Source of the DNA: Calothrix sp. NIES-4101 | GTDB lineage: Bacteria > Cyanobacteriota > Cyanobacteriia > Cyanobacteriales > Nostocaceae | Assembly (NCBI GenBank): GCA_004296455.1 | Contig: AP018280.1 | Coordinates: 2,976,001-3,040,000 of the forward strand | Direction of reading: 5' to 3' | Length of the DNA stretch: 64,000 bases | In this document: positions 1 through 64,000 of the stretch, piece by piece | Position numbering within the stretch: position 1 is the stretch's first letter | How the letters are laid out: each line of letters opens with the position of its first letter | Translations under genes and position numbers: made by a program | The notes under the pieces: model-generated | Databases searched by the model: none | What the model saw: only the letters and a program-made list of their open reading frames with translations | What the model was told of the DNA's origin: nothing

Positions 1-1196
1 AGGCTATCAACTGGCATTCTTCCTGCTGACTGAGTCGGAATTTTGTCGTTAATCTCGCCTAGTTCAGTTAATTGTAGGGTTTGATTCGCAGCAGTCGCAT
101 CGCCTCCAGTAATTGTTATCGCCTGTGTTTCCACCTTCAAGCGATCGCCATTTATCAAAGCGGATGGCAGTGATGCGATATCTACATCACCAATATTGTT
201 TGTTCCTGCGGGCAATGGTGGCAGTGATGCGATATCTACGTCACCAATATTGTTTGTTCCTGCGGGCAATGGTGGCAACGATGCGATATCTACGTCACCA
301 ATATTGTTGTTACCAGCAGGTAGCGCCCCAGTAATTCCCACAGAAGTTACAGGGTTTGCGATCGTTACTTGCCCAATATTATTTGTTCCAGTTGGTAGAG
401 GCGGCAGTGATGCGATATCTACATCACCAATATTATTTGTTCCTGCGGGCAACGAACCGCCTATGCCAAAATTTGCGGGGAAGTTCGAGACTTGAACCGA
501 ACCGATCGCATTCGTCCCGGTTGGCAATGGTGGCAGCGACACAACATCAATGTTGCCAATGTTGTTATCTCCTGCTGGCAGCGCCCCAGTAATTCCTACA
601 GAATCGACAGGGTTAGTAACCTCTACTTTGCCAATAGTATTTACTCCAGTTGGTAACGAACCGCTAATCTCTACAGAGTTTACGGGATTTGCGATCGTTA
701 CTTGTCCAATATTGTTTGTCCCTGCGGGGAGTGGTGGCAGTGATGCCACATCAACATCACCAATATTGTTGTTACCTGCGGGCAACGAATCACCTATACC
801 AAAGCTTGCAGGGAAGTTAGAGACTTGAACCGAACCGATCGCGTTTGTCCCTGCGGGGAGTGGTGGTAATGACACCACATCAACATCACCAATATTGTTT
901 GTTCCAGCAGGGAGTGGCGGGAGTGAGACAACATCAACATCGCCGATATTATTGGTGCCTGCGGGCAGCGCCCCGGTAACACCAAAGCTTGCAGGAAAAT
1001 TGGTGACATCCACCTGCGAGCCACCTTCAGGAAAATTCGTAACCTCCACTTTCCCAATCGTATTTGTTCCGGCTGGGATGGGTGCAGATAGTTCGACTTT
1101 ATTCTCAGTCACAATTGGGTCAATTGTTGTACCCGTGCCCGATGCTTTTATTTGCTTGATATTACCTTCGCCATCTTTTACTTTTAAATTAGCCAT
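1..1196 (-). CDS. Repeat-rich phage structural (fibre-like) protein, C-terminus outside window
   Basis: An open minus-strand frame runs from ATG at 1196 to the left edge without a stop (at least 398 codons). The N-terminus (MANLKVKDGEGN) leads into about 14 copies of a motif of type P-A-G-T-N-x-I-G-x-V, in 18-residue units (LPAGTNNIGDVDVVSLPP) mixed with longer units containing VSNFPASFGI. After the repeats comes a non-repeated part ending at the edge with GRMPVDS, a tail typical of phage fibre or baseplate-associated proteins. It follows the gp36/gp37-like genes, where Mu carries tail genes, so a virion fibre or decoration role is inferred. The opposite strand shows open frames only because the repeats are of low complexity. 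Confidence 0.75.
   Translation of the reverse strand, partial: MANLKVKDGEGNIKQIKASGTGTTIDPIVTENKVELSAPIPAGTNTIGKVEVTNFPEGGSQVDVTNFPASFGVTGALPAGTNNIGDVDVVSLPPLPAGTNNIGDVDVVSLPPLPAGTNAIGSVQVSNFPASFGIGDSLPAGNNNIGDVDVASLPPLPAGTNNIGQVTIANPVNSVEISGSLPTGVNTIGKVEVTNPVDSVGITGALPAGDNNIGNIDVVSLPPLPTGTNAIGSVQVSNFPANFGIGGSLPAGTNNIGDVDIASLPPLPTGTNNIGQVTIANPVTSVGITGALPAGNNNIGDVDIASLPPLPAGTNNIGDVDIASLPPLPAGTNNIGDVDIASLPSALINGDRLKVETQAITITGGDATAANQTLQLTELGEINDKIPTQSAGRMPVDS
166..327 (-). repeat. Three 54-bp tandem units inside the fibre-like gene
   Basis: Units 166-219, 220-273 and 274-327 are nearly identical at DNA level; unit 2 differs from unit 1 at very few positions and unit 3 drifts at its end. Each encodes 18 residues of the fibre repeat. 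The near identity compared with the diverged units further upstream in the gene suggests recent slippage or unequal exchange. Confidence 0.85.
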
Positions 1197-1198
1197 TT

Positions 1199-1864
1199 TT
1201 ATAACAAATCTATATATTGAGAGCTATTTTCATGCGAAAAATCAAAAGATTCTTGTGTTTGCACTGGGTTAGGATCGGGCACTGTCGCGCGAATTGTATA
1301 TCCTCGGTCGAGGGTATTGGAGTCGCGATCGCCTGTTTTCGCCCTCCAAGTCCCGGTTTGTAATTCGACTTCCTGTCCTGGGCGATATGGGCGTACTTGT
1401 CCTGGTGGCAGCCCGTACACGTCATCATCAAGCGATTCGTATAAACCTAAATGCCCCTCTATTTGCTGCATCGCGACAGCGACGACCATTGCGTAGTACC
1501 AAATCTTGTCCTCGACTTTGAGGAATCCTTCCTGCACTGGATAGCATTTATGCGATGGTCCCTTGAGGGGAATAAAACCAGTGACGGCATAGCGAATTTG
1601 GTCGAGCAAAGGATATGCCCCAGTGTGCGATCGCAAATCTTTGAGCATGAGTGAAAGCTCGTATTCAGCAATGACTTCCAGCGTCGCAGGTTGCATCGAC
1701 GTTAAGCGAAATCTGCTGCGCTTATAGCCGATAAATATCTGCCCCTTTCTCCCTGGCTTAGGCGAATCATCTAAATCGCCCGGAAATGGCGAAATACTCA
1801 CTTCAAAAGGAGTGAGTATCGCTTCGATCCGTTTGACTATAGCTGCTTCGGCTTCAAGAAGCAT
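1199..1864 (-). CDS. Mu gp37-like phage protein (DUF1834 type)
   Basis: A 221-residue protein placed directly after the gp36-like gene; its ATG at 1864 overlaps the TAA of that gene (TAATG), a sign of translational coupling. The sequence begins MLLEAEAAIVKRIEAIL and has the pattern of Mu gp37-family proteins (start with two helices, then GYKRSRF, a central beta-rich part and YPLLDQIR). The family is found in Mu-like virions near the head-tail joining genes; its exact role is not settled. An upstream TTG at 1870 is possible but less likely. Family assignment rests on order and pattern, not on an alignment. Confidence 0.7.
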   Translation of the reverse strand: MLLEAEAAIVKRIEAILTPFEVSISPFPGDLDDSPKPGRKGQIFIGYKRSRFRLTSMQPATLEVIAEYELSLMLKDLRSHTGAYPLLDQIRYAVTGFIPLKGPSHKCYPVQEGFLKVEDKIWYYAMVVAVAMQQIEGHLGLYESLDDDVYGLPPGQVRPYRPGQEVELQTGTWRAKTGDRDSNTLDRGYTIRATVPDPNPVQTQESFDFSHENSSQYIDLL

Positions 1865-2307
1865 TACCAATCCCCCAAGGTGTCGCTAGTCCAAAATCTG
1901 CCAGGTGTGAAGAAAATCGCCACATCTCCATCGGTAGAACCTGGTGTGGTGCTGCCATCTGTACCATCTGGAATCCCTGGTAGGCTTGCTTTTCCAGCAG
2001 CTACATCTTTTAAAAAATAAAAAACTAAGTCCCGACGACGTGAGACTTCTTCCCTGGGTTTGTCTTTGTCGAGAATGTAGCGTGCCACATCGCAAGTGTA
2101 ATTTTTTAAAACACCTGGAACCACTACCAATGGTGTGGTGTAGCGCACTTCTAAATAAGCATCAATTTGAGCCTGAGCGTCCGCGATCGCGCGATCAACT
2201 ACAGGCTCATTAATTGTGGTCGCGTCGGGATAATCAAGATTCGATATCTCGATTAACTCCGCCTCTGAGAAGAGAGCGACCATATCAGCAATGGTGGCAT
2301 AAGCCAT
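1864..2307 (-). CDS. Mu gp36-like phage protein (DUF1320)
   Basis: 147 residues beginning MAYATIADMVALFSEAELIE, the typical start of DUF1320/gp36 proteins, followed by a helical core (IADAQAQIDAYLEVRY) and a region with YTCDVARYIL. The family is thought to belong to the head-tail connection in Mu-like phages. A strong Shine-Dalgarno (AAAGGAG) sits 6 bases before the ATG at 2307. The C-terminal third is Gly/Thr/Ser rich (PDGTDGSTTPGSTDGD) and probably a flexible loop before a conserved-looking end. Confidence 0.82.
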   Translation of the reverse strand: MAYATIADMVALFSEAELIEISNLDYPDATTINEPVVDRAIADAQAQIDAYLEVRYTTPLVVVPGVLKNYTCDVARYILDKDKPREEVSRRRDLVFYFLKDVAAGKASLPGIPDGTDGSTTPGSTDGDVAIFFTPGRFWTSDTLGDW

Positions 2308-2322
2308 TTGTTACTCCTTTCT

Positions 2323-2348
2323 ACCCTCGGTAGAATTCTGCCGAGGGT
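2323..2348. repeat. 26-bp palindrome, copy 1 of 3
   Basis: ACCCTCGG-TAGAATTCTG-CCGAGGGT forms a nearly perfect hairpin. It lies directly after the stop of the gp35-like gene and before the gp36-like gene, both on the minus strand. No T-run follows, so it is not a standard rho-independent terminator. The same architecture recurs at 10259-10284 and 25079-25104. Confidence 0.8.
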
Positions 2349-2524
2349 TATGAGGGTGGATTTTCAGGATTGTCGTCCTTGGATGGTTCCTTATCTTTTG
2401 CTTTGGAAGCGACTGGCTTATCTTCGGTAGTCCCAGGGATGGGTTCTTCAAGTCCTACCAAATCGCCGATCGCATACCTTTCGCCATCATGTTTGAGGGG
2501 AGAAATTACTCTAAACTTTGCCAT
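2348..2524 (-). CDS. Small Mu gp35-like protein (58 aa)
   Basis: A 58-residue frame starting at ATG 2524 (MAKFRVISPLKHDGERYAIG) and ending at TAA 2348-2350. The N-terminal pattern of xFRVxxPLKHDGxxYxxGD is shared with short phage proteins located between capsid and gp36 genes in Mu-like prophages; the remainder is charged and Pro/Lys/Asp rich, probably disordered. It overlaps the end of the upstream 74-residue gene by 14 bases, so it is coupled to that gene. Its function is unknown. Confidence 0.65.
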   Translation of the reverse strand: MAKFRVISPLKHDGERYAIGDLVGLEEPIPGTTEDKPVASKAKDKEPSKDDNPENPPS

Positions 2525-2735
2525 CTTTCCTCATCTCATCAATTGTGATTCCTTGATTGGCAAACATTCGGCATTGCTGCAAGGCAAAAAGCGCCATTCG
2601 CTTGCACTCTTCATCATCGATTTCTGCATCGATAGCTTGGGCGAATTCAATGCATAAAGATTGAATCCGCTCGTGCTTACGCTTGCGATCGCTCGATTGA
2701 GTTGGATAGTAGCGAAAATAGTCTTCAACTTTCAT
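2511..2735 (-). CDS. Acb2/Tad1-hairpin-like small protein, candidate anti-CBASS/anti-Thoeris sponge
   Basis: 74 residues from ATG at 2735, with AGGAG 5 bases upstream (a TTG at 2738 precedes it). The sequence reads as a short aromatic N-terminus (EDYFRYYPT), a charged turn (SSDRKRKHERIQ), then two helices forming a hairpin (CIEFAQAIDAEI and KRMALFALQQCRMFANQGI). This layout, with H-x-x-I after a D-R-K turn and a second helix ending M-x-A-N-x-x-I, resembles the phage Acb2/Tad1 hairpin family, which binds cyclic nucleotide immune signals. As I recall, acb2 in some Pseudomonas phages also sits among head genes; here the gene directly follows capsid. Family membership is pattern-based; the binding function is inference. 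Confidence 0.55.
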   Translation of the reverse strand: MKVEDYFRYYPTQSSDRKRKHERIQSLCIEFAQAIDAEIDDEECKRMALFALQQCRMFANQGITIDEMRKDGKV

Positions 2736-2743
2736 CAAAACTC

Positions 2744-3700
2744 CTAAGCAAACGCGCTCTTGAACAAGTAAGCAAACTCAGCACCACAGATATTTTCTTC
2801 AACCTGCATACCTACGCGCACGCGAGTACCACCCTTCAAGCCGATGTCTGGGTCAGGACGCTGTCCGGCGATTCGCGTGCCAGTTTGGGCGGTGAAACCA
2901 TAGGTCATGGTGTATGGCAACTGCACTCTATTTTGGCGAATCAATAGCAAATCTTTGCCCCAAATGCGAGTCAATGAAGGAGCTTGCCCACGGCGATTTT
3001 GGTTGTACCAAGCTGCACCAATTACCACTTTATCTAAGCGGAATAAACGAGCAATGAATTCGCGGGAAGCTATACCACTGCCGCCATCGTTAGCATTCTG
3101 CGCTTGTACAATTTTTGGATGTCTCGACAATGCGGAGAATCCTTCTTCAGAAATCACCATTACATTGGGGCGACGGATGGGAATCAACATCGCCTCTTCA
3201 ATATCGTTGATGGGGTCTGAGTTGGTGTAATCAGAAAACTGAGAAGTCCCAGAAAGGGTGACTTTGTTGGCAGTGGGGTAGTTAGCCGCATTCTGCACCA
3301 AGTTTGCAACCCGTTTTTCGCGATCGAGCATCAGCAGTTCGGTCAACATTTCGGTTGCCATATTTACTGGCGATACACCATTCGCATTAGCAGCGTTATC
3401 GATATCGCTTTGGGGGATGGGGTCTTCAAGTCCGTAGTCTCTAGTCGTGGCTTCGATTTCGTCATAGCCAAACTCGACCTCGTTAGGCTTGCCAGTACGC
3501 CCAACTTGGGTATCAGGGATAGTGAAAGCTTCATTCAGTCTGTATTTCCGCCAACTGTACTTTTGCACAGAACCAGTTGTGATTGGGGGAAGTACCTCAT
3601 CAGCAATGAAATCATTATTCTGATAGCCGATCGCGATCGCGGTTTGGGCTACATCGTAGAAGAAAGGCGCTTCCGTAGAAAAGTTAATAGTATCGGTCAT
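2744..3700 (-). CDS. Major capsid protein
   Basis: 318 residues, ATG at 3700. The protein begins with a stretch typical of phage capsids that build HK97-like shells (APFFYDVAQTAIAIGYQN, then ADEVLPPITTGSVQKYSW), has the E-loop-like region with TGKPNEVEFGYDEIEATT, a helix with LDREKRVANLVQ, and a C-terminus with GTRVRVGMQVEENICGAEFAYL. It follows the protease/scaffold and decoration genes, the usual order. The length fits capsids of about 300-330 residues. The spacing of 8 bases to the next gene (2735) indicates one transcript. Confidence 0.88.
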   Translation of the reverse strand: MTDTINFSTEAPFFYDVAQTAIAIGYQNNDFIADEVLPPITTGSVQKYSWRKYRLNEAFTIPDTQVGRTGKPNEVEFGYDEIEATTRDYGLEDPIPQSDIDNAANANGVSPVNMATEMLTELLMLDREKRVANLVQNAANYPTANKVTLSGTSQFSDYTNSDPINDIEEAMLIPIRRPNVMVISEEGFSALSRHPKIVQAQNANDGGSGIASREFIARLFRLDKVVIGAAWYNQNRRGQAPSLTRIWGKDLLLIRQNRVQLPYTMTYGFTAQTGTRIAGQRPDPDIGLKGGTRVRVGMQVEENICGAEFAYLFKSAFA

Positions 3701-3727
3701 TTATTAAAGTCCATCCAAAAATATTTA

Positions 3728-4171
3728 CTAGCCCTGCATTACGGACGGCGCGAGATACACAGTCCCAATGTCACCAGCGACACCACTCGAACCTGCGATG
3801 CCAATGATTTGCGCGTTTGCGCCTGCTGCTGGTGCAGCCGGAATCGCCCGTCCAGTCGCATCTGAGGTAAGTTTTTGTCCACGGGTGACGTTTGCCCCAT
3901 AAAGCACATCTGCAATCCCGGAAAGCACTACATCAATCCGTTCTCCCGAGGCGATCGTGACTGCGGGGATAGATGGGGGAGTGTTGCCAGTCTGGATTGT
4001 GCGCTGGCGTTGACCTTGGGGAACTTTGGAAATCCCAATGCTTAAGTCGGTTGCCGCCGCAGCCTGCACCACTGTGTTATCTGCCGCATCAAACTTGATA
4101 ATCCGCGCATCATTGATAGTCCCTGCTGCGGTAAAAGTCTTTGCGAGGCACTCATTTCTGCCCATTGCCAT
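3728..4171 (-). CDS. Capsid decoration/cement protein (DUF2190-like)
   Basis: 147 residues from ATG at 4171 (a second ATG at 4165 is possible). It is rich in Ala, Gly, Thr and Val, with a beta-type pattern: LAKTFTAAGTINDARIIKF, then IASGERIDVVLSGIADVLYG and GQKLTSDATGRAIPA. This is the pattern of DUF2190 proteins, small trimeric proteins that sit on phage capsids. The gene lies between protease/scaffold and capsid with 2-bp spacing on one side and 27 bp on the other. The role is inferred from pattern and position. Confidence 0.7.
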   Translation of the reverse strand: MAMGRNECLAKTFTAAGTINDARIIKFDAADNTVVQAAAATDLSIGISKVPQGQRQRTIQTGNTPPSIPAVTIASGERIDVVLSGIADVLYGANVTRGQKLTSDATGRAIPAAPAAGANAQIIGIAGSSGVAGDIGTVYLAPSVMQG

Positions 4172-4173
4172 AA

Positions 4174-5343
4174 TTATTTGCCTCCCATAACTTCTTGTAC
4201 TGCCTCAGCAAAGGTGATGCTGATACCTTGATTTCTGCGCTCAGTCACAATCGCAGTGGCTTTATCAGCGACTGCTTTTGGATCGGCGGTAGCGGTGGAT
4301 TTAGCCTTAGAAGCGGTAGCAACTTCGGCATACTCGACAACTTTGGGGCGATTTTTTAGCCAGTTTTCAAACCACTCACGCGGAGCTTGGAATTTTTCCT
4401 CGCTAAATTCGATCGCATCTTCAGGAAGGGCGCACATAAATTCAATCAATTCTGCTTTTTCGGCAGGGAAGACTCGCCCTTCACTGGCGCGGGACTCCAC
4501 AAAATCCATGACACGAGCGCGGTTTAGGGCTGCCTCTCTCTCAGCAAGCTGGCGCTCGCGAGCTAAAAGCGAAGCCTCCCGCTCGTTGAAATCAATTTCT
4601 TCATTCATATTTGTTTCGTTTATTTCGTTTATTTGCTCGGCATAACCAATGAATTTGCGCCCCAATTCCTCGATTTTTTCCTGCAATTCAGGGCGCATAA
4701 AATTTTCTATTTGCGCTTCGAGATAGCGAATGCGCGATCGCATATCTTCTATGGCGTAGTCGCTTTCGGGTTTCTGCGATACCGCGTAGTTAGGGATAAT
4801 TTCGTTTGCCTTCTCCAAGCCAAAATCTGCAATCAGCCATTCTCGGAGATTGCGAAGCACCATGTTTTCACCGAAGTCAAGGCAACCGCAGGAAAACTCG
4901 ACCACGCCCTCATCTTCGGAAAATGCAACTGGCTTCAAACCCTTAACTGCTGGAGCCATACCGCCTAAAAAGCCCACATGGCGCAGGTAGTAAGTTCCGG
5001 GGTTTGGGTTTGCTGGAGAATCGGGAGAATAAAAACTTGCAGATATTTTCTTATAGCGCTTGGCTTTTACCGCTTCCTCAAATTCAGGATCGATATCTCT
5101 GAGCTTGGCAATCAGCTTTGCACCAACACGTTTAACTGATTCCACCCAACCATAAGCCGGAGAATTATCGCGAGGGTGTCCAACCACCGCCGGAGCATCA
5201 AATACATCGGGATTGTAGGATTGCGCGATCGCATCTAAATCCTGATTGGAAAAAGACAGTGCGATGCCGTTGCTGCTGGTATGGTCGCCAGCTGCGAAAA
5301 TCTCTATCTCATAGGGATTCCCTCCACCAGTGTGGTTTTTCAT
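4174..5343 (-). CDS. Phage head maturation protease with C-terminal scaffold (Mu gpI/Z-like)
   Basis: 389 residues. Residues 1-150 form a Mu gpI-type protease domain: EIEIFAAGDH, a central PAVVGHPRDNSPAYGWV with the conserved VGHP histidine, then KKISASFYSP and YYLRHVGFLGGMAPAVKGL, where the Ser in ISASF fits the catalytic residue position. Residues 220-310 are a charged coiled coil (RERQLAEREAALNRAR), as expected for a scaffold. In Mu the scaffold Z is also made from an internal start; here the Met-Asn-Glu-Glu near 4608 has no visible Shine-Dalgarno, so I do not call a separate Z gene. The protein cleaves scaffold and itself during prohead maturation. Confidence 0.82.
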   Translation of the reverse strand: MKNHTGGGNPYEIEIFAAGDHTSSNGIALSFSNQDLDAIAQSYNPDVFDAPAVVGHPRDNSPAYGWVESVKRVGAKLIAKLRDIDPEFEEAVKAKRYKKISASFYSPDSPANPNPGTYYLRHVGFLGGMAPAVKGLKPVAFSEDEGVVEFSCGCLDFGENMVLRNLREWLIADFGLEKANEIIPNYAVSQKPESDYAIEDMRSRIRYLEAQIENFMRPELQEKIEELGRKFIGYAEQINEINETNMNEEIDFNEREASLLARERQLAEREAALNRARVMDFVESRASEGRVFPAEKAELIEFMCALPEDAIEFSEEKFQAPREWFENWLKNRPKVVEYAEVATASKAKSTATADPKAVADKATAIVTERRNQGISITFAEAVQEVMGGK

Positions 5344-5377
5344 CTTGTTTCAAAAAAGACTATTTCTCAAAAATTCC

Positions 5378-5593
5378 CTAGTCCAAAGAAACAAGCATCA
5401 GTGGCAGCCAGGTAGCGATCGCAACCAAACACATAGTAAAGATAAATCCCTCTTTACTCATCCAGCCTTGATAATGTTCGTAAGATTGGTCGAGATAATT
5501 CAGCAATTCTTCGTCTTGGGAAATTCTCCACACCATCCAAGCCAAGAAGATGCAACCACAGCAAAGATATCCAGCAACAAGATACAACAGCAT
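5378..5593 (-). CDS. Small membrane protein with two transmembrane helices
   Basis: 71 residues, ATG at 5593. Two hydrophobic segments, residues 2-22 (LLYLVAGYLCCGCIFLAWMV) and about 50-70 (FIFTMCLVAIATWLPLMLV), flank a charged loop (SQDEELLNYLDQSYEHYQG). It lies between gpG and the protease with gaps of 9 and 34 bases and is therefore read with the late genes. I recognise no family. A holin would fit the topology, but holins rarely sit in the middle of head genes; an entry-exclusion or accessory role is as likely. Confidence 0.6.
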   Translation of the reverse strand: MLLYLVAGYLCCGCIFLAWMVWRISQDEELLNYLDQSYEHYQGWMSKEGFIFTMCLVAIATWLPLMLVSLD

Positions 5594-5602
5594 AGTTTTC
5601 TC

Positions 5603-6031
5603 TCAAGGATTCCCGCCCAAATAATCCAGCAGAATTTTGCCCAGTTCTTCCTCGTCTTGGGCAGATGCCCCCATGTATGGGCGTGCTGGTAAATTTCGCT
5701 TGGAATACCCTAGTTGGTGAGCGCGAGCATACTTGGTATTTGTCCCCACTGTCACACTCACCGTTGTCGCCAAGTAGGTAATGCTCGATCGCAATCTCCC
5801 TGATTCAGTCAGTATCTTGGTTCCCTTCTTCCGTTTGCGATAAGCAGCAGATAGCGGTGCCCACGCCACAAAATCAGGGTCATGCTGTCCGCGAAAATTG
5901 TCATCAATTCGCCGCATCATAAACTCACCCATTGAAGCGAAAGCTGGGCGAAGATTCTTGATTCGCGATTCGATTTCTCGCAGTTCGGCACGAGCAAGCA
6001 AGTCGTCTATAGAGATAATTAACTCAGTCAC
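5603..6031 (-). CDS. Phage virion morphogenesis protein, Mu gpG-like (tail completion)
   Basis: 142 residues. The pattern fits the gpG/virion morphogenesis family: an N-terminal helix pair, FMMRRIDDNFRGQHDPDFVAWAPLS, then KILTESGRLRSSITY, and the end GYSKRNLPARPYMG. The family caps or completes the head-tail joint in Mu and P2-like phages. The frame starts with GTG at 6031; no clear Shine-Dalgarno is visible, and the upstream bases contain a short direct repeat (TGTGACTGTTA/TGTGACCGTTA), so the start is not certain. Confidence 0.8.
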   Translation of the reverse strand: MTELIISIDDLLARAELREIESRIKNLRPAFASMGEFMMRRIDDNFRGQHDPDFVAWAPLSAAYRKRKKGTKILTESGRLRSSITYLATTVSVTVGTNTKYARAHQLGYSKRNLPARPYMGASAQDEEELGKILLDYLGGNP

Positions 6032-6058
6032 ATAACGGTCACATAACAGTCACAAAAA

Positions 6059-6556
6059 CTATTCCCTTTTTGAATAAGCTCGAACCAACTGCCCAGATTC
6101 TTTATCTGGCAGCAATTCAATTTTTACCAATGAGGCAAAAGCGAATATTCTGCCCACATAATTAACGTGCGCCTGGGAGCATCGCAGTAAAGCAGCCAAA
6201 TCACCTGCTGTGATTCCAGGATTCTGCTCGATCGCTGCTAGCATCTCTTCCCGAAGCGATCGCTTAGCTTTGTATTTCCCGTCTGCGAGGTGATCAATTT
6301 TTAAATTTTTAGCAAAAAACGGGGGACTTTTCCTAGTCCTTCTCCCTTGCCGTGTTGAAGTTTGCCGAGTTGACTCAGCGATCGCTTCATGGGGAAAATA
6401 TTTGCTATCTCTGAACTCGACAAACTTTGAATTCACCAGGATATTTAGCGCGTCTTTGATTGCTTCAGTATGGTGTTGGGGAAACCTTTTGAAAATCTCA
6501 GTGGCTGTGATTCCAGGAGTTTTCAGAATGGCTTTGCGAATTTGAATGTAAAGCAT
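6059..6556 (-). CDS. Protein with two winged-helix-like domains, phage late region
   Basis: 165 residues from ATG at 6556, which overlaps the preceding stop by one base (TGATG), so translation is coupled. Two similar halves can be seen: AILKTPGITATEIFKRFPQHHTEA near the start and AAIEQNPGITAGDLAALLRCS near residue 110. Both look like winged-helix DNA-binding domains. A basic Arg/Lys/Thr-rich linker lies between them. The halves share the string PGITAxxxxxxF/L, which suggests an internal duplication. DNA binding is inferred; a role in late regulation or DNA packaging is open. Confidence 0.6.
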   Translation of the reverse strand: MLYIQIRKAILKTPGITATEIFKRFPQHHTEAIKDALNILVNSKFVEFRDSKYFPHEAIAESTRQTSTRQGRRTRKSPPFFAKNLKIDHLADGKYKAKRSLREEMLAAIEQNPGITAGDLAALLRCSQAHVNYVGRIFAFASLVKIELLPDKESGQLVRAYSKRE

Positions 6557-7380
6557 CACTGCACTCTCATTTCTTCACCATTCAAAATAATCTCACAATC
6601 GCCAGAATGATTGAACAGCATCGCAATTAAGTCTTGGCGCTGGCGATCGCTTAATCGCAAATGCAATGTTTGTGTTGAATACAATACTGGTCTTGGCATT
6701 GATGGCGGCATGTCTATATGCCTTTCCGCATAAGAAGTTTCTCGTGTGTAGCTTATTTCAGGGCAAGAAGTTGATTCAACGCCAATACTTACAGGAAAAG
6801 TAGCAGCCATTCCCTCAATAGTTGCGGCGATTACGGGTGTACCTGGCAAATCGCTAACATCAAATCCAAATGACTGCGAATTTGGCTGTAGATAATCTTG
6901 ATTCACTGCATCCCAGGCTCTTAATCCTTCATTAGTGCGAACTTCGACAAAGGATTCTTCTTCGATAGCTTTGCCTTCCCTCGCCTCAAAATGTTTACAA
7001 TCACTACAGTCACCAGTGGGATTTATCGCACACTGCAAATGTCGGGAAAGAGCATTATTGATGCAATTGCGATCGCCTATGCAATCATCTTCATGCTCGA
7101 TTTGGATTGTTTCTGTCCAATGCGATCGCTCCAAATGGATAGAATTATGTCTGTAAGCCGTATCAATAACAAATCTTCTTGTAAACTCACTATTTCCGAA
7201 AATTGCCCCTGTCAGTGCTTGATTAACGAGCGATTCCTTGGTTCTTTGAATTTCCTCCGCCGTCACTCGCATAGCTTCCTGAAATCCAGGACTGTTAATT
7301 GTATCCTGAAGTTTAGCGAACACCTCTTTTACCTTACTTGTATCGGCGTTAATATTAATAGCTGATTGGTCATCTTCCAT
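6556..7380 (-). CDS. Unknown phage protein with cysteine motif like cyanobacterial DUF6464
   Basis: 274 residues, ATG at 7380, overlapping the end of gpF by 11 bases. The first 70 residues are helical and carry QEAMRVTAEEIQRTKES. A central Cys cluster (DDCIGDRNC, then CAINPTGDCSDCKHFE) resembles the C-x-N-P-x-G-x-C-x-x-C motif of the small cyanobacterial DUF6464 proteins, which could bind a metal. The last 70 residues contain LHLRLSDRQRQDLIAMLF. The position between gpF and gpG suggests a virion or assembly role. I know no phage family with this combination. Confidence 0.6.
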   Translation of the reverse strand: MEDDQSAININADTSKVKEVFAKLQDTINSPGFQEAMRVTAEEIQRTKESLVNQALTGAIFGNSEFTRRFVIDTAYRHNSIHLERSHWTETIQIEHEDDCIGDRNCINNALSRHLQCAINPTGDCSDCKHFEAREGKAIEEESFVEVRTNEGLRAWDAVNQDYLQPNSQSFGFDVSDLPGTPVIAATIEGMAATFPVSIGVESTSCPEISYTRETSYAERHIDMPPSMPRPVLYSTQTLHLRLSDRQRQDLIAMLFNHSGDCEIILNGEEMRVQ

Positions 7381-8146
7381 TTTTCAATCTCTCCCGTACC
7401 TGTTTCTGTAAGCCTTTCGGCATACGTGCGATCGCATTATTTAATATAGCTTTTCTATCCTTTTTCTCACTCGCTCCCGGTGCTGTTGTAAATCCCGGTT
7501 CAGCGATGGGTACACCGCCAATGCTGGGGATTTTCTTTGATTCCCCAGTTACCTTATCTTTAATAGTTACAGTCTCTGTTGGTGGTTCACTCACCGTTAA
7601 CCCCTCCCTCTCAATATCGCGCGGGGACAAGGCTAAAACGGTACAGCGACAGCCAAACCCACTGGGCGGATATGAATTCTTCCAAAAATCGCTATCTGCC
7701 GGAAATATTTTTCCGTCTAAAGCTAGGTGATGTGGGCGCGGGACACGGCTATCACGATGTCGCCACATCCAATATGGTCGCAATTTCAACATCTCCGGGT
7801 CAGTTTGCTGCTTATATCTCCCCGCCTGGTAGGCGTTTCGCAAATTCTGCATGAATATCAACTGCTGTCGCCACGGTTTTGACGCAGGATTCCAACCCGT
7901 GCGATCGCTTGCCGCTTCAAATCCTTTTTTAAATTCTTCGTAGGTAATCCCTTCTTCTAAAGCCTTTTGTATGAGTTGGTAAGCGCTATCCAAAAGTTCA
8001 GCGCTCGTCACTCCAGCAATTGCGAACACATAGTCGTTAGCTTCGTCTGCAAAATCATCCCAGGTTGAACTAGGTAAAGGCAATTTAGCTTTAAAAAACT
8101 GAATTGCCTCGTCAAAACTTAAGCGAAAAGGGTCGATATCTGACAT
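7370..8146 (-). CDS. Minor head protein, Mu gpF / SPP1 gp7-like
   Basis: 258 residues, ATG at 8146. The central part shows the typical head-morphogenesis signature: helices with RQQLIFMQNLRNAYQAGRY, then MWRHRDSRVPRPHHLALDGKIF, ending with PPSGFGCRCTVLALSPRD. The family is a minor capsid component brought in with the portal. The first residues (MSDIDPFRLSFDEAIQFF) are closely similar to a broken reading frame at 8983-9033 on the other side of the HNH gene, which shows that the 5' end of this gene has been duplicated or replaced. Shine-Dalgarno is weak (GTAGAG inside the end of the HNH gene). Confidence 0.85.
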   Translation of the reverse strand: MSDIDPFRLSFDEAIQFFKAKLPLPSSTWDDFADEANDYVFAIAGVTSAELLDSAYQLIQKALEEGITYEEFKKGFEAASDRTGWNPASKPWRQQLIFMQNLRNAYQAGRYKQQTDPEMLKLRPYWMWRHRDSRVPRPHHLALDGKIFPADSDFWKNSYPPSGFGCRCTVLALSPRDIEREGLTVSEPPTETVTIKDKVTGESKKIPSIGGVPIAEPGFTTAPGASEKKDRKAILNNAIARMPKGLQKQVRERLKNGR

Positions 8147-8152
8147 TGAACT

Positions 8153-8920
8153 CTACTGGTTGTTTTTCTCGCGATGGTCAAGCGATGCTTCTATAGACCA
8201 GCCATGATTTAATCGATACCAAATTCTTGTTGCAGGTATACCCAAAACTCTTGACCACTCGGCGATGGTTAAAGATTTCCCCTGATATTCGTATTTTGGA
8301 TAACTTCTGCAAGGTCTCCTAATCGCATCTTGCACAGACCATCCCATACGCTGAATCCGATCTCCCAGTAATGAAGCAGACACACCAGTGGCTTCACTAA
8401 TCTCCCTAACAGTCATCATTGCACCATCATATTCATATCTCAGATTGTTTCTTCGATTGTTTGCTTGTTGCCTTGAATTTGCCCATCGACAGTTTTCAGG
8501 CTCATAGTCCCCGTTATTGTCAATACGATCAAGACTCATTCCCACAGGAGCCTCACCCATGTCAGCTAAAAAATTTTCAAAACTATCCAGCCAGCGCTGA
8601 CAAACCTTGATGCCTCTTGCTCCGTAATTTTTATATCCACGGTCACTGGGGCTTGAGCATCTGAATATCATCCTACTCCAAATTTTAAAGGTTCTAGTTT
8701 CACTCATCCCATGCGTCTTGTTTGCAGAACTTATTCGCGATCGCCTCCAACAACCGCACGATACAGTATCACCTGATTTGACACTAGAGACTCTAATAAC
8801 TTTTTCTGTGCCACAATCACACCGAAAATACCAATACTCGCCTCTATTCTTATGTTCAGCAAATCTCAAAGCAGTCAAATACGCGAATCTTTGACCAGCT
8901 AAATCGGTTATCTTATACAT
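8153..8920 (-). CDS. HNH homing-type endonuclease with DNA-binding repeats
   Basis: 255 residues from ATG at 8920 (a TTG at 8977 gives 19 more residues). Order: an N-terminal zinc-ribbon-like part (FRCDCGTEK and SCGCWRR), an HNH core with KNYGARGIKVCQRW, MSLDRIDNNGDYEPENCRWA and QANNRRNN, then two HTH-like repeats (VREISEATGVSASLLGDRI and IAEWSRVLGIPATRIWYRL) like those in intron- and free-standing HNH endonucleases. The gene sits between a broken gpF start (8983-9033) and the intact gpF. TATAAT on the minus strand near 8982-8987 may give it its own promoter. A palindrome-like pair CCCCAG/CTCTGGGG lies in its leader. Confidence 0.8.
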   Translation of the reverse strand: MYKITDLAGQRFAYLTALRFAEHKNRGEYWYFRCDCGTEKVIRVSSVKSGDTVSCGCWRRSRISSANKTHGMSETRTFKIWSRMIFRCSSPSDRGYKNYGARGIKVCQRWLDSFENFLADMGEAPVGMSLDRIDNNGDYEPENCRWANSRQQANNRRNNLRYEYDGAMMTVREISEATGVSASLLGDRIQRMGWSVQDAIRRPCRSYPKYEYQGKSLTIAEWSRVLGIPATRIWYRLNHGWSIEASLDHREKNNQ

Positions 8921-8982
8921 ACAGCCTGCTTGTGTTAGGTTGTCACGCCCCAGAGTGTTAGCGCACTGCTGGGGCAATTTTA

Positions 8983-9033
8983 TTATACCTCGATCGCTTC
9001 CTCAAACTTAAGCTGGAACGGGTCTATAGCCAT
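8983..9033 (-). pseudogene. Broken 5' end of a second gpF gene
   Basis: A minus-strand ATG at 9033, preceded by AGGGAA, opens a 16-codon frame (MAIDPFQLKFEEAIEV) that ends in tandem TAA codons. It matches the start of gpF (MSDIDPFRLSFDEAIQFF) at about 11 of 16 positions and is diverged at DNA level. This is best read as the remnant of the original gpF start, cut off when the HNH gene arrived. Confidence 0.75.
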
Positions 9034-9059
9034 TTTACAAAAAATATTCCCTCAATGAC

Positions 9060-9125
9060 TTGACAAATGTCTACCCATTAGCTATTATTAATTTATGAGG
9101 CAAACACCACTTCACCCAACGCCTC
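9060..9125 (+). promoter_or_regulatory. Promoter-leader unit, copy 1
   Basis: TTGACA at 9060-9065, a 17-base spacer and TATTAT at 9083-9088 give a near-consensus sigma-70 promoter. The spacer holds GACAAATGTC, almost palindromic and a possible operator. In the leader GAGGC (9097-9101) can pair with GCCTC (9121-9125). The same unit is repeated at 9766-9828. The promoter reads rightward, against the late genes. Confidence 0.75.
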
Positions 9126-9140
9126 AAAGAAATCCGAACC

Positions 9141-9443
9141 ATGAAAACATTAAATATCCGTCTTCTGGCTTCCAGAGCTTGCAAATATGCAATGAGCCGT
9201 GAAATCAAAAGCTACTTTTCAGAGCTTGAAACCACCTGGATTCAATACCTCGAAGAGATAAGCGAAGAGGACGACGAAGAGCTACAAGAGATGAAGTCTT
9301 TATCCAATGCCCTAAGCGACGAAGAAAATCTAGCACTGTACCAAGTCGAAATCAAAAGACTCCACAAGCAACTACACGAAGGCGCTGACCTCAATCAAAT
9401 CTTCCAAGAAATCGAAAAAGTTCAAAAACTGATAACTAAATAA
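9141..9443 (+). CDS. Small acidic helical protein of unknown function (moron gene 1)
   Basis: 100 residues, ATG at 9141, 15 bases after the leader hairpin. The protein is almost wholly helical and acidic in the middle (EEISEEDDEELQEMKSLS) with a possible coiled coil at the end (LHKQLHEGADLNQIFQEIEKVQKL). No known family is recognised. It runs opposite to the late genes under its own promoter and is closed by a hairpin at 9450-9469, which fits a moron gene expressed from the prophage. Such genes often serve defence, superinfection exclusion or host change; none of these is shown here. Confidence 0.6.
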   Translation: MKTLNIRLLASRACKYAMSREIKSYFSELETTWIQYLEEISEEDDEELQEMKSLSNALSDEENLALYQVEIKRLHKQLHEGADLNQIFQEIEKVQKLITK

Positions 9444-9449
9444 ATCCCT

Positions 9450-9469
9450 GGGGAGGAAGCTTCCTCCCC
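9450..9469. terminator. Perfect 20-bp palindrome after moron gene 1
   Basis: GGGGAGGAAGCTTCCTCCCC follows the TAA of the 9141-9443 gene by six bases. The 10-bp arms give a very stable hairpin, but no T-run follows, so termination or transcript protection is inferred. It also lies just before the Shine-Dalgarno of the next gene. Confidence 0.55.
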
Positions 9470-9493
9470 TGCTACCAAAGGAGTCAATGCCCT

Positions 9494-9769
9494 ATGCCCT
9501 ACAAAGACCCCGACAAAGCCAAAGAAGCGCACAAAATATTAAAGAGAAAAAGGCGGGGATATAAGCGATCGCAACGCACCGCGAAGTTTCACGAAAATTT
9601 CCCCAATGCCGATTTATCAATACTTTCACGCGACGAACGCGAAGCCGTGGAGAGATACCATCTGCAACTGGAATCCCTACAAGCGATCGCGCAAGATTGG
9701 GGCTGCTCGCGGGAATGGGTGCGACAAATTATTAAATCTGCTGAAAACAAGCTTTCTGAAAATACTTGA
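9494..9769 (+). CDS. Small basic protein with sigma-70 region-4-like HTH (moron gene 2)
   Basis: 91 residues; GGAG at 9480-9483 precedes ATG 9494. The N-terminus is strongly basic (KILKRKRRGYKRSQRTAKF). Residues 50-90 (LSRDEREAVERYHLQLESLQAIAQDWGCSREWVRQIIKSAENKL, discontinuously described) match the layout of sigma factor region 4: LQAIAQDWGCS then REWVRQIIKSAE. Region 4 alone suggests a transcription regulator that binds DNA or RNA polymerase. It lies in the moron cassette, and its stop overlaps the second promoter unit. Target unknown. Confidence 0.65.
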   Translation: MPYKDPDKAKEAHKILKRKRRGYKRSQRTAKFHENFPNADLSILSRDEREAVERYHLQLESLQAIAQDWGCSREWVRQIIKSAENKLSENT

Positions 9770-9828
9770 CAAATGTCTACCCATTAGCTAGTATTAATTC
9801 ATGAGGCAAGCACTTCATTTAACGCCTC
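9766..9828 (+). promoter_or_regulatory. Promoter-leader unit, copy 2
   Basis: TTGACA at 9766-9771, 17-base spacer, TAGTAT at 9789-9794, then a leader where GAGGC (9803-9807) can pair with GCCTC (9824-9828). The first 25 bases are identical to copy 1 at 9060, and the leader is similar with a shorter loop. The -10 box differs by one base and should be weaker. Confidence 0.72.
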
Positions 9829-9865
9829 AAAGAATTTACTAAACCGCTTCATAAGGACTAGAAAA

Positions 9866-10252
9866 ATGGAATTCACACAAGTTTTAAACTGTTTAATCGT
9901 TGCTATCCCTTGCCTGTTGTTCGCTGCATTTGTTTCTGACTTCACCACTGGATTGATTGAGATGTGGGAAGAATACGACGTTAAAGACATTAAAGATGCG
10001 ATAAACAATGCCCGCTCCGCGAACGCTTCACAGCCAATCAATTATTTCCCAGAGCCAGAGGCAGAAGTCGTTCCAGTAGAGATTCCGGTTATCGAGCCAG
10101 CGCCGTTATTAACAGTAATTGAGCCAGAAATTGCAAAAGCAGAGATTAAATCGCAAGTATTGCCAGTAGCACAGCCGAGACGCAGAGGTAGACCTAGAAA
10201 AGAAGCTAGCACCAACCGCACAGTGAAAGATCGCCGAACAGTCAGACGATAA
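9866..10252 (+). CDS. Membrane-anchored protein with Pro-rich linker and C-terminal AT-hook (moron gene 3)
   Basis: 128 residues, ATG at 9866 with AAGGA at 9853. Residues 5-28 (QVLNCLIVAIPCLLFAAFVS) form one transmembrane helix or signal anchor. The middle is Pro/Glu/Val rich (EPEAEVVPVEIPVIEPAPLL). The end is strongly basic with the AT-hook core RRRGRPRKE, followed by DRRTVRR. A membrane anchor joined to a minor-groove DNA-binding hook is an unusual combination; it could hold DNA at the membrane. No family is recognised. A palindrome follows the stop. Confidence 0.65.
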   Translation: MEFTQVLNCLIVAIPCLLFAAFVSDFTTGLIEMWEEYDVKDIKDAINNARSANASQPINYFPEPEAEVVPVEIPVIEPAPLLTVIEPEIAKAEIKSQVLPVAQPRRRGRPRKEASTNRTVKDRRTVRR

Positions 10253-10258
10253 AACTAG

Positions 10259-10284
10259 ACCCTCGGAAGAATTCTTCCGAGGGT
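10259..10284. terminator. 26-bp palindrome, copy 2 of 3, between convergent genes
   Basis: ACCCTCGG-AAGAATTCTT-CCGAGGGT is a perfect palindrome seven bases after the stop of the 9866-10252 gene and ten bases before the end of the opposite gene. Its place between convergent stops fits a two-way terminator, though neither side has a clear T-run. It is related to the palindromes at 2323 and 25079. Confidence 0.6.
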
Positions 10285-10294
10285 TCACTTGCGA

Positions 10295-10612
10295 TTAAGA
10301 CTGGACGTTTTCTGGTAGAGGATTTGGTGCGATCGCCTCTGGCTCCTGACTGATAAAGGTAAAAGATTCCAGATTTCTCACGCCAGATATCAAGTCTAAA
10401 TTTGTGGTTTTTTCGGGGTCGATTAAGTGACCATAGTGCCCACGAGCTTGGGACAACTCTCTCAAAAACACCTCCTCTAAAAACTCTTGCATATCTTCCT
10501 CAGTATCATCTGCAAACGCAAATTCTAAAGAGATTGGTTTATCAGGTTCGTTATGTGGTGTAAGTACTGCCAACTTGCCCAGTCCCAGGCTATGAGCTAA
10601 ATCAATCCTCAC
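10295..10612 (-). CDS. Unknown phage protein downstream of portal
   Basis: 105 residues starting with GTG at 10612, overlapping the portal gene by 11 bases. It is acidic with ISLEFAFADDTEEDMQEFLEEVFLRELS in its centre (given in parts: DDTEEDMQEFLEE) and a possible alpha-beta fold. Coupling to the portal gene suggests that it works with the portal or its C-terminal domain. No family is recognised. Confidence 0.5.
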   Translation of the reverse strand: MRIDLAHSLGLGKLAVLTPHNEPDKPISLEFAFADDTEEDMQEFLEEVFLRELSQARGHYGHLIDPEKTTNLDLISGVRNLESFTFISQEPEAIAPNPLPENVQS

Positions 10613-13508
10613 TAATTAGAACTCCCACAGTGTATTCAAAGTGTTCTCTATCGATTTCGTGAAATCTTCGCATGTCACGGCTAGAAGCAAAATTATCAAC
10701 TCCCATAGATAAAACTTCAGTGGGGTAGCCTCTTTTTCCGTAGATTTTGCCCACATAATCGCTGTGAAACCTACCTCTGTAGCCTACTTCGTCATCTTTG
10801 TAGGTCTTATCTCCAGTTATATCACGTAGTTTTTCTAGTTTTTTAGATGTGGCTCTACTTTCAATCCAGTCGCGGGCTGATTCTGCCGCCCCTGGGGTTT
10901 GATACTCTATGTGGTGTGCATATTCGTGGAATAGGGCTTTTCTACTCCTATTCCAGCCAATATCTATTGTGCCATTATTGGAGGCATAAGCGCGATCGCT
11001 ATCTGCACTAATATAGTAAGCGCTCATTCCCCCTTTCCCACCTGCCAAGCGGAAAACTTCTTGAAGACCTGCCTGGACTTCTGGGTCGGTTGCTAGGTTG
11101 CCTTTGTACGAAAGCGAAGCTGCCCATTTTTGAGCCACTTCTTCACTAATGCCATTTTTCTTGATAATCGCTTCCTTCAACTCTTCAAATTTCTTTGCCT
11201 GAGCCTCATTGTATTTGAGAGACTCTTTCGTCCATTCAGCTTCGGCTTGGCGGAATTCTTTGAGAATTTTTTTTGATTCCTTTTTGTCAGTAATTCTCCC
11301 CTCAACAACATCAAGCATTTTCTCGCTCGCTTGGTTTTTCTTTTCCTGAGCCGCTAAAAGTGACGCTGGCGGAGATGCGATCGCTTTGAGGTATTTTTCG
11401 GAGAATTGCCGCCCAAGTGCGATGACTTCCTGGTGATTCTCACGGTTGATTTTGTAGTTTATAGTGTCGCCCCCACCGGAACCACCGCCAGTAGATGTTT
11501 CGCGTTTTTTGATCTCAGCAATCTTTTTCTTCGCTGCAGCGCCCGGAGTTTTCCGGCATTGTTTGGTGGCGCTAATGCAACTTCCACCGCAAGGTGTGCC
11601 CTTGGTACAGTTTTTGGGTTTAGTGCTTTTTTTTGCAGCAAAATCAAGATTTTCAGAGTAGTTCGCAACCTCAGTCGAATTTAGCAACTGATATACAACT
11701 TCATCCTCAGTAATTACAAATCTGTAGCTCTTGGTTAGACTTTTGTCTACTTTGTCCTCGAATCTACCTACGATGGTTTCACCATCAATGTAGGCTTCTG
11801 GTATCGCGGTAATTCCATCGGTGTACCATTCCTCCAGTATTTCTTTGATTTCGAGGAGTGATTTTGCGTTGGTTATACGATCGCGTTCTGCGAATTCCGA
11901 CTCATTTGGAGATTCCTGAAGTATTTCCCATCGCCCCGCCGCTTCGCTGGCTATCATCGCTTGTCCCATTGCTTCCGCAAATCCTTGGGTGTCCATCTGC
12001 GGGTAGGATTCGAGGATTTTTTGCTGTGCCTCCTCAAAGTTGCTGGAAGTTGCGATCGCATTTCGTACCAAGCTCATCCAATCAGCAAATATTGGTGCGG
12101 TTTGTTTTTGTAATTGCTCTGTGTAGCTGTCAATTCCGTCCTTGTCGTCAGCAAAATTGATGGCATTTAGCGGAAGCGATCGCGTGGTGGAAAGAGTGGG
12201 AGCCTCAACCATGTCAGTTGCTTGGGCATTTACACCCGAATTTGCTAAAAACTCTTCCTGCGAAACCTCGCCGCTTTGCTCTTTGACTTCTTCATAATCA
12301 TCGCCGTAAATTTCCTTGACAGCTTCTGGTTTGAGTTTGAAACCCATATCAAACAGCGTTTTATCGCGCTGCACACGGCTATCGAGGTTTTCTTGCTCGC
12401 CAAAGTCTCGCCACAATCGCGGTGGTTTGGCGTTGGGGAGATTGTAGTCAATTATCCATTTGATAAGCGTGCGATTGAGGGTATCGCTGAGTAAATCAGC
12501 GTCAGCCTTTGCAAGTTGCATTCTCACTTCATTGTGGGTTTGTGCAGCTGCATAACTCCCGCGATCGCCAATTTGCGTGGACAGTGTTTCCCCCAGAACT
12601 GCCTTGGATATTTCCGAATCCATGTAGTTCGCTAGCCCCTCATAGCACTGGATGCTACCGCTACGACTAGCTTCTAGCAGCATCACCTCCATGCCATCGG
12701 GAATTGATACGCCCGCATCAGTTGCGATCGCATTTAGTGCCCTGAGTAAAGTTGCCTTCTGTTCCTGTGTTGCACCCTTGGGGTATTTACCGATTGCCGT
12801 GGGCGAGGCAAATTTGTCAACAAATTGCAGCCAGAATTTAATACCCTGCTTTTTAAAAAATACATTCCACCACAAAGTACGCCCAACACCTACGCCATAA
12901 GGGTTGTCGTCAACAGCGCCAAAGGAATGCACAAAAAACTTGCGGGGATATTCCTGCTGCACTGGTATTCCGGTAATCATGTCGTTAGGCGTGAGCATCC
13001 GCATTTCCCATTTTTCAGTCGCCTCATTGACACCAAATGGGAAACGCTCTTGATTGCGAGTCTTTACCTGTGCTGGGAAAATCTCATTCCCGTCTTGCGC
13101 CCAGATAATTTCAGCAGGCTTGTAGCCTTTCAAAATCGCATCCAGCAAGTTGAAGCAAAGCGCGTCAAATCCCGTTGCCACGACATCGTCATCCTCCGCC
13201 CGCGCTGCCAGCGAGGATAAGTGGTATTTAACCATCTCCGCAGCCTTTTTATCATCACGCTTGCTACTGGCTGGCTCTACCTTCCACTCGCGGGAAATTA
13301 CCTGGAGGAAGCGCTTATTTAATACCGAGTAGGTGTGCCCGTCCTTTTTTAAATCCTCATACGCCTTGTATTGTCCCCTTCCCCTGGTATTGAGTACATC
13401 ATCGGGATTCTGATAAGTCCCGGTATAGGCTTGCAAATATAAGGTATGGTCGCGCCGAATTGACGCGATTTCTTTTTTATTTATAGGGGTTGGACGCTTG
13501 GAAGGCAT
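10602..13508 (-). CDS. DUF935 portal protein (Mu gp29-like) with long C-terminal metallopeptidase-like extension
   Basis: 968 residues; Mu-type portals usually have about 500. Residues 1-430 are the portal: NKRFLQVISREWKVEPAS, FVHSFGAVDDNPYGVG, AVLGETLSTQIGDRGSYAAA. Residues 440-610 are helical (EEAQQKILESYPQMDTQGF). At about 632-655 lies a Cys-rich motif (CTKGTPCGGSCI then CRKTPG). After a Gly/Ser linker and a coiled-coil part comes a domain with HEYAHHIE at about residue 860, an HExxH zinc-protease motif, with an upstream part containing SAYYISADSDRAYAS. The frame is continuous. The portal forms the DNA channel of the head; the last domain may be packaged or injected. Protease activity is inferred from the motif. 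Confidence 0.85.
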   Translation of the reverse strand: MPSKRPTPINKKEIASIRRDHTLYLQAYTGTYQNPDDVLNTRGRGQYKAYEDLKKDGHTYSVLNKRFLQVISREWKVEPASSKRDDKKAAEMVKYHLSSLAARAEDDDVVATGFDALCFNLLDAILKGYKPAEIIWAQDGNEIFPAQVKTRNQERFPFGVNEATEKWEMRMLTPNDMITGIPVQQEYPRKFFVHSFGAVDDNPYGVGVGRTLWWNVFFKKQGIKFWLQFVDKFASPTAIGKYPKGATQEQKATLLRALNAIATDAGVSIPDGMEVMLLEASRSGSIQCYEGLANYMDSEISKAVLGETLSTQIGDRGSYAAAQTHNEVRMQLAKADADLLSDTLNRTLIKWIIDYNLPNAKPPRLWRDFGEQENLDSRVQRDKTLFDMGFKLKPEAVKEIYGDDYEEVKEQSGEVSQEEFLANSGVNAQATDMVEAPTLSTTRSLPLNAINFADDKDGIDSYTEQLQKQTAPIFADWMSLVRNAIATSSNFEEAQQKILESYPQMDTQGFAEAMGQAMIASEAAGRWEILQESPNESEFAERDRITNAKSLLEIKEILEEWYTDGITAIPEAYIDGETIVGRFEDKVDKSLTKSYRFVITEDEVVYQLLNSTEVANYSENLDFAAKKSTKPKNCTKGTPCGGSCISATKQCRKTPGAAAKKKIAEIKKRETSTGGGSGGGDTINYKINRENHQEVIALGRQFSEKYLKAIASPPASLLAAQEKKNQASEKMLDVVEGRITDKKESKKILKEFRQAEAEWTKESLKYNEAQAKKFEELKEAIIKKNGISEEVAQKWAASLSYKGNLATDPEVQAGLQEVFRLAGGKGGMSAYYISADSDRAYASNNGTIDIGWNRSRKALFHEYAHHIEYQTPGAAESARDWIESRATSKKLEKLRDITGDKTYKDDEVGYRGRFHSDYVGKIYGKRGYPTEVLSMGVDNFASSRDMRRFHEIDREHFEYTVGVLISED

Positions 13509-13555
13509 GGATTTTTAGGTTAAAATTCCCTCCGAAGTAATGTATAGGTGGGCAC

Positions 13556-14041
13556 ATGCGTACTTGGCTGTTATATCGCGATCGCGCAACTTACAATTTT
13601 TACGATTTACCTGATGGGGACTGGAAGTCAGAACCGGATATAGGCTTTTGGTACGACGAATTAACTAACATGCCTTGCTTGGCGCTTCGGAATATGCGTA
13701 ATGGTTTTTACTGGCGAGGGTACGTAGCCTACAATCCTGAGCATTTTTCCCCAACACGCGATCGCTCTAAAATTTCGGTGCATGGAGGGATAAGCTTCAT
13801 TGGTCCGATGGAGGTTTATCCAACAGTGTTGCCAGAGGAGATACAGGATAAAACCTGGATTGGCTTTGATTGCCGCGAACTTTGCCACGGGGATACTCCC
13901 CGGTGGCAAGATTCGCGCCAAGTAGCACCAGGCGATTACTGTAGAGGTGAGTATCGTAATCTTGATTTTGTACAGGAAGAGTGCGGCAGGCTAGCAGTTC
14001 AATTGGCGAAAATGCGACTAGAGATGTTATTGCCCGCTTAA
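13556..14041 (+). CDS. Conserved phage protein of unknown function, reversed within late module
   Basis: 161 residues, ATG at 13556. It holds GGISFIGPMEVYP, WIGFDCRELCHGDTPRW and YRNLDFVQEECGRLAVQLAK. The pattern HGG-xxF..., W-x-GFDC-x-H-x-GD-x-P and Y-R-x-L-x-F-V-x-E-E-x-x-x-LA-x-QL is widespread among phage proteins of unknown function. The gene points rightward between portal and terminase and overlaps the terminase end by four bases, so the two transcripts converge. This orientation and the small size fit a moron or regulated accessory gene. Confidence 0.7.
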   Translation: MRTWLLYRDRATYNFYDLPDGDWKSEPDIGFWYDELTNMPCLALRNMRNGFYWRGYVAYNPEHFSPTRDRSKISVHGGISFIGPMEVYPTVLPEEIQDKTWIGFDCRELCHGDTPRWQDSRQVAPGDYCRGEYRNLDFVQEECGRLAVQLAKMRLEMLLPA

Positions 14042-15615
14042 TAATCCCGCAGTCCAGTGGAAACGCGATCGCGTCCCAAAGATTCAAACTCAATCGACTT
14101 GGGCTGGGCTATAAATCCGTACACAGTGGCATCGCCAGCGTTGGGAGAGCGATGGAGGCGCTGTATAGTTTTCTTTTTGTCCTCAATTTTGATTTTCCCA
14201 GTAGAGGTCTCTTCGTAGTAGGTTCCGGCTAAATCCTCCATGAGCATTTCTTCAATTTCTCCTAATGGTGCGATCGCAATTTCCTCATTGCGGAAGGCTT
14301 CCCGCAGCATCCAATAGTCTTCGGCTTTGCGATTGGCGTAGAGTGCAGGCTCGTCGGCAGCTTCCCCCCAATGCCTTGCCTCGGCTGGCTGCTCATCTTC
14401 AAGCATTGCTGATAAAGCCCCCGCACCAACACCAATCACATCCACCACCACCAAACCACCATAGGCTGTAATCAGCGATTTACCTGCACCCGCAGCCCTT
14501 GAGACATCAAGTCTGTCGCCCTTTGTCGGGATTGTCTTAGCCGCATACAGCACCACACCTCGCCAAGTTGAGGTGGCATGGTCGTCACCGCCGTCGCCGA
14601 CATCAAGCCCGTGACGGTAATGGTGGTAACTTGCCAGTTCATCATAGTATTCGGGGCGAGCATCGTAGCGAGCGCGAGCCGCCAAGAACCAGGAGCGGGG
14701 CACAATTGAAGCTTCGCTATCAACTGGAAATAATCCCTCAACCCGACTTTGCCAGTAGGCAGAAGATTCGGATTTCTTCTTACGGATGCTTTCAATCCAG
14801 GATATAGACACCGCGCCGGGTACGACTTCCTTTGTACACCAATCAGGCCAAGCCTCAGTCGGTAGTACCTCCCCGTCAGCGTCAAGGATTACTTCGGCAA
14901 CTTCAGGCTTGAGCCTATGGATACCATCTGGGCATTTCTCGTAAGCCCAGGCAACGTTTGGGTGTGACCATGCAGCAATTCGGATATGCGATCGCACGCA
15001 AGCCCGTTGGAATGAACCGCCGCCAGCGATGGGGTTTCCAATCCTGAGCATTCGGTTCTTTGCGCCCGTGGTGCAGGACTCCGCACCGCCGTCGATTTCC
15101 TCAGAGATGCCGCAAGCTTCATCCTCAATTACTAACAGCTTGTCGTTATGTATACCTTGGAATGCGTTGGAATTAGTTGGTGTGGCGGTAAAACCAAACC
15201 CCCGCGCCTGTTCAGATACCCGCAGGAATTTCATTCCTAACTCGCCCGGAAGCCTAAGTTTACCGTGGATTTTGCGGACTTCCCCCCAAATAATCTGCTC
15301 AACTTGGCGATCGGTTGGTGCAGTGGTAATTACCAACCCGCCTACGCAGTAAATCCAGTACAGGATTAGGCGCGAAGCTATAAACGATTTGCCCGCACCG
15401 TGACAAGCCTGAACATTGGTTTCCCGGTTGTCGCGTACTGATAGACAGATTTCCTTCTGCTTATCAGTCAGAGTCTCCCCCAGTTCCTTCTCAATAAATC
15501 CCACTGGATCACTGGCGTAAGCGGAAAAATCCGATTCCCCTGCTAATTCCAATCCCAATGCGATCGCACAAGCTTCAGCAAATTCCTCACGCTTATCTAC
15601 GCTCTTTCTCGCCAT
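14038..15615 (-). CDS. terL: Terminase large subunit
   Basis: 525 residues, ATG at 15615. Walker A CHGAGKS is at residues 71-77, and Walker B with the catalytic Glu (LLVIEDEA) is at about 160-167, both in the ATPase half. The nuclease half shows GLDVGDGGDDHATSTW and VVVDVIGVGAGA, acidic residues of the RNase H-like fold. The protein drives DNA into the head and cuts it. It overlaps the small subunit gene by 19 bases. Length and motifs are complete. Confidence 0.92.
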   Translation of the reverse strand: MARKSVDKREEFAEACAIALGLELAGESDFSAYASDPVGFIEKELGETLTDKQKEICLSVRDNRETNVQACHGAGKSFIASRLILYWIYCVGGLVITTAPTDRQVEQIIWGEVRKIHGKLRLPGELGMKFLRVSEQARGFGFTATPTNSNAFQGIHNDKLLVIEDEACGISEEIDGGAESCTTGAKNRMLRIGNPIAGGGSFQRACVRSHIRIAAWSHPNVAWAYEKCPDGIHRLKPEVAEVILDADGEVLPTEAWPDWCTKEVVPGAVSISWIESIRKKKSESSAYWQSRVEGLFPVDSEASIVPRSWFLAARARYDARPEYYDELASYHHYRHGLDVGDGGDDHATSTWRGVVLYAAKTIPTKGDRLDVSRAAGAGKSLITAYGGLVVVDVIGVGAGALSAMLEDEQPAEARHWGEAADEPALYANRKAEDYWMLREAFRNEEIAIAPLGEIEEMLMEDLAGTYYEETSTGKIKIEDKKKTIQRLHRSPNAGDATVYGFIAQPKSIEFESLGRDRVSTGLRDY

Positions 15616-16061
15616 CTCTCACTCAACTGCCGAATAAATTCTTCGGGCGAGATATCAAGCGCGATCGCCATATCAGCTAAATCGGCTGCATTCTTTGGTA
15701 CAAGTTTGTTTCGCAGTTCAATCAGCTTGCACAAGCCTGTCGCCAGCGAACCCAGTCCCCGCGTGTCTTCCAGCCCTCCAGAGAAATACCCAGAGAGCGA
15801 TTGAATGGCATTTTCCAATATTTCAACTTCATCAAGATTTCGATGCACCCATTCACCCCTAGGGTGAATTTTCATATTCTGGGGTTTCTGGGGCGCAACC
15901 CCAGTTACCCTAGATTCTTTGAGGGCAACCCATCCCTCAGCCGATGCTCGCGCTTCAATCGTGGATTTACCTACGCCAAAGCGTAAGGCAAGACTGGCAT
16001 AGGTTTCAGACTCTTCCAGGTACGCTTTTTTGATGTTTTCCCAGTCGATTTTCTTGGGCAT
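15597..16061 (-). CDS. terS: Terminase small subunit
   Basis: 154 residues, ATG at 16061. The N-terminus has an HTH for DNA recognition (DWENIKKAYLEESETYASLALRFGVGKSTIEARASAEGW in total; core SLALRFGVGKSTIEARA). The C-terminal half is helical (LIELRNKLVPKNAADLADMA), suited to ring formation. Position immediately before terL supports the call. The sequence class is the short HTH-type TerS rather than the lambda Nu1 type. Confidence 0.8.
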   Translation of the reverse strand: MPKKIDWENIKKAYLEESETYASLALRFGVGKSTIEARASAEGWVALKESRVTGVAPQKPQNMKIHPRGEWVHRNLDEVEILENAIQSLSGYFSGGLEDTRGLGSLATGLCKLIELRNKLVPKNAADLADMAIALDISPEEFIRQLSERWRERA

Positions 16062-16068
16062 TTTTGCC

Positions 16069-16275
16069 CTAGGATTCCCCTAACTCCGCCCTCAAGCGAT
16101 CGCACACAAACCTATCCAACATTCTCCCAAAATCAAACCCCCAAAAATCACGCCTCTCCAAACAGACTTTTTGATATCGCCGAATCGATCGCACCAAAGA
16201 TAGTAAGCTGCCCACCTTGGATTCTTGATCGGGATACCGATTTGATAAATCAAAAATCTCTGAGTCGGTCAGCAT
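16069..16275 (-). CDS. Small unknown protein before terS
   Basis: 68 residues, ATG at 16275, seven bases before terS. Contains LLSLVRSIRRYQKVCLERRD and a region DFWGFDFGRMLDRFVCDRL. It is basic and mostly helical. I recognise no family; the place before terS suggests a packaging or late control role. Confidence 0.5.
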   Translation of the reverse strand: MLTDSEIFDLSNRYPDQESKVGSLLSLVRSIRRYQKVCLERRDFWGFDFGRMLDRFVCDRLRAELGES

Positions 16276-16421
16276 TTCTGTAAGCCTTTCTAAGTTCGGT
16301 TAATATTTTCTACTGAGAAGTACGCTGTGTAGCGCTGGTTCACGGAATCCTCATATTTACTGAGGTTTGCTAACGTGAGACAATCTAAGACAGGCTATTG
16401 ACTACGGATGTCGCGGTTGTC

Positions 16422-16907
16422 ATGAACAAAACAGAAGTTGCTGAATATTTAGGTTGCTCGACCAAGTCTGTGGAGCGCTACGCCAAGGCTGGTAAGTTGA
16501 GCGTGAAGTATGTTCAAGGTAAAGGCGTTTTCAACAGGGAAGAGGTAGAAGCCTTAAAGCAAGAGCTAGAAATGCCTGTGCATCGGTCTTTGGTAGTTTC
16601 GCCCTCCCCTGAGACACGTCTGTCGCTGTCTGTCGCAGATGAGGAAATGGAATTATTCGCAACCTGTGCGATCGCATTTTTGGAAAATCAAAAGAATCAA
16701 GCGCTGTATCGAAAAATGGTGATAACACTTGTGGAAGCTGTGGAGATGTCAGGGCTGACTCGCAAAACCCTGACCGACGCTGCAAGGAATGGTGAGTTGA
16801 AGGCGATTAGGGAGGGGAGAAGGTGGAAGTTTCGCCCTCTTGATTTGGTTGATTTTGTCGATTCCCTATTTGATGGGAACCGTAAAATTAAAACGCATGA
16901 AAATTAA
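16422..16907 (+). CDS. DNA-binding protein with two MerR/excisionase-type HTH domains
   Basis: 161 residues from ATG at 16422 (TTG at 16398 is an alternative). The first HTH is MNKTEVAEYLGCSTKSVERY with a following KLSVKYVQGKGVFNREEVEA, and the second is EAVEMSGLTRKTLTDAAR with LKAIREGRRWKFRPLDLVDF. Both match the HTH_17/excisionase type. A tandem of two such domains could bridge two DNA sites. It lies divergent from the late genes, with 146 bases between, and could control late transcription or excision. No clear Shine-Dalgarno precedes either start. Confidence 0.7.
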   Translation: MNKTEVAEYLGCSTKSVERYAKAGKLSVKYVQGKGVFNREEVEALKQELEMPVHRSLVVSPSPETRLSLSVADEEMELFATCAIAFLENQKNQALYRKMVITLVEAVEMSGLTRKTLTDAARNGELKAIREGRRWKFRPLDLVDFVDSLFDGNRKIKTHEN

Positions 16908-17139
16908 CGAATTAGCATTAACAGCTACAGCAACAGTCGCCTCTGGCGCTCTTCTCTGGCTTTGCCAAATGGGATATTCGGGACTGGAAAGGCTCGCCAG
17001 AATTGAAGAGCAGACAAAAGCGATTAGTGAAAAAATTGCTAAAACTGAGCGAGATAGTAGTAATCTTCAGGCTCAAATGACAGGAATCGAAGTAAGGCTG
17101 CGAAGCTTAGAGCTAGAACGCGAGACTGGACGCAGGTAG
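16897..17139 (+). CDS. Small membrane protein with coiled coil
   Basis: 80 residues from ATG 16897, overlapping the previous gene by 11 bases. One transmembrane segment at residues 5-26 (ELALTATATVASGALLWLCQ) is followed by a coiled coil to the end (RIEEQTKAISEKIAKTERDS and IEVRLRSLELERE). This topology resembles phage spanin subunits or holin-like proteins, yet it could equally be a partner of the HTH protein with which it is coupled. Function not assigned. Confidence 0.6.
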   Translation: MKINELALTATATVASGALLWLCQMGYSGLERLARIEEQTKAISEKIAKTERDSSNLQAQMTGIEVRLRSLELERETGRR

Positions 17140-17210
17140 GGAATTATAGCCCTACCTATATATAACTATTATGTCTATCCAGCAAGCCGCTTTACTTTTG
17201 GCAATATCGA

Positions 17211-18068
17211 TTAAGCAGCAAGAGATTCATAAAATCGCTCCTTTGAAAAATCGTCAAGGCAAGTCTCTGCCAAATTCCAAATCGATTTAATATCGGCTTC
17301 ATCTCCGAAATTAGCGACTAATCCGCAAACTTCGGAAAAATTTAGATTTACTTCTTTTGCTAAAACCTCAATGGCGTGATTTAATAGTTGCTTGACTTCT
17401 GTAATGGAAACCCCAAGAATCACTGACGCGTTCCCCAATGATTCGTTATTCAGATAGATAATTTCCAAAGCCCTCCTTGCTAAAGGTGGGTTTATTTTTG
17501 CGATCGCGTTTTCAATCTCGCTCCAAGCCTTGTCTATGGAAGCCAAAGATAGCGATTCCTTCGCTGCGATCGCTTCTCCCAATGTCAAATCCTCACTGCC
17601 AGGAATCCTCATATCAAGTTTCAATTGGTTATTACGATTTAGAATTGCAATTTCCAATTCGCTGAGAATTTCTTCTGAAATCCCCAATTCTTGGCGCAAT
17701 AGATTGCGATTGGGATTAATACCTTTCCTCTCGTATCTCCTAATAATTTGATTCAATTTTGTTGCGTAATCTTGATATTTGCGGTGGAGCCTCACCGTGC
17801 TACCCTTATCCCGCATATAGTGCTGGATTTCTCCGCGAATATACGGCATCGCAAAACTTGAAAAGAAATCATTCTCGCTAGGGTTGAACCGCTCTACGGC
17901 TTTGGTAAGCCCGACTACGGCTAACCCGTAAGCATCCTCATAGTCAATATTTGCGCTCGCTACTGATTGATGAGCAACTTTGCGAGCTAATCCCAAGTTT
18001 TCCTCGATTAATTGATTGCGAAGCGATAAACTGCGGGTTTCGTAAAATACTAAGAATAGGTTTTTCAT
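17211..18068 (-). CDS. Prophage-encoded sigma-70 family factor
   Basis: 285 residues from ATG at 18068 (an upstream in-frame start at 18134 would add 22 residues). Region 2 is clear: NQLIEENLGLARKVAHQS, DYEDAYGLAVVGLTKAVERF and FSSFAMPYIRGEIQHYMRDK, of the SigF/SigB group. Region 3 (LHRKYQDYATKLNQI) and region 4 (LEIIYLNNESLGNASVILGVSITEVKQL, in parts) follow, then a 50-residue C-terminal tail. Region 4 is weak. The gene precedes the late module and may direct RNA polymerase to late promoters; this is inference. Confidence 0.82.
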   Translation of the reverse strand: MKNLFLVFYETRSLSLRNQLIEENLGLARKVAHQSVASANIDYEDAYGLAVVGLTKAVERFNPSENDFFSSFAMPYIRGEIQHYMRDKGSTVRLHRKYQDYATKLNQIIRRYERKGINPNRNLLRQELGISEEILSELEIAILNRNNQLKLDMRIPGSEDLTLGEAIAAKESLSLASIDKAWSEIENAIAKINPPLARRALEIIYLNNESLGNASVILGVSITEVKQLLNHAIEVLAKEVNLNFSEVCGLVANFGDEADIKSIWNLAETCLDDFSKERFYESLAA

Positions 18069-18224
18069 TGAAGTATAAACACGACTGGGATTATACTTAA
18101 AATGCCACCACTGGGCGGGTGGCGAGAATCGCAAACCTGCGGATATTTAAATCAGAGGTTTGCGAAATCTTTATTTAAATACTGTGAATACTTAAGTAAG
18201 TTAATATACACAAGTTTCTACCAC

Positions 18225-18256
18225 TTGCCTTGGTTATGCGTACCAAGGCAATTTTT
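18225..18256 (+). terminator. Hairpin with T-run
   Basis: TTGCCTTGG (18225-18233) and CCAAGGCAA (18243-18251) enclose a 9-base loop, followed by TTTTT. It has the form of a rho-independent terminator on the plus strand. No plus-strand gene is seen upstream, so it may end a short transcript or serve the minus strand poorly. The rest of 18069-18356 shows no gene. Confidence 0.5.
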
Positions 18257-18356
18257 GCTACAATCACGCCGAGGGGTACGCCAAGCCTAGCTTATGTTCA
18301 ACAATCCCCTCCTTCATCAGAGCAATCGTTTTGCGATCGCACGACACTCGCAAACC

Positions 18357-18605
18357 CTAAATTTCAATAGATAGTTCATCAAAGCTGTGCCCGACAATAA
18401 AATATTGGATGTCGTGCTTTTTGACCCATACATTGATAAACTCATGGTTGCTGTAGTCAGAGTAGTAACTCACTACCCATTGACTTTTTTCGTCGTCCCA
18501 GTTGATACCCATTACTGAAAATTCGGGACATTCTTTTTCTTCTAAAAAGCTGTTTGCAGCTTCTACTATTTGCGAAAATTCCTGATGGTTGGTTGAATCA
18601 ATCAT
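18357..18605 (-). CDS. Small unknown prophage protein
   Basis: 82 residues if translation starts at ATG 18605, chosen because GGAG lies six bases upstream; longer starts exist up to 18686. The protein has EFSQIVEAANSFLEEKECPE, a beta-rich centre (QWVVSYYSDYSNHEFINVWV) and the end FIVGHSFDELSIEI. It is acidic. I recognise no family. It is 84 bases from the antirepressor and in the same direction, and so could share its transcript. Confidence 0.5.
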   Translation of the reverse strand: MIDSTNHQEFSQIVEAANSFLEEKECPEFSVMGINWDDEKSQWVVSYYSDYSNHEFINVWVKKHDIQYFIVGHSFDELSIEI

Positions 18606-18689
18606 GATCATCTCCATTTTTGCGTGGTTGATTGGTTTCATGTCTCTCAAATACACACAGAAATGAGAGACAAGATTATTTAACATTAA

Positions 18690-19475
18690 TTAGTTAACGG
18701 CTATTACCGCCTCCAGCAAATAATTGATAACCGACGGATACCACTTCAAAGATTGAATGGTTTTATCGCGTCCTTTTGCAGTTTCCAGTACCAATTGAGA
18801 GAATTCGCTGCCTTGCTCAGTTGGCAACCAGTTTGGCTTTCCTTCTGGATTGCGCTGCTGCAACCCCATGCCTTCTAGCAGCTTGTTCATTGCGATCGCA
18901 CTTTTTACTAGCTCGCCTGTTTTCTTTGCGTACAGTGCGGCTAGTTCGGTTGCGGTTAATAATTTGTCTTCAACAGGTAGCGGAAGATGTTTTTTGGCTT
19001 CTTCCATTGATGGAGCAAGTTGAGGGTATTGTTTGGCGATCGCATTTGCAACCACGCCAGCTACCAAGTTTTTATCAAGACTAGTTGGTGCAAATACCGC
19101 CGCGATTGCACTTGATATTAAGTCTGGAGCAGGTAGTGATGGTGTGGGAGTAATTTCTATCCGGCTTTCTCTCTCGCAGTCAAGAAAATACTTTCTGATA
19201 CGCTTGCCCTGCGATGTGCCAGCCATCATCCCCAAAGATTTGAAGCAGTCAATCGACAGAACAACCAATTGCCCAGGACGACCACCACTAGAGCTTTTTA
19301 ACCCTTTGGTTAAAAAGTCCAATCCTTCTTCAAAGTTCCTCCTTAATTTATTTTCCGCTTTTTGTTTAGTCGAGTAACCCAGCCAAGACCAAGCCTCATC
19401 AAAATCTATCGGAAAATCGTCAAGTGACGATAAAAATTCTATAGCCTTTTCTTTTGAAAACGGTACAATGTCCAT
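18690..19475 (-). CDS. Phage antirepressor (AntA/AntB-type N-terminus)
   Basis: 261 residues. The N-terminal 100 residues fit the AntA/AntB or Bro-like domain of phage antirepressors: FDEAWSWLGYSTKQKAENKL, FEEGLDFLTKG, GRPGQLVVLSIDCFKSLGM and GKRIRKYFLDCE. The C-terminal part (LTATELAALYAKKTGELVKS, LLEGMGLQQRN) resembles a KilA/Ant C-terminal HTH-type region. Such proteins inactivate the phage repressor and promote induction. The gene is divergent from 19583 across a region with two long palindromes, a likely switch. Confidence 0.8.
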   Translation of the reverse strand: MDIVPFSKEKAIEFLSSLDDFPIDFDEAWSWLGYSTKQKAENKLRRNFEEGLDFLTKGLKSSSGGRPGQLVVLSIDCFKSLGMMAGTSQGKRIRKYFLDCERESRIEITPTPSLPAPDLISSAIAAVFAPTSLDKNLVAGVVANAIAKQYPQLAPSMEEAKKHLPLPVEDKLLTATELAALYAKKTGELVKSAIAMNKLLEGMGLQQRNPEGKPNWLPTEQGSEFSQLVLETAKGRDKTIQSLKWYPSVINYLLEAVIAVN

Positions 19476-19506
19476 ACTAGCTTCAACTCAAAGTTTAGTT
19501 AGGAAA

Positions 19507-19579
19507 CTCTATAAGCCGGTTGCAGCTAGCTTATAGAGAATAGTAGTAAACCACTGTCAATAGTATAGTTGGTTTACTA
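19507..19579. promoter_or_regulatory. Divergent control region with two long inverted repeats
   Basis: CTCTATAAGC at 19507-19516 is mirrored by GCTTATAGAG at 19529-19538, and TAGTAAACCA at 19544-19553 by TGGTTTACTA at 19570-19579. Both pairs have perfect 10-bp arms and spacers of 12 and 16 bases. They lie between the divergent antirepressor and 19583 genes and are likely binding sites for two different dimeric regulators. The second repeat ends three bases before the start codon at 19583. Confidence 0.72.
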
Positions 19580-19582
19580 CAA

Positions 19583-19906
19583 ATGAACGTATTAACTCCT
19601 GAAAAATTTTTAAAGATAAAACGCCAAGAAACCACTGTGAATGTTTCCGAATTTTGTGAAAAATGGATACCTAAAATCTACGGTGTACAACCAGGGGAAA
19701 GAGGTTACAGGACAGCTTGTGTATCAGAACTGGCTCAAATAGTTGGTACTCTAGCCAGCTTCCAAAGCATTTACACAAACTGGAACATCAAAGACGATGA
19801 GAATGGATATCCAAAGTACGTAAAGCAAATGCTAGATTTCGCAGACAAGGAACACACAATTGCTGAGACGCTAGGATTGCTACCTAGGAAACAGATACCA
19901 GAATAA
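19583..19906 (+). CDS. Small unknown protein, first gene of the rightward region
   Basis: 107 residues, ATG at 19583, without a visible Shine-Dalgarno; the palindrome arm ends three bases before it, so leaderless translation or a later start is possible. Contains MNVLTPEKFLKIKRQETTVN, VSEFCEKWIPKIYGVQPGER and MLDFADKEHTIAETLGLLP. No HTH is clear. Position opposite the antirepressor makes a regulator of lysogeny a reasonable guess, without motif support. A terminator follows at 19935. Confidence 0.6.
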   Translation: MNVLTPEKFLKIKRQETTVNVSEFCEKWIPKIYGVQPGERGYRTACVSELAQIVGTLASFQSIYTNWNIKDDENGYPKYVKQMLDFADKEHTIAETLGLLPRKQIPE

Positions 19907-19934
19907 CTATAGTAATGTGACTACAAAACTATTG

Positions 19935-19955
19935 ACCACCTTCGGGTGGTTTTTT
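19935..19955 (+). terminator. Rho-independent terminator
   Basis: ACCACC, loop TTCG, GGTGGT, then TTTTT directly after; a compact stem with a T-run, 29 bases after the 19583-19906 gene. It separates this gene from the operon starting at 20033. Confidence 0.85.
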
Positions 19956-19964
19956 ATTATCGAT

Positions 19965-20010
19965 GAGTCTGCAACATAACTGCATCGCGTTCGAGTTAGG
20001 TTGCAGACTC
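19965..20010. repeat. Inverted repeat before the membrane ATPase operon
   Basis: GAGTCTGCAAC (19965-19975) and GTTGCAGACTC (20000-20010) are exact 11-bp arms around a 24-base centre. A direct echo CAACATAA-TTGCA follows at about 20014-20027. It lies just before the GTG start of the next operon and could be an operator or a leader hairpin. Confidence 0.7.
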
Positions 20011-20032
20011 CTTCAACATAATTGCAGCGACA

Positions 20033-20392
20033 GTGCAACATGAAATTTTTGAAATATTGGAGTCTAGAGGGGTATTTCGGAGCCAATTTGAGCCATTTTT
20101 CATGGCGAGAGAAGATTGGGCATTGATTATGAGGTGCGATCGCACGACATTGTGGAGATACGAACAGCAAATCATCCGCTTAGTATTTCCAATCCTCAAG
20201 GAATATCAAATATCAAAGTTTCTTGATGGATATCAACGGTACATCTTGGCTCTGATAATCGCCCACAAACGGGGATGGACTGACGGAAAAAAGCGAGAGT
20301 ATCAGGAAATCAAAGATTGGCTCAAGCGATCGCACTCCGTGCTAACCCGCGAACAATTTGAAAATTGGATTAACAACGATGGAAGCAGATAA
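20033..20392 (+). CDS. Unknown protein, first gene of the membrane ATPase operon
   Basis: 119 residues with GTG start at 20033. It includes MQHEIFEILESRGVFRSQFE, a possible HTH (LIMRCDRTTLWRYEQQIIRL) and the helical segment KKREYQEIKDWLKRSHSVL. The DRTTLWRYE stretch resembles the recognition helix of transposon and phage regulators. The next short gene overlaps it by 14 bases. DNA binding is inferred only. Confidence 0.55.
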   Translation: MQHEIFEILESRGVFRSQFEPFFMAREDWALIMRCDRTTLWRYEQQIIRLVFPILKEYQISKFLDGYQRYILALIIAHKRGWTDGKKREYQEIKDWLKRSHSVLTREQFENWINNDGSR

Positions 20393-20528
20393 AGACAAAA
20401 AAGAGCCGATTGACCTAAAAAACAATATCCAAGGGGCATTAATTTTCTTGACCAATATTCACAATGCCACCAGCGATAAAGACAAAGAAATTCAGTTATT
20501 TGACAAAGAGGGAAAAAGAATCGCATGA
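20379..20528 (+). CDS. Very small protein (49 aa) inside the operon
   Basis: ATG at 20379, TGA at 20526-20528. The product MEADKDKKEPIDLKNNIQGA continues to a Lys/Asp-rich end (TSDKDKEIQLFDKEGKRIA). It overlaps both neighbours (14 bases at the start; ATGA with the next gene), which supports real translation. No family is recognised. Confidence 0.55.
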   Translation: MEADKDKKEPIDLKNNIQGALIFLTNIHNATSDKDKEIQLFDKEGKRIA

Positions 20529-21220
20529 CTTTTACACGCCAAGAATTATTTGAATATTTTGCAGCCGACTACACCAGCGAGCAAGTCGAATCGGCATTAA
20601 ACGCGATCGCGCGGTATGACAAAAGTGTTAACCCCAAGGGTGAACAATTTCCCGACGACATTACAGAACAACTGGAAGGGGCGTTTGAGATTGGGGAGAA
20701 AGTTATCGCCGAATCGCCCAACCTATCAATTACTGAAGCCCGGAAAATAGCCGTGGCTGCGGCTACAGAACAACACCCCGATATGGATACTCGCATTTTT
20801 AGTGAGATTTTGTATATCGTGACCGAGCGTGCGATCGCGCGGGCTGCTCAACTTCGCAGACTGGAAGATGGAATCTTCGATGCAGCAACTGCTCAGTTAG
20901 ATGCCGAAGCGCTTGATAAAATGCGCGATCGCAATGAGCGATTGATCCGTGCATACCAGTTGATTGGTAATGACGACGATCGCATCAACAAAATTCTCAA
21001 TGAGTATGGGGTAAATTCCCAAGCTCAAACCCAGACGATGATTGAATCTTGGGAACAAGCCTATAACGAGCCTGACGACGAGGAGTTTGACGCGAGCGCT
21101 TGGCTGACTGAATTAAATACGATTCAGGAGGATGAGCCAGCAAAAAAGCCTTTATCCCGCACGCACTCCCGCCAACTAGTCAAACATATGTTCAGTTCCG
21201 CCAGAAAATTGGCGGGATAA
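20525..21220 (+). CDS. Unknown acidic helical protein in membrane ATPase operon
   Basis: 231 residues starting at ATG 20525 by ATGA overlap. It is almost wholly helical and acidic: YTSEQVESALNAIARYDKSV, AFEIGEKVIAESP, EARKIAVAAATEQHPDMDT and LDKMRDRNERLIRAYQLIGN. The C-terminus is basic (THSRQLVKHMFSSARKLAG). No family is recognised. The operon setting suggests a soluble partner of the membrane proteins downstream. Confidence 0.6.
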   Translation: MTFTRQELFEYFAADYTSEQVESALNAIARYDKSVNPKGEQFPDDITEQLEGAFEIGEKVIAESPNLSITEARKIAVAAATEQHPDMDTRIFSEILYIVTERAIARAAQLRRLEDGIFDAATAQLDAEALDKMRDRNERLIRAYQLIGNDDDRINKILNEYGVNSQAQTQTMIESWEQAYNEPDDEEFDASAWLTELNTIQEDEPAKKPLSRTHSRQLVKHMFSSARKLAG

Positions 21221-21237
21221 ATCTACAGTTCGCTGCC

Positions 21238-21678
21238 TTGTTTTTTCTTGGCTGTCTTGGATTATCGAGCGCACTACCGGGAATCAAAGCAAATCTTGAA
21301 TCAGCCAGCATTGTTCAAGCTTCAAATCGCCTGAAGATGCAGACTGAAGAAGAATTACGAATACAGGATGAATTGCAAATTACTCAAGAAAAAATTGCTG
21401 AATCCAGATTTAAAAAGGGCTGTGTGATTGTAGTTGCACAAAAAGCCCCAGATAAATTTACTTCGCTAACTGAAGGTTTTCCAGTCATCGATTGGGTGAG
21501 ACAAACTCCGTTGCCTGCCGGAACCGTAGTCTGCGATGCTAATGGCAACACTGCAATAATTGAGAGAAGAAATGGCAAACCTGTAGTCGGGAAGACAGCC
21601 TACACAGGCAATCAAGAATTAATTAACAAAGCCAAGAAAAAAGCAAATGCCCAGTATCGCGTTCCCAACGTGGAGTAA
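21238..21678 (+). CDS. Putative exported or membrane-anchored protein
   Basis: 146 residues from TTG at 21238; no in-frame ATG precedes it, and the frame is open from about 21136. The start MFFLGCLGLSSALPGIKANL looks like a signal peptide or a short anchor. A coiled-coil part (LKMQTEEELRIQDELQITQE) follows, then a beta-rich domain (KKGCVIVVAQKAPDKF, LPAGTVVCDANGNTAIIERR). The gene is three bases before the polytopic protein. Function unknown; a periplasmic or surface domain is inferred. Confidence 0.55.
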   Translation: MFFLGCLGLSSALPGIKANLESASIVQASNRLKMQTEEELRIQDELQITQEKIAESRFKKGCVIVVAQKAPDKFTSLTEGFPVIDWVRQTPLPAGTVVCDANGNTAIIERRNGKPVVGKTAYTGNQELINKAKKKANAQYRVPNVE

Positions 21679-21680
21679 AA

Positions 21681-22319
21681 ATGACGAGACCTTTTAATAG
21701 ATATAGACGTGTTCGTCCAAAACTAAATTTTGCCGCTTTATTTAAGTTTTTTTACTTCTGTTTGTGCGTTGTTGGGATGTATTTTATCGTCTTCAATGTT
21801 GCCCCATATTATGAAATGATGGTTCGATTGAATCAGCTAATTTTAAACATAGAAACAAAAGCTGAGTGGGAAAAAATAATTGTTGCTTTGGTCGCTTTCA
21901 CATTTTGGGCAATTATTCAATTAATCGAGCTATTTCCATTATTGATGATGCGGAATTCTACTTTTTTGAAAAGAATAATCGACAAGGCAAATGCCATCAC
22001 AAAATACAAAGTAGAAGCAGACGACAACGCCACAGTCAAAAGCATGAAGCTTGCTTATAACAACCTTCCTGTATCCTTTTTGAGAGATTTAAGGGTTGCT
22101 TGCGTAGTTACTTACGTGGTTGATTTCTTGATAAATAGTTTTGTCAATCCTCCAATAAAAGGCGGAGCTAATTCTGCATGGCGAATTGTATTTGGAAGAT
22201 GGGATTTAATAGATTGGGGCAATATTTACATCAATGTTCAAACAGTCCTTGCAGTTGAAGCAGTTGTTATTGGCTTGCTTTGGACTGGGATTCTAATTCA
22301 GGCATTTAGACATGAGTAG
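21681..22319 (+). CDS. Polytopic membrane protein in prophage operon
   Basis: 212 residues. A basic N-terminus (MTRPFNRYRRVRPKLN) is followed by membrane segments near residues 17-43 (FAALFKFFYFCLCVVGMYFI), 65-90 (IIVALVAFTFWAIIQLIELF), 135-155 (VACVVTYVVDFLINSFV) and 185-207 (VLAVEAVVIGLLWTGILIQA). It overlaps the ATPase gene by eight bases, which suggests that the two make a complex. I recognise no family. Confidence 0.7.
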   Translation: MTRPFNRYRRVRPKLNFAALFKFFYFCLCVVGMYFIVFNVAPYYEMMVRLNQLILNIETKAEWEKIIVALVAFTFWAIIQLIELFPLLMMRNSTFLKRIIDKANAITKYKVEADDNATVKSMKLAYNNLPVSFLRDLRVACVVTYVVDFLINSFVNPPIKGGANSAWRIVFGRWDLIDWGNIYINVQTVLAVEAVVIGLLWTGILIQAFRHE

Positions 22320-23520
22320 ATTTAATCCTAAAGGCATCGAAAGAAGCGCGGAGGATTGGGAAGTCTCCGCGATTAGAAACACAGACGACAGCAACTTGCA
22401 GTGGGTAACACTTGGGGGCATTGTTGGCAGTGTTGGTGCATGGGTGTTTGCCAGTCCATTACTCGGTCTTGTTGCAGCTGCGGCGACAATTTTTTATCTG
22501 CGATCGCGCATTGACAATTCCGGGAAAGAGCAGGAATTAATCCAAACTTATGGGTGTGTCGCCCATGCCCTCAGTCCCTCTGATTTCCTGGCTTATCGAA
22601 TGCAGTTGGGAGACGAGGAAGTTGCAAACCAACTGCTGTTTGCTCAAAAGCATAAATTCCCAATCAAGTCTGCCGGGTTAGATTTTCTTGCCAACTATCA
22701 ACCAGCAAATCAATCTGAAACCTATACGCCTACGCCAGAGTTACCTCAAGTCAGTCGCCAACAAACAACTACTCAAGTTATATCAAGCCCAACCGCCGAA
22801 AAAGTCCCAGACCTCGCCAAGGAATTAGCTGCACGACTCAAACCCACGCTGATTGTGGGCGTGCCAGGTGCAGGAAAAGATATCCTTTGCTGGAATGCAG
22901 TAGAGCATATTAAGCGGTCAGGGGAAGCAGTAAAGGTTTTTTGCATTGACCCCAAAGGCGATCGCAACGAACTCCCTTACTTTGAAGGCAGGGTTGATAA
23001 GCTTTACTCCCTAGATTTCAATTCAGCCGAGCCAGAGGAATGCTACGAACTACTGCAAGCTGCTCTCAAGGAATATGAGGAAGATACATTTGATGGCACA
23101 AAATTGCTTATATTCAATGAGTTGAACGCGACGACCAAAACCCTCAAACGAATCAAGGGTGCAATGGGATGGCTTGAAAGCAAGCTAACTTTCTATTCAA
23201 GTTCTGGGCGATCGCGTGGTTGGGTAATTTGGGCGATTAGCCAAAGCGCCCATGAGAAAGGACTGGGCTTCGGCGGTGAAACCCGACCAATATTTATCAA
23301 GGTCGTTTTGATAACTCTTGCTAATCCTGACGCTGCGGTCGATATTCTTCGCGCTCAAATAATCGCCGCAGAACAAAAACTACCGCCACAGGAATTGAAG
23401 AAGATATGCGATCGCTCTCCCGTGGGTGTGGCGGTTTACCACGGCTCGTTACAAAAGTGGTTCCCCCAGGTCAAAATGCGCGATTTTCTATCTGAGGCTA
23501 AAAGCAAGGTGGTAGCATGA
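22312..23520 (+). CDS. Membrane-anchored P-loop ATPase (HerA/FtsK/VirD4-like)
   Basis: 402 residues. Two membrane segments at about 32-62 (VTLGGIVGSVGAWVFASPLL, LVAAAATIFYL), a cytoplasmic linker rich in Pro/Gln/Thr, then an ATPase core: Walker A IVGVPGAGKD near residue 182, VFCIDPKGDRNELPYFEG, Walker B-like LLIFNELNA with Asn-Glu, and SRGWVIWAISQSAHEKGLGF. The order resembles DNA pumps of the HerA/FtsK/VirD4 class, but no coupling-protein family is firmly recognised. In a prophage it might act in conjugation-like transfer, genome segregation or exclusion. Confidence 0.7.
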   Translation: MSRFNPKGIERSAEDWEVSAIRNTDDSNLQWVTLGGIVGSVGAWVFASPLLGLVAAAATIFYLRSRIDNSGKEQELIQTYGCVAHALSPSDFLAYRMQLGDEEVANQLLFAQKHKFPIKSAGLDFLANYQPANQSETYTPTPELPQVSRQQTTTQVISSPTAEKVPDLAKELAARLKPTLIVGVPGAGKDILCWNAVEHIKRSGEAVKVFCIDPKGDRNELPYFEGRVDKLYSLDFNSAEPEECYELLQAALKEYEEDTFDGTKLLIFNELNATTKTLKRIKGAMGWLESKLTFYSSSGRSRGWVIWAISQSAHEKGLGFGGETRPIFIKVVLITLANPDAAVDILRAQIIAAEQKLPPQELKKICDRSPVGVAVYHGSLQKWFPQVKMRDFLSEAKSKVVA

Positions 23521-23912
23521 AATCGGGATATATTTACTTAATTCATGCCCAGGGCACATCTCGATACAAAATCGGCTTAACCACACGCAGTGTAGAAGAG
23601 CGCTTTGCAGAACTCAATTCCTCGCAATCGGCATACCCTTTAAAATTGGTTGCCAGCGCCAAATTCCCAAATGTGCATGATGCTGAGAAGAACCTGCACG
23701 ACAAGTACCGAAACAACCGTGCCCACGGCGAATGGTTCGAGTTTTCCAAGCAAGAATTGCGGGAAGTGGTACGAAGTATTGAAGGTGGAGTGAGACAGGA
23801 ATTCTCTGTGCGGTGGTTTTTGGCAGCACTTGCGATCGCGCTTTCGTTGGCATATTGTCAAAATCAAAAAGACTTTAATTCACCGCAACCAATTAAAATT
23901 CAACGGCAATAA
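23517..23912 (+). CDS. GIY-YIG-type protein (T5orf172/MUG113-like) with C-terminal membrane segment
   Basis: 131 residues, ATG overlapping the ATPase stop (ATGA). The N-terminal 90 residues have the GIY-YIG layout: SGYIYLIHAQGTSRYKIGLT, RSVEERFAELNSSQ, and HDAEKNLHDKYRNNRAHGEW-FEF with the conserved Glu. Residues 97-114 (WFLAALAIALSLAYC) are a membrane segment or tail anchor. Such domains nick DNA or act as mobile nucleases; coupling to the membrane ATPase suggests DNA handling at the membrane. This is inference. Confidence 0.72.
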   Translation: MKSGYIYLIHAQGTSRYKIGLTTRSVEERFAELNSSQSAYPLKLVASAKFPNVHDAEKNLHDKYRNNRAHGEWFEFSKQELREVVRSIEGGVRQEFSVRWFLAALAIALSLAYCQNQKDFNSPQPIKIQRQ

Positions 23913-23917
23913 TTTTA

Positions 23918-23948
23918 AAACGCCTTGGAGGAAATTTCCAGGGCGTTT
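23918..23948 (+). terminator. Hairpin after the membrane ATPase operon
   Basis: AAACGCC (23918-23924) pairs with GGCGTTT (23942-23948) around an inner pairing of TTGGA and TTTCCA. It lies five bases after the GIY-YIG gene and likely ends the operon. The following 288 bases to 24236 hold no gene; they should contain the integrase promoter, but no convincing boxes are seen. Confidence 0.7.
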
Positions 23949-24236
23949 AGCTTGAGCCTACCGGATACTTGAGCCAGGATTTGATAGGGTACTAATTTCT
24001 CAAGCACAGATATTTTACTTGAATCTAGGCTAGGAAAGGTATAGGGCAATTACAATAATTGCCCTACGCTATCAAAGTATTTATTGGTTATCAATATTAA
24101 CATCAATCTTTGCCCCTCTTTGCCTTCAATCAATCGCCAATACCCGCGCCGAAAAAATCCGGTCAGTGACTACCTTTTTTGTTAATTCAACAAAAGCTTT
24201 GTTTTGTATCTATAGCAGACGGGAAAAATAGATGGT

Positions 24237-25079
24237 ATGAAAAAAGCCATTGTCCGTCTCTCTCCTGACCAAAAATTAATCGATATGTGGCTTCATGGTC
24301 GCCCTTTGTCAACGCAGTCAGAGTATCGCCGGGACATAAAGTGTTTTTTGGAGTTTACTGAAAAACCTTTGCCCGAGCAAAAGCTTGAAGACTTGCAGCG
24401 CTATGCGGTAATGCTGCAAACAAAAAATCTTAAGGAAAGAACCATAAAGCGCAAAATAAATACTATCAAGTCATTATTCTCGTTTGCAGCCAAACTTCAA
24501 TACATTCGCTTCAACGTAGCAGCAGCCCTCCGACTTCCCAAAACCGAATATACGATCGCACCGCGAATTCTCCCCCAGCGAGAAATCCTCAAATTAATTA
24601 ATGCCGCCCAATCACCACGGGACACGGCTATATTGAAGCTTTTGTACGCCACAGGGATGCGAGTAAGCGAGCTTTGTGGCTTGAACTGGGAGGATTTCAT
24701 CGAGCGTGACGACGGGCAAATCCAGGTGAGCATTCTCGGTAAGGGCGGGAAACGTCGAATTGTCCTGGTTCCCGACTCGGCATGGGTGGCAGTTGAAAGC
24801 CTGGGGAGGGGAGAGGGTGCGGTGTTTCTCAGCAGCAAAGCGAAAAGGTGCGATCGCACCACAATCCACCGAATCATTAAAGCCGCAGCTGTAAAGTCAG
24901 GTATAAATCCGAAGATATCCGCTCACTGGCTACGACACGCAAATGCCTCCCACGCCTTATCCCGTGGAGCTTCCATCGCCTTGGTAAAAGAAACTTTGGG
25001 ACATAGCAGCATCGCCATTACTGACGTGTACGTACATGCCAACCCCAACGATTCAACAGGTAATTATTTGGGGATTTAA
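24237..25079 (+). CDS. int: Tyrosine recombinase (prophage integrase)
   Basis: 280 residues. The catalytic set is complete: Arg142 (ATGMRVSELCGL), Lys near 169 (ILGKGGKRR), His230-x-x-Arg233 (HWLRHANASHA), His256 (LGHSSIAITD) and Tyr265 (VYVH). The N-terminal 100 residues are the core-binding SAM-like domain (STQSEYRRDIKCFLEF). The size is like XerC/D and small phage integrases without an arm-binding domain. It lies 1 kb from the tRNA-Val fragment and probably catalyses recombination there. Its stop codon touches a 26-bp palindrome. Confidence 0.93.
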   Translation: MKKAIVRLSPDQKLIDMWLHGRPLSTQSEYRRDIKCFLEFTEKPLPEQKLEDLQRYAVMLQTKNLKERTIKRKINTIKSLFSFAAKLQYIRFNVAAALRLPKTEYTIAPRILPQREILKLINAAQSPRDTAILKLLYATGMRVSELCGLNWEDFIERDDGQIQVSILGKGGKRRIVLVPDSAWVAVESLGRGEGAVFLSSKAKRCDRTTIHRIIKAAAVKSGINPKISAHWLRHANASHALSRGASIALVKETLGHSSIAITDVYVHANPNDSTGNYLGI

Positions 25080-25104
25080 CCCTTGGCAGAATTCTACCGA
25101 GGGT
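25079..25104. repeat. 26-bp palindrome, copy 3 of 3
   Basis: ACCCTTGG-CAGAATTCTA-CCGAGGGT begins with the last base of the integrase stop codon. One arm position gives a G-T pair. It belongs to the same family as 2323-2348 and 10259-10284. Possible roles are transcript end, processing site or protein-binding site. Confidence 0.72.
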
Positions 25105-25123
25105 GCTGGGAAAAATACTAAAA

Positions 25124-26062
25124 ATGCTGACTGACGAAGACTTTCTCAAGTTACAACTCAAACTACAAGAAGCGCGATCGCTACGTTTCGCGGATTTATA
25201 CCCTGATGTACCCTTTCAAACTGAGGGGCAATTGCTAATTTTGAACACCAAATCAAGCCAAGATGCTTGCAAGCTTATTCCTGAAGTTAGCTTTTTCCTG
25301 AGGGAAGGAGCGATAATTATGGGAACTACTTCTGTGGAAATTCGCTGCTGCAATAAATTTATCTTCGCAGTTGATTTAGAATTAGAAGCAACCGAAGTAT
25401 TAAATAAGGCAGAGAACGCTATGTCAACAGCAACGCTGGAAAGAAAAGCCAACAACCGCAGCGTGGAATTTGAGCTAAATAATAGAACAGGGGCAAATGT
25501 CATCGCCTGGTCACAAGTAGCACCCCGACTTATGGCAACGGAAGCCGAACTAAAATCCGAACTGAGTGCCAGTCGAGTACCTATTTTTTGGGCGGAAAAT
25601 GGGGAATGGGGAATTGAACAAAGCGAAGCAATTCTATTGATTCAAAATTTTTACCAGCGTAAGGCGACTGAGGAAATTAACTCCCTGGCAGCTTTAGACA
25701 CCCCCGAAGAAAAGCCTGTCGCTGCAAAAAAAACCTCTAAGCCCAAACTTCCAGCAATCAAGTTAGTAGGCGAATACAAGCCAGTTACCAAGATGCTGGA
25801 AACCTGCCGCCGTTATTTGGACGCGATCGCACCAGAAAACCCCGAAGCCCAAATGCAGGCACTTGAAGAAATCATCGCTGGCGGCACACGCGGCAAAAAG
25901 CATATACAGTTGGCACTTTCAGCCTACGAAGAGGGCAAAGCGCCAGCAGAAGCCGAATTAATCGCAGCTTTTGTGAGATTACGCGATAGACTTCAAAAAG
26001 AAGCAGAAAAATCGACAGCTACTGAGGGGCAAGTATCCCATGAAAATGAAGCGCAAAATTAG
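25124..26062 (+). CDS. Unknown protein between integrase and attR
   Basis: 312 residues from ATG 25124 (MLTDEDFLKLQLKLQEARSL); a GTG at 25103 inside the palindrome is the alternative. The first 110 residues look alpha-beta with LFLREGAIIMGTTSVEIRCC-like strands (AIIMGTTSVEIRCC). The middle has RVPIFWAENGEWGIEQSEA, and a Lys/Pro-rich linker (KPVAAKKTSKPKLPAIKL) leads to a helical end. No family is recognised. As the last gene before attR it may be cargo or an excision factor. Confidence 0.6.
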   Translation: MLTDEDFLKLQLKLQEARSLRFADLYPDVPFQTEGQLLILNTKSSQDACKLIPEVSFFLREGAIIMGTTSVEIRCCNKFIFAVDLELEATEVLNKAENAMSTATLERKANNRSVEFELNNRTGANVIAWSQVAPRLMATEAELKSELSASRVPIFWAENGEWGIEQSEAILLIQNFYQRKATEEINSLAALDTPEEKPVAAKKTSKPKLPAIKLVGEYKPVTKMLETCRRYLDAIAPENPEAQMQALEEIIAGGTRGKKHIQLALSAYEEGKAPAEAELIAAFVRLRDRLQKEAEKSTATEGQVSHENEAQN

Positions 26063-26119
26063 CTCTTATTTTGAGCTAATTATGAAAACACCCGCCACAC
26101 AAGCTTTTTCAGCCATACT

Positions 26120-26168
26120 CGCCTGCCTTACAAGCAGGATGTCATCAGTTCGAGTCTGGTACTGCCCA
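26120..26168 (+). other. attR: 3' fragment of tRNA-Val(UAC)
   Basis: The sequence has the anticodon arm CCTGC-CTTACAA-GCAGG with anticodon TAC, a variable loop, the T arm ATCAG-TTCGAGT-CTGGT and the acceptor 3' strand ACTGCCCA. No D arm or 5' acceptor strand (GGGCAGT) precedes it. This is the usual trace left when an element integrates in the 3' part of a tRNA gene; the intact gene should lie at the left end, outside the window. The exact core cannot be set without attL. Confidence 0.85.
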
Positions 26169-26233
26169 TTTAATAAATTTAGGTTAGAGTTAACCCTACA
26201 GGTTCTCTAACCTTTTTTAATTATCTTAAGACT

Positions 26234-29176
26234 ATGAATATCCCTGTTGCTCAGGATTATCAATATCAATTTGGTGGTAGTCTTCCAGCCAATGCACTCA
26301 CTTATGTTACACGTAAAGCTGATGCAGACTTGTATGAGGCTTTGAAAGCTGGAGAGTTTTGTTTTGTTCTGAACTCTCGACAGATGGGAAAATCCAGCTT
26401 GCGTGTAAGGACAATGCAGAGGTTGCAGGGTGAAGAAATTGCTTGTGTATCGATTGATTTGACGGCAATTGGGACATCTGGACTGACTTCTGAGCAATGG
26501 TATGCGGGAATTATTGATACTATTGCTAATAGCTTAAAGTTGGATGAGCAGTTTGATTTAGATGCGTTGTGGGAAGAAAATTCTCGATTTTCTAATGTGC
26601 AAATTTTCGGGAAATTTATTGATAAATTATTACAATTAATCCCCACGCAAATTGTTATTTTTATTGATGAAATTGATAGTATTCTCAGCTTAGATTTTCC
26701 CGTTGATGATTTCTTTGCTTTAATTCGGGCTTTCTTTAATCAAAGAGTTGATAATCCTGAATATGAGCGCATTACCTTTGTGCTTTTGGGTGTGGCTACT
26801 CCTGCCGATTTAATTCAAGATAAAAAGCGCACTCCTTTTAATATTGGCAAAGGGATTGAATTAACGGGATTTGAATTTGCCGAAGCTTTACCTTTAGCAA
26901 TGGGATTCTCTGCCCAAACTAATCACCCGGAAACTGTATTAAAAGCGATTTTGGATTGGACGGGAGGACAGCCATTTCTGACTCAGAAAATCTGTCAATT
27001 TGTCCGTGAAAGTGAAACTGTAATTCCCCAAGGTGAAGAAGCTGATTTTGTTGAGAATTTAGTTAGGAGTCGGGTAATTGAGAACTGGGAATATCAGGAT
27101 GAACCGGAACATTTTAGAACAATTCGGGACAGAATTTTAAAAAGAGATGACCAAAAAGCAGGGTATTTATTAGACTTATATCAACAAGTATGGCACTCAG
27201 GAGGAGTTGATACTGATAATAGTATCGAACAAAGTGATTTACAGTTAGCGGGAATTGTTGTTAAAAAAGATAGTAAGTTAAAGGTTTATAATCGGATTTA
27301 TCAAACTATTTTTGATAATATTTGGATTGAGAAAACTTTAGCTAGTTTACGTCCTTATGCTGAAAATTTTCGTCAATGGGTATTAGCAGGGAAACAGGAT
27401 GAATCTCGGTTATTGCGGGGGAATGCTTTAGCAGAAGCAGAAGCTTGGGCAAAAGATAAAAGTTTGGGTTTTCAAGATTTAGAATTTTTAGCTGCTAGTC
27501 GTAAAAAAGAACGAGAAGAGGAATTAGCAGAGACAGAAAGATTGGCAGAATTAGAAAGGGAAAGGAAGGAAAAGGAAACTGCGGAAAAGGCGAGATTAAT
27601 TGAAGCAGAAGCTAAACAAGAAGCTGAAAAGCAATTAGCGACTGCTAGAAGAAGAATGACATTTGGAACAGTCGTGTTATGGATTACTTTAGGACTTGCA
27701 GCTTTATCATTAATAGCTGCAATTACGCAAGGTAATAAAGCGATACAGGAACAAGAAAAAGCTAAAAAAGCTCAAGAAATAGCTCAAAATTTCCAAAAAA
27801 AATCTGACCAAGCGACAAAAGAACTTAATGAGAAAAAGGGGGAATTAGCACAGGTAAATGGGCAGATGAAGCAACGGCAACAAGAAGCAGAAAAAGCAAA
27901 AGAACAAGCTCAAATAGCTAAGGGAGATTTAGCTAAAGTTAAAGGTGAGAAAGAAAATTTAGAAGTACAAAAAACAAAATTAACTAATGATGCTCAAAGA
28001 AAACAAAGGGAATTAGAATTAAAAACTGAACAAATTCAAGATGCTGAAAATAAAGTTTTAGATTCCCAAAACAAGCAGAAAAAAATTCAAGAGCAAGTTA
28101 AAGAAAAAGAACAAGAGCTTAAAATTGCTAAAACTAATAAGGATGAACTCAAAAAATCTATTGCTAAAATCACAGAATTGTCAGCAGTGGCTTCTCAATT
28201 ACTACAAAAAGGTAAGCTTAACGAAGCCAATCAAGCTTTCAATATTGCCGGGTTAGTTTTGCAAGATAAAATTAAAAATCAAGAATTAAAAGAGGCTTTG
28301 TTAGATAGTTCTCTAGTTTTAGGATATCAGAATTTAGTTGACGCTGAAGATACAAAAAATAAAAAATCAGAATTACAACCTGGTATTTTAGCAAATTTCA
28401 ATAAAAGCATAGATTATTTATCACAAGCAGAGAATAAAATTGAGAGTAATCCTACTAATTTAGCGACTTTAACTTATATTTATTATGTGAAGGGTAAATT
28501 AGCAGAAAATTCAGATAAATTTTTGGCTTTAAAAGATTATAAAAAGGCAGTTGAGAAATATGAGCGTCTAAAAAATCAGTTAAAAAACCTGGAATTATTT
28601 AAGTTAGACCTCAATATTCTTTACAATGGTAACGCTGATATTGTTGCTGCACTTTATCGTCAACTTAAAAAACTAGATAGCTCAAATACAGCTTATGCTC
28701 AATCTTTAAAGGAACACTTGTTAAATGAATTAGACTACTTGATGCGGGAGCGAAGATGGAGAGAAGCAGATATAAAAAATTATCAGTTTCTTCTTACTTC
28801 AGCCGGAAGAGAAGACTTTTTAAGATTAGATGATATTAAAAGCAAAAGGTTATGTGGGGATTTGAAAAAGCTAGATGAGCTTTGGGTGGATAACTCTAAA
28901 GGGCGTTTTGGTTATAGTGTTCAGAAAAAAATATATCTGAGTTTTAAAAATTCTTTAGATTTTGACTGGGAGAAGGAAGAATGGAAAACATGGAACTCGG
29001 AAGGGTATAATGATTTTCTAGAAAGTGTGGGTTGGAAAAAAAAGGGAGAGAATTCGATAGTCAATAGAAAAGAATTACCCATGAACCTATCAGAGAGTAT
29101 GGAGGGTGAACTCCCTAAAACTCCCTATAACAATGGAGGGTACTCCTCTCTTCTTGCAGAGACTTGTGAATTGTAG
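26234..29176 (+). CDS. AAA-like (STAND-type) ATPase with transmembrane segment and coiled coil
   Basis: 980 residues. Residues 1-370 form the cyanobacterial AAA-like domain: [20 protein letters not shown], Walker A-like [12 protein letters not shown], Walker [13 protein letters not shown] near residue 140, and [14 protein letters not shown]. Residues 415-470 are charged helix, 476-497 a transmembrane segment ([19 protein letters not shown]), 500-650 a long Lys/Gln/Glu coiled coil, and the rest a TPR-like helical region ([18 protein letters not shown]). No catalytic effector is visible. STAND-type ATPases often work as sensors; a defence role by position next to attR is inference. Confidence 0.8.
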
Positions 29177-29293
29177 CAGATAAGGCTTTCAGATAATTAT
29201 GAAGATTCTTTAAACGGACATTTTCCACGAAAGAATAAGGTTTTCAGAAATTCAATACCTGGCACCATCACATCCTAATCCAAATCTTTTTTT

Positions 29294-29314
29294 AAAGTCA
29301 AAAGTCAAAAGTCA
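29294..29314 (+). repeat. Three AAAGTCA heptamers
   Basis: AAAGTCA is repeated three times in tandem and continues as AAAAAGC. Short tandem heptamers of this kind are common between genes in filamentous cyanobacteria. The stretch 29177-29408 shows no gene. Confidence 0.7.
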
Positions 29315-29408
29315 AAAAGCTTATTTTTTTAGCCAAAAAATAGCAAAAATATCCAAAAAAGACGCTTTTGGTGACAAATAGAGACACTAATCCCTTGTGC
29401 ATTTCAAA

Positions 29409-30179
29409 TTAGAGACTGAAATCTTTAAAAATGCTCCCTGCGACTTGAGAATTGTAACAATTAGCAAAGATAAACTTCTCAGCCACAGCGACAATTCCTG
29501 GATTATTTGCCTCCCAAGTATCCCAAGGTAATCGCATCTGTCCAGGTGATACTTTTTTGCCTTTTCCTTTAATCATTTTAGGCAAAAAATTATTGCCCCA
29601 AGAATAGCTTTTTTCAGCTTTCGCTTTCGGTTTGTACTTCTTACAAAAACCTCGATATCTAGCAGCACATTCATCCAAAGTTTTCCCCAAAGCCAAAAAA
29701 GCGGGATGCCAAGTAGTTAAACCATCATTCCCCAGTCTGTCATAGACTCCATAATTACTGAAATCATAGAAAAAGCCTTCTTGCATTCCTGCCGCTTTCG
29801 GATTAGCGTGAATGTATCTGAGCGTATTCAATGCTCGTTGATGATCATTTTTATCAAATCCTGTGCTGTGATAGCGTTTTTCCCAAAAATGCCCTGTGCG
29901 GTTCAACATACGGTTAAAACACATAGCAGTGTACCAGTTAAGCCAATGCATAATTTTGGGTAAATCTTCCGGTTGTACTGGCTCAATTAGATAGTGGACG
30001 TGATTAGACATAATGCATAGGGCATAAAGCTTAAAATCAAACTTATTCAATGCCTGTTTGAGAGCGTAGAGAAACACTTGACGACATTCGTGACGAGTTA
30101 ATTTAAATTCGCGGTTATTACAGCGAGTTGTGATGTGATAGCAGTATCCTAGTTTAAAGTCGCGTTTTAGTCGTGACAT
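29409..30179 (-). CDS. REP-associated tyrosine transposase (RAYT, Y1 family)
   Basis: 256 residues from ATG 30179 (MSRLKRDFKLGYCYHITTRC). It has the Y1/HUH layout: YHITTRCNNREF at the start, the HUH motif in LCIMSNHVHYLIEP, FNRMLNRTGHFWEKRYHS, and the candidate Tyr in LNTLRYIHANPKAAG. RAYTs act on REP palindromes and are usually single copy. No IS200-type partner or terminal repeat is seen around it. Intact frame. It splits the two AAA-like genes and starts 41 bases from the divergent CHAT-AAA gene. Confidence 0.85.
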   Translation of the reverse strand: MSRLKRDFKLGYCYHITTRCNNREFKLTRHECRQVFLYALKQALNKFDFKLYALCIMSNHVHYLIEPVQPEDLPKIMHWLNWYTAMCFNRMLNRTGHFWEKRYHSTGFDKNDHQRALNTLRYIHANPKAAGMQEGFFYDFSNYGVYDRLGNDGLTTWHPAFLALGKTLDECAARYRGFCKKYKPKAKAEKSYSWGNNFLPKMIKGKGKKVSPGQMRLPWDTWEANNPGIVAVAEKFIFANCYNSQVAGSIFKDFSL

Positions 30180-30220
30180 AAAAAATATTAGAATACCAAT
30201 TATTAATTGACTCACAGCGT

Positions 30221-31861
30221 ATGAACCGCAAAAAAATTCTAATTTTAACTGCGAATCCTAGCAATACCCAACCATTACGTTTAAGTGAAGAAGTTCGAGA
30301 AATTAAAAGTGCTTGGGAACGTTCATTAAAAAGAGAAGAATTTGAAATTATCGTTGAAGAAGCTATACGCCCCAAAGAATTACGTCGGGCTTTGTTAACT
30401 CACAAACCTCAAATACTTCACTTTTCTGGGCATGGTGGCGGTGAACAGGGATTAGTTTTAATGGGAGACTCCGGGAAAGGTGTGTTAGTTTCACCTGATG
30501 CCCTATCGCGTTTTTTTAAAGCTATCAAAGATATTTTTACTATTGAAACTGTTTTACTAAATGCCTGTTATTCAGAAGTCCAAGCTGAAGGTATTTATCC
30601 ATATATTAAGTATATTATCGGCATGAATAAAATTATAGGAGATGAAGCCGCTACACAATTTTCTATTGGTTTTTACGATACGCTTTTTAATGGAGAATCT
30701 ATTGAAAATGCCTTTGCTTTGGGTTGTAATGCCATAGAACTAGAAAATATTCCCGAACATTTAACACCTGTATTTCGGAAAAATAGCCTCATCTCCAACT
30801 CTATCTCTTCAAATTCTATTTCCCCAAATTATCAAAGCCAAACTACAGTTATTTTTGATAATATAGATGGTCAAGTTCCCCTGAATTCCCCCTTTTATAT
30901 TGAGCGTCCAGAAGTAGAAATTAAATGTTATGAGTCCATCCTCCAACCAGGGGCATTAATCCGCATCAAAGCCCCACGCAGAATGGGAAAAACTTCCTTG
31001 ATGAGTCGCATTCTCGACTATGGTAAAAAGCGAGGATACCACACAGCTTTTTTGAATTTGTGGAGTAAAGAAAATCTCGCAGACATCAATACATTTTTAC
31101 AAGGTTTTTGTGCCATTCTCAGCGAAGAATTAGGACTAGAAGAACAAATAGATAAATATTGGAGTAAACGCTTAAGTAGTCAAGTAAACTGCACTCATTA
31201 TTTTAAAAAATATTTATTAAAATCTCTTGAAACACCACTAGTATTAGGCTTAGATGATATTGATCAGATTTTTCCTTATACTGAAATTGCTCAAGAATTT
31301 TTTGCCTTACTCCGAGCTTGGCATGAGAATGGTAAAAATGAAGAAATTTGGCAAAAATTACGCTTAGTCATTGCTCATTCTCAAGAAGTTTATGTTTCCC
31401 TAAAAGTGAATCAATCCCCTTTTAATGTGGGTTTATCTATTGAAATTGGAGAATTTAACACTGCACAAATACAAGAATTAATCCAAAGACATGGATTAAA
31501 TTTGTCAGAGTCAGAAATAGAACAATTAAGAGGAATGATTGATGGTCATCCTTATTTATTAAGAACTGCTCTTTATCAAATTGCTAAAGGCAATTTAACT
31601 TTAGAACAATTTTTGAAAATTGCGCCAACTGACGAAGGATTATTTGGGGACTTTTTATATCATTATCTCTTGCTTTTGGAAGATGATAAATTTTTGAAAA
31701 CAGCCATGCAAGAAATAATTAATAGCGATGTTCCCGTCAAATTAGATGCAGTCCAAGCCTTTAAATTACGCAGCATGGGACTAATTGAATCCAGAGGAAA
31801 TGAAGTGCAATCCCTCTGTAATTTATATCGTCTTTATTTTCAAGAACGTCTATCTGAATAG
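30221..31861 (+). CDS. CHAT protease fused to AAA-like ATPase domain
   Basis: 546 residues. Residues 1-190 look like a CHAT caspase-like protease: ILILTANPSNTQPLRLSEEV, LHFSGHGGG with catalytic His71, and VLLNACYSEV with Cys116. Residues 225-500 form an AAA-like ATPase: FYIERPEVEIKCYESILQPG, Walker A-like IKAPRRMGKTSLM, Walker B LVLGLDDIDQIF, then IDGHPYLLRTALYQI. The ATPase part resembles that of the 26234 protein. CHAT domains with STAND ATPases occur in signalling and in proteolytic anti-phage systems; the target is not known. Frame intact. Confidence 0.8.
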   Translation: MNRKKILILTANPSNTQPLRLSEEVREIKSAWERSLKREEFEIIVEEAIRPKELRRALLTHKPQILHFSGHGGGEQGLVLMGDSGKGVLVSPDALSRFFKAIKDIFTIETVLLNACYSEVQAEGIYPYIKYIIGMNKIIGDEAATQFSIGFYDTLFNGESIENAFALGCNAIELENIPEHLTPVFRKNSLISNSISSNSISPNYQSQTTVIFDNIDGQVPLNSPFYIERPEVEIKCYESILQPGALIRIKAPRRMGKTSLMSRILDYGKKRGYHTAFLNLWSKENLADINTFLQGFCAILSEELGLEEQIDKYWSKRLSSQVNCTHYFKKYLLKSLETPLVLGLDDIDQIFPYTEIAQEFFALLRAWHENGKNEEIWQKLRLVIAHSQEVYVSLKVNQSPFNVGLSIEIGEFNTAQIQELIQRHGLNLSESEIEQLRGMIDGHPYLLRTALYQIAKGNLTLEQFLKIAPTDEGLFGDFLYHYLLLLEDDKFLKTAMQEIINSDVPVKLDAVQAFKLRSMGLIESRGNEVQSLCNLYRLYFQERLSE

Positions 31862-31929
31862 TTTCTGAATAATTAGAGTAATTCTCAGATAATTTGCTGC
31901 TATTTAGAGATTAAGGATAGCCGTGCAGG

Positions 31930-31997
31930 GAGAAACCCGGTTTCTCATCACAAAGACAGATGATGCTCGATAGTTAAATCCCAGAAACCGGGTTTCT
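31930..31997. repeat. Pair of small palindromes of the AGAAACC/GGTTTCT type
   Basis: GAGAAACC-C-GGTTTCTC at 31930-31946 and AGAAACC-G-GGTTTCT at 31983-31997 can each fold alone or pair with each other. Related strings occur elsewhere in the window (for example near 56150 and 61010). This is a dispersed cyanobacterial intergenic repeat, here after the CHAT-AAA gene, and could also end its transcript. Confidence 0.65.
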
Positions 31998-32048
31998 TTA
32001 GTCTTAAGGTTTACTTTATACATAACCTCTGAATGGGAATGCTGAAAA

Positions 32049-32924
32049 TTACGAATCAGTCCAATTATTTGATGACTTTGGTGCATGAGCCAAACTATCA
32101 ATACCAGCCACCCGCATTTGTTCATAAACACTTTGGGTTGGTGCTAACCAAACTTTACCTGTACCCCGAAAGGTTTGTAGCAATCCTTCACCACTCGTCA
32201 AAGTCCCAAAAATAGTCTTTGTAGATTTTTCAACGGTAAACTCAATTTTGCCAGTACGCATTAAAGCAAAATTACCATCCACCTTCAGGGTTTCGTTATT
32301 TAAATGCACACAATGAACTTCGGAAGCGGGAACAGGTAACTCAAACACGCAAATCCCCGTACCGCGAATCTTAGTTTGAAATAAACCTTCATTACCAAAC
32401 AAAGCCGAGGAAACATTCTTTTGCATTGCGGCACTAACTTCCAGCGAACCTTCACCACAATAAAACAAACCGCGATCGCAAATAATTTCTTCGTTATTGA
32501 GGTAGTAAGTCAAGAAATGACTAAAGCAAGGTTCGAGGAAAATACAGCCATGTCCCTGATAGCGGGGAATAAACGCCGACTCATTTGTCATCAACTTGTT
32601 GAGCATGGCTTTTCCTAAACCAGCCATTCCCCCAGCCTTACTTTCAATTTGAATGTGTCCATATAAATATTGCAATGCACCCGCTTCAATTTGCGCTTCT
32701 CCGCCTTGCAAGGTAATTTTTACCTGTTTTAGTCGCATTCCTACTTGATTAGCATAATAAATTGCTTGCGCCGTTTCCGGGTCATTTATGCCTGATAATG
32801 ATTTATAGCCAAGAACCTCAACTTTGAAGTTGTCTCCAGAAACACAGTCGAGTACTTCTACCCTTGAGGTCAATTTTTGACGATGGAAAGGTTCGATAAA
32901 CCGATTTTCCTCCAGATTGTCCAC
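32049..32924 (-). CDS. AIM24 family protein
   Basis: 291 residues, GTG start at 32924. The beta-rich pattern of the AIM24/TIGR00266 family is visible: IQIESKAGGMAGLGKAMLN, GHGCIFLEP, EIICDRGLFYCGEGSLEV, GTGICVFELPVPASEV and GKIEFTVEKSTKTIFGTLTS. The family forms beta-prism-like folds and often lacks a clear role in bacteria; in yeast AIM24 acts in mitochondria. It stands alone, convergent with the CHAT-AAA gene. Confidence 0.8.
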   Translation of the reverse strand: MDNLEENRFIEPFHRQKLTSRVEVLDCVSGDNFKVEVLGYKSLSGINDPETAQAIYYANQVGMRLKQVKITLQGGEAQIEAGALQYLYGHIQIESKAGGMAGLGKAMLNKLMTNESAFIPRYQGHGCIFLEPCFSHFLTYYLNNEEIICDRGLFYCGEGSLEVSAAMQKNVSSALFGNEGLFQTKIRGTGICVFELPVPASEVHCVHLNNETLKVDGNFALMRTGKIEFTVEKSTKTIFGTLTSGEGLLQTFRGTGKVWLAPTQSVYEQMRVAGIDSLAHAPKSSNNWTDS

Positions 32925-33307
32925 AGTAAATTCCTCTGGTAAATTGCATTTTGAATACTACCAGTGTAGATAATTTTAGGGAAATGGTTCCCAAGTTGTG
33001 AACGATGGAACCCAGCATTTTCTCACCTCGCTCCTAAATTTCTGGATATATCCAATTAACTGAGCGCTTTGGCAATCTCTATCATAAATATTTACATAAA
33101 TTTACACTATGAATCGTTATAATATGCGTCATAGTAAAAGACATCTTGATGAACAGTTTTTCAGTATAGAGGATTTCCCAAAAATAGATATTTTGAATAC
33201 ATCTTGACTTTTGAGAAAACTAAAATACTTGACAACTTTACAAAAATATTTATGAGCAAAATAAAGACAGCAAAACTATAAGATGATTGGTGCTTCGGAG
33301 ACAAATC
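32925..33307. other. Gene-free divergent region between AIM24 and flavodiiron genes
   Basis: No gene is seen. It must hold promoters for both directions. TTGACA at about 33230 lies 70 bases before the flavodiiron start but has no good -10 box at the usual distance. GGAG near 33296 is the Shine-Dalgarno of the flavodiiron gene. Confidence 0.5.
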
Positions 33308-35026
33308 ATGGTAGCTGTCACAGAGAACGTCCAACGTCGTTTAACTATACAAACTGTTGAAATTGCTCCCAATATCACAGCGATTCGATCGCTTGATTGG
33401 GATCGCGATCGCTTTGATATTGAATTTGGTCTGCAAAACGGTACAACCTATAATTCGTATCTAATTAAAGGCGATCGCATTGCCCTGGTTGATACTTCCC
33501 ATAGCAAGTTCCGCGATTTATATTTAGAAACGCTAAAAACCTTAGTTAATCCCAAAGCAATTGATTATATTATCGTTAGTCATACCGAACCTGACCATAG
33601 TGGATTAGTTGAAGATGTGCTTCAGTTAGCGCCGAGGGCGACTGTACTGGCATCAAAAGTGGCACTGCAATTCCTGGAAAATTTGGTTCACGACCCTTTC
33701 AGTAAGCGGATTGTGAAGTCGGGGGATGTTGTAGATTTAGGTGATGGTCACGAAATGGAATTTGTGAGTGCGCCGAATTTACACTGGCCCGATACCATTT
33801 TTAGCTTCGATCGCAAAGCGAAGATTCTATTTACCTGTGATGCCTTTGGGATGCATTACTGTAGCGATGATACCTTTGATGTCGATTTGGAAGCGATCGA
33901 GCCAGATTTCCGCTTTTACTACGATTGTTTGATGGGACCAAATGCCCGTTCTTTGTTGAATGCAATGAAGAAAATGGGTGAACTTGGTGAAATTAAAATG
34001 ATTGCCAATGGACATGGCCCTTTACTATATCACCACCTCGATTTTCTCCGGGAAAGATATCAGAACTGGAGCCAAGTACAAGCGAAAGCGGAAACCACCG
34101 TTGGCATGTTTTATGTGGCTGGGTACGGTTATGGTGATAAACTTGCCCATGCGATCGCTCACGGTATCCAAAAAACAGGTGTGGGTGTGGAAGTCCTCGA
34201 CTTGAGTACTGCTGATGTCCAGGAGATTCAAGGACTTGCTGGACGTGCCGCAGGTATAGTTGTGGGGATGCCACCCAGTAGTAATTTAGCGGCGCAAACT
34301 GGGGTTAGTTCCTTGTTGGCAGTGGTTAAAGAGAAACAATTTGTTGGTTTCTTTGAATCTTTTGGTGGTGACGACGAACCAATTGACTCCTTACGCAGAC
34401 AATTTACCGAACAAGGTGTTAAGGAAGGATTTTCTGCCATCAAAATCAAAGAAAGTCCCAATCCAGCCACATTCCAACTCTGCGAAGAAGCTGGTACTGA
34501 TATTGGACAATTGTTAGTTCGCGATCGCAACATCAAGCAGGTGAAATCCCTTGATGTCAATATGGAAAAAGCCTTGGGACGGATTAGTAGTGGTTTGTAT
34601 ATCATTACTAGCCAGAAAAACGGTGCGAAAAGTGCGATGCTCGCCTCTTGGGTAGCTCAGGCAAGCTTGCAACCACTGGGCTTTACTGTTGCTGTCGCTA
34701 AAGATCGGGCAATTGAAGCCTTTATGCAAATTGGCGACAAAATAGTTCTCAATGTCCTTGAAGAGGGCAACTATAAGGAACTCAAAAGACAATTCCTGAA
34801 GCGTTTACCTCCTGGTGCTGATAGATTTGCGGAAGTCAAAACCCAAACTGCTAAAAATGGCTGTCCGATTCTCACTGAAGCTCTAGCATATGTGGAATGC
34901 GAAATTACTGACAGCATGGAATGTAGTGACCATTGGATTATGTACTGCTCGGTTACAGAAGGTAAAGTTGCGAAACAGGATGGTGTTACGGCGGTTCGTC
35001 ACCGTAAAGTTGGCAATTATTACTAA
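33308..35026 (+). CDS. Diflavin flavodiiron protein, canonical iron ligands (Flv3-like)
   Basis: 572 residues from ATG 33308 with GGAG upstream. Three domains in order: metallo-beta-lactamase-like diiron domain with the full ligand set H92-x-E94-x-D96-H97 (SHTEPDHSG), then LHWPDTIF and ANGHGPLLYHH; flavodoxin domain (GMFYVAGYGYGDKLAHAIAH); flavin reductase domain (ALGRISSGLYIITSQKNGAK). Such proteins reduce O2 to water with electrons from photosystem I. The gene forms a pair with the non-canonical protein at 35482. Assignment to Flv3 rather than Flv4 rests on the partner. Confidence 0.85.
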   Translation: MVAVTENVQRRLTIQTVEIAPNITAIRSLDWDRDRFDIEFGLQNGTTYNSYLIKGDRIALVDTSHSKFRDLYLETLKTLVNPKAIDYIIVSHTEPDHSGLVEDVLQLAPRATVLASKVALQFLENLVHDPFSKRIVKSGDVVDLGDGHEMEFVSAPNLHWPDTIFSFDRKAKILFTCDAFGMHYCSDDTFDVDLEAIEPDFRFYYDCLMGPNARSLLNAMKKMGELGEIKMIANGHGPLLYHHLDFLRERYQNWSQVQAKAETTVGMFYVAGYGYGDKLAHAIAHGIQKTGVGVEVLDLSTADVQEIQGLAGRAAGIVVGMPPSSNLAAQTGVSSLLAVVKEKQFVGFFESFGGDDEPIDSLRRQFTEQGVKEGFSAIKIKESPNPATFQLCEEAGTDIGQLLVRDRNIKQVKSLDVNMEKALGRISSGLYIITSQKNGAKSAMLASWVAQASLQPLGFTVAVAKDRAIEAFMQIGDKIVLNVLEEGNYKELKRQFLKRLPPGADRFAEVKTQTAKNGCPILTEALAYVECEITDSMECSDHWIMYCSVTEGKVAKQDGVTAVRHRKVGNYY

Positions 35027-35134
35027 TTAGGGGATTTGTGGATAGAGACAAATATGAGAGGAGCTATGTAGAAAAATTACTCTCTCCTCTCCCCGGTGCG
35101 GTTCAGTTAAGGTTATTAATCGATTCGTGGAGAA

Positions 35135-35206
35135 CCAAGACTTGGGGGATTCTCCCCCAAACCCCCTATTGGGGGACGGTTGCGTCCCCCAAGCCCCCTC
35201 CAAAAA
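35135..35206 (+). repeat. GC-rich two-hairpin intergenic element, copy A
   Basis: TTGGGGGATTCTCCCCCAA forms the first hairpin; GGGGGACGG-TTG-CGTCCCCC forms the second, followed by AAGCCCCCTCCAAA. The same element in the same orientation lies at 45476-45545. It sits in the 455-base gap between the two flavodiiron genes (35027-35481), which has no gene of its own. Similar elements are common in filamentous cyanobacteria; movement by a RAYT is possible but not shown. Confidence 0.8.
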
Positions 35207-35481
35207 AGTCGATCTGTTTTGTTTGCAAGCTACTCTACCTAGCCCTTTCAGGGCGGCTACGCCAACGGAACCCTCTACCCTTTGGGAAGCGCAGGGCGCA
35301 ACGAAGAAACTTATGTTTCCTACGTTGTAATGACCAGGGTTTGAGATGTTGGGAATGTATAAATATTTTTGCACCACCACTTGATTGATTTTTGTTCTTA
35401 ACTGAACTGTATTGCTCCTGTCTTCACATCCCTGCATCCTTTTTTCTCATCCCTCCACACGCAGATAAATAGTAATCATAT

Positions 35482-37206
35482 ATGAGCGAAAATCCTCGTG
35501 ACGTACAGGTGTTGCCAATTGCGACTAACACCACAGTATTGCGATCGCGCAGTTGGACGAGACTACGTTTTGAAATTGAATATGCACTTTCTCGCGGTAC
35601 AACGTCCAATTCCTATGTCATCCAAGCTGACAAAACCGCGATTATTGATCCACCTGCGGAAAGTTTTACGGAAATATATAAGGAAGCAATCCGTCGTTGC
35701 TTTGAGTTAAACAAAATTGACTATGTTATCATTGGTCATTTTAATCCGAACCGGATGGCGACACTACGGTTCTTGATGGAAATGGCTCCAGATGTAACTT
35801 TTGTAACTACAGTTACGGGTGCTAATTATCTGAAAACGGCTTTTTCTAACTCCAATTTAAATCCCAACCTCAAAGTATTGGCGATGCGGGGTAAGGAAAC
35901 TCTTGATTTGGGTAAAGGTCACGTCCTCAAATTTATCCCGACTCCCAGCCCCAGATGGACGGAAGGGCTATGTACTTACGACCAGCAAACGCAAATACTC
36001 TACACTGATAAGTTATTTAGTGCCCATGTTTGCGGTGATGAAATATTTGATGAGGACTGGGGCAAATTTAAGGAAGACCAGCGCTATTACTATGATAGTG
36101 TCATGGCTCCAAATGCCGTCCATATCAAAGCTGCCTTAGAAAAGATTGCCGATTATCAAGTTCGTCTCATTGCCCCCGGACATGGCCCTCTGCTGCGCTA
36201 CGGCATGATGGAACTGATCAAATCCTATAAACAATGGAGTCAATCGCAGGCAGAGAGGGAGATTAAAGTTGCCTTATTGTATGCTTCCGCCTATGGAAAC
36301 ACAGCAACTTTAGCACAGGCGATCGCATTGGGCTTAACTAAGGGTGGCGTGGCTGTCGAATTAATTAACTGCGAATTTGCTGAGGCTGATGAAATTAAGG
36401 ACGCAGTCCAAAAATCGGAAGGTTTTATTATTGGTTCTCCAACTATTGGTGGACATGCACCCACACCTATTCATACCGCTTTGGGCACAGTTTTAACTAT
36501 CGGTGACAATAACAAATTAGCGGGTGTATTTGGTTCCTATGGTTGGAGTGGGGAAGCATTTGATTTAATCGAAGGTAAACTCAAGGAAGCAGGTTTTAAA
36601 TTTGGGTTTGAAACTATACGTGCTAGATTCAAACCATCCGACAAAATACTGAAGGATTGCGAAGAAGCGGCAATTGATTTTGCCCAAACCCTAAAACGTG
36701 CGAGGAAATTAAGATTGCCCCAACCAGCTGCCAGTCCTATCGAGCAAGCCGTCGGTCGTATCATCGGTTCGGTATGTGTGATTACGGCACAGCAAGGGGA
36801 AATTTCCACCGCAATGATGGGGGCGTGGGTATCACAAGCAACCTTTAACCCACCAGGATTGACAATTGCGATCGCCAAGGAACGAGCAATTGAGTCGTTA
36901 TTGCATTCTGGTAGCAAGTTTGCCTTGAATATTCTCGCGGAAGGCAAGCATCAGGAATATATGAAACACTTCCGTAAGAGTTTTGCCCCAGGAGAAAATA
37001 GATTTGCTGGGTTTGCCACCGCTACAGCTGATAACGGTTGTGTTGTGTTAGTAGAGGATGCTGTTGCTTATCTGGAATGTACTGTTAGTAAGCGGATGGA
37101 GTGCGGAGACCATTGGGTCATGTACGCGATCGTTGATAATGGTAAGTTACTTAAGCCTGATGCGATGACAGCTATTCATCACCGTAAGTCTGGTAGTTAT
37201 TATTAA
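35482..37206 (+). CDS. Diflavin flavodiiron protein, non-canonical iron ligands (Flv1-like)
   Basis: 574 residues with the same three domains as its neighbour: beta-lactamase-like, flavodoxin (ALLYASAYGNTATLAQAIAL) and flavin reductase (AVGRIIGSVCVITAQQGEIS). At the iron site the sequence reads GHFNPNRMATL: H86 is kept, but E, D and H are replaced by N88, N90 and R91. This is typical of Flv1/Flv2-type partners, which act as heterodimers with a canonical protein. In heterocystous cyanobacteria an adjacent flv3B-flv1B pair exists; this locus fits that layout. The gap between the genes holds the repeat at 35135. Confidence 0.84.
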   Translation: MSENPRDVQVLPIATNTTVLRSRSWTRLRFEIEYALSRGTTSNSYVIQADKTAIIDPPAESFTEIYKEAIRRCFELNKIDYVIIGHFNPNRMATLRFLMEMAPDVTFVTTVTGANYLKTAFSNSNLNPNLKVLAMRGKETLDLGKGHVLKFIPTPSPRWTEGLCTYDQQTQILYTDKLFSAHVCGDEIFDEDWGKFKEDQRYYYDSVMAPNAVHIKAALEKIADYQVRLIAPGHGPLLRYGMMELIKSYKQWSQSQAEREIKVALLYASAYGNTATLAQAIALGLTKGGVAVELINCEFAEADEIKDAVQKSEGFIIGSPTIGGHAPTPIHTALGTVLTIGDNNKLAGVFGSYGWSGEAFDLIEGKLKEAGFKFGFETIRARFKPSDKILKDCEEAAIDFAQTLKRARKLRLPQPAASPIEQAVGRIIGSVCVITAQQGEISTAMMGAWVSQATFNPPGLTIAIAKERAIESLLHSGSKFALNILAEGKHQEYMKHFRKSFAPGENRFAGFATATADNGCVVLVEDAVAYLECTVSKRMECGDHWVMYAIVDNGKLLKPDAMTAIHHRKSGSYY

Positions 37207-37269
37207 GCCAACATTAATTATTCTTCAGCAGAATTCTGAGTTTTAACTTTCAAACATCACTGCTGATAG

Positions 37270-37297
37270 TGCGCTAGTTGTAACTGGCGCATTTTTT
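37270..37297 (+). terminator. Rho-independent terminator of the flavodiiron locus
   Basis: TGCGCTAGTT, loop of two bases, AACTGGCGCA, then TTTTTT. It lies 64 bases after the second flavodiiron gene and marks the end of the locus. Confidence 0.85.
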
Positions 37298-37481
37298 CTT
37301 CCCCATATATTCCCCTATCAGTATGTTGCTTCATAGTTCCTGAATATTCCGCAATTGTCACCAAGACACCAGTATATTTCATGTGTCATCTTTAACTTGT
37401 ATATTCAGTGGATGGCATGGATTTTTACCAGAAGTCAAACACTGTAACAACATTTTTATACTAAATTTGTTTGCTTCTCTT

Positions 37482-37655
37482 ATGACACCAGAAGAAACCA
37501 AAATAAAATTTCCGTTTTGGCAGTATCTTAACCAGCCATTACTAAGTGCAGAAAAACCACCCATATTTAATCCCCGGCGTTTCGCACAAATTTATCACAT
37601 CGAACTTTTAGAACGTTGTTGGCATAAAGAATGTGATGCCAAAGGGTATTCTTAA
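37482..37655 (+). CDS. Small hypothetical protein
   Basis: 57 residues from ATG 37482 (MTPEETKIKFPFWQYLNQPL). The content of aromatic residues and the segment FNPRRFAQIYHIELLERCWH look like a real protein, possibly a small cyanobacterial family. An earlier start at 37383 is less likely. No function can be given. It is flanked by long gene-free DNA. Confidence 0.45.
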   Translation: MTPEETKIKFPFWQYLNQPLLSAEKPPIFNPRRFAQIYHIELLERCWHKECDAKGYS

Positions 37656-38405
37656 ACTAATTGGCAATTAAACAATTAAGTTTTGTGATGAAGATTTGGG
37701 TGAACTACCAAAAGTGACTAAGTGTTGGGGACTTATTATCCTGTCCAGTCATTAAGACTGATACAGAAACTTAGGGATGCGGGGGCGTGAAGAAATTTTC
37801 ATTTTAAGTGATTCGATAGATGTGATATTAAATGCCAAAATTAGCGAATTTGCTTCGCTAATTTTGTGTCTTTGGTTCCTGCTTACTTTTGTCTGTTAAT
37901 GAGTAACAAATTATCTAACTATAATCTTGACTAGAAGAACAATTTAGTTTGAGGATATTTGATAGATTTAAAGATAACTATCGCTATCTGCCATATTTCC
38001 TATGCGCTGCTTCAAATATCAAATTTTCGAGGAGCTAAGTCTGCGCGATAATTCCCAGGAACGCCACAATAATTGGCTGGGAATATTTTTTATGCTGTGA
38101 TTTTTATGGCTGTTATTTTGCGGTTTTGTATCTAGTTATCAAAAATATTTTTCCTGGTTTGTTAGGCTTCTTGAAACCATCATGCTTGGATGGCATGATT
38201 CGATTTGGGTCACATTATCCAGAGGACAATCATTCAATCGAATGATGGCGAATAGAAGAAATTATAGACCGTATTTCTAGAAGATAAATAATTAGCGTTC
38301 ACTCCAATATTAATGTCAATTAATGCTATCTGTATAGATTTTTAATTTGGGTTTATTTGGAGAGAGAAGCTTTATTTTATTTGAGTGTAATTTGGAGTTT
38401 AATTT
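37656..38405. other. Gene-free stretch of 750 bases with two hairpins
   Basis: No coding region is seen. A palindrome at 37836-37866 (AAAATTAGCGAA / TTCGCTAATTTT) could end a transcript. A second hairpin with a T-run is at 38052-38092. Between them TTGACT near 37927 may be a -35 box. The last part before 38406 is A/T rich and should contain the promoter of the pentapeptide gene. Confidence 0.5.
38052..38092 (+). terminator. Hairpin with T-run, possibly the end of a small RNA
   Basis: ATTCCCAG (38052-38059) pairs with CTGGGAAT (38078-38085), followed by ATTTTTTAT. No gene ends just before it on the plus strand; the nearest is 400 bases upstream. It could end a non-coding RNA that starts near 37950. 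Confidence 0.5.
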
Positions 38406-39353
38406 ATGAGTCAAAAAGGTCAAGGTAATGCTGATAGAGGTATTATAATAGGAGGCACTAACGCAGGTGGAAATATTCGGCAGAAATTTAAGTTTTCTTT
38501 TCCTCTAGGAATTCTTGCTCTTGTTGGCACTACTGTTACTATTGGTGGAGCAACGACATTTGTCATCAAAAATATTTTCTTGTCACAAAAACAGGATAAT
38601 CTTCCAGTTACCTCAGCATCTCCAGTTCAAGCTCCTGCATCCTCAAGCGCACCGACAATTACAACTTCATCTCCTGCTGCTAATCCACAAACCCAAAATA
38701 ATGATGTTTTGAAGGATAAGCTACTAAAAACTAAACAATGTCCGGGTTGTGATTTGAGCGGTGTTAATCTAACAGGTGCTGATTTGAAAGGTGCTGACTT
38801 AAGTAATGCCAATCTCCAAGGTGCTAAATTAGACCGTGCGAGTTTGACGGATGCTAAGTTGCATGGTGCAAATTTAGAAAAAGCGAATCTTTGGAAAGGA
38901 GAATTTATTAATGCTGACTTGAGTAATGCTAATTTACGTGGTGTTTCTGCTGGCGGTAATTTCACTTATGCAAATTTGAGTAATGCTAATCTACGTGGTG
39001 CTGATGGCCTTTATGACAATTTCACTTATGCAAATTTGAGTGGTGCAAACCTGCGTGACGTAACATTTAATTCAGCTAATTTCAGTAATGCTAACTTGCA
39101 GAGGGCTGATCTCAGAAGTGGCGATTTTGTTTACAGTTCTTTAGCAAGTGCTAATTTAAGTGGCGCAGACCTAAGCAATGTATCATCTTTATCGTCAGCG
39201 AATTTAAAAGGAGCAAACTTCAGTAACGCTGACGTGAGGGTTAAAAGCATGACGGCGAATGACTTACAGAAGGTCGAAGGAATTAATTTGTGTGGCGCAA
39301 AGCTACCTGGTAATGTTATCTCTCAACAGGGTTGCCAAGCTAGCGGTAGGTGA
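38406..39353 (+). CDS. Membrane-anchored pentapeptide-repeat protein
   Basis: 315 residues. Residues 30-58 (FPLGILALVGTTVTIGGATT) form a transmembrane segment after a Gly-rich cytosolic start. A Ser/Pro/Ala linker leads to about 30 pentapeptide repeats of type A(D/N)LxG from residue 115 on (LSGVNLTGADLKGADLSNAN), with a few irregular units (FTYANLSNAN). Cys residues in CPGCDLSG and LCGAKL lie at both ends of the domain. The repeats form a right-handed beta-helix; in cyanobacteria such proteins are many and mostly of unknown role. Confidence 0.85.
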   Translation: MSQKGQGNADRGIIIGGTNAGGNIRQKFKFSFPLGILALVGTTVTIGGATTFVIKNIFLSQKQDNLPVTSASPVQAPASSSAPTITTSSPAANPQTQNNDVLKDKLLKTKQCPGCDLSGVNLTGADLKGADLSNANLQGAKLDRASLTDAKLHGANLEKANLWKGEFINADLSNANLRGVSAGGNFTYANLSNANLRGADGLYDNFTYANLSGANLRDVTFNSANFSNANLQRADLRSGDFVYSSLASANLSGADLSNVSSLSSANLKGANFSNADVRVKSMTANDLQKVEGINLCGAKLPGNVISQQGCQASGR

Positions 39354-39530
39354 GCTTATACCAATTTTCAAAAAAAAGTAACAGATGGTAAGGCAGGGAC
39401 GCGGAGATTGAGAGACACGAAGATTTGTTTTATGTGTTGCCAGATTTTGGAGAAACGATATTAGTCGTTACTAGCCCCATGTAAAATAAAGCTTGGTGTT
39501 GATTTGGCAATGTTAAAGGTAAATCTCTAA

Positions 39531-40094
39531 ATGGTACAAACACCATCTAAAACAATGACGCTGGAAGAGTTTCTGCAACAACCAGAAACAAAACCTGCCA
39601 GTGAATATATTAATGGTCAAATTATTTATAAACCAATGCCACAGGGGAAACATAGTTCCGTTCAAGGAGAACTTGTACCCGCGATCAATTTTGTAGTCAA
39701 GCGCAAGCGTATTGCTCGTGCATTTCCGGAGTTACGTTGTACCTTTGGCGATCGCTCAACTGTACCTGATATTACGGTGTTTGTTTGGAGTCGCATTCCC
39801 CGTGATGAGAATGGAGAAGTTGCCAATACATTTGCCATTGCTCCAGATTGGACAATTGAAATTTTATCTCCTGACCAAAGCCAAACAAAAGTAACGAAAA
39901 ATATTCTTCATTGCCTCAAACATGGAACTCAAATAGGTTGGTTGATCGATCCGGATGAGAAAACTGTGTTTGTTTATCGTCCCAAGGAAGAAACGCAGGT
40001 GTTTGATGAGCCAGATGCACTTCTTCCTGTACCATCATTTGCGAGCGAACTGCAACTTACAGTCAAGGATTTGTTTGCTTGGCTGTTGGAGTGA
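39531..40094 (+). CDS. Uma2 family endonuclease-like protein (DUF820)
   Basis: 187 residues, ATG at 39531. It has the Uma2 layout: MTLEEFLQQPETKPASEYIN, PQGKHSSVQGEL, VPDITVFVWSRIPRD, WTIEILSPDQSQTKVTKNI and GWLIDPDEKTVFVYRP. The PD-(D/E)xK-type residues D and E-x-L are present (PDITVF, IEILS). The family is highly expanded in cyanobacteria; its biological role is unclear. Confidence 0.88.
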   Translation: MVQTPSKTMTLEEFLQQPETKPASEYINGQIIYKPMPQGKHSSVQGELVPAINFVVKRKRIARAFPELRCTFGDRSTVPDITVFVWSRIPRDENGEVANTFAIAPDWTIEILSPDQSQTKVTKNILHCLKHGTQIGWLIDPDEKTVFVYRPKEETQVFDEPDALLPVPSFASELQLTVKDLFAWLLE

Positions 40095-40217
40095 TTATTT
40101 TCTTTTTTTCGGTTGATTGCAACTCCAGATGCGATTCCCACTTCTAAAATAGTTGAGGTAGGCACTATTAAGACTCCATGTGCCGTAAAATGACTTGCAC
40201 TGGAATATCGAAAAAAT

Positions 40218-43200
40218 ATGACTTTTTCTTCCATCGTGCGTGCTTTGGGACGCTCACCACTCACTAACGAACTACTTACTAAGTTAAATAAGCAACAAGA
40301 TATATATTTAAATGGTATTCCCCGATTACCAAAAGGTTTAGTTTCTTCCGCATTGGCAAAAGCTGAGGGACAAAATTTATGTGTATTTTGTGCGACTTTG
40401 GAGGAGGCTGGACGTTGGACTGCACAACTTGAGGCGATGGGGTGGAAAAATGTGCTTTTTTACCCTACTTCTGAAGCTTCTCCCTACGAGCCATTTGACC
40501 CGGAAACGGAGATGATTTGGGGGCAAATGCAGGTTTTGGCGGATTTGGTGAAAATGGGTAAGGGAGAGCCGGAGAAAAATAATTTCTCTAACTCGACTAA
40601 TCAAATTGCCCTTGTTGCGACTGTGGGTGCATTACAACCCCATTTACCACCGATAGAGGCTTTTAAACCCTTTTGTTTGACGATTACAAAGGGGATGGAG
40701 TTTGATTTAGATGACTTTGGCGATCGCGTAACTCAATTGGGCTATGATCGAGTTTCTTTGGTGGAAACTGAGGGGCAATGGAGTCGTCGCGGTGATATTG
40801 TTGATATTTTTCCTGTGTCATCAGAGTTGCCTGTGCGGTTGGAATGGTTCGGGGATGAAATTGAACAAATTCGTGAATTTGACCCGGCGACGCAGCGTTC
40901 GGCACTCGATAAGGTGCAGGAATTAGTTTTAACTCCCACTAGTTTTAGTGTGATTATTAATGACGCTCTCAAGGAGACTACTGAGTATCAAGAGCGTTTG
41001 CAATTAAAGACGGAAAATTCAACCCAAGTCGAAGGAAGCCGGAGATTTCTGGGTTTGGCTTATGAAAAACCTTCATCTTTATTAGATTATTTACCTAAAA
41101 ATACTTTTATTGCGATCGACGAACCCGAACAATGTCATGCTCATAGCGATCGCTGGGTGGAGAATGCTGAGGAGCAGTGGCAATTATTGGGGGAAGAGGT
41201 AGAAGAGGGGAACGCGGAGAGTGTCATTAATGCTTCTAACTTGGTTCTGCCAAAAGTTCATCGCCAATTTGGTGAATGTTTAATTGCGGCGGCGGAATTT
41301 AAGTTAATTTATTTGTCGGAGTTGGCGGAAACAATTATTACGGAAGCGGGGAATCTATCAGGATTAAACCTTGCCAGTCGTCGCGTGGCTGTGACACCGC
41401 ACCAGTTTGCCAAGATTGCTGAGGTATTAAGGGGGGAACGCGATCGCAATTTTTCTGTGTGGATTATTTCTGCACAACCAAGTCGTTCTGTATCTCTACT
41501 CCAGGAACATGATTGTCCGGCACAATTTATCCCGAATCCGAATGATTTTCAAGCGATCGAGAAATTACAAATTAACCATACTCCTGTAGCCCTGAAATAC
41601 TCCGGGTTGGCGGAGCTTGAAGGTTTTGTCTTACCGACATACCGAATGATAGTTGTTACCGATCGCGAATTTTTCGGTCAGCATTCCCTCGCTACTCCCA
41701 GTTACGTCAGGAAGCGTCGCCAATCAACCTCGAAACAAGTTGATTTAAATAAATTGCGCCCTGGAGATTACGTAGTTCACCGCAATCATGGTATCGGTAA
41801 ATTCCAGAAACTCGAAAGCTTAACAGTCAATGACGAAACCCGCGATTATATTGTTATCCAATATGCCGATGGTTTATTACGGGTAGCTGCCGATCAAGTT
41901 GGTTCCTTATCCCGCCTACGGACAACTACCAACAAAGCCCCCGAACTCAATAAGATGACGGGTAAAGCTTGGGAAAACACCCGGAATAAAGTTCGCCGAG
42001 CCATCAAAAAGCTGGCGGTAGACCTCTTAAAATTATACGCATCGCGATCGCAACAAACTGGTTTTTCCTACCCCCCCGATATGCCTTGGCAAGAGGAAAT
42101 GGAAGATTCTTTCCCCTATCAACCTACACCCGATCAACTTAAAGCTACCCAAGATGTGAAACGGGATATGGAAAGCGATCGCCCCATGGATCGATTAGTA
42201 TGTGGGGATGTGGGTTTTGGGAAAACTGAAGTTGCCATTCGCGCCATTTTCAAAGCTGTCACCGCCGGTAAACAGGTGGCTCTCCTCGCGCCTACAACCA
42301 TCCTGACGCAACAACATTACCATACCCTCAAAGAACGGTTTTCACCCTACCCCATCAATGTCGGTTTATTAAACCGCTTCCGCACTGCTAGCGAACGACG
42401 CGACATTATCAAACGTCTGGCAATGGGGGAATTAGATATTGTTGTCGGCACACATCAACTTTTGAGTAAAGAAATTCACATCAAAGATTTGGGATTGTTG
42501 GTGGTAGACGAAGAACAAAGATTTGGGGTGAATCAAAAAGAGAAAATTAAAAGTCTGAAAACCCAAGTTGATGTATTAACCCTGTCAGCAACGCCCATTC
42601 CCCGGACATTATATATGTCACTCTCAGGTATCCGCGAGATGAGTTTAATTACAACTCCTCCACCCTCGCGTCGCCCCATCAAAACCCACCTAGCACCGCG
42701 AACTACTGAATCTGTCCGGGCGGCAATTCGCCAAGAATTAGACAGGGGTGGTCAAATATTCTACGTAGTTCCCCGGGTAGAAGGAATTGAAGAAACAGCC
42801 AGCCAACTTCGCGAACTCGCAGGAGGAGCCAGAATTGCGATCGCTCATGGGCAAATGGATGAAAGCGAACTGGAATCAACGATGCTCACCTTTGGGAATG
42901 GGGAAGCGGATATTTTGGTTTGTACAACAATCATCGAATCGGGTTTGGATATTCCCCGCGTCAACACCATCCTCATCGAAGATGCACACCGCTTTGGCTT
43001 GGCACAGTTATACCAATTGCGGGGAAGAGTGGGACGGGCGGGAATTCAAGCCCATGCCTGGTTGTTTTACCCTCAACAAAGGACACTTTCAGATGCAGCT
43101 AGGCAGAGACTGCGAGCAATTCAGGAATTTACGCAACTAGGCTCCGGCTATCAATTATCAATGCGGGATATGGAAATTCGCGGAGTCGGTAATTTACTGG

Positions 43201-43769
43201 GGGCGGAACAATCAGGGCAAATGGATGTGATTGGTTTCGACTTATACATGCAAATGCTAGATGAAGCGATTCGGGAAATCCGTGGACAAGAAATACCCAA
43301 GGTTGAAGATACGCAAATTGACTTGAAGCTCACGGCATTTATTCCCGCCGATTACATTCCTGACTCTGACCAGAAGATGAGCGCCTACCGATACGTAGCC
43401 GCAGCCAGGTCTAAATACGAACTGACGCAAATCGCCGCAGAATGGAGTGATAGATATGGAAAATTACCGGTACCAGCTAACCAACTATTACGGGTGATGG
43501 AACTCAAGCAACTGGCGAAAAACTTAGGTTTTAGTCGGATAAAACCCGAAGCCAAACAGCACATCGCCTTAGAAACACAGATGGAAGAGCCAGCATGGAA
43601 TTTACTAGCCGAGAAATTACCAGATAGCTTGCGAAATAAATGTGTTCACGCACCTGGTAAGGTAATTGTGCGGGGTTTAGGAGTCATGAAAGCCGATGTC
43701 CAACTGCAAACTTTGATCGATGCATTTACCAAAATGCAAGATGCAGTTCCCGAAGGAACAATAATTTAA
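40218..43769 (+). CDS. mfd: Transcription-repair coupling factor Mfd
   Basis: 1183 residues, normal length. Domains in order: UvrB-like part ([32 protein letters not shown]), RNA polymerase interaction domain ([20 protein letters not shown]), translocase motor with Walker A ([11 protein letters not shown]), DEEQ box ([12 protein letters not shown]), [11 protein letters not shown], and helicase C motifs ([23 protein letters not shown]), then the C-terminal TRCF domain. It removes stalled RNA polymerase and recruits UvrA. The gene is complete and stands alone. Confidence 0.96.
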
Positions 43770-43866
43770 TAGTTTAAATATAGTTTCAATCACCTTGAGT
43801 GTTCGTCATGACCACCTATCGCAAGGTTAAACTAGTACAGCAAGGTGACTATTTCCACAGGAAAAT

Positions 43867-44481
43867 ATGACAGATATGGCAAGCGATCGCGATTACACTC
43901 TCATTATCGACAAAAGTGGCAGTATGTCCACACCAGACCAAGCTGGTGGCAGAAGTCGCTGGGAAATAGCCCAGGAATCTACCCTGGCATTAGCAAGAAA
44001 ATGTGAGCAATTTGACCCTGATGGCATCACTGTTTATGTATTTTCCGGTAAACACAAGCGCTATGATGATGTAACATCTGCAAAGGTAGCGCAAATATTT
44101 TTAGAAAATGATCCAGCCGGAACTACCAACTTAGCTGGAGTTTTGTTACATGCAACAGATAATTATTTCCAGCGTAAAGCTGCGGGGAAAACTAAACCCA
44201 ATGGTGAAACTATCTTAGTTGTCACAGATGGGGAGCCTGATGACCGAAAAGCTGTATTTGAAGTGATTATCAATGCTACCCGCAAGATGGAACGGGATGA
44301 GGAGTTAGCAATTTCCCTGATTCAAGTCGGTTCAGATGCACAAGCGACTAAGTTTCTCAAAGCATTGGATGATCAATTAACAGGTGTGGGGGCAAAGTTT
44401 GATATTTGCGACACTATTACCCTTGATGATATGGAAGATATGAGTCTTGCGGAGATATTAACGAATGCCATTAATGATTAG
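43867..44481 (+). CDS. VWA domain protein, first tandem copy
   Basis: 204 residues, ATG 43867 with AGGAAA upstream. It is almost only a von Willebrand A domain. MIDAS residues are intact: DKSGS near residue 15, GTTNL near 92, and VTDGEPDD near 122. Other parts: CEQFDPDGITVYVFSGKHKR and FDICDTITLDDMEDMSLAEI. VWA domains bind partners through a metal ion; stand-alone forms occur in stress systems such as tellurite resistance. No other member of such a system is adjacent. A close paralogue follows at 44656. Confidence 0.85.
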   Translation: MTDMASDRDYTLIIDKSGSMSTPDQAGGRSRWEIAQESTLALARKCEQFDPDGITVYVFSGKHKRYDDVTSAKVAQIFLENDPAGTTNLAGVLLHATDNYFQRKAAGKTKPNGETILVVTDGEPDDRKAVFEVIINATRKMERDEELAISLIQVGSDAQATKFLKALDDQLTGVGAKFDICDTITLDDMEDMSLAEILTNAIND

Positions 44482-44655
44482 TTAGTTAGTGGTTAATTGT
44501 TAGGGGCTAATTATGTTGAATAAATACTTGATATTTTTCAGCAGATGATTCATTATTATCGTTTTTTAATATCTGATTAATCACGTATCTCCTGACTATT
44601 ATCTATTATTCATAACTAACTATTAGCAGTGAGTACTTCAAAGGAGAAAATAAGA

Positions 44656-45261
44656 ATGTTAGAAAATCGAGATTATACTCTCATTATTGATAAAAGTGGT
44701 AGCATGGCGACTCCCGACCAAAAAGGTGGTAAAAATCGCTGGTTAGCCGCCGAAGAATCAACTTTTGCATTAGCAAGTAAATGTGAACAATTCGACCCAG
44801 ATGGGATTACTATTTATCTTTTTTCTGGTAAATTTAAGCGTTACGATAATGTTACTTCCAGTAAAGTATCGCAAATTTTTAAGGAAAATGACCCTTCGGG
44901 AACTACAGATTTAGCTTCTGTTTTAAAACATGCAACAGAGAATTATTTCCAGCGTAAAAATGCTGGACAAACCAAACCGAATGGTGAAACAATTTTAGTG
45001 ATTACAGATGGTGAACCTGACGATCGCAAGGCTGTAATGCGCGTGATTATTGAGGCTTCGCGGAAGATGGAACGTGATGAGGAATTGGGGATTTCATTTA
45101 TTCAAGTTGGCACAGACCCCCAAGCAATGCGTTTTTTAAAGGTGCTGGATGACGAATTGCAAAGTGCTGGTGCAAAGTTCGATATTTGCGACACGATTAC
45201 AATGGAAGATATGGAGGATATGAGTTTATCTGAAATACTTCTAAATGCGATTACTGATTAG
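44656..45261 (+). CDS. VWA domain protein, second tandem copy
   Basis: 201 residues; ATG 44656 is chosen because AAGGAG lies 11 bases upstream, while a GTG at 44629 has no such signal. It is similar to the 43867 protein over its whole length, with the same MIDAS (DKSGSMATPDQ, GTTDL, ITDGEPDDRK) and the same end (DICDTITMEDMEDMSLSEIL). The copies differ mainly in surface positions and have clearly diverged, so the duplication is not recent. The 174-base gap has no gene. Confidence 0.85.
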   Translation: MLENRDYTLIIDKSGSMATPDQKGGKNRWLAAEESTFALASKCEQFDPDGITIYLFSGKFKRYDNVTSSKVSQIFKENDPSGTTDLASVLKHATENYFQRKNAGQTKPNGETILVITDGEPDDRKAVMRVIIEASRKMERDEELGISFIQVGTDPQAMRFLKVLDDELQSAGAKFDICDTITMEDMEDMSLSEILLNAITD

Positions 45262-45833
45262 TTTTAGAGTTGGAATTTGGGTTTTAAGCTGAAGAGAGGA
45301 TATGACGGGGCAACAACTGCCCCGCAACCACTATGATTTCTATAGTTGAGCAAATCATGGTAAAAATAACCTGAGTTCGGGATAAGCTGAGATAGGGGTT
45401 GTGATATTACTTTGTTCAAATTTCAGAACAATTCTTTGAATCGAACTGATAGTTTTTCTGTTATTGCAGCTAAAACCAAGAATTGGGGGATTCTCCCCCA
45501 AACTCCCGATTGGGGGACGCAACCGTCCCCCAAGCCCCCTCCAAATAGGAAATACAAAAATTTTGGGGTTCGACGAATTGCAAGGCTTCTTATACCAATT
45601 CTCTAAAATTAGGCTACAGATGGAATCTACGGAACCATTGTTTTTTAATTGCGTGGCTTTAGCTTCACTCTTCGAGAAGGCTTGCGCCTACGCGACAGCG
45701 AGTATTGCGAATTGCGAATTGGTATTAATTCAAATTGAAACAAAACTCTTAACCAGAACTCAGGTTAAAAATATGTCACGATTATCAATAATATCTATTT
45801 GTTGAAAATATTTTTGACTTGCTCTTGCTGTCG
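45262..45833. other. Gene-free stretch with repeat elements
   Basis: No convincing coding region. It holds copy B of the GC-rich two-hairpin element (45476-45545) and downstream a decayed intergenic repeat with GGCTTGCGCCTACGCGACAGC near 45680. Short open frames here come from the repeats. Confidence 0.6.
45476..45545 (+). repeat. GC-rich two-hairpin intergenic element, copy B
   Basis: TTGGGGGATTCTCCCCCAA, then GGGGGACGCAACCGTCCCCC, then AAGCCCCCTCCAAAT. It matches copy A at 35135-35206 over about 70 bases with few changes, including compensating changes in the second loop. Both copies lie on the plus strand and between genes. Confidence 0.8.
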
Positions 45834-46466
45834 TTAATTGGCGAGATTGGGGTTATATTCACGCCATAATTGTAAACCATATACTAACCATGAACCTTGA
45901 AGCTTATTGCATGAAGTAATAAATTTCTGAGATTTATTTCTTTTTCGTTTAATCCAGATATAAAAATCTGGTTCAGCCCCATATTCAACCATGAGAATTG
46001 CTTGATAACGTCCACTAAAATCCAAGACTGCATGACGCAAGTAGCAATTTTTAAATTCAAAAAAAAAGGCAAATTTACGAACAATAGTTAAATCTTTTGT
46101 TGTCAGTTCAATCCGAATAACTTGACTACCTGTAAATGCAAATACACATCCTAACCCTGCTAAAAATGTAAAGCCGGCGATTGCATTTCCTAAATTCCCT
46201 GTTTTTATTAAACTCTCAATAGCCGTTAAAATTGCCAAAGCAAACATGAAATAGCCCAATAGCACAGCTATATTTCTACCAAAACTAGAACGCTGAGGTA
46301 AAAAAATGATGCTGCGATCGCTCTCATCTTTTAATGTTAAATTTAGTTCAGTATTGGGAATGCGCCAACGCCAAATTTCACTATTCGCTTGAGATTCCTG
46401 CTGATAATCGGTTACAGCTTCTTCTTGACTGATACGACGTGATTGTCCAAATAGCTGTCCTAACAT
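45834..46466 (-). CDS. Hypothetical membrane protein with two transmembrane helices
   Basis: 210 residues. Two adjacent membrane segments at about 75-125 (VLLGYFMFALAILTAIESLI, AIAGFTFLAGLGCVFAFTG) divide a soluble N-terminus with WRWRIPNTELNLTLKDESDR from a C-terminal beta-rich domain (RIELTTKDLTIVRKFAFFFE, AILMVEYGAEPDFYIWI). The form is like small PH-domain-type bacterial membrane proteins, but no family is recognised. Confidence 0.6.
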   Translation of the reverse strand: MLGQLFGQSRRISQEEAVTDYQQESQANSEIWRWRIPNTELNLTLKDESDRSIIFLPQRSSFGRNIAVLLGYFMFALAILTAIESLIKTGNLGNAIAGFTFLAGLGCVFAFTGSQVIRIELTTKDLTIVRKFAFFFEFKNCYLRHAVLDFSGRYQAILMVEYGAEPDFYIWIKRKRNKSQKFITSCNKLQGSWLVYGLQLWREYNPNLAN

Positions 46467-46585
46467 ATGCTATTAATGTGAAAATGCTAAGTATATCCAT
46501 ATAAAAAGGTAAATTTATATACAATTATAAAAACCTATTATATGGTTGCCGGTACAATTAGCCACAGTATATTCAACTATCTAAA

Positions 46586-46984
46586 ATGGATGAGATGGAT
46601 GAGATTGATAAATTACTCCAAGAGTTACAACAAGAGTATTCTGAAAGTAAACCAAAACCGCAGTCACCCAATCCACCTTCGGTGGAAGTTAATTATCCAA
46701 AATCGACTCAATTTACTCCAGTGACTTCTGGGGTTGATAAAATGCTGAATGATATCAAAGCTGATTTTGAGGAGAAAGATTTAGCAGAGAAATTACAGCA
46801 ACAGCAGTTAATTGAAGCGGAAAAAAATCGCCAAAAACAAGCTTTGGAAAAAACAGCGAAACTCTGGCTAGAAAAGTTAGAACCTTTATCTCAAGAGGGA
46901 CTTTGGTTTGATAAGTTTGCCGAGGGTTATCCATCAAAGTTAGCGGCTGCTATTGAATATTTACAAGGTTTAGAAACTGAGTAA
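46586..46984 (+). CDS. Cyanobacterial small protein, possibly the Slr1339 salt-stress family
   Basis: 132 residues, ATG 46586. It starts MDEMDEIDKLLQELQQEYSE, has a Pro-rich linker, then a helix pair with VDKMLNDIKADFEEKDLAEK and the end WLEKLEPLSQEGLWFDKFAE. This pattern of two short amphipathic helices and a conserved C-terminal Trp/Phe box fits, as I recall, the Slr1339 family of unknown mechanism. The assignment is from memory of the pattern and should be taken as tentative. Confidence 0.55.
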   Translation: MDEMDEIDKLLQELQQEYSESKPKPQSPNPPSVEVNYPKSTQFTPVTSGVDKMLNDIKADFEEKDLAEKLQQQQLIEAEKNRQKQALEKTAKLWLEKLEPLSQEGLWFDKFAEGYPSKLAAAIEYLQGLETE

Positions 46985-47127
46985 TAGATAGGTGTGGGAT
47001 GGGGAGATGGGGAGACGCGGAGTAAAATAAATGATTAATAAATAAGTTAATTGCTAGACTTAATATGAAAAAATCATGTAAAAGTATACATGAAGTCAGC
47101 ACTATACTATTTTTAATAGTACTAATA

Positions 47128-47475
47128 CTAATCACTTTGATTGCTGATTTTTGAATATTGTACACCCCATTCATGCATGGCATAAAGAAGAGGTTTGAGA
47201 GTTTCTCCTAGAGGCGTGAGAGAATATTCGACTTTGGGTGGAATTTGTGGATAAACTTCGCGATGAATAATCCCATCATCTTCCAATTCGCGAAGTTGTT
47301 GAGTGAGCATTTTTTGAGTAATTCCTGATAATGCACGTTGTAACTCACCAAAACGCTTGATATCTGTCATTAATTCGCGAATGATGAGAACTTTCCAGCG
47401 TCCACCAATTACTTTTAAAGTTGATTCAACTTCACATGTGAGCCTATCGTGATGTTGTTCTGCGTTAGCCTGCAT
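47128..47475 (-). CDS. HxlR family transcriptional regulator
   Basis: 115 residues with the HxlR winged helix: [60 protein letters not shown] and [16 protein letters not shown]. The conserved N-terminal Cys is present (LTCEVE). Members respond to redox or electrophile stress. No divergent target gene is adjacent on the right; the gap 46985-47127 has no gene. Target unknown. Confidence 0.9.
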
Positions 47476-47561
47476 AATTTATTTTGGTTTACTGCCTAAA
47501 ATTTTGACACATAATTCCCATCATAGCTGTAGATATTTTAAATTGAAAAATTAACCAGAAT

Positions 47562-48779
47562 TTAATCTAAAACAGCTAAAACAGCTTTTGGTAATAATTT
47601 ATCTTTAAACCAAATAATTTTTGCGGGAACATCATTTAACTTCACCCCAGCTTTTTCTAAATTCAATCTTTCGGAAATTGCTAGTATTAAATTATCGCAA
47701 CCGGAACGCCTAACTTGAGAGAATTTTTTTTGTAAATATTCTGGTCGCCAGTATCCCACAATCTCTAATAAATAGCTTCTACCATCGGGATGAACTATGC
47801 GAAAATCAGGTATCATGACGCTACCTGGAATTGGAATTAAATCGACTTCCCTTTCTAATTCCCACTGGCTTTTCAAGGAGTCCCATTTATCAGCAAATGA
47901 AGCTTCTATCATGCTATCGTAGGGCTTTCCAGGTGGATAATGGGTGACTAAACCGCAATCAGCCGAATTCAGGGCAAATCTTCCTGTTTTCCAAGTATTG
48001 CTGTAGAAATCGCGGGTTTGTAATGTCGCTGCCAAACTCCATTTTGTTACATGAAGTAAAGCCGGAATTAGTTTAGCGATCGCAAGTCCGTAGCGTGTAC
48101 TAGGATTAAATAAGCTAACTGGTCCATCTATGGTAATTGTAAATCCTTTGTCGGCATCTCCTTCGATGTAAGCCATTAATTGAAATAGCTTTAAATAGCG
48201 AAATAAAAGTTTATATTCTCCGGGATTATTACGATGGGCGTTGATGAGTAGTTGACTGGCTTTGTAGAAGATTCCTTGTACTTGGGAAAGGTTGTAGCGA
48301 TGTAATATATCTTCTGGGTTGGGTTGCTCAAAGCTTGTCATGATGCGATTTTCAAATAAATCAGCATACAAGCCAGTTTTTACTTGTTCTGGTAAAACTT
48401 CCCGTTCGAGTTCTTGGGTTAATTCATCAGCAATTCGAGTGAGTGTAGTGGGTGATTGTTGGGAACTGGGGATTGATTTTGCTGCCAGAGCAAAAACTTT
48501 TTCTCTTAATAGTTGTGGTTCGAGGGGACTAACGATTTCAAAGGTGGAAAAACTACTTTTGAGGATATAAGCCAAGCCTCTTTTGATGCGGTAGTCGGTG
48601 TCTTCTCCTTCTAACTCCGATAGTTGTCTTTCTAATTCACCTTGGGTTTTGCCGAGCATATTTTGAAAACATGTGATTAATTCGCTGGCTAATCCGAGAT
48701 TTTTGGCTTCAATCTTGAGCCGTTTGGGAATAATTTGTTCGCCATTTTGGCGGTAGATGAGTAAGTCGGTGGGAAGCAT
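47562..48779 (-). CDS. DUF790 family nuclease (Bax1-like)
   Basis: 405 residues, ATG 48779, 20 bases after the helicase gene. It matches DUF790: MLPTDLLIYRQNGEQIIPKR, a helical middle (RYNLSQVQGIFYKASQLLIN), TIDGPVSLFNPSTRYGLAIA, and a PD-(D/E)xK-like nuclease end: MIPDFRIVHPDGRSYLLEIV-GYW. The family is the archaeal Bax1, partner of XPB helicase in DNA repair. The neighbouring helicase supports this pairing. Confidence 0.85.
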   Translation of the reverse strand: MLPTDLLIYRQNGEQIIPKRLKIEAKNLGLASELITCFQNMLGKTQGELERQLSELEGEDTDYRIKRGLAYILKSSFSTFEIVSPLEPQLLREKVFALAAKSIPSSQQSPTTLTRIADELTQELEREVLPEQVKTGLYADLFENRIMTSFEQPNPEDILHRYNLSQVQGIFYKASQLLINAHRNNPGEYKLLFRYLKLFQLMAYIEGDADKGFTITIDGPVSLFNPSTRYGLAIAKLIPALLHVTKWSLAATLQTRDFYSNTWKTGRFALNSADCGLVTHYPPGKPYDSMIEASFADKWDSLKSQWELEREVDLIPIPGSVMIPDFRIVHPDGRSYLLEIVGYWRPEYLQKKFSQVRRSGCDNLILAISERLNLEKAGVKLNDVPAKIIWFKDKLLPKAVLAVLD

Positions 48780-48799
48780 TTTAATGTGGGAATTAGGAA

Positions 48800-50341
48800 T
48801 TAAAATTTGGGATTGTCGTCACTATCTTCAGATTTAACGAAGTTATCTTGCCATAATCCTAATTGTTCGGCAGCACGTTGTGTTTTTTGCTGCTGAGTTC
48901 CATAAACCACATGCAAATTCCCTTTTTTCTCGGCTTGATTTTCTTCCTTCGGTGTTTTCTGTGCTTCATTATCTCGAAAACCTCTCCTCCTTATCGAAGT
49001 TCCTTCCTCACTCGTATCCTCAGCAATTACTTCATACAAAATCGCTTGTTTATTCGCTTCTTGCCCCTTCCTCAATACTCTTCCCAAACGTTGTGTATAT
49101 TCCCGTGCCGAAGCTGTACCTGAGAGAATGATGGCAATCCTGGCTGCGGGAACATCAACACCCTCATTCAACACATGGGATGCCACCAAACTTTTATATG
49201 CACCTTCGCGAAATTTAGTTAAGATTTCGTGTCTTTCCTTGACAGGTGTTTGGTGGGTAATTGCCGGAATTAAAAACTCATTCGAGATTTTATATACAGT
49301 TGCATTATCAGCCGTGAAAATGAGGATTCTATCGGGAAAATGTTCAGCTAATAAATCAGCAAGAATGCGAATTTTTCCATCTGTACCCAAAGCAATTTCC
49401 TTCGCTTGGCGATGGGCTAACATTGCCTTTCTCCCAGCTTGACTTCTGGCACTTGCCATGACAAATTTCTGCCAGCCCTGAAGACTACCAAGGGATATCT
49501 TTGACTCTCGCAAAAAATCATTACGAATTTTAATTAAATTTTTGTATCTTTCCCGCTCCAATGGTGATAACTTCACTTTAATTTGGACTATTTTATGTTC
49601 CGCCAGTGCTTTCCCAGCCAAATCTTCGGCGCGCTGGCGATATACTTCCCTCCCAATCAAAATATTTAAATCAGCATGTTTCCCATCACTACGCTCAGGA
49701 GTCGCAGACAAACCCAAACGATAAGGCGCGATCGCATATTCGGCAATGACTCTGTTAAAATCAGTTGGCAGGTGGTGACATTCGTCAAAAATAATGAAGG
49801 CGTACATATTGCCTAGGGCTTCCGCATGTATGGCGGCGCTGTCATATGTTGCCACCAAAATTGGACTTTTATCCCGTGAACCTCCCCCCAGTAAACCAAT
49901 ATCCGCATCGGGAAAAGCAGCTTTGAGATGTGCATACCACTGATGCATCAAATCCAACGTTGGCACCACAATTAAAGTTGTCCGTGGTGTCGATTGCATT
50001 GCCATTTGGGCTAAATACGTCTTCCCCGCAGCCGTCGGTAAAACAACAACACCTTGTCTACCCGCCAACTTCCAAGCTGCTAAAGCCTCATTCTGATGGG
50101 GATAAGGCTCCATTTCCAAACTAGCTAACAACTCTAGCGGATAGAATGCTTTGGCATCATCTAAATAATCAGTCCCCTCAGCTTGTAAAGATTCTACCAA
50201 AGGTCGATATTGAATCGCCGGGATGCGGAATTTTTCGACTCTGTCATCCCACGTTGCAAAGTCAGTCCAAGCTTTACCACGCGGTGGTGGATGCAAAATT
50301 AATGTGCCGCGATCGAATGTTAAAGTAGGGGTGCGAGGCAT
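48800..50341 (-). CDS. XPB-like superfamily 2 DNA helicase
   Basis: 513 residues. The N-terminal part (TLTFDRGTLILHPPP, FRIPAIQYRPLVESL) is the XPB damage-recognition-like domain. Motifs: LPTAAGKT at 101-108, FIIFDECHHLPT, LGLSATPERSDGKH, and in the C-terminal motor LIFTADNATVY, VASHVLNEGVDVPAARIAI and QRLGRVLRKG. The end is Lys/Glu rich. XPB unwinds DNA in nucleotide excision repair, here with the Bax1-like nuclease in one operon. Confidence 0.85.
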   Translation of the reverse strand: MPRTPTLTFDRGTLILHPPPRGKAWTDFATWDDRVEKFRIPAIQYRPLVESLQAEGTDYLDDAKAFYPLELLASLEMEPYPHQNEALAAWKLAGRQGVVVLPTAAGKTYLAQMAMQSTPRTTLIVVPTLDLMHQWYAHLKAAFPDADIGLLGGGSRDKSPILVATYDSAAIHAEALGNMYAFIIFDECHHLPTDFNRVIAEYAIAPYRLGLSATPERSDGKHADLNILIGREVYRQRAEDLAGKALAEHKIVQIKVKLSPLERERYKNLIKIRNDFLRESKISLGSLQGWQKFVMASARSQAGRKAMLAHRQAKEIALGTDGKIRILADLLAEHFPDRILIFTADNATVYKISNEFLIPAITHQTPVKERHEILTKFREGAYKSLVASHVLNEGVDVPAARIAIILSGTASAREYTQRLGRVLRKGQEANKQAILYEVIAEDTSEEGTSIRRRGFRDNEAQKTPKEENQAEKKGNLHVVYGTQQQKTQRAAEQLGLWQDNFVKSEDSDDNPKF

Positions 50342-50427
50342 GTCCGCGATGCTGCTTGATGCAGTTGAAAACTAGCTATTGACTACTTAACTACTAATAG
50401 CGCAAAAAGTGTGCAGACGATTCACTT

Positions 50428-51753
50428 CTATTCATTCATATTCCGATAAGTTGCCACTGCCGAAGGTGAAACACGATTCAAGTAACGGAATATCCAATAT
50501 TTAAAAATAGTATCTAAAATTACAGGGAATGTGGCAATAAATAGGTAAATAAAGCTGTGACTTCCTGGTAATCCCCAATGTCGTGATACTCCTTCGAGAA
50601 TTACTTCCCAACCATGAGGTGAGTGAAAGCCAACAAAGATATCGGTGAATAAAATAATAATAAATGCCTTGGCGCTATCACTTAAACCGTAAACGACATG
50701 GTCTAAAAAATCTTTAAAAATAGCTATTTCTCGTTTGCTAATTAATAATAGCCAAATAAAGGCAATCACAGACATCATATCCGAGAAAACATTTTTAATC
50801 GCATTCCGGCTTTCTCCTCGATATTCTTCAGCAAGTTCGAGGGCTTTACCTCTAACTTCTTGTTCTATTTCTGTTGTGGACAGGGGAGATTTCAGCCCAA
50901 TTAAATTTTGAAATCTTAGTCTTTCCTCATATCTTTGTAACTCAACTAATGCTTCTTCTTCCATTTCCGCATTAATGAAAATATCCACCGTTTCTTGATT
51001 ACGGAAATGGTCAACTATTGGCCCCACCACAAAGGCTTTGGAAACTTGATGTGCTAGAATTGGAATAATAATTAGTAAGAGGATAAATCTAACGGAAATG
51101 ATGGTACGGCGTTGAGCTTTACGAAAATTTTGGACAACATCTTGTTCAGCATTCGGGTCTAATTCTACCTGAAGGCGGCTAATTGTACTTAATATCGAAC
51201 GAGGTAAAACTCCGGTTGTATTGGTTTTGCTACTTTGAATAGTATTACTATTTGTATTAGCTGCTAAATTTTGTGATCTAATATTTGATTGTATGATTGT
51301 CCCTGGTTCGTTGGCATTATTCACTAGTGATGTAGGGAAGTTCTCTCTGATATCAAAATCATCACTTTCATCTATATATTTTGTTGTAATTGTATCGATT
51401 ATTTGTAACTTTGCTAAAACCTCTGCGGCTGTAATTAATTCTACCCCGTATTTTTTTGCACCTTTTTGATTCGATTCATTAAGAAAGATGCGACTATAAT
51501 TGAATTCTGTAAGTCGCATTCTGACAATTTTAAGTTGTTGGCGTAAATCCGATGCAAAAAAAACATTGACACTCCCAGATGTTGTCAAGTCGGTGTTAAT
51601 TTTATTACCATTAAAATATTCATCTTCGATTTGTTTAATTTTTAATGCAGCCGCATATGCTGCGTATAATGAACGTTGTGGTGTTTGTAAATACCACTTA
51701 TAAAGTGAGACTAAATTCGAGTAAACTTTTTGACTGAGACTGGGGTTATTCAT
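50428..51753 (-). CDS. pxcA: Proton extrusion protein PxcA (CemA-like)
   Basis: 441 residues from ATG 51753 (MNNPSLSQKVYSNLVSLYKW). The N-terminal 230 residues are soluble with a long low-complexity part (NTNSNTIQSSKTNTTG). The CemA domain has four membrane segments: SVRFILLLIIIPILAHQVSK, MSVIAFIWLLLISKRE, AKAFIIILFTDIFVGFHSPH and YLFIATFPVILDTIFKYWIF. PxcA acts at the inner membrane in light-induced proton release and aids pH control. Length fits the family. It is divergent from the large P-loop protein gene at 51844. Confidence 0.9.
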   Translation of the reverse strand: MNNPSLSQKVYSNLVSLYKWYLQTPQRSLYAAYAAALKIKQIEDEYFNGNKINTDLTTSGSVNVFFASDLRQQLKIVRMRLTEFNYSRIFLNESNQKGAKKYGVELITAAEVLAKLQIIDTITTKYIDESDDFDIRENFPTSLVNNANEPGTIIQSNIRSQNLAANTNSNTIQSSKTNTTGVLPRSILSTISRLQVELDPNAEQDVVQNFRKAQRRTIISVRFILLLIIIPILAHQVSKAFVVGPIVDHFRNQETVDIFINAEMEEEALVELQRYEERLRFQNLIGLKSPLSTTEIEQEVRGKALELAEEYRGESRNAIKNVFSDMMSVIAFIWLLLISKREIAIFKDFLDHVVYGLSDSAKAFIIILFTDIFVGFHSPHGWEVILEGVSRHWGLPGSHSFIYLFIATFPVILDTIFKYWIFRYLNRVSPSAVATYRNMNE

Positions 51754-51843
51754 CGCAAACAATCATCCAGCATTATTTTGATGTTTGATTAACCTAAATG
51801 TGAATTTAAGAGTTATGCTAACAAATTAGCAAGGAGACGGTTC

Positions 51844-54009
51844 GTGACTTTAGATTCGCTGTGGATTGTTGGTCCAAGTCGCTGCGGGAAAACAACTCGC
51901 TTGGTAGAACAGTTTTGTATTTGGGTACAAGATGCAAATCGCAGTCAGGATTTATTTTATACTATAAATTCCGTTGGGAGTAGCAATAGTTTTATACCGC
52001 GTCGAGTGTTTCTACACCCCAATAATCCAGGTGTTTTGCTATTTGCTGCTAATAGTGATAATCAACGTGAACTTAATGATAAAATAATGACATCAACCCA
52101 GGGAAAATACCCAATTCGGGTGAAAACTTCCTTAGGTTTTTTTCAGGATGAAGTAGTTTTATATTTTCCTTTATTAGTTAAATTATTAAACTTAAAAGCG
52201 CAATTTCCAGTACGCTTACGCCCAGAAACCGAGCAAGAATTAGCGACAAAATTGTGGAAAAATTATCTCACCGATGATATTTTGCGACGGGCGGGGGTGA
52301 ATGAATATCGTTTGGTACGAAGAATTCTTGACTTGTTGCAGTTAGCTGCTTTGAGTGGTACGGCTTGTGAGGAAATTAGTAATGTTTTAGCAACGGCATT
52401 ACAGCAAGAAAGTAATTCTCATTTGGAGCCTAATTTTTTGGCTGACTTGTTATTAGAGTGGCGTAATTGGTGTTTACAACGAGGATTTTTAAGCTACGGA
52501 ATTATTACAGAACTTTACAGCCAGTATTTATTACCAAATCCGAGTTACCAACAGAGGTTGGTGCAGCGATACCAGGCAATACTAGCAGATGATGTTGGGG
52601 ATTATCCAGCGATCGCTCGTAATTTGTTTGAGGTACTCTTAGATCAGGGTGCGGTGGGGGCATTTAGTTACAATCCTGATGGGGTGGTGCGGTTAGGATT
52701 GGGTGCAGACCCGAAGTATCTGGAAGGTTTAGCTGCAAGATGTGAAGTGGAAACATTGACACAGCGACATGTAAAGAGTCTAGGGGATGTTTTAGCGACT
52801 CCCATCATAGAACTGATCACTGAACCGATGACATTATTGAGTTTACCAGATACAGTCCAGTCCATGGAAACGATGTCGCGGGCATTGTTATTGCGACAAA
52901 CCGCCGAGATGATAGTCAAGGCAGTCAAAGAACAGCAAGTGGAGCCGAAGGATATTGTTATTATTGCACCTGGTTTAGATGCGATCGCTCGATATTCTCT
53001 AGTCGAAATCCTCAGTAAGCAAAATATTTCCCTGTATTCGTTAAATGACCAAAGACCTTTAATTGCATCGCCGATTGTGCGAGCTTTACTAACCCTGGTA
53101 GCTTTAGTTTATCCTGGTTTGGGACGTTGGGTAGATCGGGATGCGGTTGCCGAGATGTTGGTGGTTTTGAGTCGCGGTAATTTGCCCAGGGAAGGAGATG
53201 TACATATTGACCCAGTGAGGGCTGGTATAATTGCTGACTACTGCTTTGTCCCCCATCCAGAACAACCCGACTTACTCGCTGCGAATGCCTTCGAGCGTTG
53301 GGATCGATTGGGTTTTGCGGCAACAACTGCCTATGGTGATATTTTGCAATGGATTCAGGAAAAACGGAGTCGAGTGGCAGCACGTCTACTACCGAGTCCC
53401 ATTTCCTTGATATATACAGCAATTGAAAAGTTCTTTCTCAATGGCAGTATTTTACCCTACGACCATTTAGCGGAATTGCGTGAATTACTGGAAACTGCAC
53501 AGCACTATTGGGAAATTGATACCAGATTGCGTCCTCAAGAAATTGGCAAAGAAGCAGAATTATCTCAGTCCACAATTGCCGAATTTATCCAATTACTACG
53601 ACGAGGGACTGTTTCGGCGAATCCATACCCCATGCGTCCCCTGGGTGTAGCTGCCAATGCCGTGACGTTGGCGACAATATTTCAATACCGTGCCAGTCGC
53701 AAATCCCATAAATGGCATTTTTGGCTAGATATTAGTTCCCCATTGTGGGCAAAAGGTGGTGCGGCGACCTTATTTGGTGCGAATATATTTTTACGCGATC
53801 GCTTGGGACAACCTTGGACGGCGGCAGATGAGACTATTGCTGAACACCAACGAATCAAGCGAATTTTAGCCGACTTATTGGCGCGAGTTTCCGAAAGATT
53901 ATATCTATGCCATAGCGAATTGGCGGTAAATGGACAAGAACAATTAGGTCCATTATTACCTTTGGTTAATGCTTGTGTTTCTGTGGTGAATGAACCTATC
54001 ACTGTTTAA
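51844..54009 (+). CDS. Large P-loop protein related to UvrD/AddB-type helicases (often named recombinase family)
   Basis: 721 residues with GTG start at 51844, AAGGAG upstream. P-loop GPSRCGKTTRLVEQF lies at residues 9-23. Further parts: AILADDVGDYPAIARNLFEV (motif II-like with DDVGDY), KDIVIIAPGLDAIARYSLVE and ISLYSLNDQRPLIASPIVRA. The order resembles helicase-nuclease subunits of the AddB/RecC type whose motor is reduced. No nuclease Cys cluster is seen. It is a conserved cyanobacterial protein; a role in DNA recombination is likely but not proven. Confidence 0.6.
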   Translation: MTLDSLWIVGPSRCGKTTRLVEQFCIWVQDANRSQDLFYTINSVGSSNSFIPRRVFLHPNNPGVLLFAANSDNQRELNDKIMTSTQGKYPIRVKTSLGFFQDEVVLYFPLLVKLLNLKAQFPVRLRPETEQELATKLWKNYLTDDILRRAGVNEYRLVRRILDLLQLAALSGTACEEISNVLATALQQESNSHLEPNFLADLLLEWRNWCLQRGFLSYGIITELYSQYLLPNPSYQQRLVQRYQAILADDVGDYPAIARNLFEVLLDQGAVGAFSYNPDGVVRLGLGADPKYLEGLAARCEVETLTQRHVKSLGDVLATPIIELITEPMTLLSLPDTVQSMETMSRALLLRQTAEMIVKAVKEQQVEPKDIVIIAPGLDAIARYSLVEILSKQNISLYSLNDQRPLIASPIVRALLTLVALVYPGLGRWVDRDAVAEMLVVLSRGNLPREGDVHIDPVRAGIIADYCFVPHPEQPDLLAANAFERWDRLGFAATTAYGDILQWIQEKRSRVAARLLPSPISLIYTAIEKFFLNGSILPYDHLAELRELLETAQHYWEIDTRLRPQEIGKEAELSQSTIAEFIQLLRRGTVSANPYPMRPLGVAANAVTLATIFQYRASRKSHKWHFWLDISSPLWAKGGAATLFGANIFLRDRLGQPWTAADETIAEHQRIKRILADLLARVSERLYLCHSELAVNGQEQLGPLLPLVNACVSVVNEPITV

Positions 54010-54120
54010 AATTCTCAGCAGATTCTTACTTGGCGATCGCTTTATACTCACATTACCTTCCCAAAAGTATCTACAATATTAAGTAAAGTAACAAATATAA
54101 ACAAACACCAGGGAGTTAAA

Positions 54121-54777
54121 ATGATATTCGGATTTGGTAAAAAACTCAGTTTGCCGAAACCAGAGGAGGCATTACCGGGACGCAGTCAAAAAATGCCAGT
54201 TCCCGCCAGCCACTTTGTCAATGGCAATCCTCTCAAGCCTCCTTTCCCGGAAGGAATGGAAACCGCCATGTTTGGTATGGGCTGTTTTTGGGGAGCGGAA
54301 CGTAAATTTTGGCAATTGAATGGTGTATTTAGCACTGCCGTCGGCTATGCTGCTGGTTATACTCCCAATCCCACATACAAGGAAGTATGTTCGGGAATGA
54401 CGGGTCATAATGAAGTGGTATTGGTGGTATTTGACCCCAAAGTAATTAGTTATACGGAAATCCTGAAAACCTTCTGGGAAAACCACAACCCTACCCAAGG
54501 GATGCGCCAAGGAAATGATACAGGAACACAGTACCGTTCGGGAATTTACACATACTCGCCGGAACAAAAGCAACTTGCCGAATCTTCACGCAAGATGTAT
54601 CAGGAAGCACTGAATTCTTCTGGCTACGGTGAAATTACCACGGAAATTTTGGATGCACCGGAATTTTATTACGCTGAGGATTATCATCAACAATATTTAG
54701 CCAAGAATCCCGGTGGTTACTGTGGTTTAGGTGGGACTAATGTTGCTTGTCCGGTGGGATTGATGCAGCAATCTTAA
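54121..54777 (+). CDS. msrA: Peptide methionine (S)-S-oxide reductase MsrA
   Basis: 218 residues. The catalytic [13 protein letters not shown] has Cys55; [29 protein letters not shown] and [20 protein letters not shown] follow in the usual order, and the resolving Cys lies at the end ([14 protein letters not shown]). The enzyme repairs oxidised methionine. The first 40 residues are an extension common in cyanobacterial MsrA. The gene is preceded by a consensus-like leader (CAGGGAGTTAAA) with a good Shine-Dalgarno. Confidence 0.94.
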
Positions 54778-54818
54778 AGTTGTGAATGGTTAATGGGTAT
54801 TAACTAAACCATTAACTA

Positions 54819-56015
54819 TTAAAAAACATGAAGTAACGCCGCCAGAGCCACTGCCCACAATATCATGCTAAAGGGTGCGCCAATGAGTAGACCTGCGATC
54901 GCCCATCCACGTTGATGTTGTTTAAAATGTTCGATACTGCGCCAACGTCTACTTTTCCAAGCCCATTCATTACCTTTAGCACCAAGTAAGATTGCCATAA
55001 TCAAGCCAATGGATGGGAAGAAACATAATAACCCAATCCAAACTTGATTTGTCCACACCCAACACCAGGGCATGAGAAAAGCGCCCCAATTCCAACCCAA
55101 AATTTCGTCGGGTATGGTTTCGTTATTATTCTGAATCCCGCACCCAGAATTATTTAATGCTTGTTGACGTGGTGGTATTTTGTTGACATTCACCAACTGT
55201 AAACCTAAGCCAGATTTCAGTGATTCCAAAGCTAGGGATGCAGTTGCAAAGCGATTTTCGGGTGCGGGTTCAGTTAATTTTTGTAACCAAGCCAGAAAAT
55301 GGGGACTTAAATTTACCAAATGGCTAAACTGGATGCGTAAATCGCGCTGGGGTAACTCTGCTGGAGGAATACCCGTGAGTAAATGGATAAGGGTTGCCCC
55401 CAATGCATACAAATCGGATGCGGGTACAGCTTTCCCGCCAAATTGTTCCATCGGTGCATATCCGTAGGTTCCCACCACAGTGAAAGTCACACCTTCTTTG
55501 ATAGCTTTATCTTGAACCGCACCAAAATCAATTAAATAAATACGTTTATCTATCCCTAACATTAAATTGCTAGGTTTCACATCACGATGTAACACTACAG
55601 GATTCAATTCGTGTAGATAAATTAATATTTTTAAAATATCAATAGCAATTTTTCGGGCTTGCTTTTCCGTAAAACGTTGATGCTTGGCTAATTTATCCTT
55701 GAGAGATTCCCCAGGGATATATTCCTCAACCAAGCCAAACCATAAACTGCGATCGTCAATACAAAAATAATCTATATATTTGGGAATGCGAGGATGTTCA
55801 AGCTGTTTGAGGATTTGTGCTTCCCGTTCAAATAGTTTCAAATCATCCCATTGCACAGCACCACCAAATGCTAGCAATTTGACTACAACCCGCCCATCTT
55901 TAGCATCTTCCGGTGCTTCTAAATCTTTAGCCAGCCATGTTTGGCGAATACCGTTGTTACCAAGTAAACTTTCTAACTGGTAGCGATTCTGTAAAATCTG
56001 TTCTGTTTCCAGCAT
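54819..56015 (-). CDS. Serine/threonine protein kinase with C-terminal membrane domain
   Basis: 398 residues from ATG 56015, with AGGGTAAG upstream; a longer frame from 56123 lacks a ribosome site. The kinase domain is residues 10-280: RYQLESLLGNNGIRQTW, VVVKLLAF (Lys), VVLHRDVKPSNLML and IYLIDFGAVQDK. The C-terminal 90 residues have two membrane segments (WIGLLCFFPSIGLIMAILLG and AIAGLLIGAPFSMILWAVAL). This layout is common among cyanobacterial Spk-type kinases. Substrate unknown. Confidence 0.9.
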   Translation of the reverse strand: MLETEQILQNRYQLESLLGNNGIRQTWLAKDLEAPEDAKDGRVVVKLLAFGGAVQWDDLKLFEREAQILKQLEHPRIPKYIDYFCIDDRSLWFGLVEEYIPGESLKDKLAKHQRFTEKQARKIAIDILKILIYLHELNPVVLHRDVKPSNLMLGIDKRIYLIDFGAVQDKAIKEGVTFTVVGTYGYAPMEQFGGKAVPASDLYALGATLIHLLTGIPPAELPQRDLRIQFSHLVNLSPHFLAWLQKLTEPAPENRFATASLALESLKSGLGLQLVNVNKIPPRQQALNNSGCGIQNNNETIPDEILGWNWGAFLMPWCWVWTNQVWIGLLCFFPSIGLIMAILLGAKGNEWAWKSRRWRSIEHFKQHQRGWAIAGLLIGAPFSMILWAVALAALLHVF

Positions 56016-56480
56016 CTTACCCTTGCTAATGATGGAGATTGTACGCAGAGATTTGGTATAAATTGGTATTGCTAAATTTATTAACCGATCGCTTATAGTA
56101 TTTTCAACAAGACCTAAAAACACGAATTTTGAGGAATTGTTATGCTCAAGAAACCGGATTTTTCCCTTTTTAATCAGCAGTATTTTTGATTTACTGCTAT
56201 GGGTAGATTATATTTTGATTTAGCGGTACCAATTCTTATATGGTAGCGAGAATCAAGAAAGCTGGTTAATTTTTCATCTCTTCTTCAAAAATGAGATCAA
56301 TGCGGTGATGATTTTATTAGAACTAGTTGCTCCATGTCTGCAATGGGTTGTTTTCTAGTACGTCATTGTGAATTAGTTCTTTCCGACTGCTTGAGTCTTT
56401 TACCGCTCGTTCTCTGATTGATATTTTAAAACCGGATGGGGCTGAGTATTTACTAGAATTCTACAAGCGATCGTGATTAT
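56016..56480. other. Gene-free stretch of about 460 bases
   Basis: No coding region is supported. The piece AAGAAACCGGATTT near 56150 belongs to the dispersed AGAAACC repeat type. The rest, especially 56300-56470, may be a decayed gene, but I cannot name it. Confidence 0.4.
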
Positions 56481-56759
56481 TCAGTGATGGTAGGAGGGTT
56501 CCCATCTAAAGCAAATTGATAATTTGCCAAATGATGTTAGCGATCGCTCGCGTGCTTGAGAAAATTCAAAATCTGGCTTTGGAACCTCGTCCTGATTCAG
56601 TTTAGAGAGTTTTTCTTCATTACTTAAAGCTTGCTCTGTTTCAACTATTTGATTTGGTGAGACAAGCACATCAACAATAATTTCCGCACCATCAGGAATA
56701 TAATTAATTTGCCCTAATAGTTCAATTGTTTGACCGCCTTTGATACCTTTAATTTTCAT
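56481..56759 (-). CDS. Antitoxin-like small protein, perhaps with altered C-terminus
   Basis: 92 residues, ATG 56759. The start MKIKGIKGGQTIELLGQINY and IPDGAEIIVDV resemble the short beta-strand part of AF2212/DUF104-like antitoxins of cyanobacterial toxin-antitoxin pairs. The last 25 residues (SLTSFGKLSICFRWEPSYHH) do not look like a normal end and may result from a frameshift. No PIN or RelE toxin gene is seen downstream at 56480. An orphan or decayed antitoxin is the most likely reading. Confidence 0.4.
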   Translation of the reverse strand: MKIKGIKGGQTIELLGQINYIPDGAEIIVDVLVSPNQIVETEQALSNEEKLSKLNQDEVPKPDFEFSQARERSLTSFGKLSICFRWEPSYHH

Positions 56760-57091
56760 TTGCTATATATTCCTTTTGAATTAATGTATAGATGTAATTA
56801 ACACAAATACTTTTAAGCTCTGAACCCATCACACCCAAATATAGGAATCCGATTTGATTATTGACAATATATGTAGGGTAAGTTAGTGACAGCGTAATGT
56901 ACCATTCGCGGGTATTTGGTGCGTCACGAACTCCTTTCTAAGACAACCTACTTTAAGGGGCGATCGCAATTGTCTTCTGTTTTCAGAGAATTTAATAGCA
57001 ACACCAACTCAAACAGCAAGCCGTATCTACCCATAATTGAGCTTCCCCAAAATCATCCCTACTAATCGTGATCGCATTTATCCAAATCACC
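56760..57091. other. Gene-free stretch of 332 bases
   Basis: No gene or strong hairpin is seen between the antitoxin-like gene and the end of radA. It contains the string TTAGTGACAGCGTAATGTACC near 56885, a frequent type of intergenic repeat remnant, and one HIP1-like GCGATCGC at 56961. Confidence 0.4.
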
Positions 57092-58654
57092 CTACTCCTC
57101 ATCATCATCGGGTGGAAAATCCTCTTCAGTCAGACTTTGCTGAGGTATCGCCGCAATGATGGCATCAATTACCTTCGCAACGGGTGTAATTTCAATATTT
57201 AAATCGGGAAATTTGGTTCCTTTAGGGACGAGCGCACGTTTAAAGCCTAATTTTGCAGCTTCTTTTAACCTTAGTTCCATCTGGGAAACCGATCGCACCT
57301 GTCCACCTAAACCAACTTCACCAATTAATACCGTCCCTGAATCCACAATCCGATCGCGAAAACTGGCAACTAAAGCGATCGCTACTGCTAAATCTACCGC
57401 AGGTTCTTCTACATTCAAACCACCTACCGATGCAACGTAGGAATCCAACTTTGACATCGGTACGCCAACTCGTTTTTCTAATACTGCTAATATTTGTACC
57501 AGACGGTTATAATCAACACCTGTTGTTGAACGCCGAGGTGAAGCATAACTCGTCGGGCTAACTAATGCTTGCAACTCAACTACAATCGGGCGCGTACCTT
57601 CACAAGCCACCGTAATAGCACTTCCCGGCGAAGGATCATCGCGATTACCGATAAATAACTCGGAGGGATTTGGTACTTCTCGTAACCCATTCGCTACCAT
57701 TTCAAAAATGCCAATTTCATGGGTGGCACCAAACCGGTTTTTGACTGTGCGTAACAATCTATGCGATGCAAACCTATCCCCTTCAAAATACAATACTGTA
57801 TCTACCAAATGTTCTAGTACCCTGGGGCCTGCGATCGCACCTTCTTTGGTCACATGTCCAACTATCAACATGGTAATATCTTCATGTTTCGCCACTTTCA
57901 TCAATCCCGCAGTACATTCCCGTACCTGTGCGACTGAACCGGGCGCAGATGCCAAACTGGGGAAGAACACCGTTTGAATACTGTCGATGACGGCGAGATT
58001 GGGCTTTAACGAATCAATCTCACGCAAAATTTCTTCTAAATCAGTTTCTGGTAGTATGTATAGTTCTGCCGTACTTCCAGGCAAAGTCACGACTTTTTTA
58101 GTCTCTTCCGTTGCCTTCCCATTCCCGTTATCATTTACATGCTCTATATGTTCGTTCTCACTTCCATTTTCATCATCAGGTTGTTTTGTCACCCCCAAGC
58201 GTGAAGCTCGTAACTTTACCTGCTGCCCTGATTCTTCACCCGATACATAGAGGATGCGATAACGCTGTGCCAGCTCATTTGATACCTGCAACAACAAAGT
58301 AGATTTACCGATGCCTGGGTCACCACCGATGAGTACTAAAGAACCAGGTACAATACCCCCACCAAGAACCCGATCAAGTTCGCCATATCCTGAAGGTAAG
58401 CGAGTTACTTGGCGATCGCTAATTTGGTCAAATCTCAGCGAAGCTCTGGCTTTGGGAACCTTATTACTAGATTTACGCTGCCCAGACTGATTATGCCAAC
58501 TACCAACACCGCGACTTGGGGATTCCGATGAAGCTTGCATAGTCACCTGTTCTTCGAGGGAATTATAGGTTCCACAAGCCGGACATCTACCGAACCATTG
58601 CGGAGATTCAGAGCCACATTCGTTACATACGTAAATTGTGCGTGGTTTTGCCAT
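57092..58654 (-). CDS. radA: DNA repair protein RadA
   Basis: 520 residues. N-terminal zinc finger CNECGSESPQWFGRCPACG, ATPase with Walker A GGDPGIGKSTLL, the RadA signature VKNRFGATHEIGIF, and the C-terminal Lon-like domain (DLAVAIALVASFRDR, IGEVGLGGQVRSV). An extra acidic insert of about 30 residues lies after RASRLGVTKQPDD (NGSENEHIEHVNDNGNGKA). RadA promotes branch migration in recombination. The length is 60-70 residues above the Escherichia coli protein, mainly due to this insert and the acidic tail. Confidence 0.95.
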   Translation of the reverse strand: MAKPRTIYVCNECGSESPQWFGRCPACGTYNSLEEQVTMQASSESPSRGVGSWHNQSGQRKSSNKVPKARASLRFDQISDRQVTRLPSGYGELDRVLGGGIVPGSLVLIGGDPGIGKSTLLLQVSNELAQRYRILYVSGEESGQQVKLRASRLGVTKQPDDENGSENEHIEHVNDNGNGKATEETKKVVTLPGSTAELYILPETDLEEILREIDSLKPNLAVIDSIQTVFFPSLASAPGSVAQVRECTAGLMKVAKHEDITMLIVGHVTKEGAIAGPRVLEHLVDTVLYFEGDRFASHRLLRTVKNRFGATHEIGIFEMVANGLREVPNPSELFIGNRDDPSPGSAITVACEGTRPIVVELQALVSPTSYASPRRSTTGVDYNRLVQILAVLEKRVGVPMSKLDSYVASVGGLNVEEPAVDLAVAIALVASFRDRIVDSGTVLIGEVGLGGQVRSVSQMELRLKEAAKLGFKRALVPKGTKFPDLNIEITPVAKVIDAIIAAIPQQSLTEEDFPPDDDEE

Positions 58655-58833
58655 TCTTATTGTTTCTTATTCTAATTAAATAATCTTAATTTTTTCTTTA
58701 AGTTTACAGTGCAAGAAAAAGTGAATAATTGCAAGACTTACAAGTTTTTACGAATAAATAATAGGAATGATATCTTAATAATATGGTAGTAAAAATTAAT
58801 CATGAAAATTTTAGTTAAGGAGCGTTGAGAAAC

Positions 58834-59562
58834 TTGGAAAGTCATAAAGAAAAAATCCTAGTGGTAGACGATGAAGCTAGCATTCGTCGAATATTAGAAA
58901 CGCGCCTTTCGATGATTGGCTATGATGTCGTCACTGCTGGAGATGGTGAAGAAGCTTTAGATACCTTTCGCAAAGCGGAACCAGATTTAGTAGTTTTGGA
59001 TGTAATGATGCCAAAATTGGACGGTTACGGAGTTTGTCAGGAACTACGTAAAGAATCAGATGTACCAATTATTATGCTAACAGCCTTGGGTGATGTTGCA
59101 GACCGGATCACCGGATTGGAGCTAGGAGCTGATGATTATGTAGTCAAACCCTTTTCCCCCAAAGAACTTGAAGCCAGGATTCGTTCGGTATTGCGTCGGG
59201 TTGATAAAACAGGAGCTTCTGGTATTCCTAGTTCCGGTGTTATCCACGTCAGTACCATCAAAATCGATACTAACAAACGCCAAGTTTACAAAGGTGACGA
59301 ACGCATTCGCCTCACGGGTATGGAATTTAGCCTATTGGAATTGTTAGTTAGTCGTTCTGGTGAAGCCTTTTCGCGATCAGAAATTTTACAAGAAGTCTGG
59401 GGATATACTCCCGAACGTCACGTAGATACTCGTGTCGTGGATGTGCATATCTCACGACTACGGGCAAAGCTCGAAGATGATCCAAGCAACCCAGAGTTAA
59501 TTTTGACAGCACGAGGTACAGGCTACCTTTTTCAACGTATCATCGAGCCTGGGGAGGAGTAA
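58834..59562 (+). CDS. rpaB: OmpR-type response regulator, RpaB-like
   Basis: 242 residues from TTG 58834; TTG at 58825 is the other option, and neither has an ideal distance to GGAG at 58819. The receiver domain (KILVVDDEASIRRILETRLS, LVVLDVMMPKLDGYG, MLTALGD, Lys in DDYVVKPFSPKELEAR) is followed by a winged helix (LTGMEFSLLELLVSRSGEAF and VVDVHISRLRAKLEDD). The sequence closely fits RpaB, the essential regulator of high-light response and photosystem genes. The partner kinase (NblS) is not in the window. Confidence 0.88.
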   Translation: MESHKEKILVVDDEASIRRILETRLSMIGYDVVTAGDGEEALDTFRKAEPDLVVLDVMMPKLDGYGVCQELRKESDVPIIMLTALGDVADRITGLELGADDYVVKPFSPKELEARIRSVLRRVDKTGASGIPSSGVIHVSTIKIDTNKRQVYKGDERIRLTGMEFSLLELLVSRSGEAFSRSEILQEVWGYTPERHVDTRVVDVHISRLRAKLEDDPSNPELILTARGTGYLFQRIIEPGEE

Positions 59563-59735
59563 ATAGTTAAGAGTTAGGGATTGGGAGTTAGAAGTTGGGA
59601 GTGGGGAGTTAGAAATGGTAAATTCGATACGATTGGATTTAGATTCACAATTTTTAACTTTTAATTCTGAACTTTTAATTCTCAATTTACATAATCCATA
59701 ACTAAATAATTCCTAATTCCTAACTTATTGTAATC

Positions 59736-60395
59736 ATGACAAAATCCGATCCAAATCGTGTTTTAAGGCGCTTACCTCTGGTGACAGGAGGACTAGGAGC
59801 TGTACTTTTATTTATAAATAGAATTTTGACACCAGAATTGACAAATTCTCAATCTCGTGCAGATGTATTGGGAGTTATTTTAAGTGCCCTATTAATTTTG
59901 ACAGGTTTATTATGGCAGCAGGTGCGATCGCAAATTCCCGATGCAGTGCAATTGATTGGCGAAGAAGGATTTGAACTCACATCGGACTTACCGGATGCTG
60001 TGAAAACAGAATTAGCTTGGGCATCCCGTCTGTTACTGTTAAATACCGTCACCAAAGCGATCGTTATAGTTTACCAGGGTAAAGTCATCTTGCGACGGGG
60101 AATCTTAGCCAAAAAATCGCAAGTTACTCCAGGTGCAATCTTAAATCGGGTAATCGAAAAACAAAAACCCGTTTATTTAGTGGATGTAAAAGCATATCCC
60201 GGCAAAATAGAATTTGACTATTTACCAGAAAATACACAAGGCATAATTTGCCAGCCACTAGGAGCAGAAGGGGCAATGATATTAGGTGCAAATGCTCCCC
60301 GAAGCTATACCAAACAAGATGAAAACTGGATAGCAGGAATTGCCGATAAATTAACTGTTAGCTTAAAAGCAGGAGTAGGAATTACAGATTCGTAA
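59736..60395 (+). CDS. Cofactor assembly of complex C subunit B (CCB2/CCB4-like)
   Basis: 219 residues. Two membrane segments near residues 14-30 (LPLVTGGLGAVLLFINRIL) and 45-62 (VLGVILSALLILTGLLW) precede a GAF-like soluble domain (FELTSDLPDAVKTELAWASR, IVIVYQGKVILRRGIL, GIICQPLGAEGAMILGANAP). This is the layout of CCB2/CCB4, which help attach heme c-i to cytochrome b6 at the thylakoid membrane. Downstream of rpaB by 173 bases, containing degenerate GGGAGTTAG-type repeats near 59570-59610. Confidence 0.75.
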   Translation: MTKSDPNRVLRRLPLVTGGLGAVLLFINRILTPELTNSQSRADVLGVILSALLILTGLLWQQVRSQIPDAVQLIGEEGFELTSDLPDAVKTELAWASRLLLLNTVTKAIVIVYQGKVILRRGILAKKSQVTPGAILNRVIEKQKPVYLVDVKAYPGKIEFDYLPENTQGIICQPLGAEGAMILGANAPRSYTKQDENWIAGIADKLTVSLKAGVGITDS

Positions 60396-60477
60396 TAAGA
60401 AATTAAAGATTGTAGCTTAAGAGCCATAAGTAATTGATTCCTGCCCCTATTCCCTATTACCCTTTCCCCTTATCCTT

Positions 60478-60993
60478 ATGCAAATCATCTACTGGTTGCT
60501 TATCATTCTCATGGTAGTTGGTGTCATTGGTGCTGTAGTACCCGCACTCCCTGGCAGCAGCTTGATTTTAATTGCCATTATTATTTGGGGTTTCGTTCAG
60601 AAATCCTTTGCAGCAATTAGCATACCTTTAATAGTCACCTCCATCGTTTTGCTGCTCAGTATTGGTATTGACTTTCTTGCTGGTTACATCGGTGCAAAAA
60701 AAGCAGGTGCCAGTAAATGGGGACAAATCGGTGCATTCGTGGGATTAATAGTCGGATTTTTAGGTTTATTACCCGCGCTACCATTTGGGGGACCATTATT
60801 AGGAATGTTACTTGGTCCCTTATTAGGAGCAATTATTGGTGAATATCTGTTTTGTAAAAACTGGACAACATCAATCAAAGCAGGTATTGGCATTGTCGTT
60901 GGTAGTGTAGTTGGTAACTTCATTCAAGGATTACTTGCTTTAGCAGCAGTTGTTGTCTTTATTTTCTCCACCTGGGGACAAGTATTTGGCTAA
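60478..60993 (+). CDS. DUF456 family membrane protein
   Basis: 171 residues, ATG 60478. Several membrane segments: IIYWLLIILMVVGVIGAVVP, SLILIAIIIWGFVQ, LIVTSIVLLLSIGIDFLAGY, IGAFVGLIVGFLGLLPALPF and IGIVVGSVVGNFIQGLLALA. The motifs VPALPGS and GYIGAKKAGASKWG are typical of DUF456. Function unknown. It lies 82 bases after the CCB gene and may be cotranscribed. Confidence 0.85.
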   Translation: MQIIYWLLIILMVVGVIGAVVPALPGSSLILIAIIIWGFVQKSFAAISIPLIVTSIVLLLSIGIDFLAGYIGAKKAGASKWGQIGAFVGLIVGFLGLLPALPFGGPLLGMLLGPLLGAIIGEYLFCKNWTTSIKAGIGIVVGSVVGNFIQGLLALAAVVVFIFSTWGQVFG

Positions 60994-61322
60994 CCCATTC
61001 CTCATAAACCCAGTTTCTTGAAACCTGAAAATTAGGTAAAAAAAATGGGTAGAGAAGAGTCCTAAATACTGCAATTAGTAACTCTAATCTATCCAGTGTA
61101 GTGCAAACGAGAAGATTTTATTTTTGTAATGAGAAATTTAAAAATTAGATATATAATTCGATTTTTTTGTGATTAATATAATTTACTCCTATTGATGATG
61201 TGAATTCAATCTTTTTGTGAATTATTGCTGAGTAGATTAGGCGGGTTTTGGTTAGTAAGCCCGCCATAGTCATCTACGGGCAATTAAGTACATAGTTTTA
61301 GGTACTTTTGAGAAAGTTGATA
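60994..61322. other. Gene-free stretch between convergent genes
   Basis: No gene. A hairpin-like pair AGTTTCTTGAAACCT near 61010 may end the DUF456 transcript. GCGGGTTTTGGTTAGTAAGC with CCCGCC near 61235-61265 forms another weak stem. No strong terminator is seen. Confidence 0.45.
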
Positions 61323-62081
61323 TTAACCAACTTGACTCACTGTTTTACCTTTGCGTACACCGAACATACCAGCAACAGCCAAAGCACCCAAGCTAATCAT
61401 AGTTCCAGGTTCAGGAACACTTATTTGTAAGCTCACGCCATCACCAGTTTTGGGAAAAGGTGCTACTTTGACTTGACCTAATTGCACAACAATTGAGTCA
61501 ACATTATTGAAAATACTAGAATATTGAATGTTACTATTATGGTCAGCATTAAAGAAATTATTTAGAACTGTTTTAACTCCACCCTGTGTAATTTCAATTA
61601 TTCCACTAAAACCACTAGCTTCAATATCAAAGAAACTTAATTTTAAGCTATTTACAGGTTGTAAAAAATTGAACTGAAAACGACCAACTTCTAAGCGACC
61701 ATTTTCAAGGGGATTACCTTTTTTATCAAGAGCAACTGGACGGAACCATTTTTCACCAGCAATCGGATTTGTTCCCTCATCTTCTGGTAAAAAATGAATA
61801 CCAAAACTACCTTTTAAATATGTATTTTCAGTACTTCTATCATCAACAAACAAAAGACTTTCTTTATTTTTGGGATTATAAGAAAGGCTTGTGACAGTGT
61901 AACCTAAAGAACTTGTATCAATGCAAGTTGCAGTAGTTTGGCATCCACCATTTGTGAGTTTGACTTCACCTTCTATGTTTGGAACTAAAGATGCTGCATT
62001 TGCTGCGGGAGCGAGAGTAATAACACTGAAACCAACGGTAGCTGCTGCGAGGATTTTTGCGGATAAAGTAACTTTTTTCAT
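61323..62081 (-). CDS. Exported PEP-CTERM protein
   Basis: 252 residues, ATG 62081. A signal peptide (KILAAATVGFSVITLAPAANA) is followed by a beta-rich domain of about 190 residues and the PEP-CTERM signal: VPEPGTMISLGALAVAGMFG with the basic end VRKGK. Such proteins are sorted by an exosortase and often linked to extracellular polymer. Central parts: SLLFVDDRSTENTYLKGSFG and VNSLKLSFFDIEASGFSGII. No exosortase is nearby, as is usual. Confidence 0.88.
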   Translation of the reverse strand: MKKVTLSAKILAAATVGFSVITLAPAANAASLVPNIEGEVKLTNGGCQTTATCIDTSSLGYTVTSLSYNPKNKESLLFVDDRSTENTYLKGSFGIHFLPEDEGTNPIAGEKWFRPVALDKKGNPLENGRLEVGRFQFNFLQPVNSLKLSFFDIEASGFSGIIEITQGGVKTVLNNFFNADHNSNIQYSSIFNNVDSIVVQLGQVKVAPFPKTGDGVSLQISVPEPGTMISLGALAVAGMFGVRKGKTVSQVG

Positions 62082-63069
62082 GGTCGCCTCTTATCTAAAT
62101 TTAGGTGTTTTTAAGTAGCTTTTAGAATCGGCTCTGCGTGTTTTTTCCGATTCATATTTGTATGTTATTTCCACCTAAGTGCAAACGTCATCCCTTATTT
62201 TCAAGGTTTACTTTAACTTGATTCTGGAGAGAATATTTGGATAATTACTTAAAGTTTATGTTTGATTTGATAGCAGTATGTTGACAACTATAGTTACAAA
62301 AAATAGTATGCGACATCATACTTTTGCTGATAAAAGATAAAATTTTATATGTGGTTTTTTAAGTTTTAAAATATGAAATGACTTTTTTATTGAATATTTG
62401 CTGTAGCTCAGCTTAGTGGTGCAGAAAAGTCCTGGAATCCTTATAAATAAAGGATTTTCGACGAGACGGATATTTTAGCGTTTCTCAAAAAATGGAACGA
62501 GGATAATAGCTTTCAGGCGCTATTTTGACCATCTACGCAGTCCGTCATGAGACTCAGAAAAGTTTTCTGCACCACCAAGGTAGCTCAGTGTGATTCTCAG
62601 TATTCTCAATTCAGAATATAATACCAAAACTACTGATAAATAAGGTTTTTGTGGCAGTTGAAATAGTGAAGAATCTTTCCGAGTCGATTCTTTGATCAAA
62701 TAAGTAATTGTACACCGAGTTATATCCTATAAATAGACGTAGATAATTTTTACTGACGAGTGATTAGGCGGATATATATTAGTTGTTAGGGGAACATCCC
62801 AAATATTTAAATTTGTTTTTGTATTGCGGGCTTCTAGCCAGCTTCCTGGAAATTAGAGAGCAAGATGCTCAAGTTCATTTTTGCAAAACTGGGATACTTC
62901 CGTTGTCAGTTTGCTCCTGGCAAATGCTATGAATATAAAAAACCCAACTTCGCTAAAGGAGTTAGGTTTCTGAGTAATGATGCTGATTCAATTAAATGAA
63001 TTACTGGCTTGAAATATATTTATCCACTTTTTTCATGTGTTCTCGTTTACATGCATTCATGATGGCTAC
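62082..63069. other. Gene-free stretch of 988 bases
   Basis: No coding region is supported. It holds the MITE-like element at 62412-62579. Elsewhere there are A/T-rich stretches, among them the leader of the PEP-CTERM gene (62082-62350). Near 62940 AACCCAACTTCGCTAAAGGA and GTTAGGTTTCTG form a weak hairpin of the common intergenic kind. Confidence 0.55.
62412..62579. mobile_element. MITE-like element of 168 bp with terminal inverted repeats
   Basis: Left end CTTAGTGGTGCAGAAAAGT (62412-62430) and right end AGTTTTCTGCACCACCAAG (62561-62579) are inverted repeats with 17 of 19 positions equal. The interior has no gene and includes the hairpin AATCCTTATAAATAAAGGATT. The size and structure fit a non-autonomous transposon; the flanking bases show no clear target duplication. 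Confidence 0.6.
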
Positions 63070-63732
63070 TTAGGAATTACCCAAGTTTCGCTTGGCTTCA
63101 CTGGCAACTACTTCAACCTCGTCACCCACCAGAGTTTCTAATAAAGATTTGGCTTCGGAGCCACCTAAGTGATTTAATGCAAGTACAACTCGATGGCGAA
63201 TCTGCCAATCTGGGTTAGTAGCGTAGGGTGCGAGTAAGGGAATAGCTCGTAAATCTCCTAATTCCCCAAAAGAACTAATTGCAGTAATTTGGATTAATTC
63301 ATTATCTGAAGAGAGTGCTTCTTGAAGTAAGTCAAAGCCTCGCGGTTCTCCTAAAACCCCTAATGTCGCAATAACACTGAGTTGCACAATCCATTCAGAG
63401 GTGTTGTGATAGATTTGCTCTAGGTCGTCGAATGCAGACACAAGTTTTAATGCACCTAAACAATCTGCTGCTGCTGCTTGCACATCAGGCTCTTTGTCTT
63501 TCAACATCCGACGCAGTATTTCCAACGATAAATCTAAATCTTGTCCGCCTAAGGTATCCATTTGGCTCACTGCTGAGTAGCGAACACGAGTATTCGGATC
63601 GTTAATCGCCTGTTGAATTAACTCAAACCCTATTGTTGGTTCTAATTCTCGAATTTGATTAACCGCACGCAAGCGATCGCCCAAATCTTCTGAACTTAGC
63701 AACTGCCTTACAGACTCAGGAGTGATACTCAT
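63070..63732 (-). CDS. nblB: Phycobilisome degradation protein NblB (HEAT repeats)
   Basis: 220 residues made of HEAT-like repeats: LSSEDLGDRLRAVNQIRELE, INDPNTRVRYSAVSQMDTLG, LKDKEPDVQAAAADCLGAL, WIVQLSVIATLGVLGEPRGF and WQIRHRVVLALNHLGGSEAK. It matches the NblB type, related to phycocyanobilin lyases, that is needed for loss of phycobilisomes under nutrient stress. With the RpaB-type regulator 3.5 kb away the window holds two light- and nutrient-acclimation genes. The remaining bases to the right edge (63733-64000) have no gene. Confidence 0.85.
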   Translation of the reverse strand: MSITPESVRQLLSSEDLGDRLRAVNQIRELEPTIGFELIQQAINDPNTRVRYSAVSQMDTLGGQDLDLSLEILRRMLKDKEPDVQAAAADCLGALKLVSAFDDLEQIYHNTSEWIVQLSVIATLGVLGEPRGFDLLQEALSSDNELIQITAISSFGELGDLRAIPLLAPYATNPDWQIRHRVVLALNHLGGSEAKSLLETLVGDEVEVVASEAKRNLGNS

Positions 63733-64000
63733 TCACACTTCTCTCTTTTAATTAAATTCGTTTTGATTTAGTGGTTTGGTTATTGGTTCTTAGTTATTGG
63801 TAAGTATTGGTAAGTACGTGGTTAGAATCAAAACCAATCAAGAGAATGTACTATACTCTCGTCGGGTTTTATTATTGAATTAAACCTACCTGCTGATTGG
63901 GTAATTGGTAAAGATAAGTAACCATTACCACATTACCCACTCATGATTAAACATCAGCCATTACTCACTAACAGCCATTGCCCGAATAATATCACCACGT

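Follow-up and report, generated by a model that had tools for sequence, protein, structure and literature searches.

A sequence-divergent Acb2/Tad1-hairpin protein encoded next to the capsid gene of a cyanobacterial prophage, a candidate sponge for immune nucleotides

Directly behind the major capsid gene of a cyanobacterial prophage, a first-pass annotation placed a small gene whose product it took for an anti-defence sponge of the Acb2/Tad1 type, carried by a Mu-like prophage and expressed with the late genes. The locus raises the question whether the protein belongs to this family and, if so, what it may bind and what its place beside the capsid gene may mean. The Acb2/Tad1 family, phage proteins that mop up nucleotide signals of bacterial immunity, is well described, and the main question raised by the protein encoded in the window (the whole 64,000-nucleotide stretch analysed here) concerns its divergent pocket.

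The hairpin gene and its prophage

The hairpin gene is read on the minus strand from 2735 to 2511, stop codon included. It starts with an ATG and encodes 74 amino acids, MKVEDYFRYYPTQSSDRKRKHERIQSLCIEFAQAIDAEIDDEECKRMALFALQQCRMFANQGITIDEMRKDGKV, and an in-frame TTG one codon 5' of this ATG gives an alternative of 75 residues. The capsid gene ends at 2744, leaving a gap of exactly 8 bases (2736-2743) to the hairpin ATG, and a Shine-Dalgarno-like AGGAG and the capsid stop codon overlap (junction sequence GCTTAGGAGTTTTGATG). The reading frame described at this place is real. At its 3' end the gene shares 14 bases with a 58-residue ORF, as judged by the coordinates. The hairpin gene and its counterpart in the viral contig L020 differ by 21, 7 and 42 substitutions at codon positions 1, 2 and 3, respectively, and since these concentrate at the third position the gene is under purifying selection at the protein level. 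This bias, the Pfam match (E=1.3e-11) and the presence of homologues with 43-63% identity in independent viral contigs together argue that the ORF is beyond chance. With regard to the proposed expression with the late genes, the gene order and the RBS overlapping the capsid stop suggest co-expression, and translation of the hairpin gene may be coupled to that of the capsid gene.

On the late strand the genes run from the terminase small and large subunits through the Mu-type portal, MuF, neck, head protease and cement to the capsid, and continue with the hairpin gene, the 58-residue ORF, gp36 and gp37 (Table 1). The IMG/VR provirus L012 (61,497 bp) is the same prophage with 100% identity. When its coordinates are extrapolated, the prophage finishes on the right with the tyrosine integrase and begins on the left roughly 37 kb outside the window. 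The Mu-like character claimed for the prophage holds for its head genes (portal, MuF, gp36 and gp37), but its edge carries a tyrosine integrase and no Mu transposase was detected, as the four genome matches to the Mu transposase C-domain (Mu-transpos_C) are all far away and none lies within the estimated prophage limits. The cyanobacterial setting was borne out by the photosystem II core proteins encoded in the host genome.

Table 1. Features at the hairpin locus and in the surrounding prophage (window coordinates)
Feature	Coordinates	Strand	Evidence
Gp37-like protein	1199..1870	-	Pfam PF09646 E=2e-16
Mu gp36-type head-tail adaptor	1864..2307	-	Pfam PF07030 E=8e-31; PHROG_195
58-aa ORF, weak DUF7210 match	2348..2524	-	Pfam PF23843 E=7e-4, under cut-off
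Hairpin gene of the Acb2/Tad1 family (74 aa), cyclic-nucleotide sponge as proposed	2511..2735	-	Pfam PF24729, PHROG_1454, AlphaFold2
Junction: AGGAG RBS overlapping capsid TAG stop, with 8-base gap before hairpin ATG	2736..2748	-	Direct sequence reading
318-aa major capsid protein, immediately 5' of hairpin gene	2744..3700	-	PHROG_1005 major head protein E=2.2e-86
Head cement/scaffold protein	3728..4171	-	PHROG_673 E=3e-26
Head maturation protease	4174..5343	-	PHROG_976 E=1.9e-99
Virion morphogenesis / neck protein	5603..6031	-	Pfam PF05069 E=2e-26
Mu F-like minor head protein	7370..8146	-	Pfam PF04233 E=1.6e-17
Mu-type portal protein with C-terminal extension	10602..13508	-	Pfam PF06074 E=6.9e-107
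Terminase large subunit	14038..15615	-	PHROG_2 E=8e-27
Terminase small subunit	15597..16061	-	PHROG_1206 E=1.5e-7
Tyrosine integrase, prophage right end	24237..25079	+	Pfam PF00589 E=1.6e-34

Three further observations concern the same stretch. Between the genes for MuF and the portal there is an HNH endonuclease gene (window 8153-8977), possibly for a homing endonuclease in the head module. A sigma-70-like factor gene of the prophage (window 17211-18134), upstream of the late genes, is possibly a late-gene regulator. On the plus strand at window 113-1272, repeated peptide blocks (e.g. SPILFVPAGNGGSDAISTSPILFVPAGN) resemble the product of an imperfect array of DNA repeats.

Family membership and predicted fold

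In a profile search for the Acb2_Tad1_hairpin family (Pfam PF24729) the protein scored 44.9 bits, above the curated gathering cut-off of 27, while T4 Acb2 (vs.4) reached 71.4 bits with the same model. The protein also matched PHROG_1454 (function unknown, E=9e-7); no model matching it was found in NCBIfam or PADLOC. Used as a single-sequence query against the PDB the window protein gave only chance matches and found no solved structure. In searches of solved structures with profiles, one built from four relatives reached Tad1 at 4e-4, and a 22-relative profile reached Acb2 homolog 43 (9ptq) at E=4.5e-7 and Tad1 at E=0.0026. An HMM-HMM alignment with Acb2 of the T4/PaMx type and of phage p26 gave a probability of 94.8%. 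Across the 22-sequence alignment F7, A32, A59 and N60 are invariant, and H10, P11, H21, A48 and I63 nearly so, the window protein having a Tyr at position 10. The aromatic N-terminus (Y6, F7, Y9 and Y10) and the motifs H21-x-x-I24 and M57-x-A59-N60-x-x-I63 that had been read from the sequence were all recovered. As a separate observation, PHROG_1454 and PF24729 pick out the same proteins, and the former could take the name Acb2-type sponge family.

The AlphaFold2 single-chain model, made with the 22-sequence alignment as input, predicts with a pLDDT of 90.8 an all-helical protein in which a short N-terminal helix (3-7) is followed by two long antiparallel helices (15-38 and 42-70). The published layout of Acb2 likewise combines a short helix with two long ones that run antiparallel (PMC10419184, PMC12043709). 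The residues D16-R17-K18, first described as the turn of the hairpin, are present, but in the model they sit at the start of helix 1 and the inter-helix turn falls at about 39-41. When the model was searched against PDB folds, T4 Acb2 (7uq2, Z 6.6) and a Pseudomonas-phage Acb2 (8h2x, Z 5.5) were retrieved, and unrelated helical hairpins scored equally high, so that the fold match is compatible with Acb2 rather than decisive. Taken together, the curated profile, the profile-to-structure sequence matches and the predicted secondary structure support the family part of the first-pass annotation, and identify the protein, at the level of sequence and model, as a sequence-divergent member of the known Acb2/Tad1 family.

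Compared with solved members, the window protein shares with Acb2 (T4 Vs.4, PDB 7uq2; Pseudomonas phage p26, PDB 8h2j; homolog 43, PDB 9ptq) the Pfam model, the aromatic residue at the Tyr8/Tyr11 position and a phage origin, whereas identity over the aligned part is only ~15-20% and the length is 74 instead of 88-94 residues. The C-terminal two-helix hairpin of Tad1 (PDB 7uav, 8kbh), with its LEEAxxWxN-type helix 2, is also similar, but the N-terminal antiparallel beta-sheet domain of Tad1 is missing from the all-helical model, and Tad1 is longer (about 125-138 residues). Acb2-type proteins of actinophages (PHROG_1454; Marshawn gp5, Jace gp19) are 27-34% identical and have the motif set F.(Y/F)HP...H..(I/V)...A.(N)..I in common with the window protein; one of them, StellaBean gp101, is annotated as a 'cyclic nucleotide sequestering protein', and related actinophage genes have already been annotated as Acb2-type (PMC13348362, PMC11953737). 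Relatives with 43-63% identity are encoded on the viral contigs L020-L024 and L051. In a maximum-likelihood tree these six, the window protein and a protein of the Arthronema cyanophage TR020 form a clade of eight on a long stem branch with support of 99/97. The TR020 phage is of a different type (Saffermanviridae) and its protein is about 28-31% identical to that of the window; on its own it scores 12.9 bits, under the PF24729 cut-off, and on its long branch its exact position in the tree is unsure.

Ligand-pocket residues and host defences

In the HMM-HMM alignment the aromatic residue that stacks on the cyclic dinucleotide, Tyr8 in T4 Acb2 and Tyr11 in PaMx33, corresponds to Tyr9 of the window protein, a position that is Tyr or Phe across the family and His in two relatives. 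The basic residue at PaMx33 Lys26 or T4 Lys23, which presumably contacts the ligand phosphate and may or may not be family-defining, is not kept and aligns with Gln25. Within the window clade this position is Gln, Asn (as in TR020) or Gly, whereas most actinophage-type relatives have Arg. At the position of T4 Phe82 the window protein has Thr64. In T4 Acb2, both the binding of dinucleotides and the activation of Panoptes are disrupted when Tyr8 is mutated (PMC12657218, PMC12657230), and Phe82 stacks on the bound dinucleotides (PMC12657218). The pocket for cyclic dinucleotides is thus not retained in its known form, and because the Lys26-equivalent is Gln, Asn or Gly, the ligand specificity of the clade may differ from that of classical Acb2.

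The host genome was searched with single family models for a link with CBASS, Panoptes, Thoeris and type III CRISPR. SMODS, AGS-C, ThsB-TIR, mCpol and Cas10 palm gave no match, and the only hits were to TIR_2 domains (ten matches). Among 99 genomes of the host's cyanobacterial family, CD-NTase (SMODS) matches occur in 14 and ThsB-type TIR matches in 39, although only four of the latter are strong matches within short proteins, including one from the same genus. Absence of the target system from a lysogen does not speak against a role in anti-defence, because the system may be present in other hosts. As a side observation, seven of the TIR_2 matches are clustered on one host contig (G000:C4:30041-41084), possibly a TIR-based defence island.

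These data bear on whether the protein, its dinucleotide pocket having changed in the clade, could be a sponge for a different signal from the dinucleotides of classical Acb2, such as cyclic trinucleotides or TIR products of the gcADPR type. We regard this as possible, though clearly short of probable. It would fit with the loss of the Lys26- and Phe82-equivalents on a long, well supported stem branch, with a host genome that has TIR_2 matches and no CD-NTase or ThsB match, and with the similarity between the Tad1 hairpin and helix 2 of the family at large (REKALALT.LEEAMMWANA). However, the beta-sheet domain that the window protein lacks helps to form the gcADPR pocket in Tad1 (PMC12043709), other basic residues (K18, R19 and R23) might substitute for the lost lysine, and the presence of TIR domains does not prove Thoeris.

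Gene placement among relatives and the proposed role

The position directly 3' of the capsid gene is shared with TR020, and in L020 the hairpin gene lies two small ORFs 3' of the major head protein gene. In L051, which shares with the window the families of its protease, scaffold, capsid and gp36 genes, it follows gp36, as it does in the Mu-type head module of the more distant L044. It comes after the terminase large subunit gene in L022 and L023, near a Sak4-like gene in L024 and, in a less clear setting, downstream of a helicase gene in L021. Thus head or packaging regions hold the gene in six of the eight clade members, with an exact slot that varies. Neighbourhoods outside the clade differ further: in actinophages the gene is close to the left end or, as in Jace, next to the endolysin gene, in L041 it also adjoins the endolysin gene, in T4 the genes clustered with vs.4, not far from regB and tk, are small and for the most part uncharacterised, and cyanophage S-2L (MW334946.1) has a more distant, unannotated family member of 71 residues between two tail genes (L046:5001-5216). 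A strictly conserved slot beside the capsid gene was ruled out by the placements in L051 and L044, in L022 and L023, and in S-2L.

Both the immediate 3' position with overlapping translation signals and the predominance of head and packaging modules in the clade would also be expected if the protein were a small part of the head of Mu-type phages, or a factor in head assembly, that has the hairpin fold and binds no nucleotide. We find this unlikely. L051 and L044 have homologous head modules of the Mu type but carry the gene after gp36, and in other phages relatives are found in regions for tail, lysis or recombination and in the left arm, so that no syntenic place is kept. Since placement varies between related phages, the comparison argues for an accessory anti-defence gene inserted in late operons, and not for a head component.

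Above its cut-off PF24729 was found in only one of 386 sampled cyanobacterial genomes, the window's own. Such rarity, together with the altered pocket residues, could mean that an Acb2-like gene has decayed here or lost its function, but the frame is intact, the RBS is strong and the divergence from L020 is biased to third positions, and we consider decay very improbable. Weak matches in nine cyanobacterial genomes, all below the cut-off and inside ORFs of 544-1688 residues, were treated as chance, as was a match found by the genome-contig scan in an Aeromonas stretch (L011) on the opposite strand of a larger ORF. A plasmid search with the window protein gave no match.

The interpretation that we favour, and hold to be probable, is a hexameric sponge of the Acb2/Tad1 family for a host immune nucleotide of CBASS and/or TIR-based Thoeris, made together with the capsid. 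By analogy with solved members, the small all-helical protein would form hexamers that capture the second-messenger nucleotide by which an abortive-infection system of the host signals, so that the effector would not be activated. Read from the late operon of the capsid, the sponge would be made as capsid protein accumulates. The anti-defence effect proposed in the first-pass annotation is thus retained as what such an analogy would predict. The link to the capsid is of interest because Thoeris, a TIR-based system, is triggered by capsid proteins (PMC11312562), and because phages deleted for acb2 acquire capsid mutations that help them to escape CBASS (PMC10419184). A bolder and rather doubtful extension is that the clade, including an isolated cyanophage and the window prophage, has a pocket rebuilt for a different immune nucleotide and, in part of its members, translates the sponge in step with the capsid gene. 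If so, the antidote would in that part of the clade be made together with the very capsid protein that triggers the alarm. The capsid-adjacent gene and the altered pocket residue in this way pose two testable questions, whether the sponges of cyanophages have a different signal and whether their production is tied to that of the capsid.

With the present data the known range of the Acb2/Tad1 hairpin family comes to include a prophage of a cyanobacterium. TR020 and S-2L add isolated cyanophages, in which the genes are unannotated or mis-annotated. A description of the family in cyanophages was not found in the literature searched, chiefly open-access papers. In TR020 the annotation of the hairpin gene (L013:5998-6222, MT457475.1) reads 'putative protein disulfide-isomerase' and places the start codon 69 bases too far downstream; the full ORF starts at L013:5998 and ends within the next gene. 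Hairpin-family genes are also found in Paenibacillus phages such as Heath (MH460826.1:35115-35312), where they are annotated as 'phosphomannomutase', probably a mis-annotation.
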